Below are positions 1 to 30,533 of a stretch of 30,533 bases of DNA, in pieces. Within the stretch, counting starts at the first letter, position 1, and every line of letters starts with the position of its first letter. The position numbers and the translations under genes are program-made. The stretch lies in IMG/VR virus record IMGVR_UViG_3300021339_000085, positions 1 to 30,533 of that record; one strand, written 5' to 3'. The DNA is from a virus. Under the pieces are notes generated by a model that worked only from the letters and a program-made list of their open reading frames with translations, was not told where the DNA came from and searched no databases.

Positions 1-1344
1 ATGTTACAATTGGTTACAATTCCCGTTACAATTGCCCCCCAAGCCCGCATGAAATCGCAGTTTATACTTATTAAGCAGAGCCAAGCACGCAAGGCGATGC
101 CGGTGATCTACCTCCAGGTATTTGACGCTCGGTTTAAGGATCGGAAATTCTTGTATTCAACGCGGCAAATTATCGATCCGAAGCTGTGGGATGGTGATGC
201 CCAGGCTGTAAAGATCCGGAAGGCAGTAAATCAGGACGACCGGCAGCGCCTCGACGCGTTAGACAAGTTTCTGAAATCAATTCGAAACCGAGTGGAGTTA
301 TACCAGAGCCTGAAGCTGAACAGCAACTATCTCGACAAGGCCGAATTGAAGTCGCATCTCGATGGCATGAAAGACGATGATCGCAAGGACGCCGAAGAGC
401 GGCTAAGGGCCGGGAGCGACTTCTTTAAACTCTGGGAGAAGATAATCGACACCACCCGTGCAAACGGAAAAGCGATATCCGAAGGAACGAAGCGATCAAA
501 AAAACAAACCCTTGTCAAAGTCACCGAGTTCGCCGCTGTCAACAGACTACGGCCAACACTTGACACAATAACCAAAGACTTTTACACCAGCTTCGTGGGA
601 TGGCTGGAAGGTCAAGGACTGAAACCGAACACGTGCGGAAAGCATGTAAAGGAATTGAAAGCAATCCTCCGGGAGGCGGACGATCGGGGATTCAATGTTA
701 ACCCCTCCTACCTAAAGAAATCATTCCGCGTGTTCCGCGAACCTGCAGAGTCTACATACCTGTCAATCGAGGAGCTTAGGAAAATAGCGTCGGTGGCAAT
801 CAAAGGTCAAAAGGCTCAACACAGAGATGTCTTCCTTCAAGCCTGTTTCGTCGGCGCCAGGCATTCGGATTGGCACCAAATACATCCAAACAATGTAGAG
901 GTTCACAATGGCAAAGAACTCCTCCGCATCAAGCAGCAAAAGACAGGGGCAATCATCTATGTCCCAATTCACCCGATGGTAAGGCGAATATGGCAGCGGT
1001 ACAAGGATAGTCCACCGCGGGTGGTGGCTCGTCCAAAGATCGCTGAGGCCATTCGTGAAGTCGCAAAGGTTGCAGAACTTGGGAAAGTTGTGATCAATGG
1101 CCAGCGAGTTGATAAGTACACCACGATATCCACCCACACAGCCCGAAGGTCGTTTGCCACAAACGCCTACCTGAGCGGAGACATGACCGTCCAAGAGATA
1201 ATGAAATGCACGGGGCACCGCACCGAAACCTCATTTCTTAAATACTTAAAACTTGATGGAAGGGACTTCGCATATAAAGCTAGTGACAGCAAATTCTTTT
1301 CAGCAGGTACTTGGGATGAGGGGGTTAAAATGAAAATTGCATGA
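1..1344 (+). CDS. int: Tyrosine recombinase (phage integrase)
   Basis: Site-specific recombinase expected to integrate and, with an excisionase, excise the element. The order is the usual Bacteroidetes one: an Arm DNA-binding beta domain (about residues 17-75, ending near IDPKLWD), a SAM-like core-binding domain (about 140-235) and a catalytic domain (about 255-435). The catalytic set is visible: R287 in GARHSD, K314, H379 and R382 in HTARR, H406 in TGHR and nucleophile Y415 in LKYLK. The frame is open from base 1, but the ATG at 49 (MKSQF) is probably the real start, because family members begin there and the first 16 codons are built from a repeated GTTACAATT. The stop overlaps the next gene as ATGA. 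Its position at the left edge, directed inward, marks this as the integration end. Confidence 0.95.
   Translation: MLQLVTIPVTIAPQARMKSQFILIKQSQARKAMPVIYLQVFDARFKDRKFLYSTRQIIDPKLWDGDAQAVKIRKAVNQDDRQRLDALDKFLKSIRNRVELYQSLKLNSNYLDKAELKSHLDGMKDDDRKDAEERLRAGSDFFKLWEKIIDTTRANGKAISEGTKRSKKQTLVKVTEFAAVNRLRPTLDTITKDFYTSFVGWLEGQGLKPNTCGKHVKELKAILREADDRGFNVNPSYLKKSFRVFREPAESTYLSIEELRKIASVAIKGQKAQHRDVFLQACFVGARHSDWHQIHPNNVEVHNGKELLRIKQQKTGAIIYVPIHPMVRRIWQRYKDSPPRVVARPKIAEAIREVAKVAELGKVVINGQRVDKYTTISTHTARRSFATNAYLSGDMTVQEIMKCTGHRTETSFLKYLKLDGRDFAYKASDSKFFSAGTWDEGVKMKIA
3..33. repeat. Three direct GTTACAATT repeats before the integrase
   Basis: GTTACAATT occurs at 3-11, 13-21 and 25-33, so copy starts are 10 and 12 bases apart, about one helical turn. 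The copies lie just 5' of the likely integrase start at 49. Near-helical spacing beside a recombinase gene suits arm-type integrase sites, binding sites for an accessory or regulatory protein, or part of the attachment region. No copy was seen at the right edge. The function is inference. Confidence 0.45.
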
Positions 1345-2243
1345 AAAGAAAAAAAACAAAGGACCTTCAGTTAGCTAGCCCGGTCGCTGATAACATAATT
1401 ATGGCTGAGGCGCAAGGATACTTTTATAAGTCACAGAAGTATTATTCAAGAGTCTATAAAAAAGGAAAACGTCGTCTGTCGAAAGATGACCTCCAATATT
1501 ACCAAGGGTTTTTACAATCAACCGAATATCAATACTATGAACAGAAACTTGCAGCTGAACATGTCACAGAACTTGGCAGGGTGATCATTCATGAAATGCT
1601 GTATATACTAGGGTACTCAGATCATAGGGCCGTGTCGGAAGAGAGCCCTATCTTTAAGGAGTGCCTACAATTGTTTAATAAAAAGGAGAAAGAAAAGGTG
1701 CCTTTAGAAGACATTCAAAAGCTAACCACCTTATTTGGCTCTCCCTACAATATCGGCAATCGTGACTTTTTATTCTGGTTATTTGCCGACTTTAAGATGT
1801 TTCTGCGTTTATTCTGTGATGGCGCACTATTAACCATTGTAAAACCAAATCACAAAGATGCGTTGGAAGTTACCAAGCTAATCTCATCACTAGACCGCAT
1901 CACTGAAGTAACAATAACTACCAGGCATTCAAGTACGCATCATTTTAAGGGTGCTATTTTTTTGAACTTTATCAAAGAAGCAATTGACTTATACGTTAGT
2001 CGTGGACTTCCTATAAAAAAAATAGACGGTCGTCCGGGATTCAATGAGTGGTTTATCAAATTATACTGCCTTCCGCTTGCTGAGTACCTGCGGTCGCAGG
2101 AAAATTTGAATATGTCGAAGGAGGAGACAAGCGACTTTGTCCATGCTTTTTTCAGTTTGGCAACCCCATTGGGGTTAAGCGAGAAAACCCTTCTTAATAC
2201 TATCTCCCCATTCCTAATCAGAAAACCCAAAACCACCCCCTAA
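1341..2243 (+). CDS. Unknown AT-rich protein coupled to integrase
   Basis: A 300-residue protein that I do not recognise. The N-terminus is basic (MKRKKTK) and Tyr/Lys rich, and the rest looks helical and soluble, with no signal peptide or clear membrane segment. A notable stretch is FLFWLFADFKMFLRLF at about residues 143-158, which is probably a buried amphipathic helix. The start overlaps the integrase stop as ATGA, so the two are probably translated from one message. Sampled 60-base lines inside it (1441, 1681, 1801) are 33-37% G+C, against 53% for a line in the terminase (7801), which suggests later acquisition. Next to an integrase such genes are often lysogeny, defence or exclusion cargo, but no motif proves that here. 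Confidence 0.8.
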   Translation: MKRKKTKDLQLASPVADNIIMAEAQGYFYKSQKYYSRVYKKGKRRLSKDDLQYYQGFLQSTEYQYYEQKLAAEHVTELGRVIIHEMLYILGYSDHRAVSEESPIFKECLQLFNKKEKEKVPLEDIQKLTTLFGSPYNIGNRDFLFWLFADFKMFLRLFCDGALLTIVKPNHKDALEVTKLISSLDRITEVTITTRHSSTHHFKGAIFLNFIKEAIDLYVSRGLPIKKIDGRPGFNEWFIKLYCLPLAEYLRSQENLNMSKEETSDFVHAFFSLATPLGLSEKTLLNTISPFLIRKPKTTP

Positions 2244-2248
2244 TTTTG
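2241..2248 (+). promoter_or_regulatory. Candidate -7 promoter box TAATTTTG
   Basis: This is an exact match to the Bacteroidetes -7 consensus TAnnTTTG, overlapping the stop codon of the preceding gene and about 50 bases before the first helix-turn-helix gene. No TTG is present at the matching -33 distance, so it could be chance. Confidence 0.27.
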
Positions 2249-2299
2249 TAGGGCCTTTAGGTTTTAATACGCATCGTATCTGTTCATCATTGCGTCGTA

Positions 2300-2509
2300 A
2301 TGCCCATAAAGGAGCATTATCAACCAATAATGATGTGCCAAAGCCCTATTACCCTAACCGACGCGATCAAAAAGTACAAACTTTCAAGAACGACTATCGG
2401 TCGAAAGGCGAAACAGGGTGTCATCACGAAATTTACCTTCAAAAGTTCGAGGCGCGTATACCTCGATGAAACTCAAATTCTTGAAGCTTTAAAACCAAAA
2501 GCATCATGA
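2300..2509 (+). CDS. Small helix-turn-helix protein, excisionase-like
   Basis: A 69-residue protein with a MerR/HTH_17-type reading: TLTDAIKKYKLSRTTIGRKAKQG (about residues 18-40) forms the helix-turn-helix, followed by a wing ending in RRVYLDETQILEAL. Such proteins in Bacteroidetes mobile elements act as excisionases or small DNA-binding regulators. The first ATG is at 2300. Internal ATGs at 2330 and 2333 give a product closer to the domain edge and may be the real start. It overlaps the next HTH gene as ATGA, so the pair is probably co-translated and could act jointly in excision or early control. Which role it has cannot be told from sequence. Confidence 0.8.
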   Translation: MPIKEHYQPIMMCQSPITLTDAIKKYKLSRTTIGRKAKQGVITKFTFKSSRRVYLDETQILEALKPKAS

Positions 2510-2790
2510 GTTCGCAAAAAATCCTACTCGAACTCCCAGAGGAAACGTTCACCAGGCTCGAAGCTACAATTCAACGGTGTGTCGAGGAGTCTTTAATGCG
2601 GAACGTCGACAAGCTACGAGTTGAGCCAGAGCTGTTGAGCCGAGACCAGGTCGCAAAACGCCTTCGTATAACCGCACCGACCCTTAGACGACTTGAGGTC
2701 GAAGGCAAGCTGGTACCGCAACGCGCCGGCCGGCGAGTGCTTTACAATGCAAGGACTGTTGAAAATTTCTTAAATGCAGGGACTGGCTGA
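2506..2790 (+). CDS. HTH_17-type DNA-binding protein, excisionase-like
   Basis: A 94-residue protein. Residues about 1-40 form a helical leader, and the C-terminal half is a clear HTH_17/excisionase domain: LLSRDQVAKRLRITAPTLRR (about 44-63), then VEGKLVPQRAGRRVLYNARTVENFL. This is the form found in Bacteroidetes conjugative elements and prophages, where it binds near the attachment site and assists Int, or acts as a regulator. It follows the other HTH gene with an ATGA overlap. A 104-base gap separates it from the replication gene. No separate CI-like repressor is seen, so one of these two may also carry out transcriptional control. Confidence 0.82.
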   Translation: MSSQKILLELPEETFTRLEATIQRCVEESLMRNVDKLRVEPELLSRDQVAKRLRITAPTLRRLEVEGKLVPQRAGRRVLYNARTVENFLNAGTG

Positions 2791-2894
2791 AAACAGGAAT
2801 CAGTTTCTCACCGCAGTATTTGACAAATCACACTCATAAACCGCCATCCCCTTTAAAATGAGAAAGTCACAACGTCCGCTTAATACGGTTAGCT

Positions 2895-3665
2895 ATGCCT
2901 AACAGAGTCCTCCGCGACTGGACCGCCTCCGAAACAATTGACCTTCTGCCCCCTAGTGCCGAGGTTTTCTTTACCCGCCTTATTATGAAGGCTGACGATC
3001 ATGGTTGCTTCCACGGTAATCCAAAGCTGCTACGAGCCGCTTTATTTCCCCTGAAGGAATACAAAGACAAGGATATCCTCACATGGCGCGATGAATGCCG
3101 GAAAGCCGGTCTGGTTCAGATGTATTTGGTCGATGGTCGGGAGTACATCAAGATTTTGAACTTCGGACAGAGGTTGCGGCGGATGGTGAGCCGGTTTCCG
3201 CAACCCAACAGCGACACGCATGTGCACGACAGCGCCTCGCCGTCAATTGTCCGCACTCTGCCGCCTGAAACAGAAACAGAAACAGAAACAGAAACAGAAA
3301 CAGAAGTAGAAACAGAAACGAAACTGAATCCGAAGACAGTCGCGGTCGAACCGCTTGTATTTGTCTGGCCTTCTTTCGATGACTTCTGGGAAGCATACGG
3401 CAAAAAGGTTGACCGGCCCAAGTGTGAAAAAAAATGGAAAAAGATTTCACAGGAGGCGCGCGAAAAATTGATGGATCACGTCCCGCGATACGTGGCGTCC
3501 AGCCCGGAGATTCAATACCGGAAGAATCCTTTGACCTACCTGAACGGCGAATGTTGGAATGATGAAATAATTACAAATGGAAAACGAAATCCAAAAGAAG
3601 ACAATCTCCGAAGCATTGCAGACGGTATCGCAAGACGCTTCAACGAGGCTAATGGCACAAGGTAA
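2895..3665 (+). CDS. Phage replication protein (initiator / helicase-loader type)
   Basis: A 256-residue protein with two domains. The N-terminal part (about 1-105: RVLRDWTASETIDLLPPSAEVFFTRL...ADDHGCF) is the winged-helix-like domain seen in phage replisome-organiser proteins. A linker of alternating Glu-Thr follows (about 125-142), encoded by hexamer repeats. The C-terminal part (about 152-220) has the pattern WPSFDDFWEAYGKKVDRPKCEKKW and later NPLTYLNGECWNDE, typical of DnaT/DnaD-like C-termini in phage initiators. It probably opens the origin and recruits the host helicase. No phage helicase, primase or polymerase was found, so the element depends on the host replisome. It overlaps the next gene by up to 89 bases if that gene starts at 3577. 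Confidence 0.82.
   Translation: MPNRVLRDWTASETIDLLPPSAEVFFTRLIMKADDHGCFHGNPKLLRAALFPLKEYKDKDILTWRDECRKAGLVQMYLVDGREYIKILNFGQRLRRMVSRFPQPNSDTHVHDSASPSIVRTLPPETETETETETETEVETETKLNPKTVAVEPLVFVWPSFDDFWEAYGKKVDRPKCEKKWKKISQEAREKLMDHVPRYVASSPEIQYRKNPLTYLNGECWNDEIITNGKRNPKEDNLRSIADGIARRFNEANGTR
3267..3320 (+). repeat. GAAACA hexamer tandem repeat inside replication gene
   Basis: Nine hexamer units, seven of them exactly GAAACA (six consecutive), one GAAGTA and one GAAACG. They are in frame and encode the (Glu-Thr)n linker between the two domains of the replication protein. The tract is prone to slippage in steps that keep the frame. In several phages the origin lies inside the initiator gene, so an origin role is possible but unproven. 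Confidence 0.9.
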
Positions 3666-4437
3666 TTTCAAGGAAGCAACAAAAAGACTTCCACGAACAT
3701 TCCAGGAGGTATACGATCAGCCAAAGGTATTTGAACAGGTTTTGGCAATTGGAATCGCGCCCGTAAAGGCAATGATTGAATTTCAGTTGGCGCGCCTTGC
3801 CTCCTTGATGACCACGGGCGGAAACCTGAACGATATCCTTACGGATTTTATTTCCGGCGAGCTCATGGACATGTTTCCTAACGAGTCGATAGCCGACATC
3901 CGGCTTTGCCTGGAGCGCGGGGCAATGGGTCGGTATGGAGAGATCCAGCGTATGGATGGGGCCACTATTGGACGATGGATGGTTAAGTACGTGGACGAAA
4001 AGTACAGTGAAGACGAGGTGAGGCGACGGCAGAGCAAAAACAACGAAGCGACTAAGCAACCCATAGAAGGACTTGAATTTGCATACGCGAAAATACGTGA
4101 CCAGCGAAAAGAAGAGTACAACAATCAGCAATTAGCCAAAGATGAACTATCGCGGAAGTTTGCAAAGTATGCGACTTTGAACGGTACATCGTTAGAATGC
4201 CGGCATCTTACGTTAGTTGAAACGACCGCTGGGTGGATTTGTAACACGTGCGGCAATCTGATTGGTGACCATCAAACGGAAAGGCACGACAGGCCGCAAT
4301 CAATTTCAAAAGGGTTCAAGCGACCTATTTTTATCTGCGATGGTTTAGAGGTGGAGGCACTCGATGAACATTATGCACGAATGGCTTTCAAACAGGAATT
4401 TAAAAGAGAAGCAATCAAAGTTGAAGTGAAGTCATGA
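3577..4437 (+). CDS. Replication-associated protein, DUF6633-like
   Basis: A 286-residue protein immediately downstream of the replication gene. The central region (about 70-145, LMTTGGNLNDILTDF...ISGELMDMFPNESIADIRLCLERG...YGEIQRMDGATIGRWM) matches my recollection of a family common in Bacteroidetes prophages beside DnaD-like genes (annotated, I believe, as DUF6633). The exact role is unknown, but a helicase-loader or replication-partner function fits its place. Near the C-terminus C208-x-H210 and C222-x2-C225 resemble a zinc ribbon. The first ATG at 3577 gives an 89-base overlap. The ATG at 3652 would give only 14 bases, like the other junctions here, and may be the true start. It overlaps the next gene as ATGA. 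Confidence 0.75.
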   Translation: MENEIQKKTISEALQTVSQDASTRLMAQGNFKEATKRLPRTFQEVYDQPKVFEQVLAIGIAPVKAMIEFQLARLASLMTTGGNLNDILTDFISGELMDMFPNESIADIRLCLERGAMGRYGEIQRMDGATIGRWMVKYVDEKYSEDEVRRRQSKNNEATKQPIEGLEFAYAKIRDQRKEEYNNQQLAKDELSRKFAKYATLNGTSLECRHLTLVETTAGWICNTCGNLIGDHQTERHDRPQSISKGFKRPIFICDGLEVEALDEHYARMAFKQEFKREAIKVEVKS

Positions 4438-4739
4438 CCGATTCAGCCCAGCATTTCCTGTTTGGTGCACTGACCGCGCTTATCCCTGGAATCATTTTTA
4501 TAGTCACCGCATTCAAAAGAGGTTACGGGATGGGTGTCAAGCACAGAGCCAACCGGTGCCACACCCGTACCTACGAGGATGACCTAAATGATCTTGCGAT
4601 GATGAGGGACAAGTACATAAAACTTGACAACTACTCCATCGCACTATCAATTCAGGTAGCCAAGACGGAAATTCATTTTGCAAAGCGTTCGGCGCTGACG
4701 GAGGAATTACTTGCACGAATAAAGGAACCTACCGAATGA
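4434..4739 (+). CDS. Small single-pass membrane protein, unknown
   Basis: A 101-residue protein with one strong N-terminal membrane segment (about residues 8-27, FLFGALTALIPGIIFIVTAF) followed by basic residues KRGYGMGVKHR, which predicts the long helical C-terminal part in the cytoplasm. No family was recognised. It is coupled to both neighbours by ATGA overlaps and belongs to the early operon. A membrane-anchored early protein could act in superinfection exclusion, but nothing in the sequence shows this. Confidence 0.65.
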   Translation: MTDSAQHFLFGALTALIPGIIFIVTAFKRGYGMGVKHRANRCHTRTYEDDLNDLAMMRDKYIKLDNYSIALSIQVAKTEIHFAKRSALTEELLARIKEPTE

Positions 4740-4933
4740 AACAACCTCAATACGAATTTGAACGCCCAGCGGCCATCTCGTCGGCCGGAAGACATCACGC
4801 CCTGAATGAGAAAACGGCAGCCACGCGAAAGTCAACGAGGAGTGATAGGGTTCATCCATACCTGCGCACCGGATTCTGGCAACGCCCAGAAAATCAGTGC
4901 AAGAATCCCGATTGCCGACTATGCCGACCATAA
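4736..4933 (+). CDS. Small basic protein with C-terminal Cys cluster
   Basis: A 65-residue basic protein of unknown function. Its C-terminus has the cluster C-x5-... read as CKNPDCRLC, that is three cysteines in nine residues, suggesting half of a zinc site or a metal-binding tail. Its start overlaps the upstream stop as ATGA, which supports it being real. The opposite strand is also open here, but that product has poor composition. After the stop there is a short gap holding a TATAAT and a minor 8-codon reading frame (4948-4971). Confidence 0.5.
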   Translation: MKQPQYEFERPAAISSAGRHHALNEKTAATRKSTRSDRVHPYLRTGFWQRPENQCKNPDCRLCRP

Positions 4934-5026
4934 AATATAATAACACCATGAGCGACAAATCCTTTGGAAACTGAAATCTGTGACTCTTTAGAGAATGGAG
5001 CAAATCGTGAGTTCAAAGTCAGAGCG

Positions 5027-5380
5027 ATGAACCAGGCTGAATACAGAATAGGAAACTATCTGCAGGATGTGGATGGCGAAGAATTTAAAATTGGTGGCGA
5101 GACCATTGACGACCCCAGGCAGTTTGATTGCTTCGCCCCTATTCCTCTAAACGAAACGTGGTTAAAGCGCTTTGGATTTGTGCGTCCTGATGCATTCTAC
5201 TCTCTACCGATGGATCAAGATCTCTCCTACAAGTTCGGAGAAATGAACGATGTATGGACTGTCTTTATTAAGCAAACAGGTCGTTGGCCGTTTTGGCATT
5301 GCGGGAGGACAGAGTATGTCCATGAAGTTCAAAACTTATATTTCTTTCTTACTCACAAGGAACTCGAAGTGAAAGTATAG
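5027..5380 (+). CDS. Conserved phage protein of unknown function
   Basis: A 117-residue protein from ATG 5027 (MNQAEYRIGNYLQD). The frame continues upstream to a TTG at 4964, but the recognisable pattern begins at 5027. The sequence follows a type frequent in Bacteroidetes phages: an opening RIGNYLQDVDGEEFKI, a middle IPLNETWLKRFGF, and an ending VHEVQNLYFFLTHKEL. I know of no biochemical function for it. It is probably a small soluble beta-rich protein. It lies in the early cluster between two gaps of about 60-90 bases. Confidence 0.72.
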   Translation: MNQAEYRIGNYLQDVDGEEFKIGGETIDDPRQFDCFAPIPLNETWLKRFGFVRPDAFYSLPMDQDLSYKFGEMNDVWTVFIKQTGRWPFWHCGRTEYVHEVQNLYFFLTHKELEVKV

Positions 5381-5439
5381 TAACGGTGTACCAGAATCCA
5401 CCAATGTGTGTCATAAACCCCTCGAACCCTTAACACAGC

Positions 5440-5646
5440 ATGAAAGCTAAACCCGCAACCCTCAACGCAAAGGACATAGCTCTCATCAAAATCGCCGTTC
5501 AGGATATCAGCCTTCCATTGAACCGTGACTACCGAAAGAAGCTCCGGGATCTGGAGAAGGAGATCGCGAAGCTGAAAAAGGAAAAGGCGGTAATGCCGAA
5601 TCGCGCCATTATAGAACACGAAGACTTTATCCCCGATTCCCTATGA
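5440..5646 (+). CDS. Small coiled-coil protein, unknown
   Basis: A 68-residue, highly charged protein. Residues about 28-50 (NRDYRKKLRDLEKEIAKLKKEK) are a likely coiled coil with heptad-like Leu/Ile spacing. It is preceded by a 59-base gap and followed by an ATGA overlap with the next gene. No homologous family is recognised. An antisense frame over the same bases has unlikely composition and was set aside. Confidence 0.6.
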   Translation: MKAKPATLNAKDIALIKIAVQDISLPLNRDYRKKLRDLEKEIAKLKKEKAVMPNRAIIEHEDFIPDSL

Positions 5647-5912
5647 ACGAACACTTAGAATTTCTCGCAGCCTCCACGATGATGGGAAACCTCATGCATC
5701 GCAGGGCAATCATTATTCAAACCCTGCAGAAGCCACAGCACAAAGGAGACATCATGCTCACCGGAGAGCTCACCCGCATCCAGAACGACATCAACGAACT
5801 GGACAAGGTCATGACCAGCACAGGGCTCAACATCCTGGCAGGGTTCACAGCGCGGTATAACTGCCAGTTCAAGTACCTGCTCATGAAGCCCAAGATCAGT
5901 ACAGAAGGATGA
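5643..5912 (+). CDS. Small helical protein, unknown
   Basis: An 89-residue protein that is mostly helical, with no signal peptide or clear membrane segment. The most regular part is about 40-60 (TGELTRIQNDINELDKVM), a likely coiled coil. It overlaps the preceding and following genes as ATGA, so it is part of one translation-coupled string leading into the HNH gene. The function is unknown. Confidence 0.62.
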   Translation: MNEHLEFLAASTMMGNLMHRRAIIIQTLQKPQHKGDIMLTGELTRIQNDINELDKVMTSTGLNILAGFTARYNCQFKYLLMKPKISTEG

Positions 5913-6283
5913 ACGTCCAGCGTGTAAAGCGACCATGGGAAAGGAAAGGTAAGTGGGGCGTGAAATACGCGCCCGATCCTTATTACCAATCATCGACATG
6001 GAAGGCCTTAGTGAAAAGCTTTCGCCTCACCAGTACCTTATGGGATTCGGTTACCCTGGTGAGAGTAGCGCAGCCCGGGCCTAACGTGGTTAAGATCAGC
6101 AACACGCTCTGTTTCGAATGCTACACCAAAGACCAGGTGATCAAGCCAGGACGACAAACAGACCATATCGTCACAAGGAAGGCTGGAGGCAAGGATGAGC
6201 ACAGCAACCTACAGACCCTATGTGATCACCATCATGCAAGTAAGTCAGCCAACGAAGGAAAGGTAAAGAAAGGGAAATGCTAA
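5909..6283 (+). CDS. HNH endonuclease
   Basis: A 124-residue HNH nuclease. The zinc ligands are C68-x2-C71 (LCFEC) and C105-x2-H108 (LCDHH). The beta-beta-alpha metal motif is seen as D85-H86-I (TDHI), N100 (SNLQTLC) and the final His of HHH (H109). In HK97-like phages a small HNH protein close to the terminase often assists cleavage of packaged DNA. Here it lies about 460 bases before the small terminase, so that role is plausible. A homing-type nuclease is the alternative. The N-terminal 50 residues are basic and probably contact DNA. The start overlaps upstream as ATGA. Confidence 0.92.
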   Translation: MNVQRVKRPWERKGKWGVKYAPDPYYQSSTWKALVKSFRLTSTLWDSVTLVRVAQPGPNVVKISNTLCFECYTKDQVIKPGRQTDHIVTRKAGGKDEHSNLQTLCDHHHASKSANEGKVKKGKC

Positions 6284-6413
6284 CTTTGATAGTAGAAGGT
6301 TCCCCGTGGAACTCAAATATTTAGTAAGGGATAAGCCCCATAACAGATTGATTTCAACCGTCATAAGAGCCGACACTATATATATAGAGTGAACAAACGA
6401 ACCAACCCCAAAC
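6281..6413 (+). promoter_or_regulatory. Probable early/late boundary region
   Basis: A 130-base gap in an otherwise tightly packed operon. It contains TAACTTTG at 6281-6288, an exact TAnnTTTG -7 match (without an obvious -33 TTG). It also has a small inverted repeat GTTCC-ccgt-GGAAC at 6299-6312 and a perfect 12-base palindrome CTATATATATAG at 6376-6387, about 27 bases before the next ATG. These are what a late promoter with an operator could look like, but each element alone is weak. Confidence 0.35.
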
Positions 6414-6656
6414 ATGGAATCTGAAGAGAAAACCCCAACCCCCAGTCCTACGCCAGCCCAGCAGGTAGTGATAGACTACGTCGATAAGAACATCGACCTG
6501 CTAGTCAATCACTTCAATGACTACTGCACCAAGTACAAGACCCCATTCGTACCATTAGAGTACATCGTGGCGTGTGCAACCATACAGAAGTCTGCTTTCA
6601 GGACGGGCGTAACCAACGCCAACGCAGGCGACGAGCCCCAACCGGAGGGAGGGTAG
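6414..6656 (+). CDS. Small acidic protein before the terminase
   Basis: An 80-residue protein. The N-terminus is Pro/Thr/Ser rich (TPTPSPTP, about 7-14), followed by a helical region about 18-60 (VVIDYVDKNIDLLVNHFNDY). The tail is acidic and glycine rich (GDEPQPEGG). No family is recognised. It stands between the boundary region and the packaging genes and may be the first gene of the late operon. The DNA encoding its last residues is G-rich and runs into the gap proposed below as a packaging-site candidate. Confidence 0.62.
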   Translation: MESEEKTPTPSPTPAQQVVIDYVDKNIDLLVNHFNDYCTKYKTPFVPLEYIVACATIQKSAFRTGVTNANAGDEPQPEGG

Positions 6657-6745
6657 GTCTGCGACTTTTTTCGGATTGGACGGAGACCACGCTCGACCAA
6701 AATTTTCCTCTCTGCGATTTTACCATGAGGGGGTATCGATAGAAT
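6657..6745. other. Gap before small terminase; candidate packaging (cos/pac) region
   Basis: Eighty-nine bases without a gene directly upstream of the small terminase. It holds two TCTGCGA repeats (6658-6664 and 6711-6717), each followed by a T-rich stretch, plus an inverted GGTCT/AGACC pair (6656-6660, 6684-6688). A G-rich run (GGAGGGAGGG) ends the preceding gene. HK97-type phages commonly carry their packaging site next to this gene. The assignment is inference from position and repeats. Confidence 0.3.
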
Positions 6746-7120
6746 ATGGCAAAACAGACTAAAAACGCAGATTTTAACTACTACCTGACGCAGGATGGGC
6801 GGAATGTGCTTGAATACATCAAGAAACACTGTGAGGCGATGGGGCTGTGGCATGAAGAATACCACCTGGAGGCATCGATGCTGGCCAATGTGTTTGTGCT
6901 GTATTGTGAGGCAGCCTATTCCTGCAATCAACCAAACGGAACGTTTCAAAAAGTTGGCAACGGCGGCTATAAACAGGTCTCCGTCGAGCTTACGATCATG
7001 GACAAAATGCACGACAAGATATTGAAGCACGCGCCCAAGTTCGGACTGAACCCAGCGGACCTTGAGAAGCACTTCGCCGGATTGAAAAAGGCGGAGAAGA
7101 AACCGGACTTCGCAGAGTGA
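6746..7120 (+). CDS. terS: Phage terminase small subunit, P27 family
   Basis: A 124-residue DNA-recognition subunit of the packaging motor. It would bind the packaging site and deliver the genome to the large subunit. The P27-type pattern is visible in the second half: VELTIMDKMHDKILKHAPKFG followed by LNPADLEKH, with an N-terminal helical region about 15-50. Length is normal for the family. The following gene starts with GTG inside its stop codon (GTGA), so the two terminase subunits are translationally coupled. Confidence 0.88.
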   Translation: MAKQTKNADFNYYLTQDGRNVLEYIKKHCEAMGLWHEEYHLEASMLANVFVLYCEAAYSCNQPNGTFQKVGNGGYKQVSVELTIMDKMHDKILKHAPKFGLNPADLEKHFAGLKKAEKKPDFAE

Positions 7121-8913
7121 AAGCCACCCTCATCAAAAACGTTCTGACCCCCGTCGACACCGTAACGGAAGCGGAGAAATATGCGCACTGGGTACTCGAT
7201 CCGGCAAACGCGATCTGTACCGGCAGGCTTATCAAACTAGCGGCGAAGCGGTTCCTTTCCGACTTACAACGGACGGATATCTATTTCGATCCGGTGGAAG
7301 CAATAAGCATGATCAACTTCTGCGAAAAGAATTGCAACCTCTGGCAGGGCCGTTGGCGTGGTGAACCGATGCACTTTGAGCCATGGATGCGGTTTATTTT
7401 CGAACAGGTATTCGGATGGTTCAACATGGATGAAACACGACGGATCAATAAAATATTCGTCCAAATAGCCAAGAAAAACGCAAAGACAACTTTGCTCGCG
7501 ATGCTGGCAATCTTCCGGCTCTTCAGGGATAAGAGAGTACAAACACCAGATATTTTTGTAGGCGCCAACAACGAAGAGCAGGCGAAACTTTGTGTGAATA
7601 TCACCGGGCAGATCATTGAAGTTTCCCCGCGACTGGCCGCATTCGTGGAGGATGAAAGGGTGAAACTTTTCAAGTATGACGGGAAGATCAGGGGCATTGC
7701 ACACCTGGAGCGCAAGGGATCGATCAAGGCAATGTCCAAAGAGACAGGAGACAAGACAAGTAAAACAGCGGGGGGTAAACAAGGTGTGTTTTCATCCATG
7801 GGAATCATCGATGAGTACGGGCTGGCTGCGGATGCAAACCTACTCTCTGCCATACAATCCTCGCAGGCCGCAGCGGAGGAACCATTGATGGCCGTGATCA
7901 CAACGGCAGGTTTTAACCTGGACGGCCCGTGCTATACGAATACTCGCCGGACGGGGATTGAAGTTCTGGAAGGAAATGGATTTGATGACGGGTACCTACC
8001 ATTCATTTATGAGCTCGACGCGCCAATAAAAGAGGATGGAAAGCCAGAAGAGATTACAGTCAGCTGGCTGCAAGAACACCCGGAAGTCTGGCAGCAGTGC
8101 AACCCTAATTTAGATGTAAGCACACAGAAATCTTTTCTTCGAAAGGAACTTCAGGAAGCAAAGAACGAAGGCGGTTCCCGCGCCGTCGACGTACTCACGC
8201 TGAACTTCAATGTATGGTGTGGTGGTTCTGAAATCTGGGTGCCAAAAGAAACGTGGGACGGAAACACCCACGGAATAAAAATCGAAGAGTTGCAAAGTGT
8301 TTACGAATGCTTTGCCGGCATCGATATTATCTCCGGCCTATCATTAAACGCCCTGATTTTACTCTTTCCGAACATTCGTGACAACACCCACGCGCTACTT
8401 CCCTTCTTTTGGATGCCCGAGGGGAAGGTACTGCCGGATAAAAACGATATGAGATTTGATTTCTCAAATTTTGTGAAGCAAGGATGGATCATGACAACCC
8501 CTGGAAACGCCATCGAAAACGAGATGATTTTCAAGAGAATTGAGAGCGAATTGAAGAAATATCGGGTGCATTCGGGCGCTTTCCTGAATTTATTGGAGAA
8601 TCACGACATACTTCAAGGGCTGATGAAAACGCAGACCTGGAATCCCATCTCTAAAGGCTATCAGGGTCAAAGCACACCAACAAAAGCATGGGAGGAGCTT
8701 TTGGTAAACCATCGTATCGAACATTTTGGAAACCCGGTCCTCTCCTGGATGAACTCTAACTGCATGGTGCTTCGAAAGGACAGCGAGATCATGCTGCAAC
8801 GATCCGGGGGAAGGATCGCCGGGATCTCGGCCTCGATCAATGCACTGGCACAGTACTTAACAATCGAATCTACACGCGATCCACAGGACGCGGTAATAGG
8901 AAGCTGGAAGTAA
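7117..8913 (+). CDS. terL: Phage terminase large subunit, HK97 type
   Basis: A 598-residue ATPase-nuclease that drives DNA into the prohead. The start is a GTG overlapping the small-subunit stop. Walker A is A118-KKNAKT124 (relatives have RKNGKS) and Walker B is IIDE at 230-233, so the ATPase looks intact. The nuclease domain starts near residue 398 with D403 in FAGIDII, the first metal-binding Asp. The segment where relatives usually have YDPWN (here HSGAFLN, about 485-491) and the late KIDG motif (here RIAG, A568) both lack Asp. The landmark GNPVLSWMNSN is at 538-548. The C-terminus ends DAVIGSWK. Fourteen bases separate it from the glycosyltransferase-like gene. Confidence 0.95.
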   Translation: MKATLIKNVLTPVDTVTEAEKYAHWVLDPANAICTGRLIKLAAKRFLSDLQRTDIYFDPVEAISMINFCEKNCNLWQGRWRGEPMHFEPWMRFIFEQVFGWFNMDETRRINKIFVQIAKKNAKTTLLAMLAIFRLFRDKRVQTPDIFVGANNEEQAKLCVNITGQIIEVSPRLAAFVEDERVKLFKYDGKIRGIAHLERKGSIKAMSKETGDKTSKTAGGKQGVFSSMGIIDEYGLAADANLLSAIQSSQAAAEEPLMAVITTAGFNLDGPCYTNTRRTGIEVLEGNGFDDGYLPFIYELDAPIKEDGKPEEITVSWLQEHPEVWQQCNPNLDVSTQKSFLRKELQEAKNEGGSRAVDVLTLNFNVWCGGSEIWVPKETWDGNTHGIKIEELQSVYECFAGIDIISGLSLNALILLFPNIRDNTHALLPFFWMPEGKVLPDKNDMRFDFSNFVKQGWIMTTPGNAIENEMIFKRIESELKKYRVHSGAFLNLLENHDILQGLMKTQTWNPISKGYQGQSTPTKAWEELLVNHRIEHFGNPVLSWMNSNCMVLRKDSEIMLQRSGGRIAGISASINALAQYLTIESTRDPQDAVIGSWK

Positions 8914-8927
8914 AACAAAATCCATAA

Positions 8928-9620
8928 ATGAACCCCGTCGTAGTCATCGCCTCTCATCTTCGCTCCTCGATCACCCGGCAGAACATTCAAAGCCTGCTCC
9001 GTCAGTCGGTCGTTCCTGAGATCGTTCTCGTTGTCTCCGTCCCAGATGAGTACGAGCGGTGGAAAAAGGAATTTCCAATCATCCATGTTTTGAAGGAACG
9101 TAATTGGCCGCTGGGTAAGAAATGGCAGGCTGGCGTCGATCATGCCCGAAAGCTGAACGCGGACCCCATGATTATCACCGGCTCGGACGATATCCTTGGA
9201 GTTGACTTCGTAAAAAACGCCTGCAGTCTTTCCCGGCAACATGATTTCATTGGCTTGCAGGATTGGAGCGTGCTACACGAGAGTTTCCTGTACTCGATCA
9301 CCTACAACGCGAAGATACCGCTCGGCGCCGGAAGGGTTTACTCCAACGGCCTTTTAGAGGCAATGAATTGGATCGTGTTCAACACCCGCATAAACCGGCA
9401 TCTGGACGACCAAGGCTATCACAACACAAGGAGATTATGCAGGCCCATGCTGATTGTCCGCGATGCAGCAGCGCAAGGATTACACGTTGTATCCGTAAAG
9501 GGACCGTGGGTGATGATGAACAGATTCGTGTCGATGCTCCAGCATCCCAACTGTACAGTGAGGTCGAAAGTGGAGGCAATAGAAGTTCAAAACCTGATAG
9601 GATTTAAACCCATCGTCTGA
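8928..9620 (+). CDS. GT-A glycosyltransferase-like protein (first copy)
   Basis: A 230-residue protein with a GT-A/family-2-like fold: a Rossmann-type start (VVVIASHLRS), NWPLGKK at 59-65, and G85-S86-D87-D88 as the DxD-type nucleotide-sugar/metal motif at the end of a hydrophobic strand (MIITGSDD). Further on are GAGR at 133-136, LEAMNW at 143-148 and NRHLDD at 156-161. The last four motifs recur in order in the gene at 15859, so the two are paralogues. The sugar and acceptor are unknown. It lies within the late operon between terminase and portal, and its stop overlaps the next start as TGATG. This placement suggests modification of virion proteins. Host surface-glycan modification is an alternative. 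Confidence 0.8.
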   Translation: MNPVVVIASHLRSSITRQNIQSLLRQSVVPEIVLVVSVPDEYERWKKEFPIIHVLKERNWPLGKKWQAGVDHARKLNADPMIITGSDDILGVDFVKNACSLSRQHDFIGLQDWSVLHESFLYSITYNAKIPLGAGRVYSNGLLEAMNWIVFNTRINRHLDDQGYHNTRRLCRPMLIVRDAAAQGLHVVSVKGPWVMMNRFVSMLQHPNCTVRSKVEAIEVQNLIGFKPIV

Positions 9621-11182
9621 TGTGCAGAATAGCTGGCATTCTTCACAAGCATAACAATTCAGATTGGTCCCAACTGGCCGCAATGCGCGACCATCAAAGA
9701 CCCGGAGGACCGGACGCGTCCGGGACATGGACCGATGATCACTGCGGCCTTGCCCACAACCGCCTTTCAATTCTTGACCTATCGGAAAACGGAAGCCAAC
9801 CGATGGAGTCCGAGAACTGGGTACTGTGCTACAACGGAGAGATTTACAACCATCTCCAGCTCAGAAAACAGATCAACCGTCAGTGGAAGGGACATTCCGA
9901 TACCGAAACTTTACTTTACCTGATAGAAACCTATGGACTGGAATCTGCACTTGATAAAATCGAGGGCATGTACGCCTTTGGTGCGTATAACAAAGGAAGC
10001 AAAGACCTTTACCTCGTCACCGATCAGCTATCTATCAAGCCGCTTTATTACGCTCTTTCAAACGGGCGTCTCCTTTTTGCGAGTTCTATTGCTGCCATAG
10101 CGCTACAGCTTTCGAAACTTCAACTGAACAAACAGGCGCTGACGGATTACCTGGCCCTCGGTTCAACTTATGAACCGTTGTTCCAGGACATCAACAAGGT
10201 CCACCCACGCACGATTGTGAGGGTCACAAAGGACTTGTTTGTCACGGAGTCGAAGTATCACCCTTTCGATCATTACAGGGCTTACACCGAACAGGATTGC
10301 ATCGAAGCCGTGGTAAACTCCATCGAGTCGGTGAGGCTTTCGGATGTGCCGTTGTTCATATTTTTATCCGGGGGTATTGATAGCAGCGTAGTGGCCGGCT
10401 GTCTTCCTGGTGTGAACGCGGTGCATCTTAACTCCCCGGAAGAAAGGTACGCCCAACAGGCCGCGGACAAATTCAACACGCAATTATCCTTTATCGACCC
10501 AGCAGAAGAAAATGCGGAGGATTGCTTAAAGGACTACGCTTTCCAGTCCGGGGACTGCTCGATGGCAGCCTTGATCCCTTACATCACATCAAAGAAAGCA
10601 AGCCGGTTCGGCAAGGTGGCCATTTCGGCGAACGGAGCGGATGAGATCTTTGTAGGCTATGACCGGATAAAAGCAAGCACAACAGATGCGCAGATAAACC
10701 ACATCTTCCGCCGGCAATTCTACGACGAAAGCTCATGGAGAGAGATCGTTGCAAGCCACAGCCGCATGACGGAGTTGGATACTTACCTCTCCTACGACCT
10801 GAACAAAACACTGGACTATGCCTCGATGTGCTTCGGGCTTGAGGTCCGGGTACCGTTCCTGAACCGTGAAGTGATCCGGGCGGCAATGTGGCTCCCGCGC
10901 GAAAGCCATGTAAACGGCCTGGGAAATAAGTCCATCCTCAAGAAATGGCTGTTGTCGAAAGGATTCAGTGAGCATTTTGTAAACAGGCAGAAACTCGGAT
11001 TTTCGCTACATACCGAACCATTAGGATACACGAAACTGCAAGCTGATGGAGTTAAGTTGCTCTCTGACAATTTTGGTATCAGTCCGAAGTTTCAGCGAAA
11101 CTCTCGCGACGATCGATACTTTCGCATGAGCGCGGCTGCATTCTATTGCTGGCACCAGGTGTGGGGTACGCGACTCAGCTAA
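9620..11182 (+). CDS. Asparagine-synthetase-like glutamine amidotransferase
   Basis: A 520-residue AsnB-family enzyme. The class II glutaminase domain (about 1-185) starts MCRIAG with nucleophile C2 and keeps R48, N72-G73-E74 (YNGEIYN) and D94 (SDTET). The synthetase domain has the PP-loop S240-GGIDSS246 for ATP, the motif SANGADEIF at 316-324, DYASMCFGLEVRVPFL at about 389-404 and a KLGFS near 468. Family members transfer ammonia to an adenylated carboxylate. In E. coli AsnB the equivalent of N318 is a Glu important for catalysis, so a substrate other than aspartate, for instance a uronic acid, is possible. It is coupled by TGATG to the glycosyltransferase. It is slightly shorter than E. coli AsnB and looks intact. 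A plain asparagine supply role is the alternative. Confidence 0.9.
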   Translation: MCRIAGILHKHNNSDWSQLAAMRDHQRPGGPDASGTWTDDHCGLAHNRLSILDLSENGSQPMESENWVLCYNGEIYNHLQLRKQINRQWKGHSDTETLLYLIETYGLESALDKIEGMYAFGAYNKGSKDLYLVTDQLSIKPLYYALSNGRLLFASSIAAIALQLSKLQLNKQALTDYLALGSTYEPLFQDINKVHPRTIVRVTKDLFVTESKYHPFDHYRAYTEQDCIEAVVNSIESVRLSDVPLFIFLSGGIDSSVVAGCLPGVNAVHLNSPEERYAQQAADKFNTQLSFIDPAEENAEDCLKDYAFQSGDCSMAALIPYITSKKASRFGKVAISANGADEIFVGYDRIKASTTDAQINHIFRRQFYDESSWREIVASHSRMTELDTYLSYDLNKTLDYASMCFGLEVRVPFLNREVIRAAMWLPRESHVNGLGNKSILKKWLLSKGFSEHFVNRQKLGFSLHTEPLGYTKLQADGVKLLSDNFGISPKFQRNSRDDRYFRMSAAAFYCWHQVWGTRLS

Positions 11183-11435
11183 ACAACAAGGAGGCGTAAG
11201 TGGTCGGGCGGTCCGATTTTCTATACCGCCTGCTTGCTGTAATTTCCTTCGCCTTTATCAAAGCACTTCTTTTTACCCTGAAACTCTCGTAATTCTTACA
11301 CGGGGGTTCAAAAGGGAACGTCACTCGCCATTCATCAGCAGCATCCTCGAAGGCTTGTTCATTTGTTTTCGACCCAACCAGGCAACCATCGAAAATCTCC
11401 ATGAACACATCGAAAGCTCTCTTTCTTCTGTTCAA
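11175..11435 (-). CDS. Small minus-strand protein inside the late operon
   Basis: An 86-residue reading frame opposite to all neighbours, filling the 329-base space between the amidotransferase and the portal. Its composition is protein-like (AFDVFMEIFDGCLVGSKTNEQAFEDAADEW, then KNYESFRVKR) and resembles short Bacteroidetes phage proteins of unknown role. The start is uncertain: TTG at 11435 is the first candidate, and ATG at 11402 would cut into the conserved-looking part. A TACTTTTG box on the minus strand (11452-11459) fits an own promoter. It converges with the amidotransferase, overlapping by 8 bases. It has the features of an independently expressed moron gene. Confidence 0.5.
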   Translation of the reverse strand: MNRRKRAFDVFMEIFDGCLVGSKTNEQAFEDAADEWRVTFPFEPPCKNYESFRVKRSALIKAKEITASRRYRKSDRPTTYASLLFS

Positions 11436-11451
11436 TTCAAACGGGGTTTAG

Positions 11452-11459
11452 CAAAAGTA
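11452..11459 (-). promoter_or_regulatory. Candidate -7 promoter box TACTTTTG (minus strand)
   Basis: An exact TAnnTTTG match read on the minus strand, with the TTG candidate start of the minus-strand gene beginning 17 bases after its last base. No TTG was found at the -33 position. It would give the gene its own transcription against the direction of the late operon. Confidence 0.35.
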
Positions 11460-11511
11460 TGTAAAATTATTACACCTACTGAGAGCCGTATTGCTTTTAG
11501 TTCGCACTCAC

Positions 11512-12810
11512 ATGGCGGACGCGAGGCTTCAAAGCTGGGTGAAGAGAAACGTTTGGAATTGGGCAACCAAGTCCGTCGGACCCACCTACGATCTCAAAGG
11601 AACCGACGCGCGTGAAGGCGTTTACGGATATAATGACGACTTCACCAACGAAGTTGTTACCGAACGCAGAGCGCACCAGCTCTCCACTGTCTACTCCTGC
11701 ATTAACGTTCGCGCACGCACAATCGCATCGCTCCCGATAAACATCATCCGGGAAAAGAACGGAAAGAAAGAATCCCTCACAGACCACGCAGCGTATTATC
11801 CCCTCGCCCAGCAGCCGAACAGCTACATGAGTTCGGCCAATATGTTTTTAACCTCCATGATCCATTCAGATTCATGGGGTAACGCAATCATTGGGATTAG
11901 CCGCGACGGTTTTGAGGATGTAAAGAGCCTGGATCTGATCATGCCCGGAGATTGGGATGTGAAGGTCTCGGATGGCCAAGCCTGGTATAAGGTAAGAGGT
12001 GAAATGTACCGCAGTTCCGACATCCTACACTTTAGGTGGTGGGCCTTGGACGGACTCTGCGGCATTTCCCCCATCCGGCAGAACGCCATGGAAATGGGTA
12101 AAGCCTTCCAGGCTGAACGCTACGCCGGCAAGAACATGCAACAGGTGGCGCCCGGCTTCCTTCGCTACGAAGGGGAAATGCATCCTACCCAGCGTGCTGA
12201 GAATCAGAAGTCCTGGGAAACCGACCGCTTCGCCGGCCGCACGCCGATCCTCTCCGGAAAATGGGGGTATGAAAAAACGATGCTATCCCCGTCGGACATT
12301 CAGTACATCGATTCGATGGACCTCAGTGATCAGCATATCTGCGGCATCTTCCAGGTGCCTCCCGTCTTTCTGCAAAACTACCGCCGTGCAACCTGGAAGA
12401 ACTCTGAAGAGTGCGACCTGATCTATGCAAAGCACACCATCACCCCGATCATTCGCATCATCGAGCAGGAGTGTAACATGAAGCTTTTCCGGGAGCGCGA
12501 GAAGAAAAACACTTATGTAAAGTTCAACCTGAACGGCCTCCTGAGAGGGGATATCGCGGCCCGGGCTGCATTCTACACAGCCATGCGCAACGTGGGTGGA
12601 ATCAATGGCAACGAGGTTAGAAGCTTCGAGGATATGAATGCATACGAGGGCGGAGACATCTTCACGCTCCAGTCTGCAAACTGTCCAGCGGATCAACTTC
12701 GCGAGTTCTACAAAAGTAAAGTGGCACCCGTGCCTGCGACCGAAGGAGAGAAGGAGAAGAACGGCAAGCAAAAACAACACAACGGAGTACATCACGAACT
12801 GTACAACTGA
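11512..12810 (+). CDS. Phage portal protein, HK97 family
   Basis: A 432-residue portal subunit that forms the dodecameric DNA channel at the capsid vertex. I chose ATG 11512 (MADARLQSW). The frame also extends to a TTG at 11491. Recognisable family segments are TVYSCINVRARTIASLPINI (about 59-78), a stem/wing region DSWGNAIIGISRDG, HFRWWALDGLCGISPI, and the clip-to-crown part FQVPPVFLQNYRRATWKNSEE followed by KHTITPIIRIIEQE. The last 20 residues are Lys/Gln rich and probably disordered. The stop overlaps the protease start as TGATG. The order portal, protease, capsid is the classic HK97 arrangement. Confidence 0.93.
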   Translation: MADARLQSWVKRNVWNWATKSVGPTYDLKGTDAREGVYGYNDDFTNEVVTERRAHQLSTVYSCINVRARTIASLPINIIREKNGKKESLTDHAAYYPLAQQPNSYMSSANMFLTSMIHSDSWGNAIIGISRDGFEDVKSLDLIMPGDWDVKVSDGQAWYKVRGEMYRSSDILHFRWWALDGLCGISPIRQNAMEMGKAFQAERYAGKNMQQVAPGFLRYEGEMHPTQRAENQKSWETDRFAGRTPILSGKWGYEKTMLSPSDIQYIDSMDLSDQHICGIFQVPPVFLQNYRRATWKNSEECDLIYAKHTITPIIRIIEQECNMKLFREREKKNTYVKFNLNGLLRGDIAARAAFYTAMRNVGGINGNEVRSFEDMNAYEGGDIFTLQSANCPADQLREFYKSKVAPVPATEGEKEKNGKQKQHNGVHHELYN

Positions 12811-13574
12811 TGGAAGAGACCAAATACATCCAAAATCACTTCGAGCTTTTATTCGATAAGAAGAAAGACGAGGAGAAAGTCCGCGAAACAAGGACCCTTG
12901 ATTTTGTGATCAATGTGGAGGTTAAAGATCGCGGCAAGGATTGGCTGAATTACGACAACTGGCAGATTGAGAATTACAACGCGAACCCAATTGTCGGCTA
13001 CCAGCACAATGTATACGGTGACAACATGTGTAATCCCCCAGATCCCGATGATGTGATCGGCCAAGGGAAAGCATTCCTGGGTGAACATAACGGAAAAAGA
13101 GCATTGATCTCCTCAGTCACCTTCGAGCCGAAGGAGATGAATGAGAAGGCAGACAAGGTTTTCAATAAGGTTTTGAACGGGACGCTTCGGGCGGCATCGG
13201 TTGGCATCGCTCCGACCGGAAAGTTCGAATACGATAACCCGAAACAAGGCGAATGGGGCGGCATCTCCGATTGGGACCTGCGCAAGTGGCCAGGGCAAGA
13301 GCTATTGGAATGGTCGGTTGTAAATATTCCAATGAACCAAGAATCCGTCCGGAGATCATTAAAAAATCACACAAACGCCGCGCTCCTGTTTGTTCAAAAT
13401 CTGATGCAGGATTACGGCATCAAAGACATTAAACAGATGAGCGTTCAGCAGATACTCGACATCATTGAAAAGAAACATGTGAGCCCTCCGATGGAGCAGC
13501 TCGAAAAAGAACTGTCTGGGCCCGACCCCGACTTTGAGAAGTACAAGTTGAGATTAAAACAAATTCAAAAATGA
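12810..13574 (+). CDS. HK97-family prohead protease
   Basis: A 254-residue maturation protease (peptidase U35/S78 type) that would cut the capsid protein delta domain during assembly. The catalytic residues are visible as H66 in IVGYQHN and S130 in TLRAASVG. The surrounding patterns FVINVEVKDRGKDWL, RALISSVTFEP and LLEWSVVNIPMN are typical of the fold. The C-terminal 70 residues (VQQILDIIEKKH...) are helical and may bind scaffold or be self-cleaved. Its stop overlaps the capsid gene start as ATGA, as expected for coordinated production. Confidence 0.92.
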   Translation: MEETKYIQNHFELLFDKKKDEEKVRETRTLDFVINVEVKDRGKDWLNYDNWQIENYNANPIVGYQHNVYGDNMCNPPDPDDVIGQGKAFLGEHNGKRALISSVTFEPKEMNEKADKVFNKVLNGTLRAASVGIAPTGKFEYDNPKQGEWGGISDWDLRKWPGQELLEWSVVNIPMNQESVRRSLKNHTNAALLFVQNLMQDYGIKDIKQMSVQQILDIIEKKHVSPPMEQLEKELSGPDPDFEKYKLRLKQIQK

Positions 13575-14941
13575 AAGATGAATTGAAAGAGAAACGGGAG
13601 GAAAGGGCCGATAAAGAAAAGTCCCTTAACCTCCTTCTCGATAAGGCCGCGAAGGAGCAACTTTCGGCTGATGAAAAAAAACAGTTCGATGATCTTGAAA
13701 CAGAGACCGCAGAACTGGACATTGAGATCAAGCGCCTGGAAAGCATCGAGGCACGCTCGAAGAAAAGAGCCGAGCGGGACATCGAAGCAGGCCGTGGCGC
13801 ACTTCCTGGCGCTGTCCAGGATAATGCTGCCGAAGAGAAAGAACTGTTGGCCATAGCAAGCAAGTTCAGCCTGTCGGCAGCGATGAAAGAGATCGCTGTC
13901 GGCAAGAAGAGCCATGTGACCGGTGTAGCCGCCGAAGTTTACCAGATCGCACAGAAAGAGGCGAAGGAAGCTGAGACGGAAATCACCGGTATGATTGCCA
14001 TACCGCAAAAGTTTATTCAGATCGGAAAACGCAAGGCGCTCACAGTTGGCACCGAGGGCGCTGATGTCGTTTTCACTGAGTATGGCGGAAAGGTAATCCC
14101 GTTCCTCAATCCGGAGCCTATCGCGGAAAAACTCGGAGTAACATTCCTGCAAGGTTTGCAAGGCAACGTTCAGTGGCCTCGTGAAACAGGTGAGCTCGCC
14201 TTCTCCTTCGAGACGGAAACGGGCGATGTGGATGAAATGACACCCACCTATGACAACGTGTCGATTTCACCAAAGCGATTCGGTGGTTATATCGATGTAA
14301 CACTTCAGATGCTACGTCAATCACCCGCGATCTCAGAAGGATACGTGCGTCGCAAGATCGACACAAGGCTTGAGATCACCATTGACGAGCAAATATTCAA
14401 TGGAAGTGGCGCAGGCAACCAAACTACAGGCCTGTTTAACATGGGCGGCGTGAATGTGCTTTCTCTCGGTTCAGGCTCTGCCAACGATATGACCTATCGT
14501 GCGCTCCTCTCCATGAAGCGCGATGCCAAGGCCGCCAATGCGAGAAAAGGCAAACCCGGCTGGGCTACCAACGCATACGGTGAGTACGCGCTGTTAATGA
14601 CTCCGCTCCAGACGAACGGCGTGGAGGGCAACTTCATCCTGAAGCCCGACTATAACGGTCGCCTCTTCGCCGAGCCTTTCCTCACGTCTCAGATCATTCC
14701 ATCCAACTTCAGTGAAGGCGGACAGACTGATCTGTGCGGTCTGGCATACTCGACAAACTGGGGCGGACTGTTCACTGGATTCTGGGGTGGGGTTGATCTG
14801 ACGATCGACAACATCACTCAGAAGCTCGGCGGTAAGGTTCGCTGGATTGTTAACGCATTCATGGACGTGGATGTGGAGCAGCCGCTGGAGTTCTCAATCT
14901 GTAAGGATTGGGATGCAACAGATCTTCCTGCGACCACCTAA
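13571..14941 (+). CDS. Major capsid protein, HK97 fold, with delta domain
   Basis: A 456-residue capsid subunit. Residues about 1-75 are highly charged and helical (DELKEKREERADKEKSL, later LETETAELDIEIKRLE), the coiled-coil scaffolding delta domain that the upstream protease should remove. The shell domain follows from about residue 130, with the HK97-type segments ETGELAFSFETETGDVDE, SISPKRFGGYIDVTLQML and IDTRLEITIDEQIFNGSG. The C-terminal strand region ends KVRWIVNAFMDVDVEQPLEFSICKD. No separate scaffold gene was seen, consistent with the fused delta domain. A strong hairpin follows the stop. Confidence 0.95.
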   Translation: MKDELKEKREERADKEKSLNLLLDKAAKEQLSADEKKQFDDLETETAELDIEIKRLESIEARSKKRAERDIEAGRGALPGAVQDNAAEEKELLAIASKFSLSAAMKEIAVGKKSHVTGVAAEVYQIAQKEAKEAETEITGMIAIPQKFIQIGKRKALTVGTEGADVVFTEYGGKVIPFLNPEPIAEKLGVTFLQGLQGNVQWPRETGELAFSFETETGDVDEMTPTYDNVSISPKRFGGYIDVTLQMLRQSPAISEGYVRRKIDTRLEITIDEQIFNGSGAGNQTTGLFNMGGVNVLSLGSGSANDMTYRALLSMKRDAKAANARKGKPGWATNAYGEYALLMTPLQTNGVEGNFILKPDYNGRLFAEPFLTSQIIPSNFSEGGQTDLCGLAYSTNWGGLFTGFWGGVDLTIDNITQKLGGKVRWIVNAFMDVDVEQPLEFSICKDWDATDLPATT

Positions 14942-14963
14942 TCAGGTGATGTGATCTGGAAAA

Positions 14964-14992
14964 AATGGGGAGGCCGTAGATACCTCCCCATT
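14964..14992 (+). terminator. Perfect 10-bp hairpin after the capsid gene
   Basis: AATGGGGAGG (14964-14973), a 9-base loop, and CCTCCCCATT (14983-14992) form a perfect stem, 23 bases after the capsid stop. There is no T-run after it on the + strand, but an A-run before it would make it a better terminator for the minus strand. It may act as a partial terminator or as a 3' mRNA stabiliser for the abundant capsid message. Confidence 0.6.
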
Positions 14993-15029
14993 CTGATAAG
15001 AAGTCCAAACAACAAAAAGTAAAAGATAT

Positions 15030-15236
15030 ATGGAAGTAATAGCAAAAAGAGCCGTCTTGATCCGGCAGGACCTGAAGGAAGGCAAAAGAGTCGACGTGAG
15101 GACCGTCAAGGGAAAAAAAATCAACCTCACAGAAGAGGAGGCGATCAAATTCTGGGGTGTCCTGGACCTGTCCGACGAGCAGAAGAAAAAGCTCAACACA
15201 ATCGCCAAGCGCGACGGCTACAAGCGGAGGGTTTAA
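15030..15236 (+). CDS. Small basic protein downstream of capsid
   Basis: A 68-residue basic protein. A small beta part (about 1-32, VDVRTVKGKKINLT) precedes a helical tail (EEEAIKFWGVLDLSDEQKKKLNTIAK). Short proteins of this type often sit between capsid and connector genes in Bacteroidetes siphophages, and their function is not known to me. It is the first gene after the capsid hairpin and is 3 bases from the connector gene. A minor head or head-completion protein is possible. Confidence 0.65.
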   Translation: MEVIAKRAVLIRQDLKEGKRVDVRTVKGKKINLTEEEAIKFWGVLDLSDEQKKKLNTIAKRDGYKRRV

Positions 15237-15239
15237 GCG

Positions 15240-15872
15240 ATGATCCTGTACAGTCGTTTAACCGAGCTTCCAGATGGCGAACCTGTTTCCCTAGAGGAGG
15301 CAAAGGTCCATCTGGAACTCGCTGACGACTCGAAGGATGACTTCATTGAAGCGCTGATAAAGACAGCGCGGAGAATGTGCGAAGGATATGCGGGCCTGAG
15401 TTTCATCACCCAGGAGCGCGAGGTTTCAATGGATTACTTTCCATGTAACACCCCTCAAAATCCTTATGCGGAGATCAATGTGCCCTACGGACCGATTCAA
15501 CAGATCGAGGTCACGTATGTCGACACCAATGGGGATGAACAAACCCTGGTCGACGGCACCGGCTTCAAACTTCTGGCAGGCGGAGTACCCAGAATAGTAC
15601 CGCTCAATGAAAGTGGAGATATCGGTTCATGGCCGTCGACAAAGAATGTTCCGGGATGCATCACAGTATCCTACACGACAGGCTTTGACGATGTGAGCGG
15701 AGAGGCGTTACCGCCAGAAGCCAAAACAGCCATACTACTGCAGGTGGGATCGCTCTTTGAAAATCGACAGGACGAAGTAATAGGCTCAACAGGTAGTGTA
15801 GCCGCAGAGATCAACATGAACTCAAAGGCGATACTGGACAACATAAAGGTTTACTGGAATGCAAACTATTAA
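15240..15872 (+). CDS. Head-tail connector protein (gp6 / phiE125 gp8-like)
   Basis: A 210-residue connector that would form the ring below the portal. The N-terminal helical part carries the family-typical PVSLEEAKVHLEL...DSKDDFIEALIKTARRMCEGYAGLSF (about 15-57). The middle is a beta domain with PYGPIQQIEVTYVDTNGDEQ and GCITVSYTTGF, and the C-terminal helix has PPEAKTAILLQVGSLFENR (about 162-180). Length and order after the capsid fit the HK97 gp6 / phiE125 gp8 group. Its 3' end overlaps the second glycosyltransferase-like gene by 14 bases. Confidence 0.85.
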   Translation: MILYSRLTELPDGEPVSLEEAKVHLELADDSKDDFIEALIKTARRMCEGYAGLSFITQEREVSMDYFPCNTPQNPYAEINVPYGPIQQIEVTYVDTNGDEQTLVDGTGFKLLAGGVPRIVPLNESGDIGSWPSTKNVPGCITVSYTTGFDDVSGEALPPEAKTAILLQVGSLFENRQDEVIGSTGSVAAEINMNSKAILDNIKVYWNANY

Positions 15873-16593
15873 GCCTATTAAGCTTCTCGTATACCTGGCT
15901 GTATGGAAGCGGCCCGAGATCACCAAGCTCTGTTTCGCTGGCATCAAACGGCTCAGGAAGCATCCGCGCTTTGACATTGACGCACTCGCTGTGATCAGCG
16001 AAGAGTCGATGATCCCGCTTTGCGAAAAGTATGACGTGAAGTGGGTGATGAGCGACAACAAGCCTTTAGGCAGAAAGAAAAACAACGGCCTTTTAGCAGC
16101 AAGCAAACTGGGGTTCGATTACCTGATGGAGATCGGAAGTGACGACCTGGTTTTAAACGAGCTGCTCGACTGGTATTGCCCGATGGTCGACGCCGGTGAG
16201 CTGTTCTTTGGAATCAGGGATATCGCCTACCTGGAAAGCGACACGGGTGCTTGTAGGAGACTGATCAGTAAGGCAACGTATGGCGCCGGCAGGATGATCC
16301 ACCGCAGTGTGCTTGAAAGAATGAACTGGAAACTATGGAAGGATGAACTGAACAGAGGACTGGATAACAACAGCGTGTTTAATCTGATGCGCCAGAAGGT
16401 CCAGTACAAAGTAATTGCACCAAAGGAGTTTCCCGGCGTGATCGACGTGAAGAGTGATGAAAACATTTGGAGGTTCGACTACTTCCTTGGAGTGGAGTAC
16501 GATAAGAACGAGCTGTTCAAACGGCTGTCGAAGCAAGAGGTGGCAATGATCGAGTCCTATGTTACAGAGCCAGAAGCGATTCAGTCAGCTTGA
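15859..16593 (+). CDS. GT-A glycosyltransferase-like protein (second copy)
   Basis: A 244-residue GT-A-like protein, paralogous to the one at 8928. Shared motifs in order are NKPLGRKK (67-74), G93-S94-D95-D96 after the hydrophobic strand DYLMEI, FFGIRD (116-121), GAGR (142-145), VLERMNW (151-157), LNRGLDNN (164-171) and a late DVKSDENIWRF. The SDD is the expected nucleotide-sugar/metal motif. It overlaps the connector by 14 bases and the head-closure gene by 35 bases, so it is embedded in the head-completion cluster and must be expressed with it. The acceptor is unknown. Glycosylation of a capsid, connector or tail protein is my preferred reading. Confidence 0.8.
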   Translation: MQTIKPIKLLVYLAVWKRPEITKLCFAGIKRLRKHPRFDIDALAVISEESMIPLCEKYDVKWVMSDNKPLGRKKNNGLLAASKLGFDYLMEIGSDDLVLNELLDWYCPMVDAGELFFGIRDIAYLESDTGACRRLISKATYGAGRMIHRSVLERMNWKLWKDELNRGLDNNSVFNLMRQKVQYKVIAPKEFPGVIDVKSDENIWRFDYFLGVEYDKNELFKRLSKQEVAMIESYVTEPEAIQSA

Positions 16594-16927
16594 TCGAAAG
16601 GTCACTTTCATCGAGAAGGTTATCACCGATGGGGATAGTAACGAAGATTATACCAACGGATGGCAGGAGGCCGCAACGAATCCGACGGTATCGGCAGGCA
16701 AGGAAGACCTGGCTGGATATGAGGCTTTGATTGGAGACAGGATCACCTACGTGCAGCCGGTGAAGTGGACGGTGAGATACGAAGACGGAAGGGACAAGAC
16801 GGTGCGGATGAGGCTGGTTTATGAAAAGAAAGTTTTTGAAATCCAGGCGATAGTTGAGCCGAAGGAAGGAAGACGGAGGTATTTGGAAGTAATGACAAAA
16901 CTGATCGACACGGAATTTTTCACATGA
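16559..16927 (+). CDS. Head closure / head-tail adaptor protein
   Basis: A 122-residue small beta-barrel protein of the SPP1 gp16-like head-closure type. The pattern LDRKVTFIEKVITDGDSNEDYTNGW at the start, KWTVRYEDG in the middle and VYEKKVFEIQAIVEPKEGRRRYLEVMTKLID at the end is characteristic. It would plug the connector and receive the tail. The start overlaps the second glycosyltransferase-like gene by 35 bases and its stop overlaps the next gene as ATGA. Assignment rests on pattern, size and gene order. Confidence 0.83.
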   Translation: MLQSQKRFSQLDRKVTFIEKVITDGDSNEDYTNGWQEAATNPTVSAGKEDLAGYEALIGDRITYVQPVKWTVRYEDGRDKTVRMRLVYEKKVFEIQAIVEPKEGRRRYLEVMTKLIDTEFFT

Positions 16928-17364
16928 AGTCCTCCATCACAGTTACGGGCATAAAGGAAATCGATGCGGTCTTTCGTGGGCTGAAGGTCGAAGTGAGCCA
17001 TAAGCTTCTTCAATCCGCCAACGAAGAAGCAGCAAAGCCTCTGGTTGATGCGGCGCACCTACTGGCCCCCGTCGGGGCGACGGGAAATCTGGCCGAGTCC
17101 ATCGGAGTTGAGAAACCACGCATTAGCAGAGTGGACGCTGTGGGACAGGTGAATGTAGGCCCCAGGCGCGGAGGAAAAAGCAAAGGACACCATGCGCACC
17201 TGGTAGAGTTCGGCAAAACGAACCGCGATGGCAGCAAGTCGAAAGCAAACCCTTTCATGCACAAGGCACTGGACCGGAGTATCGAAACAGTAAAAGAGAA
17301 ATTCAATCAGATCGTAGGAAGAAGGATGGTAAGGCTCATGAAACGCACTTTGAAAAATGCTTAA
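16924..17364 (+). CDS. HK97 gp10-like neck/tail-completion protein
   Basis: A 146-residue protein of the HK97 gp10 family. Typical elements are GIKEIDAVFRGL near the N-terminus, KPLVDAAHLLAPVGATGNLAESIGV (about 39-63), NVGPRRGGKSKGHHAHLVEFG (about 77-97) and the C-terminal NPFMHKALDRSIETVKEKF. The role is in the head-tail interface or tail completion. It overlaps the gene before by ATGA and the gene after by 8 bases. Confidence 0.88.
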   Translation: MKSSITVTGIKEIDAVFRGLKVEVSHKLLQSANEEAAKPLVDAAHLLAPVGATGNLAESIGVEKPRISRVDAVGQVNVGPRRGGKSKGHHAHLVEFGKTNRDGSKSKANPFMHKALDRSIETVKEKFNQIVGRRMVRLMKRTLKNA

Positions 17365-17755
17365 AGGCCCGATCAGCATATTGGAAGAGGATGAAGGCGT
17401 ACAGGCTTTGGTCGGCAGGAACAAGGCCGACCAGAAGTATAAGGTGTATCCTGTCGTCTCCCCCCAGCCTGAGAACATCCCCTATGTCACGGTGATCCTT
17501 ACCGGAAAAATCAAAGCCGGGAAAGACTGCGGATTCAACTGCACGTTCGACGTCCGCTCCTACGCGGTGAACTATGACGACGTGGAAGCGCTGGACCTTG
17601 CGTGTGTAGCTGCCCTGGATGAACAGGGAAACGGGACATTCAATGAAGTGGCCATGGGATACATCAACCATGAGAACACGGCGGATGCTTTTATCGCTGA
17701 GCCGAAGCCCATGTATGTGAAAGTAAGCACCTTCTCCACACAAGTAGAGGAATGA
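17357..17755 (+). CDS. Tail terminator / tail completion protein, DUF3168-like
   Basis: A 132-residue protein with the layout of DUF3168 tail terminators: an N-terminal helix (PISILEEDEGVQALVG), then PVVSPQPENIPYVTVIL (about 33-49), a strand CTFDVRSYAVNYDDVEALDLACVAAL, and C-terminal strands. It would cap the tail tube and dock it to the head. Its position after gp10-like and before the tube protein matches HK97 and lambda (gpU-type) order. The stop overlaps the following small gene as ATGA. Confidence 0.8.
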   Translation: MLKGPISILEEDEGVQALVGRNKADQKYKVYPVVSPQPENIPYVTVILTGKIKAGKDCGFNCTFDVRSYAVNYDDVEALDLACVAALDEQGNGTFNEVAMGYINHENTADAFIAEPKPMYVKVSTFSTQVEE

Positions 17756-17946
17756 TAAACGGGAACAAAGTCATATTGAAAAGAGCATGGAAGAGCTCAC
17801 TTGGAAAAACCTATCCTATCGGACAAGTCCTTGGCGTAACCAATGAACTCGGTTCCGAGCTTATCAAAAGCAAGACAGCAGAAGAGTACAAGGGGGAATA
17901 TCCCCCGAAGCAAAAAGTGAAAACAGAATTTTTTAAACCTAAATAA
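17752..17946 (+). CDS. Small protein before the tail tube gene
   Basis: A 64-residue basic protein. The reading NKVILKRAWKSSLGKTYPIGQVLGVTNELGSELIKSKTAEEY resembles small conserved proteins found among connector and tail genes in many siphophages, with a short beta fold. The exact role is unknown. It is coupled to the upstream gene by an ATGA overlap and lies 2 bases from the tube gene. The Lys-rich tail is probably disordered. Confidence 0.68.
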   Translation: MINGNKVILKRAWKSSLGKTYPIGQVLGVTNELGSELIKSKTAEEYKGEYPPKQKVKTEFFKPK

Positions 17947-17948
17947 TC

Positions 17949-18353
17949 ATGGCAGGCTCAAACGGTAATAAAATATTAATCTATGTCGGGGGCGTAGGAA
18001 TCGGATGCCTCACAACAAACACATTCGACTCCACCAATGAGGAGATCCCGACCACATGCAAGGACGACGATGGTAATTATACCTCCGAAGCAGGCTCAAA
18101 CAGATGGACAATGAGCGGTGAGGGCAACTTCAATCCCGCCTCCGGATTTGGTCTTGCTGACCTCATCGACGTACACAAAAACAAGGAGCTTGTTGATGTT
18201 ACGATGCGCGACACAACATCGGGCGGCAATAACCTCAACATATCAGGTGAGGCCAGGTTAAACCATCTGACTTGGGACGGACCGCTCAATGCGGTATCGA
18301 CCTTTTCCTTTGAGTTCTCCGGCCAGGGTGAGTACACTGTAACCAACACCTAA
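17949..18353 (+). CDS. Major tail tube protein (TP901-1-like)
   Basis: A 134-residue tail tube subunit. Family-type features are the start GNKILIYVGG, the strand-turn segment ATTNTFD-like (CLTTNTFDSTNEEIPTTCKDDDG), RWTMSGEGNF at about 52-61, a central loop GLADLIDVHKNKELVDVTMRD, and the closing strand TFSFEFSGQGEYTV. Being shorter than many tube proteins and lacking extra C-terminal Ig domains, it would form a smooth tube. Its stop overlaps the chaperone start (TAATG). Together with the TP901-type tape measure it supports a flexible non-contractile tail. Confidence 0.87.
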   Translation: MAGSNGNKILIYVGGVGIGCLTTNTFDSTNEEIPTTCKDDDGNYTSEAGSNRWTMSGEGNFNPASGFGLADLIDVHKNKELVDVTMRDTTSGGNNLNISGEARLNHLTWDGPLNAVSTFSFEFSGQGEYTVTNT

Positions 18354-18748
18354 TGTTCGGTAAAGGAATCCATGAGATCGAGCCAGGCAAACGCGGGTTC
18401 AAGTTCGGCACCTATGCAGCTGGGGTAACGCAGCGAACAACCGGGAAGAAGATCACCGAGGTCCTGGCTAAGATGTTCGACATCGAAAAGGTCGAAGGCA
18501 AGGAAGAAGGAGAAGATGGATTTACCCTGCGTGAATCTGCCAACACCATCGGTTACCTGCTGGCCTATTTCCATGGAGCCGCATGCAGCTACGCAAACTC
18601 AAAAGGACTTACCGAACCCACGCAGTCGGAAGTGGGCGACTGGATCGACGATATCGGGTTTCAGGAAGCGATGAAGATTTATAATGAATCCCTGAAAAGC
18701 CCAAACGTGCAACCCCCGGCGAAAGCACCGGGGAATACTTCGGCATAG
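18353..18748 (+). CDS. Tail assembly chaperone, short form (gpG-like)
   Basis: A 131-residue protein between tail tube and tape measure, the place of lambda gpG. The helical core (about 31-105: KKITEVLAKMFDIE, ESANTIGYLLAYFHGAAC, VGDWIDDIGFQEAMKIY) would coat the tape measure before tube polymerisation. The last residues (PPAKAPGNTSA) are low complexity and lie after a slippery heptamer at codons 117-118 (Pro-Asn). Ribosomes shifting to -1 there would extend the protein with the following frame, as in lambda gpGT. Confidence 0.82.
   Translation: MFGKGIHEIEPGKRGFKFGTYAAGVTQRTTGKKITEVLAKMFDIEKVEGKEEGEDGFTLRESANTIGYLLAYFHGAACSYANSKGLTEPTQSEVGDWIDDIGFQEAMKIYNESLKSPNVQPPAKAPGNTSA
18700..18733 (+). 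promoter_or_regulatory. Programmed -1 ribosomal frameshift element
   Basis: The heptamer C-CCA-AAC (18700-18706) fits X-XXY-YYZ in the frame of the upstream gene, so both tRNAs can re-pair on CCC AAA after a -1 shift. A 7-base spacer (18707-18713) follows, then a hairpin: CCCCGG (18714-18719), loop, CCGGGG (18728-18733). The loop can form a further C-GAAA-G tetraloop cap. The -1 frame is open from 18688 to 19083. Heptamer, spacing and GC-rich stem all match the standard architecture. Confidence 0.9.
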
Positions 18749-19083
18749 AAGATTTTTTGGAGATCGCCGTGATCCATTGCGGTATCTCGGTGAATGACTT
18801 CTGGGAGCTGAGTTGGTATGAGCTTCAATTGTACATGGCGCGGCTGCATGAAACAAGAGAGACAGAGCAAAGACAGGAGGAAGCAGCATGGCAGAGAACA
18901 AGCGTGCTATGGTCAACAATAATCAACATGGCCGGGAAGGTTTCCAAAAGAAGCGTGAAGCCGGATGACCTGTTGAAAAAGGGAGATAAGGGAAAGAAGC
19001 CCGTAATCATGTCGCCCGAAGAAGTGGATAAACTCATGGGGGCAACTCTAAAGAAGGAGCGCAAAGCGAAAAATGTCAAATAG
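18706..19083 (+). CDS. Tail assembly chaperone C-terminal extension (gpT-like, by frameshift)
   Basis: This is the -1 frame product that continues the short chaperone. It has no good start of its own: the first possible codon is a TTG at 18757, and residues before it (GEYFGIEDFLEIAV) already look like the domain. The segment ISVNDFWELSWYELQLYMARLHE matches the T-domain pattern in which a Trp-containing helix-loop precedes a charged tail. The full fusion would be 118 plus 125 residues, 243 in total. The tail region is Lys-rich. It overlaps the tape-measure start by 11 bases. The ratio of short to long form normally sets tail assembly. Confidence 0.85.
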   Translation, partial: RATPGESTGEYFGIEDFLEIAVIHCGISVNDFWELSWYELQLYMARLHETRETEQRQEEAAWQRTSVLWSTIINMAGKVSKRSVKPDDLLKKGDKGKKPVIMSPEEVDKLMGATLKKERKAKNVK

Positions 19084-21226
19084 TATCCTGGCGAAAATGA
19101 CGGTGGTGATTGCGGGGCAAAACGCGCAATTCCTGTCTGCTATGGATCAGGCCACCCGAAAATCAAACGTATTGGAGAAGGCTATCGGTAGTGCAGGCAA
19201 GGCCCTTACCGTGGCCTTCATCGCCAATAAAGCCTATCAGGGTCTTGAGTACGGCGTGGGAGTAATGAAAGACTTCGAGCGCCAGATGGATACGGTGGCC
19301 GCGATCAGCGGAGCCACCGGTGAAGACTTAAAGAAATTGCAGGACAACGCGGTCAATCTTGCGGGGGCATTCCGGTCCATCGACATAGCGAAGATGGAAA
19401 CCGAGCTCGCCCGGCTCGGCTTTTCAACAGGTGAGATAATCAATTCCACAAAGGCCATCGTGGACCTTGCCACAGCGACAGGGGAAGACCTTGCTAAAAG
19501 CGCGGAGATAGTAGGCTCGACATTAAGAGCTTTCCAGATCGACGCCCAAGAGTCCGGACGGGTAGCGGAGGTAATGGCAATAGGTTTCAACACCTCGGCC
19601 CTCGCTCTGGACAACTTCGGGGAGGCAATGAAGTACGTTGCTCCCGTTGCCAACGCGGCAAACCTTTCCTTGGAACAAACGACCGCTTTGCTTGGAGTCC
19701 TTGCCGACAACGGTGTCAAGGGATCGATGGCAGGAACCTCTCTCCGTAAGATCATCTCCGATCTGGGGCAAGGCGCGGCGCCTATTCTGAATCAGCGCCT
19801 TAAAGAAATGGCCGCTGCCGGATTATCGGGCGCGGACGCGATGACTGAAGTGGGACGCACAGCTTATACATCCCTTTTGATCCTTGCCAACAACACCCAG
19901 AAAGTGGAGGAGGCTATACAGGCGCAAAAGACCATGAAGGGCACCCTCGCTGAGACGGCAGCGATCATGCAGGACAATTTGCAGGGTGACGTAGACAAAT
20001 TAAATGCCGCCTGGGACCGGATGTTTATAACCGGCTCGGGCCTTATTCCAATTTTCAGAAGCCTCACGCAATCAACTACAAGTTTTGTCAATTCCCTCAG
20101 TGGTGCTGTTGCCCAGCAGGAACAGTTCGAAAGACTTTTAAGGAAACTACAGACGAACGCTGCCAACCAAGGGAGCTTCATGAACTTCGGTGATGAGGAC
20201 GTCGAGGTCACAAAGCGGGACATAAAAAAACTGGAAGAACTGGCTACCGCTGCCGGCAGGCAAATCGGTGTCGTGTGGGATGAGACGGGAGAAAAAGTAA
20301 AAGAGGTTTTTGCGATTGATCAGAAAGGATTGCAGGAAGCGCTCAACTTCAAACTGACAGGGCTACCGAAATTGGAATCGCTCAGCGATTCATTAAAGGG
20401 AATATTATTCTACGCCCCAAAAGCCACTGAGACGGTTGGATCGCTCAAAAAACAGATCGAGGATCTGAACGACAAAATAGAAGCATCTGGAAGCCAGAGT
20501 GAAATTAAAAAATACCAAGCTGAAATATCCGGGCTGCAATACAAGATTGAAGTCCTGACCGGCAGTGTCAAGAATTTCAGCACAAACTGGGACATCGCCT
20601 TCGATGCAAGCAAGTTAGACCTGAGCCAATTCGAAATCTTCAAGAGAAGTCCTTTTGACGACCTGCAAGGATTTAACGACCAATTCGGCGCAGCGCGGGG
20701 AATAAACAAGCCAGATCAATTACAAAACGACTGGTTAGACTTTCTGAATCCAGGAGATGGCGATGAGAACGATGAGTTCAAAAAGTCAATGGAGCAGTTC
20801 GACGAGTGGGTAAAAGACCGTGAGGAGGGATTTGCAAAGGCGGCTAGAGCGGCCGGTGTTTTCGGTGATGCAATCGGAGATGTACTAGTCTCGTCATTAG
20901 TTGACGGTGAGAATTTTGGAAGGGCGCTTGCCCGGCAGGTCGACCGCGCCATCACTGAACTATATCGAATGGCTGTAGGTGCGCAACTGGCAAAAAACGC
21001 GCTTGATGCCGCGTTCAATCCGATGAAAGCAATCATAGGGCTTACCGTCGGATTTGTGGCGCTCAAAACAGCATTCGCGGCCATACAAAAGAGCAACGCG
21101 TCCGACACTCGGAGTTACGGGGAAAAATCAGTGATAGCCGTGTCGGTCGATGATCGCGGTCTCGGGCAATTCTTAAAGGCAGAAATCAGGAACCAGGATT
21201 ACAAGGATGGAAGAACAAGGGCATGA
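19073..21226 (+). CDS. Tail tape measure protein, TP901 family
   Basis: A 717-residue tape measure that fixes tail length and passes into the host envelope on infection. The TP901 core is at about 80-330, with ARLGFSTGEIINSTKAIVDLATATGED, VAEVMAIGFNTSALALDNF, and TTALLGVLADNGVKGSMAGTSLRK. A coiled coil lies around 450-500 (SLKKQIEDLNDKIEASGS...). A hydrophobic stretch near 660-690 (MKAIIGLTVGFVALKTAFAAI) is a candidate membrane-active segment. At about 1.5 angstrom per residue the tail would be roughly 105-110 nm (inference). No lytic domain was seen in it. Confidence 0.93.
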   Translation: MSNSILAKMTVVIAGQNAQFLSAMDQATRKSNVLEKAIGSAGKALTVAFIANKAYQGLEYGVGVMKDFERQMDTVAAISGATGEDLKKLQDNAVNLAGAFRSIDIAKMETELARLGFSTGEIINSTKAIVDLATATGEDLAKSAEIVGSTLRAFQIDAQESGRVAEVMAIGFNTSALALDNFGEAMKYVAPVANAANLSLEQTTALLGVLADNGVKGSMAGTSLRKIISDLGQGAAPILNQRLKEMAAAGLSGADAMTEVGRTAYTSLLILANNTQKVEEAIQAQKTMKGTLAETAAIMQDNLQGDVDKLNAAWDRMFITGSGLIPIFRSLTQSTTSFVNSLSGAVAQQEQFERLLRKLQTNAANQGSFMNFGDEDVEVTKRDIKKLEELATAAGRQIGVVWDETGEKVKEVFAIDQKGLQEALNFKLTGLPKLESLSDSLKGILFYAPKATETVGSLKKQIEDLNDKIEASGSQSEIKKYQAEISGLQYKIEVLTGSVKNFSTNWDIAFDASKLDLSQFEIFKRSPFDDLQGFNDQFGAARGINKPDQLQNDWLDFLNPGDGDENDEFKKSMEQFDEWVKDREEGFAKAARAAGVFGDAIGDVLVSSLVDGENFGRALARQVDRAITELYRMAVGAQLAKNALDAAFNPMKAIIGLTVGFVALKTAFAAIQKSNASDTRSYGEKSVIAVSVDDRGLGQFLKAEIRNQDYKDGRTRA

Positions 21227-23898
21227 AATGGCTATTCATCATCATTATGTCATACGTCTGTAACCTCAACTGGCTCAACGCGGCGACTTTCTCAAGTCCT
21301 GCAACAGGTCCGTCTGTGGCGAACGGAAGCCTTCACGCAAGCGCTCTTGATGGCGATGGACTGACAGTTAAATACAACCTGAACAGTGACTTCAACTATA
21401 CTACCGGCGGACAGACAAGCGGCACCTTTAATTTCCTTGTTCCGGGGACGTACACGGTCTATGCGCGAAGCAACGCTACGTGTCTAAAAACCATCCAGGT
21501 CGTCGTCGAGTGGGTACTTACCTATACCCCGCTGTACCGTCTTCAGTTCTACGATGATCGCGGGGACAGCCAATTTCATTACCGGTTCGATATTGAGGAT
21601 TCGGAATTTACAGGAGATGTCACGGAACTCGATGCATTCGGCCCGGAGCCGGTTGTAATAGACTGGCGCGGCGAGGGAGAACAGAACCCATTCAAAGAAG
21701 TTATCTCCAGTCAGGCAACCATAACCCTGCTGGCAACATCCAACCAGGAATTTATCAACCTCTATACCACTAATGATCGTCGTTATCGCGGAAGATTTTA
21801 CCTCGAAGAAGACGGGGATTGGGTAGTGAAATGGGTCGGGTTCCTGATCCCACAACTTTACAGTGAGCCGTACATCTTAAAGCAGAACTACTATAACACA
21901 TTCATCTTCACCGATGGCTTGGCGGACCTTTCCCAGGTCGCTTTCTCAGACGCAGGAGGTAACACCCCAGTATCGCGGCTGACGGTTTTCGACCTTATCC
22001 AATTTTGTCTTAAAAAGACAAACATAGAACTGGAGATATGGGAAACCTTCCGGCTGTATGAAATCGAAATGCCCCACACGGCCGGGGATTCAGCTCTCCA
22101 ACATGCTTACATCGATCCTGCTGTACACATGTCCGGCAGTCAGATGGCCGACTGTTTGACCGTTCTTAATAAGGAGCTTAAAAACCTCGGGCTCCGGATG
22201 TACCAGGCTAACGGCCACTGGCAGATAGACCATGTTCCTTACAAGGCGGCCACAACCATAGCGACAAGAAAAAGAGCGTTCGATGGGGGGGCGCTGACCT
22301 CGGCCAATGAGTCCTACCGGATCATGCTACGCAAAGGAAAGATGCCCCCTCCGAGAGTCGCCTACGCCAAGGGAGACGCGCAGATGACCATCACACAGAA
22401 ATACGGGACGGTCAATGTTATTAATGATCTGGGCATTGAAGAAGACAACAACCTATTGCTAAGCGGTTTTTTCGAAGACGAGGATATAGATAATGGGCAG
22501 TTGAAAAATTGGCAGATTAAAGCCGGGGCCTCTTGTTTCTATGGTGTCGATTTCGTTCCATCAATCGTATCGGAAACACGAGATGGAGAGACAAGGAATG
22601 TTTTAAAAATCGATTTCCTACAGGAAGGAATCGGCGTTGCGCTCCGTGAGTGCACACTACATGCGGCTCCAATTGAAATCGTCGATGCTGTTGAGCCCTA
22701 TTCAATAGAGGTTGTTTTTGATGTTAAGGCGATGGGGTACAATCCGAAGTCTTTTATCTTTTTTGATTATAGAGTTCACATTGATCACGCAGGCGATGAT
22801 TATTTTTTATCCCCCATTCTTTTTAACCAGTGGCGCGATGACGTAGAGGATTTCCTATTAACTGATGGATACATTCGAAGGTATATAACTCCGGGTGATT
22901 GGCAGACAATTACTTTACGGATCGATCCACGGGAGATAGCCCCCGTAACCGTTAGCGGACAATTTAATTTGTCATTTCATTTTTACAGCAATCAGCCATA
23001 CGATGCTGAAGAGTACGCGGGTCTTTCGGCAATACCAACCGATACTGGCAGTGTGCGCGCAATGGACTACAGCGCGCCGACACGGTACCCCATCCAGAAT
23101 CATGCAAACCGGGCGCGTATGCATGATACATCTGGTGGACTAGATGTTATTCGGCAGTATACCCTTAGACAAGGGACGGATGCTAACGAAGCTCCCGACA
23201 TAATTCGTCCCGATGATTACGCATCACAGGGAGTCCATTACGTTTGGGAGCTATCCGATAGCCTTCCCCCCGACAACCAATATGGGGGCGGCATTGACCA
23301 TGCAGCGCCACACTTAAAGCCGTGGCTTCAGTCGATATCAGTTGATAACGTCCGTGTACGGTACTTGCCAAATGGCGTAGATCCCGAAAACAGCACAGAG
23401 GAGACTGTCATCATCGAGCCGAGAAACAAACTCGTGCTAAATCTTGACTTGATCCATAGCGACCTCCCAAGTGACGAAAACCTAAAGAACATTACTCACG
23501 GGTGGTACAGCACTCTGGACGGAACCGATCATGTTCCGACGACAAGATGGAAAGACAGGCAGGCTGTTGGCCCGGCCCCGTTCGGCAAGGAGATTTTAAA
23601 ATGGATTAAAGAGTGGTATCAGGGTCATAACTCCGCCTCAAGGTGGAAGGAAGCCGGGATGATGGATTTCAACGGAGTACTTCCCTCGTTTGTGAATGTT
23701 TTCTACGAGGTTTTAACCGGGCGGATATTCATACCCATGTCGATGAGCATGCAATACCGCAGCCGCTTGATGAAGATCGAGATGATCGAAGTATTAGCCG
23801 GTCAACCACAGACAGACGAGGGCGACCCCGATCCTGACATAGAGCCGCCAGTGGATATCAGGGAACACACAAACGAGTTTACCGACGAATTTTCATGA
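21223..23898 (+). CDS. Baseplate/tail hub protein with signal peptide and glycan-binding-like insert
   Basis: An 891-residue tail-tip protein. Residues 1-21 look like a Sec signal peptide (MKWLFIIIMS..., then NAA). About 25-95 form an Ig/SprB-repeat-like domain with GTYTVYARSNATC. The hub proper begins around 103 with LYRLQFYDDRGD, the pattern of Bacteroidetes siphophage tail proteins (EVISSQATITLL, WVGFLIPQLYSEPYI, FIFTDGLADLSQV). About 410-705 reads like a jelly-roll carbohydrate-binding insert (GQLKNWQIKAGASCFYGV ... SISVDNVRVRYLPNG). The signal peptide depends on ATG 21223, whose ATGA overlap with the tape measure supports it. A start at 21247 would remove most of the hydrophobic part. 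It is probably the receptor-facing hub. Confidence 0.75.
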   Translation: MKWLFIIIMSYVCNLNWLNAATFSSPATGPSVANGSLHASALDGDGLTVKYNLNSDFNYTTGGQTSGTFNFLVPGTYTVYARSNATCLKTIQVVVEWVLTYTPLYRLQFYDDRGDSQFHYRFDIEDSEFTGDVTELDAFGPEPVVIDWRGEGEQNPFKEVISSQATITLLATSNQEFINLYTTNDRRYRGRFYLEEDGDWVVKWVGFLIPQLYSEPYILKQNYYNTFIFTDGLADLSQVAFSDAGGNTPVSRLTVFDLIQFCLKKTNIELEIWETFRLYEIEMPHTAGDSALQHAYIDPAVHMSGSQMADCLTVLNKELKNLGLRMYQANGHWQIDHVPYKAATTIATRKRAFDGGALTSANESYRIMLRKGKMPPPRVAYAKGDAQMTITQKYGTVNVINDLGIEEDNNLLLSGFFEDEDIDNGQLKNWQIKAGASCFYGVDFVPSIVSETRDGETRNVLKIDFLQEGIGVALRECTLHAAPIEIVDAVEPYSIEVVFDVKAMGYNPKSFIFFDYRVHIDHAGDDYFLSPILFNQWRDDVEDFLLTDGYIRRYITPGDWQTITLRIDPREIAPVTVSGQFNLSFHFYSNQPYDAEEYAGLSAIPTDTGSVRAMDYSAPTRYPIQNHANRARMHDTSGGLDVIRQYTLRQGTDANEAPDIIRPDDYASQGVHYVWELSDSLPPDNQYGGGIDHAAPHLKPWLQSISVDNVRVRYLPNGVDPENSTEETVIIEPRNKLVLNLDLIHSDLPSDENLKNITHGWYSTLDGTDHVPTTRWKDRQAVGPAPFGKEILKWIKEWYQGHNSASRWKEAGMMDFNGVLPSFVNVFYEVLTGRIFIPMSMSMQYRSRLMKIEMIEVLAGQPQTDEGDPDPDIEPPVDIREHTNEFTDEFS

Positions 23899-24740
23899 GC
23901 AAACTCAGCAGGGCCTCTTTCGAGGTCAAATTTAACGACGCGGCTGCAGGCCTTTACAAAGCCGGGCAAGTGGATGCCATCGGCTCTGACGATCACCGCG
24001 CACTGGTCGCAGATATCCTTGATTCCGTCCTCTGGCCGGAAGACCTGCGGCAAATCGCTGCCATGACAGCGGCGACCCTGCCGGCATATACCTTCGATGG
24101 GGTTGACACGCTCACGGCAGACGTAGACGGTTCGTTGATTATAGACGATGTATATCCGCTGTATGGCGATACCGTCATTGTGAGTCTTGAGAGCGATCCG
24201 GAGTTGAACGGCATTTACCTGGTTTCAGATCAAGGCTCTGGGTTCGCCCCATTTATCCTGACCAAGTTCGCGGATTCACTTTTTGAAGAGGCCATGTACG
24301 TTGTGGCAGGTACTGCGAACGCGGGGACTATTCTTTATCAAAGAGGTGGCGCGACAGAAACACCATACCGCGAACAAGATACATTCGCGGTGCTTCCCCC
24401 TATTGCTGTCCTGGATGCATTCGATACCCCCGTCGATCTCATCACCGCTCCAGGGGCAGGCAAGGGTAACGTGCTGACTGATATAGTTGTGTACATGGAC
24501 TTCGTCACAACGGAGTATCAAACCAATATTCAGTTTGCAATCCAGTACGCAGACGGCACACAGATCATCGTGGACACGGATTTCCTTTCAAAGACATCCG
24601 ATTCAATACGCACCTACACGATTCCTATTTCAGACGCGGTAATAAATTCAGCGATTCAGTTTACCGTACTGGACGGCAATCCAACAGACGGGGACAGTAA
24701 CATCAAGTTCATTTTAAAGTACAGAACAATTCAGCCATGA
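23895..24740 (+). CDS. Tail fibre/tail tip protein
   Basis: A 281-residue protein without a signal peptide. About 60-165 carry a well-known tail-fibre domain: DTLTADVDGSLIIDDVYPLYGDTVIV, then NGIYLVSDQGSGFAPFILTKFAD, ending in a valine-rich strand and TILYQRG. The last 100 residues (about 182-281), starting ITAPGAGKG and ending GNPTDGDSNIKFILKYRTIQP, share their pattern with the C-terminus of the next protein. It would attach to the hub or to the following fibre. ATGA overlaps join it to both neighbours. Confidence 0.75.
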   Translation: MSKLSRASFEVKFNDAAAGLYKAGQVDAIGSDDHRALVADILDSVLWPEDLRQIAAMTAATLPAYTFDGVDTLTADVDGSLIIDDVYPLYGDTVIVSLESDPELNGIYLVSDQGSGFAPFILTKFADSLFEEAMYVVAGTANAGTILYQRGGATETPYREQDTFAVLPPIAVLDAFDTPVDLITAPGAGKGNVLTDIVVYMDFVTTEYQTNIQFAIQYADGTQIIVDTDFLSKTSDSIRTYTIPISDAVINSAIQFTVLDGNPTDGDSNIKFILKYRTIQP

Positions 24741-27280
24741 TATTTTTTATGAAACAGATCAGTTTATTTTTTGCGTTCCTGTTTTTCTCAACCGTCGCGC
24801 TTGCTCAATTCAGGGTACCGTCTATTCCTGATAACGCCTCAACGCCAACAAGATACCGGCATGTGGCAACAGTCAACGGCACACAGATTTTGAGCGATAC
24901 GCCGGGGGTAAACATAACGACAGCATGGGGTGATATTACAGGCACGGCACCGACAAACATTTGGTGGAATCTGAATGGAAATAGTACGGTTGTAAGCCCA
25001 GTTATAATTGGTGGGACCGTTCAATTTGGTAGCGGCGTTGGGGGAACGAAACTATCGGGGTTCGGCATTGATATAAGCCCATCCGCCGGAACGCCGATTT
25101 TAGTACAAAATAGAGACGGAGGTGTCCAATATATCCTTGAAGGGGCAAACAGCAACTACTACGTGGAGTCCGAGTCAGGATTTGTTTTTGAATCCGAAAC
25201 GGGGCCTTCCATTTTCACAGATCAGACCGGCCAGAAAATATTAGAGATTTATAGCGATGGTGCCAATGGTATCGGATTCAAAATCGATGAGAACGGTAAA
25301 TACAATACCAGGGTCACGACGGGTCATAATGTATCCTATGAGGCATTGGGTCCGGATGCAAATCATGGTTTTGAATGGCTCACCAAAGGCTCCGGCGTTT
25401 ACTCCTTCCGGGGCAACTCAACACAAGCGGCTCGGGCTACTTTTGGAGAAGACACTGACAATGGTTCTAACTTCGTCACGATTAAAGGACCAGAGAGTCA
25501 AGCCTCAGATGTAGTGCTCACTGCGGGGACAACGACGGGAACTATTGCCATTGTTTCAGACGTAGACGCTGCCCTTGCCTTAAAGGCCCCGTTAGCATCA
25601 CCGGCATTGACCGGAACACCAACAGCCCCAACGGCAACGGCAGGAACAAACACAACACAGATAGCCACTACGGCCTACGTTGATAATCTGGCCATCACTT
25701 TGCCGGTTACAGTTCCCAACGGCGGACTTGGAGTGAGTTCACTAACCGCATATTCTTTACTGGCCGGGGGGACAACTTCAACAGGAAACATCCAGCAGAT
25801 TTCAGGGGTGGGAACATCGGGCCAATCTATTGTCTCCAATGGGGCCGGTGCGCTACCAACATGGCAGGATTATTATTGGAAGATATTGGGAACGACAACC
25901 CTTTCAGGTGTCTCCACACAAACATCGAATGCCGCCTCTCAACATATTTTCAATGGAACGTGGACAGCAACAGCGAACAACGATGCACACATAAAAATCA
26001 GCCCGTCTCTCACCACGCGAAACACAGCTAGCGACAATCTATATGGATTGACACTTAACCCGACATTGAACGTTCATGCAGGAGGCCCGGCGACGACTAC
26101 CCTGGCCGGGTTATTTCTAAACCCCACATTTTCAGGAACGCCGTTGTTTAACGTCATGGGGTTAAAGTCCGAAACGACCGTCGTGGGAACCTACCAGCAT
26201 TCTTTTAGGAACCTCAGTTCAAACGCGGCGGCGGGAACATCTATTGTATTTGGAAATGATGCGGCGGCGATAATTGGAATCATGAACGTCGGATCGTCGG
26301 CCAACACCAACTTCGGGACAGCAGGATCTCTTAACCTGTTTTCGGTGGGCGCCACAGCAAACCTTGTTCTGGGATCGGGAACAGCGCCTAGGATAACGCT
26401 GTCGCCAGTGGGGAACCTGGTAACAACGCAAGCCGCGCAGTCGACCAGTCATACATTTACAACCCATACGCAATCCGCGCATACTGGTGGCGTGCCGTCC
26501 GGCGTCCTTTGGACAGGTGGAGCGCATACAGCTATGACGGCGGGGGGGTCGCTCGTTGAGTTAAACTACAACCTGAACAGGACCATTCAATGGGCATCGA
26601 ATACCGGGGTAGCCATTTACAAAGGCGTTTTGTTCCAGGCTCCGACTCTGGCGTTTGCATCGGCGACAGGAACGGTTACAAATGCATCAACGGTTCATAT
26701 CAACGGCGCTCCGGCAGTAGGAACGAACGCGGCGATAACAAATGCATACGCCCTCTATGTAGAAGCCGGGATGACACGATTGGGCGGGGGCGCTCAGATT
26801 AACGGAACGATAACAGTGCCTTCTCTTGCGGGAAGCGGAACTGACACACGACCTGTTGTTTTAGACGCTTTGGGCGTGATGTCATCGCCGGATGATGGGG
26901 TTAGAACGACAGTAAGAACTATTGCAACAGGCCAAGTCTTGACCTCAAACGGCTCCCCGGTTGTTTGCGTCGCTGCGCCAGGCGCGGGGAAAGTAATTGA
27001 CGTGATCTCGGTTGGTTACTACTTTGATTATAATTCAATAGCCTACGCGACCAACACCACGGCGTTTGTCGGCTTCAGCGCCCATCCGCTACACACCACA
27101 GCCATTCCGCTTAACACCACATCCGACAGGTACGGCAAAATCGTGCTTGACATCGGGGGAGACGATGCGGTAGCAACCCACGCCAATCAAGATTTGTATT
27201 TTACAACCTCTGCCGGTAATCCAACGGCGGGTAATTCCCCGATCAAGATTTATGTGACCTACAGGATCATAACGCTTTAA
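24737..27280 (+). CDS. Tail fibre protein with N-terminal signal peptide
   Basis: An 847-residue fibre. The N-terminus is a clear signal peptide (hydrophobic run to ALA|QFR, predicted cut after A23). A second start, ATG 24749, gives a more usual n-region (MKQ). The body is Gly/Ser/Thr/Ala rich and beta-repetitive. At about 279-317 it has the fibre repeat APLASPALTGTPTAPTATAG followed by TNTTQIATTAYVDN, a hallmark of phage tail fibres. From residue 747 (APGAGK) to the end lies the C-terminal domain also found in the preceding protein. It is probably a trimeric receptor-binding fibre. A signal peptide on a tail fibre is unusual. Confidence 0.83.
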   Translation: MIFFMKQISLFFAFLFFSTVALAQFRVPSIPDNASTPTRYRHVATVNGTQILSDTPGVNITTAWGDITGTAPTNIWWNLNGNSTVVSPVIIGGTVQFGSGVGGTKLSGFGIDISPSAGTPILVQNRDGGVQYILEGANSNYYVESESGFVFESETGPSIFTDQTGQKILEIYSDGANGIGFKIDENGKYNTRVTTGHNVSYEALGPDANHGFEWLTKGSGVYSFRGNSTQAARATFGEDTDNGSNFVTIKGPESQASDVVLTAGTTTGTIAIVSDVDAALALKAPLASPALTGTPTAPTATAGTNTTQIATTAYVDNLAITLPVTVPNGGLGVSSLTAYSLLAGGTTSTGNIQQISGVGTSGQSIVSNGAGALPTWQDYYWKILGTTTLSGVSTQTSNAASQHIFNGTWTATANNDAHIKISPSLTTRNTASDNLYGLTLNPTLNVHAGGPATTTLAGLFLNPTFSGTPLFNVMGLKSETTVVGTYQHSFRNLSSNAAAGTSIVFGNDAAAIIGIMNVGSSANTNFGTAGSLNLFSVGATANLVLGSGTAPRITLSPVGNLVTTQAAQSTSHTFTTHTQSAHTGGVPSGVLWTGGAHTAMTAGGSLVELNYNLNRTIQWASNTGVAIYKGVLFQAPTLAFASATGTVTNASTVHINGAPAVGTNAAITNAYALYVEAGMTRLGGGAQINGTITVPSLAGSGTDTRPVVLDALGVMSSPDDGVRTTVRTIATGQVLTSNGSPVVCVAAPGAGKVIDVISVGYYFDYNSIAYATNTTAFVGFSAHPLHTTAIPLNTTSDRYGKIVLDIGGDDAVATHANQDLYFTTSAGNPTAGNSPIKIYVTYRIITL

Positions 27281-27283
27281 GAT

Positions 27284-28213
27284 ATGCGAATTGTCGTTCT
27301 ATTTTTATTCCTGTCCAACATCTGCTTTGCGCAAGGGCTCCTGCGGCGCACGAAGGCCGACTATCCAAGGTCGCTGAATTTTACCAGCGTTGCCGCAACG
27401 ACAAGAACCGTAAACTGGACCGCTACCAACGGGGCGACCAACTACATTTTGGAACGGGCTACCGCTTCGGACTATTCGGGGTCGACGCAAATCTACTCAG
27501 GGTCCAATACCACCTTTAACGATTCCGGCCTTATCTCCGGAACGCTTTACTATTACCGTGTCAAAGCTCAGAAGACCGGACTATCCGATTCCGACTGGAT
27601 GAATACATTCATTTACCCATTTACCGCCGCGTATTACTATGGCACTTCACTCGTCCTTGGAACGGGCGCGTCCCCCTCATCAAACCGGTGGACCACTCTT
27701 TTAAGTACGCGATTCGGAGTGACGGAAAATAACTTCGGCGTGGGCGGTCAATCGATCACTCAGGTGGCGGCCAGTCATTTTACTTATTCAAGTCTTGCAA
27801 CAAAGCCAGGAGGCAACCCCATTCTTTTTCTGGAATGGAGTGCTAACGATTATTTCTATGCTACGCAATCTTACGGAAGCTACGCTGCCGGTTCCGCTCA
27901 ATACGTCACGGACTTCGCTGGACTCATCGCCTACGCGCAAGCTTCGAGGGGATGGGCTAAAGCTGACATCGTTGTGATTGTCGGCTGGGACTTTAAGGGA
28001 AACGCAACGGGGGGCACAAAACAGCAACTGAACATTTACGCCAATGCCATGTCTACGTATTGCTATACCAACGGCATCAAGTACGTCAGGAACTTGCCGG
28101 ACTATACGATGGATGCTGACGGCTTAGGTATTCATCCAGACAATGCGGGGCATTTGGCTATAACTGATTACCTCGAACAACAATTGGAATTGATTAACTT
28201 TTACGCACCATGA
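27284..28213 (+). CDS. Secreted-type SGNH hydrolase with FN3 domain, tail-associated
   Basis: A 309-residue protein. Signal peptide 1-16 ends FA|QG. An FN3-like domain covers about 30-108 (SLNFTSVAATTRTVNWT ... GTLYYYRVKAQKTG). The SGNH part follows: S122 in YYGTSLV (block I), N150 with GVGG (block II), N188 in WSAND (block III), and D279/H284 in DGLGIHPDNAGH (block V, with two more residues between Asp and His than the usual DxxH). Such esterases remove acetyl or other acyl groups from polysaccharides. Standing among fibre genes, it could deacetylate the host capsule or O-antigen during adsorption. It starts 3 bases after the fibre gene and overlaps the next gene as ATGA. Confidence 0.82.
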   Translation: MRIVVLFLFLSNICFAQGLLRRTKADYPRSLNFTSVAATTRTVNWTATNGATNYILERATASDYSGSTQIYSGSNTTFNDSGLISGTLYYYRVKAQKTGLSDSDWMNTFIYPFTAAYYYGTSLVLGTGASPSSNRWTTLLSTRFGVTENNFGVGGQSITQVAASHFTYSSLATKPGGNPILFLEWSANDYFYATQSYGSYAAGSAQYVTDFAGLIAYAQASRGWAKADIVVIVGWDFKGNATGGTKQQLNIYANAMSTYCYTNGIKYVRNLPDYTMDADGLGIHPDNAGHLAITDYLEQQLELINFYAP

Positions 28214-29538
28214 AGAACATACTTTTGATACTTTTCTTTCTCGCTTCAATCACGATTTTAGCCCAGCCCGTCACCCTTGAAAAAGGGTCCACGCTGGAAA
28301 TTAAACAATCCGACTCCGGGCAGATCACCTACACGGTCATTCAGGCGCCGGTGGTTAAAACCCCAATTGGCCCGGTGTTCACGGACGCTAAACCGTTGTT
28401 CGCTAAAGATGTCAAAATACCAGGCTACATCTTCCCGGTGGATCTCGGCGGCAAGCAGGACATTACCTTAAACGAAGCATGGCCGACCGGGATCGCGCTG
28501 AACGGCCTTACAGGAGCCGTCCGGATCACAAACGAAGGCACGGTCATCGTCGGCAGCTCGACGCCGGCATATACCTTCTCCACCACGCACGGGATTCAAT
28601 CGCTGGGGGCTACCAACGACGTCACCATTGCAGGCAAGTCATTCGCCGAACCAATCATTATCAAAGCGGGTGCGAATCAGTCCGGGATAGGCTGGAACGC
28701 GACGGGTACAGGATCAAGGCTGAACGTTTCAAACGTCATCTTCGACAACGTAGGTTACGCCGACATTCTGGCCAGCTCGGGAAGCGGAAAGGAATACGGG
28801 GAGATAAACCTTTCGTTCCTACGTTCGAAAGGCAGCAAGACAAAGACAGGTGAATTTATCTACATCGGCAATAACGTCACCAGCATCCCGACAAGGAAAG
28901 CAACCATTCAGCATGTGGCCGCAATGGACATTGCCCGGGAGTTCGTACAGGTCAAATGGGCGGACAACTTCTCGATATCCAACTTCACAGGGGTTAACAT
29001 CGGGTTTGCAAACGGGGCGGGACAGAATCACGCAATCCAGATCGAAGCATCGACCGGAACAGTTAAAGACTTTGTTATCCAAAACGTCCCGCGCGGGATG
29101 AACATCTTTTCACACGGGGACTCGATCCGTAACGGGGCAATAGCTTTTACCATTGACGGCGGATATGTCGGTGATGCGAAGGAAGCATTTCCAAACGATC
29201 CGCATTTGAACGGCAAGCCCATCGTGATCGATGGAATTGACTTCATGAAATTGAATCCGGGGAATGCCAAATACATTCTCGCGGTGCGTGAAAGTACGGC
29301 AGATGTTTACGTCATCAACTGCAAATTTCCTCCCGGTACCGAGTCGGTGTTCCTGGATCAAAGGATCAAAGGATATACAAATAAACTGATCGGCGGGCTG
29401 AACGACCACGGCAATAGTGTTTCAACTACACCAGTTCCCACATTCATTTCAACAGACGTGAACTCGGTAGACTTTTTGAAACTCAGTGAACCGTATCACA
29501 TAAAGAAAGGCAGAGGAAGTTTAACGCCAAAACCATGA
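28210..29538 (+). CDS. Beta-helix-like tailspike/fibre protein with signal peptide
   Basis: A 442-residue protein with a strong signal peptide (about 1-18, ending ILA|QPV). After a linker, residues about 85-350 are a regular series of short strands with Asn/Gly turns (GAVRITNEGTVIVG, DVTIAGKSFAEPIIIKAG, LNVSNVIFDNVGYADIL, FSISNFTGVNIGFANG), the look of a right-handed parallel beta-helix as in tailspikes and pectate-lyase-like enzymes. No catalytic residues can be assigned with confidence. It follows the SGNH esterase by an ATGA overlap and could bind or cut the same surface glycan. A secreted binding protein is the alternative. Confidence 0.7.
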   Translation: MKNILLILFFLASITILAQPVTLEKGSTLEIKQSDSGQITYTVIQAPVVKTPIGPVFTDAKPLFAKDVKIPGYIFPVDLGGKQDITLNEAWPTGIALNGLTGAVRITNEGTVIVGSSTPAYTFSTTHGIQSLGATNDVTIAGKSFAEPIIIKAGANQSGIGWNATGTGSRLNVSNVIFDNVGYADILASSGSGKEYGEINLSFLRSKGSKTKTGEFIYIGNNVTSIPTRKATIQHVAAMDIAREFVQVKWADNFSISNFTGVNIGFANGAGQNHAIQIEASTGTVKDFVIQNVPRGMNIFSHGDSIRNGAIAFTIDGGYVGDAKEAFPNDPHLNGKPIVIDGIDFMKLNPGNAKYILAVRESTADVYVINCKFPPGTESVFLDQRIKGYTNKLIGGLNDHGNSVSTTPVPTFISTDVNSVDFLKLSEPYHIKKGRGSLTPKP

Positions 29539-29774
29539 GCAAAGAGGAAATTCAAAGCACGCTGCACTGGGTATATCGGGGAGGCATTACGATCATTCTG
29601 ATCATCATCGGAACGATCCTCCATGACACTTATGCGGCATTCGGACAGGCTCGGGACTCAATGATCCGTATGGAGGTTCAGTTCAACGACTTCAAAGAGA
29701 ACACGGAAAAGCGCATGGCAGACATGGAATACCGGCTCAGTGCAATGGAAAACGACTTACGAAAACTTAGATAA
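29535..29774 (+). CDS. Membrane-anchored coiled-coil protein, holin-like
   Basis: A 79-residue protein with one membrane helix (about 14-32, YRGGITIILIIIGTILHD) and a long coiled coil (about 44-78, MIRMEVQFNDFKENTEKRM and further heptads). The build is that of XhlA/haemolysin-type lysis accessory proteins. It overlaps the spike gene as ATGA and lies 2 bases before the next membrane protein. A role in host lysis with that neighbour is likely but not proven. Confidence 0.65.
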   Translation: MSKEEIQSTLHWVYRGGITIILIIIGTILHDTYAAFGQARDSMIRMEVQFNDFKENTEKRMADMEYRLSAMENDLRKLR

Positions 29775-29776
29775 CG

Positions 29777-30196
29777 ATGAAATTCTTTCACGCCTACTTT
29801 CAGCATCTGGCCGAAAACCCTGAACGGGCCGACAGCCTTTTGCTCACAAGCATTTGCACGGTAGTGCTATGGATCCTTATGTTTCGAATGAAACAGAGAA
29901 TGATCAAAGGCATGGAGGGGCTTAACCTTTTATGGGAAGGCGGGGAACAGGTAACGTTTTACTCGCTGATCGCTTTTATCCCCATCCTGTTTCGCACCGC
30001 CTACTTTCCAGATGCGTCCGCCACGCAAATGATCGCCTTGTACATCGTGACGGGATTGATCGCATACCAGGTCTTCGGTCGGTACATCTTCGATTGGGCA
30101 CTGGCTTTCAAAGGCGGGCTGTCTTCGGTGCCTGAACAACAGCAGAAGAAGGAGCCGACGACTGTAAACATCAACACCAAAGTAGAGACGCAATAA
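29777..30196 (+). CDS. Putative holin, three membrane helices
   Basis: A 139-residue protein with three predicted membrane segments, about 19-36 (DSLLLTSICTVVLWILMF), 59-73 (VTFYSLIAFIPILFR) and 85-105 (MIALYIVTGLIAYQVFGRYIF). A hydrophilic tail rich in Gln, Lys and Thr follows. Size, topology and position after the tail genes fit a phage holin, which opens the inner membrane at lysis. No endolysin gene follows in this window. Confidence 0.65.
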   Translation: MKFFHAYFQHLAENPERADSLLLTSICTVVLWILMFRMKQRMIKGMEGLNLLWEGGEQVTFYSLIAFIPILFRTAYFPDASATQMIALYIVTGLIAYQVFGRYIFDWALAFKGGLSSVPEQQQKKEPTTVNINTKVETQ

Positions 30197-30230
30197 TAGG
30201 TAGTTCCCGCCTGACAACAAATGGCAAAAT

Positions 30231-30533
30231 TTAACGTTCGTGGTCCGGATTTTCTAACCCCCATTTTGCAAGGAGGGCAGAAACGGTTTCGTTCGCCCGC
30301 TCAACCTCCGCTTCGAATATTTCCCCGGATTTATTCCATGCTTTTTCGGGGTCAACCGTATCTAATCCTGCTCGCTGTTCTACTTCAATTTGTCGTGTTA
30401 TTACTTCTCTTAACAGATATGAATTAGCTATCGTTAATTGAAGCGTTGTTCTTAACATTTCTGTCAAATCAATAGTAACCTTTTGATTTTTGAAAGAATC
30501 CTCAAGGTTCTTCAGTATTTCATTCGTATCCAT
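30231..30533 (-). CDS. Small AT-rich minus-strand protein at the right edge
   Basis: A 100-residue, charged, helical protein (MDTNEILKNLEDSF ... TIDLTEMLRTTLQLTIANSYLLREVITRQIEVEQR) that I do not recognise. Its start codon is the last three bases of the window, so its promoter is outside. It converges on the holin-like gene with a 34-base gap in which no convincing terminator hairpin is seen. The 60-base line at 30421 is 32% G+C, well below the phage core. This suggests an accessory moron gene or the first gene beyond the structural operon. The + strand frame over the same bases is low complexity and not believable. Confidence 0.72.
   Translation of the reverse strand: MDTNEILKNLEDSFKNQKVTIDLTEMLRTTLQLTIANSYLLREVITRQIEVEQRAGLDTVDPEKAWNKSGEIFEAEVERANETVSALLAKWGLENPDHER

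What the first reader, a model, noticed from the sequence alone, without database searches (positions are those of the whole stretch)
1341..2243. AT-rich unknown gene coupled to the integrase
Sampled lines are 33-37% G+C and the 300-residue product matches nothing I know. Coupling to int by ATGA means it is made whenever the integrase is. Candidates are excision control, lysogeny decision or anti-phage defence.
Basis: partly seen in the sequence, partly recalled or inferred. Interest (0 to 1): 0.5.

Follow-up and report, generated by a model that had tools for sequence, protein, structure and literature searches.

The report
Swappable cargo gene beside phage integrase
The gene makes a protein with no known relatives and sits in a spot just behind the integrase where related bacterial viruses carry different, swapped-in genes or none, so it is most likely an optional helper gene, perhaps against rival phages, whose function is still unproven.

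Summary
The ORF is real and exactly placed (1341-2243, 300 aa, ATGA overlap with the integrase stop). It has the lowest G+C of 37 gene models (39.7%; window 49.4%), although the quoted 33-37% fits only some lines. I found no relative in Pfam, PHROGs, NCBIfam, PADLOC, PDB, phages, plasmids, viral contigs or bacterial genomes, and the fold could not be predicted (pLDDT 44).

The surroundings explain more than the sequence. The order integrase / this gene / excisionase-type HTH recurs in Bacteroidota-type mobile elements. In 23 loci with that HTH gene behind the integrase, the gap ranges from 5 to 2470 nt; 14 of 23 hold a gene of at least 100 aa, and the gap is more AT-rich than the integrase in 23 of 23. 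Sister integrases (65-92% identical) carry unrelated genes, or none, between shared flanks, with homology breaking at or near the integrase stop. So this is a hypervariable accessory-gene slot of a known kind (prophage hotspots), and the gene is its occupant here.

A lysogen-stage accessory role, possibly superinfection exclusion, is the best guess. An obligatory integrase partner is disfavoured because the slot is often empty. No function was tested.

The parts
1..1344 (+). Tyrosine integrase (Phage_int_SAM_5 + Phage_integrase); the true start is probably codon 17 (nt 49)
   Evidence: PF13102 5.6e-11, PF00589 3e-5; phrog_1 1.1e-23; R..K..HxxR..H..Y residues conserved in the alignment; five relatives lack the first 16 residues. 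The start at 49 is inference.
3..33 (+). Three GTTACAATT direct repeats, possibly integrase arm sites or an operator (inference)
   Evidence: 3 exact copies in the window, 0 of 100 shuffles reach 3
1341..2243 (+). The finding: 300-aa orphan protein, basic (pI 9.2), no clear membrane helix, mostly helical in a poor model; occupant of the int-HTH slot
1341..1344 (+). ATGA overlap of the integrase stop and the start of the 300-aa ORF
2238..2253 (+). Weak hairpin (5 pairs) over the stop codon; probably not significant
   Evidence: 6 terminator-like sites found against a mean of 4.0 in shuffles
2300..2509 (+). Small HTH protein (69 aa), right flank of the slot
   Evidence: HTH_17 E 0.0079, below the cut-off; phrog_66 0.0052; match to the HTH of L196, 5e-4
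2506..2790 (+). Excisionase-type HTH protein (94 aa), the conserved right-hand marker of the slot
   Evidence: HTH_17 2.5e-6, phrog_66 excisionase 1.3e-7, TIGR01764 8.5e-5, below the cut-off; homologues behind related integrases
2895..3665 (+). Replication initiation protein
   Evidence: phrog_270 3.3e-17; matches in the same module of L209 (1e-26), L195 (1e-20) and L211 (3e-12)

Best explanation
The gene is the current occupant of a hypervariable accessory-gene (cargo) slot between the integrase and the excisionase-type HTH/replication genes of a Bacteroidota-type temperate phage. Shown by comparison: the slot exists, is AT-rich, changes content between closely related integrases, and can be empty. 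Inferred: genes enter by recombination ending at the integrase stop, often leaving the new ORF within a few tens of bases of int so that it is translated with it. Inferred, and less sure (about 0.4): its product acts in the lysogen or early infection for the prophage's or host's benefit, most plausibly against competing phages, as in other prophage hotspots.
For: Of 23 loci with a homologue of the window's HTH94 within 3.5 kb behind the integrase, the int-to-HTH gap is 5 to 2470 nt, 14 of 23 hold an ORF of at least 100 aa, and the gap is below the integrase in G+C in 23 of 23. Pairs with integrases at least 50% identical and both slots filled: occupants similar in 1 of 6, another downstream gene shared in 6 of 6; one slot filled and one empty: another downstream gene shared in 6 of 11 (pairs are not independent). 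Breakpoints: L100/L102 (int 92%), L173/L166 (78%), L031/L032 (73%), L225/L226 (74%) lose similarity at or within about 15 nt of the integrase stop and regain it at the next gene. Start-adjacent occupants have lower G+C than their integrase in 19 of 23. Hotspots next to int with antiviral genes are published for P4-like satellites and a Vibrionaceae P2-related phage (PMC9122126, passages).
Against: No relative of this very protein was found, so its own swap history is not seen; the window's integrase is itself distant (no starred branch groups it; at most 37% identity). Most occupants match no defence family: of 20 scanned against PADLOC, 2 hit strongly (SoFic in L028, PDC-S05/ORF6N in L185) and 2 weakly. 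Tight gene packing alone gives some adjacent ORFs: 23 of 125 same strand against 9 of 125 tail-to-tail on the other strand. In the lactococcal phage Dub35A, genes between int and repressor had no effect on the phages tested (PMC7693887, passages).
Confidence: 0.62

Rival explanations
1. A fast-evolving partner or regulator of the integrase (excision or directionality factor), coupled so that the two are made together; occupants look unrelated because they evolve too fast.
For: ATGA coupling and a start within -41 to +52 nt of the int stop in all 23 occupants counted (the window I allowed was -60 to +60); coupled genes cluster on the integrase tree, 15 changes against a shuffled mean of 21.6, 0 of 500 as low; a basic protein, pI 9.2.
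Against: Sister integrases with an empty slot: L032, L102, L225; in L186 and L187 the HTH follows int after 5 and 8 nt. No shared domain: C-terminal pairs mean z 0.05 over 153 pairs. A separate excisionase-type HTH gene is present.
Confidence: 0.18
2. A DNA-binding regulator (lysogeny decision) acquired next to int.
For: Basic, probably helical protein beside two HTH genes.
Against: No HTH or other DNA-binding model matched it with confidence; the neighbouring HTH genes already fill that place.
Confidence: 0.1
3. Selfish or neutral passenger DNA with no selected function in the phage.
For: Atypical G+C and codon use; no relatives found.
Against: An intact 300-codon frame, longer than any of 300 random trials, kept tightly coupled.
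Confidence: 0.1

Closest known systems
Prophage and satellite hotspots of antiviral systems (P4-like psu-int; P2-like gpA-gpQ; Vibrionaceae cI-int), PMC9122126 (passages read)
   Same: A small locus between conserved genes, next to int in two of the cases, with high turnover of unrelated accessory genes
   Different: Here the right flank is an excisionase-type HTH gene of Bacteroidota-type elements; the commonest content is a single orphan gene; no defence activity tested
Superinfection-exclusion genes between integrase and repressor in Gram-positive temperate phages, PMC7693887 (passages read)
   Same: Optional extra genes in the lysogeny module beside int
   Different: Those proteins are commonly membrane-associated; this one has no clear membrane helix, no repressor was recognised beside it, and no homology was seen
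RteC (PF09357) of Bacteroides conjugative transposons, my first guess from memory
   Same: An int-linked Bacteroidota mobile-element protein of similar size (recalled)
   Different: No match in the window at E up to 10

Membership tests
[quoted passage not shown]
   int on the left and a homologous HTH gene on the right in 23 loci, window included
Prophage accessory-gene hotspot (type of PMC9122126) | High turnover: different content in close relatives, or none | tested here: met
   not shown for the window's own integrase, whose nearest match is 37% identical
Prophage accessory-gene hotspot (type of PMC9122126) | Known defence systems among the occupants | tested here: inconclusive
   2 of 20 scanned occupants hit PADLOC strongly (SoFic, PDC-S05), 2 weakly
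Prophage accessory-gene hotspot (type of PMC9122126) | Occupants reduce infection by other phages | not testable with these tools
   needs plaque assays
RteC family (PF09357) | Matches the curated profile | tested here: not met
   0 of 1, E up to 10; the control rang in 4 of 14 genomes and over the cut-off in none, so the control is weak
Known anti-phage families (PADLOC-DB 2.0.0) | Profile match | tested here: not met
   no family at E up to 10
Excisionase / recombination directionality factor | HTH or excisionase profile match | tested here: not met
   none for the 300-aa protein; the 94-aa neighbour matches instead
Superinfection-exclusion membrane protein | Membrane helix or lipoprotein signal | tested here: inconclusive
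   highest 19-residue Kyte-Doolittle mean 1.25 at residue 149, soluble by that measure; no dedicated predictor available

The most novel reading that the evidence does not exclude
The space behind this class of Bacteroidota integrase is a general landing site that has collected many unrelated, undescribed antiviral proteins, of which this 300-aa protein is one of a new family, made together with the integrase.
Probability: 0.3. Interest if true: 0.65.

Novelty: new member of a known kind. Interest (0 to 1): 0.42.

Why it matters
If the slot is an antiviral hotspot, its address (integrase stop to excisionase-type HTH gene) is a simple rule for collecting untested defence genes from Bacteroidota mobile elements, where hotspots seem less charted: my searches turned up no description of this one in the held papers. 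It also warns that overlap with an integrase does not imply a role in integration.

Tried and rejected
Direct profile and sequence searches of the protein gave nothing: Pfam, PHROGs, NCBIfam, PADLOC (best Pfam DUF627 E 0.18 and YbeY 0.23), PDB sequences (best 0.15), tblastn in phages (Dulem virus 41 at E 2) and plasmids (E 0.3, on the strand opposite to the annotated gene), pattern scans of viral contigs with the whole protein and a middle fragment, genome contigs, and 15 portal-related records plus 4 plasmid records. A motif scan for GFNEWF-x found 37 contigs, none related.

RteC membership, recalled from memory, was tested and not met. A shared C-terminal motif seen by eye among slot proteins was tested by shuffles, single-sequence hhalign and small profiles and was not supported for this protein. 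The fold is unusable: mean pLDDT 43.6, and Foldseek against PDB gave no match at E <= 0.001. Portal-related records did not help with the integrase module: 0 of 15 matched the integrase and 0 of 11 matched PF00589. The portal scan of genome contigs found no relative.

The division at the 47 nearest integrases (16 of 47 against 6 of 77, Fisher 4e-4) was made after I had seen the bins and is descriptive only.

Full report
What is there. The window is a whole IMG/VR record of 30,533 bases with terminase, portal, capsid and tail genes. At its left end lie the integrase ORF (1-1344), the 300-aa ORF (1341-2243), two small HTH genes (2300-2509, 2506-2790) and a replication initiation gene (2895-3665). 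The 300-aa ORF starts inside the integrase stop, ATGA at 1341-1344. It is far longer than chance: the longest stop-free run in 300 random 3-kb sequences was 186 codons. Its G+C is 39.7% against 49.4% for the window, the lowest of 37 gene models that I picked from the ORF list; its codon fit is also the worst, by a hair. The quoted 33-37% holds for some lines only; 60-base lines run from 28 to 48%.

The protein itself. Nothing related was found: Pfam, PHROGs, NCBIfam and PADLOC, PDB sequences, phages and plasmids by tblastn, viral contigs and one genome per species of bacteria and archaea. The contig scans need exact 8-residue stretches, so they see close relatives only. Without relatives the fold could not be predicted (mean pLDDT 43.6, mostly helices) and the fold search is empty. 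It is basic (pI 9.2), with no clear membrane helix.

The integrase. It carries the SAM-like and catalytic domains, and the catalytic R, K, HxxR, H and Y (roles recalled) stand in columns invariant among six integrases. Five relatives start about 16 residues later, so the true start is probably nt 49 (inference). Three GTTACAATT repeats then lie just upstream, at 3-33 (0 of 100 shuffles reach three copies).

The survey. Two scans of viral contigs with integrase alignments gave 98 and 185 confirmed places, of which the best 80 each were kept. With phage and plasmid records and removal of near-copies (last 150 residues identical) this gave 132 integrases, 125 of them with at least 700 nt downstream (the other seven were dropped). 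In 23 of 125 an ORF of at least 140 aa on the same strand begins within 60 nt of the integrase stop; an ORF of that size ending tail-to-tail on the other strand occurs in 9 of 125. Among integrases nearer to the window's this is commoner (16 of 47 against 6 of 77, window left out; the cut was chosen after seeing the bins). On the tree the label needs 15 changes against a shuffled mean of 21.6, 0 of 500 as low, so it is clustered but has come or gone many times. The window's integrase has no starred sister; its highest identity is 37%.

A slot with changing content. The 94-aa HTH gene of the window has homologues behind many of these integrases. In 23 loci, window included, the distance from the integrase stop to that HTH gene runs from 5 to 2470 nt. 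Fourteen of the 23 hold at least one ORF of 100 aa or more in between; nine do not. In all 23 the interval is lower in G+C than the integrase, so part of the AT-richness belongs to the place, not to the gene; short empty intervals are non-coding and AT-rich in any case. Among start-adjacent occupants alone, 19 of 23 are below their integrase (18 of 22 without the window).

Swaps. Of pairs with integrases at least 50% identical over 280 aa, six have both slots filled: the occupants are similar in one, and another downstream gene is shared in six. Eleven have one slot filled: another downstream gene is shared in six of eleven. The six pairs come from two clusters of integrases, so they are not six events. 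In single pairs the edges are sharp. L100 and L102 (integrases 92% identical) match to 3 nt past the integrase stop, then one has 526 nt with a low-G+C ORF (35% in a 51% locus) and the other 107 nt, and similarity resumes at the stop codon of that ORF. L173 and L166 (78%) match to within 7 nt of the integrase stop, then carry unrelated proteins of 287 and 321 aa, and match again in the next gene. L031 (289-aa gene) and L032 (none), both Bacteroidales plasmid records, and L226 and L225 behave alike.

What the occupants are. Of 20 slot proteins scanned against PADLOC besides the window's, a Fic protein (L028, SoFic 6.5e-120) and an ORF6N protein (L185, PDC-S05 4.2e-55) hit strongly and two hit weakly (ZorA 0.0019 in L173, ThsB 0.0075 in L166). 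A NotI-type endonuclease lies 110 nt behind another integrase (L054, 3.1e-54), outside the 60-nt limit. Most of the others match no Pfam model above its cut-off. I looked for a common domain among them and did not find one for this protein.

How it probably works. Shown: a slot, its changing content, its AT-richness, and the coupling. Inferred: genes are gained by recombination ending at the integrase stop, and those landing in place are translated behind int. Because the slot is empty in sisters of filled integrases, the occupant is unlikely to be needed for integration or excision. By analogy with published hotspots next to integrases that hold antiviral systems (PMC9122126, passages), a role against competing phages is the best single guess, about 0.4. 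A published counter-example stands: genes between int and repressor of phage Dub35A did not protect against the tested phages (PMC7693887, passages).

Verdict. An ordinary-looking but real orphan gene in a swappable slot. The slot is a new instance of a known kind; the protein is a new sequence of unknown function. Weak points: no homologue of the protein, a distant integrase, metagenomic contigs of unstated host, and thresholds chosen by me.

Noticed in passing
window 9620-11182: Asparagine-synthetase-like protein (PF13522 4.3e-36, PF00733 1.6e-33; phrog_16728 of unknown function 1.2e-74) between the terminase and portal genes.
   Followed up: no
window 3-33: Three GTTACAATT direct repeats just before the likely integrase start, possible arm-type sites.
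   Followed up: partly
window 3267-3321: GAAACA repeats inside the replication gene, giving a run of Glu-Thr (read).
   Followed up: no
L004-L027, L034-L037: Phages with related portals (57-67% identical in the closest records) show no match to this integrase (0 of 15 records; 0 of 11 for PF00589), suggesting that the integration module is exchanged as a unit, or that the records are fragments.
   Followed up: partly
L172:2045-3694, L184:4284-6156, L185:1294-3290: Slots with more than one gene; the 549-aa protein of L172 has a weak match to the nuclease family PBECR3 (PF18812, 1.5e-4, below the cut-off).
   Followed up: no
L054:3733-4620: NotI-type restriction endonuclease (PF12183 3.1e-54) 110 nt behind a related integrase.
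   Followed up: no

Follow-up and report, generated by a model that had tools for sequence, protein, structure and literature searches.

The stretch of DNA analysed here, referred to as the window, is a whole IMG/VR virus record of 30,533 bases without host genome. It carries, between its terminase and portal genes, a pair of genes for a soluble-looking glycosyltransferase (GT1) and an AsnB-type amidotransferase (AsnB). That the genes and their pairing are real is near certain. We give a probability of about 0.5 to the reading that the pair forms the centre of a sugar-modification cassette, serving the glutamine-dependent amidation or amidination of a sugar which glycosyltransferases put on a virion protein. 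To our knowledge glycosylation of phage particles has been found in just a few lineages, and we know of no earlier example in which the particle bears an amidated or amidinated sugar; a literature search found no description of the GT1-AsnB pair. The ingredients are of known kinds; their combination, the slot and the amidotransferase exchange described below appear to be new. They outline an uncultured phage group which reserves a site between its terminase and portal genes for sugar-tailoring enzymes that can be exchanged, and which has a partner glycosyltransferase beside the capsid gene. A built-in amidotransferase would imply that these phages adjust the charge on their surface sugars, and the cassette could be a marker for glycosylated virions in metagenomes.

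Gene layout and the two glycosyltransferases

The window opens with a tyrosine integrase gene (1-1344), by which the phage is read as temperate. It is followed by replication genes, an HNH gene, a putative small terminase gene, the large terminase gene, GT1, AsnB and the portal gene, and after the portal by a protease-like gene and the genes for the major capsid protein, the head-tail connector, the tape measure and the tail (Table 1). Prophage searches with the second glycosyltransferase of the window, GT2, gave just weak partial glycosyltransferase-like matches, whether in 399 genomes from the family to which a Chitinophagaceae MAG belongs or in 396 from across its phylum.

Table 1. Features of the window bearing on the cassette
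Feature	Coordinates	Strand	Evidence and remarks
Terminase large subunit (TerL)	7117-8913	+	PF03354/PF20441; upstream border of the slot
GT1, 230 aa, soluble-looking GT-A-fold glycosyltransferase	8928-9620	+	14-member alignment, AlphaFold2 model, PDB matches
AsnB-type glutamine-dependent amidotransferase, 520 aa	9620-11182	+	Pfam domains, alignment, fold matches
Portal	11512-12810	+	PF04860, 4.9e-75; downstream border of the slot
Major capsid protein	13571-14941	+	PF05065, 1.1e-17; candidate acceptor of the glycosylation system, or its neighbour
Head-tail connector	15240-15872	+	phrog_442, 1.6e-24
GT2, 244 aa, second glycosyltransferase homologue, GSDD motif	15859-16593	+	Homology to GT1

The ATG of GT1 lies 14 bases past the stop codon of TerL, and the GT1 stop codon (TGA, 9618-9620) shares one base with the AsnB start (ATG, 9620-9622) in a TGATG junction, as the preliminary description had it. 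The portal reading frame opens at a TTG (11491), the likely start being the ATG at 11512. Between AsnB and portal a small basic open reading frame of 86 aa is found on the minus strand (11175-11435), with a TAnnTTTG Bacteroidota-type promoter element (TACTTTTG) just upstream. Relatives carry directly before the portal a similar gene of 60-90 aa with the pattern AFE...Y.S..SF...R; its strand is minus in L002, L006, L025, L147, L157 and L161 and plus in L009, L024, L037 and L166.

GT1 had been labelled GT-A-like, which holds for its fold and fails at the level of sequence profiles. Taken alone, the protein has no match in PHROGs or NCBIfam and none above cut-off in Pfam, reaching 12.5 bits against Glycos_transf_2 (PF00535; gathering cut-off 23.3 bits); matches to the same family with E values up to 1 are found in seven of fourteen GT1 relatives (best 3.8e-5). 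An AlphaFold2 model built from the fourteen relatives (mean pLDDT 91.4, pTM 0.90) matches GT-A enzymes in the PDB, the fucosyltransferase WrtF being the best (E 1.7e-9), with TarP, RmlT and GalNAc-T2 also present. By its modelled fold GT1 is a GT-A glycosyltransferase. The residues G85, S86, D87 and D88 (GSDD) and D160 are invariant in all 14 members of the alignment; GSDD is the presumable metal-binding DXD-like motif and D160 the presumable catalytic base.

GT2 has no match in Pfam, PHROG or NCBIfam and is about 31% identical to GT1 over 119 residues. In the window its start overlaps the connector gene by 14 bases, and it is present beside the capsid or connector gene in all twelve cassette siphophages covered past the capsid gene (the window, L002, L006, L007, L015, L019, L021, L024, L025, L029, L034 and L166), its start falling in L025 on the stop codon of the capsid gene. 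It is likewise found in L142 and L147, which have an empty slot; this suggests that GT2 functions independently of the cassette, which in turn would depend on GT2. GT2 may thus add the first sugar, which the cassette would elaborate.

Pairing, slot and exchange in related phages

Single-protein scans of viral contigs with GT1 or AsnB of the window gave no match. The family was opened via a scan with TerL, leading to contig L002, and 2.9 million viral contigs were scanned with successively enlarged alignments built from it. The pair is present in 14 other phage contigs, always as one cassette: the T4-like L027 and thirteen siphophage-type contigs (L002, L005, L006, L007, L009, L015, L019, L021, L024, L025, L029, L034, L166), which are distinct, have the flanks of AsnB covered and include the close kin L006 and L015. 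Identity of the aligned members to the window is 31-44% for GT1 and 37-53% for AsnB, a recurrence well in excess of chance. The two genes usually overlap or lie a few bases apart; a methyltransferase gene, an HNH gene or tailoring enzymes at times intervene. No GT1 with covered flanks was found without an amidotransferase (L023 ends at the contig edge) and no member of the AsnB clade with covered flanks without GT1; in the contigs with AsnB only (L008, L036, L037, L038) the contig end falls inside AsnB. Distances between the proteins correlate for GT1 and AsnB with r 0.69 (permutation p<=0.0002), against 0.23 for AsnB and TerL. A comparison of L006 with L015 shows purifying selection on both genes, with dN/dS of 0.15 for GT1 and 0.02 for AsnB. 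Among the 50,697 phage records of INPHARED there was no isolate with a match to GT1 (queries from the window, L006, L009 and L024), to GT2 or to the WbuX-like protein described below, and AsnB had just distant matches of about 33% identity or less.

A census of the slot, counting distinct copies on contigs carrying both TerL and portal, found GT1 and AsnB there in eleven contigs (the window, L002, L005, L007, L009, L019, L021, L024, L025, L029, L166). In seven others (L146, L150, L157, L159, L164, L187, L188) a relative of GT1 is accompanied by a WbuX-type protein of 371-377 aa, where AsnB would stand; no contig with TerL and portal has both AsnB and a WbuX-type protein in the slot. Three phages (L006, L015, L034) have a short slot and carry the GT1-AsnB cassette upstream of terL instead, and the slot of L142, L147 and the distant L003 holds no cassette. 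The idea that the two genes form a unit within the virion operon and co-occur next to terL is borne out: we found no separate copies and no independent homologues outside structural operons, though in three phages the cassette precedes the terminase. The assumption of a normally empty slot fits the gaps of about 210-430 bases between TerL and portal in L006, L015, L034 and L142; within this phage group, however, sugar genes are regularly found in the slot.

Six WbuX-type proteins were tested and all match TIGR03573 (N-acetyl sugar amidotransferase) with E values of 6e-43 to 1e-47, at scores of 147-163 bits, which are under the curated cut-off of 203. The WbuX/WbpG/PseA enzymes of this family are N-type ATP pyrophosphatases which add ammonia to a sugar, as AsnB is proposed to do; they share no homology with AsnB across its glutaminase half. 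Known members convert acetamido into acetamidino groups. They need a separate supply of ammonia; a separate GATase partner was found in none of ten records of WbuX phages. As WbuX enzymes use N-acetyl groups and not carboxylates, the exchange leaves the chemistry of AsnB unfixed, and two amidotransferases interchanging in one slot are a testable hint to the substrate of the divergent AsnB clade.

In four of the WbuX phages a conserved protein of 243-250 aa without Pfam match, a candidate GT-B glycosyltransferase by its looks, is encoded between the GT1 relative and WbuX (L150:3639-4370, L157:3578-4321, L159:2664-3416, L164:3084-3827). In L146 (376-3090) an intein seems to be inserted in TerL, which is 904 aa long (KALDINTPIPTPDGWRRMLDIQAGDFVFGDDG...). 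HNH-type endonuclease genes are found near or inside cassettes (window 5909-6283; L006:11590-11931; L009:2555-2923; L166:3994-4485) and are a possible means of cassette movement between positions.

AsnB and its probable substrate

AsnB is certainly a two-domain glutamine amidotransferase by its sequence, with an N-terminal Ntn glutaminase (Cys2) and a PP-loop synthetase (SGGIDSS); it matches GATase_6 (4.3e-36), GATase_7 and Asn_synthase (1.6e-33). The window protein has all of the glutaminase residues C2, R48, N72, E74 and D94, the SGGIDSS PP-loop and GADE. C2 and D94 are kept in all 13 phage AsnB, and a reading as a cyclase of the lasso or beta-lactam type is disfavoured by the conserved glutaminase cysteine. 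Arg48 is replaced by Leu in four of the thirteen (L021:2871-4364, L025:2994-4502, L029:3097-4668, L002:3660-5225) and Glu74 by Cys in three of them (L021, L025, L029), Cys2 and Asp94 being retained; the proteins with these changes may have another ammonia source or an altered glutamine binding.

The nearest solved folds are the hydroxyamidotransferase TsnB9 (7ylz), itself a tailoring enzyme and not an asparagine synthetase, and E. coli asparagine synthetase B (1ct9), with TM of about 0.73-0.80 and identities of 21-23%. On the substrate side the E. coli enzyme has a Glu (the capital letter in lsgEgsde of 1ct9) where all 13 aligned phage proteins have Asn (position 338); this Glu is Glu348 of E. 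coli AsnB, required for acyl-adenylate formation from aspartate. Among the best 80 cellular relatives listed this position is Asp in 34 and Glu in 24 (58/80), and Asn is not among the residues listed for it. All 13 phage proteins fall into a single fully supported clade on a long branch, with the best 80 cellular relatives listed all outside; their loci in cellular genome contigs have identities of 35% or less, with weak GT1-profile matches (up to 20.9 bits) in the flanks. The Asn in place of the catalytic Glu together with the separate phage clade indicates that AsnB is probably not an asparagine synthetase, and it is probably a divergent amidotransferase for a substrate other than aspartate.

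The company which either kind of amidotransferase keeps includes an LpxD-like hexapeptide N-acyltransferase, a PIG-L deacetylase, a methyltransferase and a sugar N-formyltransferase. Hexapeptide transferase and PIG-L occur together in L019 and L166 (with AsnB) and in L187 (with WbuX), L146 has the hexapeptide transferase only, and the WbuX-type L159 has an extra sugar N-formyltransferase (PF18216, 2.4e-10). In L166 the order between TerL and portal is GT1, methyltransferase, hexapeptide transferase, PIG-L and AsnB. PIG-L is present in six of 19 records, most cassettes, that of the window included, being without it. In the T4-like L027 the GT1 and AsnB of the clade stand among genes for NeuB, a cytidylyltransferase, a UDP-sugar dehydrogenase, a hexapeptide transferase and PIG-L. 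This gene company and the amidotransferase exchange are the strongest argument for a sugar as the substrate of AsnB, which we consider very probable, in agreement with the preliminary description.

The sugar cluster of L027 is large (5287-15222), lies within structural genes and also holds a methyltransferase and a glycosyltransferase; its GT1 is fused to a long N-terminal part. Another phage lineage, represented by L181 (9986-13270 of a 54.9 kb contig) and L177, has in a row a distant GT2 relative, a methyltransferase of the same kind, a different AsnB and a hexapeptide transferase.

A known sugar amidotransferase of AsnB type is WbpS, whose homologue makes a uronamide in the Wbp/Vim pathway of Bacteroidota (PMC7468200). 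The uronamide enzymes WbpS/WbqG and eps_aminotran_1 (TIGR03108; P. aeruginosa, E. coli O121, P. gingivalis PGN_1234) have the same two-domain architecture as the phage AsnB and are likewise encoded with glycosyltransferase, N-acyltransferase and deacetylase genes; by analogy, a WbpS-like role in the phage would yield a sugar carboxamide. Unlike WbpS, the phage proteins form their own clade and have Asn338, and the window AsnB falls short of TIGR03108 (eps_aminotran_1) with 237.3 bits against a cut-off of 816.9. The accompanying genes also differ, being LpxD-like and PIG-L in the phages and WbpA/B/E/D and VimA/E in the WbpS systems; a phage deacetylase with an N-acyltransferase recalls the LpxC/LpxD and the Bacteroidota VimE/VimA steps as an analogy and not as membership.

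Proposed acceptor of the sugar and alternative readings

In the mechanism we propose, AsnB would draw ammonia from glutamine via Cys2 of its Ntn domain and, with ATP, transfer it onto an activated sugar carbonyl. The simplest product would be a uronamide from the carboxylate of a uronic acid, possibly also an amidine from an N-acyl group. GT1, as a soluble GT-A enzyme, would move the amidated sugar from a nucleotide donor after GT2 had transferred another, probably first, sugar. By its position the cassette should be expressed late. Since the window shows no recognisable sugar-nucleotide enzyme, host nucleotide sugars would be used; as a uronic-acid-forming dehydrogenase is likewise not recognised there, a uronic-acid donor would need to be supplied by the host. 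The likeliest acceptor is a virion protein from the same operon, a part of the proposal held with moderate confidence, since both glycosyltransferases look soluble and their genes lie in the structural operon. Compared with the original interpretation, the unit, the sugar and the conservation of the pair stand; it had missed GT2, the WbuX/PseA-type exchange and the alternative of DNA modification raised by CmoY.

We know of no amidotransferase in the virion glycosylation of mycobacteriophages. The mycobacteriophages Che8 and Rita have phage-encoded glycosyltransferases, and the Che8 capsid carries glycans (Freeman et al. 2023, cited in PMC11256854). In Maravista the glycosyltransferase genes are placed towards the 3' end of the genome, in distinction to the TerL-portal slot described here, for which the glycan is a prediction.

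The same sugar chemistry could instead be directed at an envelope glycan of the host (O-antigen/A-LPS or S-layer), so that an amidated sugar shown by the infected cell or lysogen would block the adsorption of other phages, a reading which is unlikely and still deserves weight. The integrase at the start of the window points to a temperate phage, uronamide surface glycans are made by Bacteroidota with a WbpS/AsnB enzyme (PMC7468200), and the shift of the cassette to a position upstream of terL in L006, L015 and L034 resembles that of serotype-converting genes. However, most copies lie within the structural operon and not by the integrase, no flippase, polymerase or lipid-carrier glycosyltransferase was recognised alongside the two soluble-looking glycosyltransferases, and GT2 remains beside the capsid and connector genes.

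Returning to the virion as target, AsnB could have taken the role of WbuX/PseA, converting an N-acyl amino sugar into an amidine or making an amide unknown among AsnB relatives, with the sugar on head proteins. This would be a new activity of the AsnB family and is rather improbable.

Modification of DNA was examined because a phage AsnB homologue, CmoY, amidates 5-carboxymethylcytosine in DNA (PMC12783734). AsnB would then amidate a carboxylated base, like CmoY with CmoX and CmoA, or GT1 would glycosylate hydroxymethylated DNA. One further CmoY-type cluster retains the glutaminase domain (PMC12783734), and weak matches to the TET-associated glycosyltransferase (TAGT) profile are found in three of 14 GT1 members (best E 0.0078). 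CmoY, however, works with CmoA and CmoX, both not found in the window. CmoA was absent from 15 records with positive controls, an absence which is suggestive at most since many records are fragments; the same 15, many of them fragmentary, have no thymidylate-synthase-type hydroxymethylase, and a C5-methylase is above cut-off in two, weak in one more and absent from the window. Tet_JBP also had no match in the 15 records, where its controls were silent too. The other enzymes of the cassettes are sugar N-acyl editors, and the cassette is in the structural operon. With the known partner enzymes missing, DNA modification is disfavoured and very unlikely.

Just as doubtful is a cytosolic small-molecule pathway with a role in stress or defence, making a thiol- or peptide-sugar conjugate by a bacillithiol-like set of glycosyltransferase, PIG-L and ligase. 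The phage PIG-L has its best match, at 2.9e-14 and below cut-off, in the bacillithiol deacetylase BshB1, and a glycosyltransferase, PIG-L and an amide-forming enzyme mirror BshA/B/C or MshA/B/C. Against it stand the many cassettes lacking PIG-L, that of the window among them, the conserved Cys2, which suggests ammonia rather than an amino acid as the amine, and the place of GT2 beside the capsid gene, which would be left unexplained.

That AsnB is an auxiliary asparagine synthetase supplying Asn in late protein synthesis, with the glycosyltransferase as unrelated cargo, has the slimmest chance of all and is rejected as main reading on Asn338 and the gene company. In its favour, the window protein is narrowly over the TIGR01536 (asparagine synthetase) cut-off of 267.1 bits with 274.4, and L027 has 331.9. 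Against it stand the close relative L005, which is under the cut-off with 264.6, the long branch, phage-only among the matches listed, the constant pairing with GT1 and the exchange with a sugar amidotransferase.

Among the genes further downstream in the window, that at 27284-28213 encodes a protein with an fn3-like domain and weak Hoc-like and GDSL-like matches, possibly a virion decoration or a tail enzyme.
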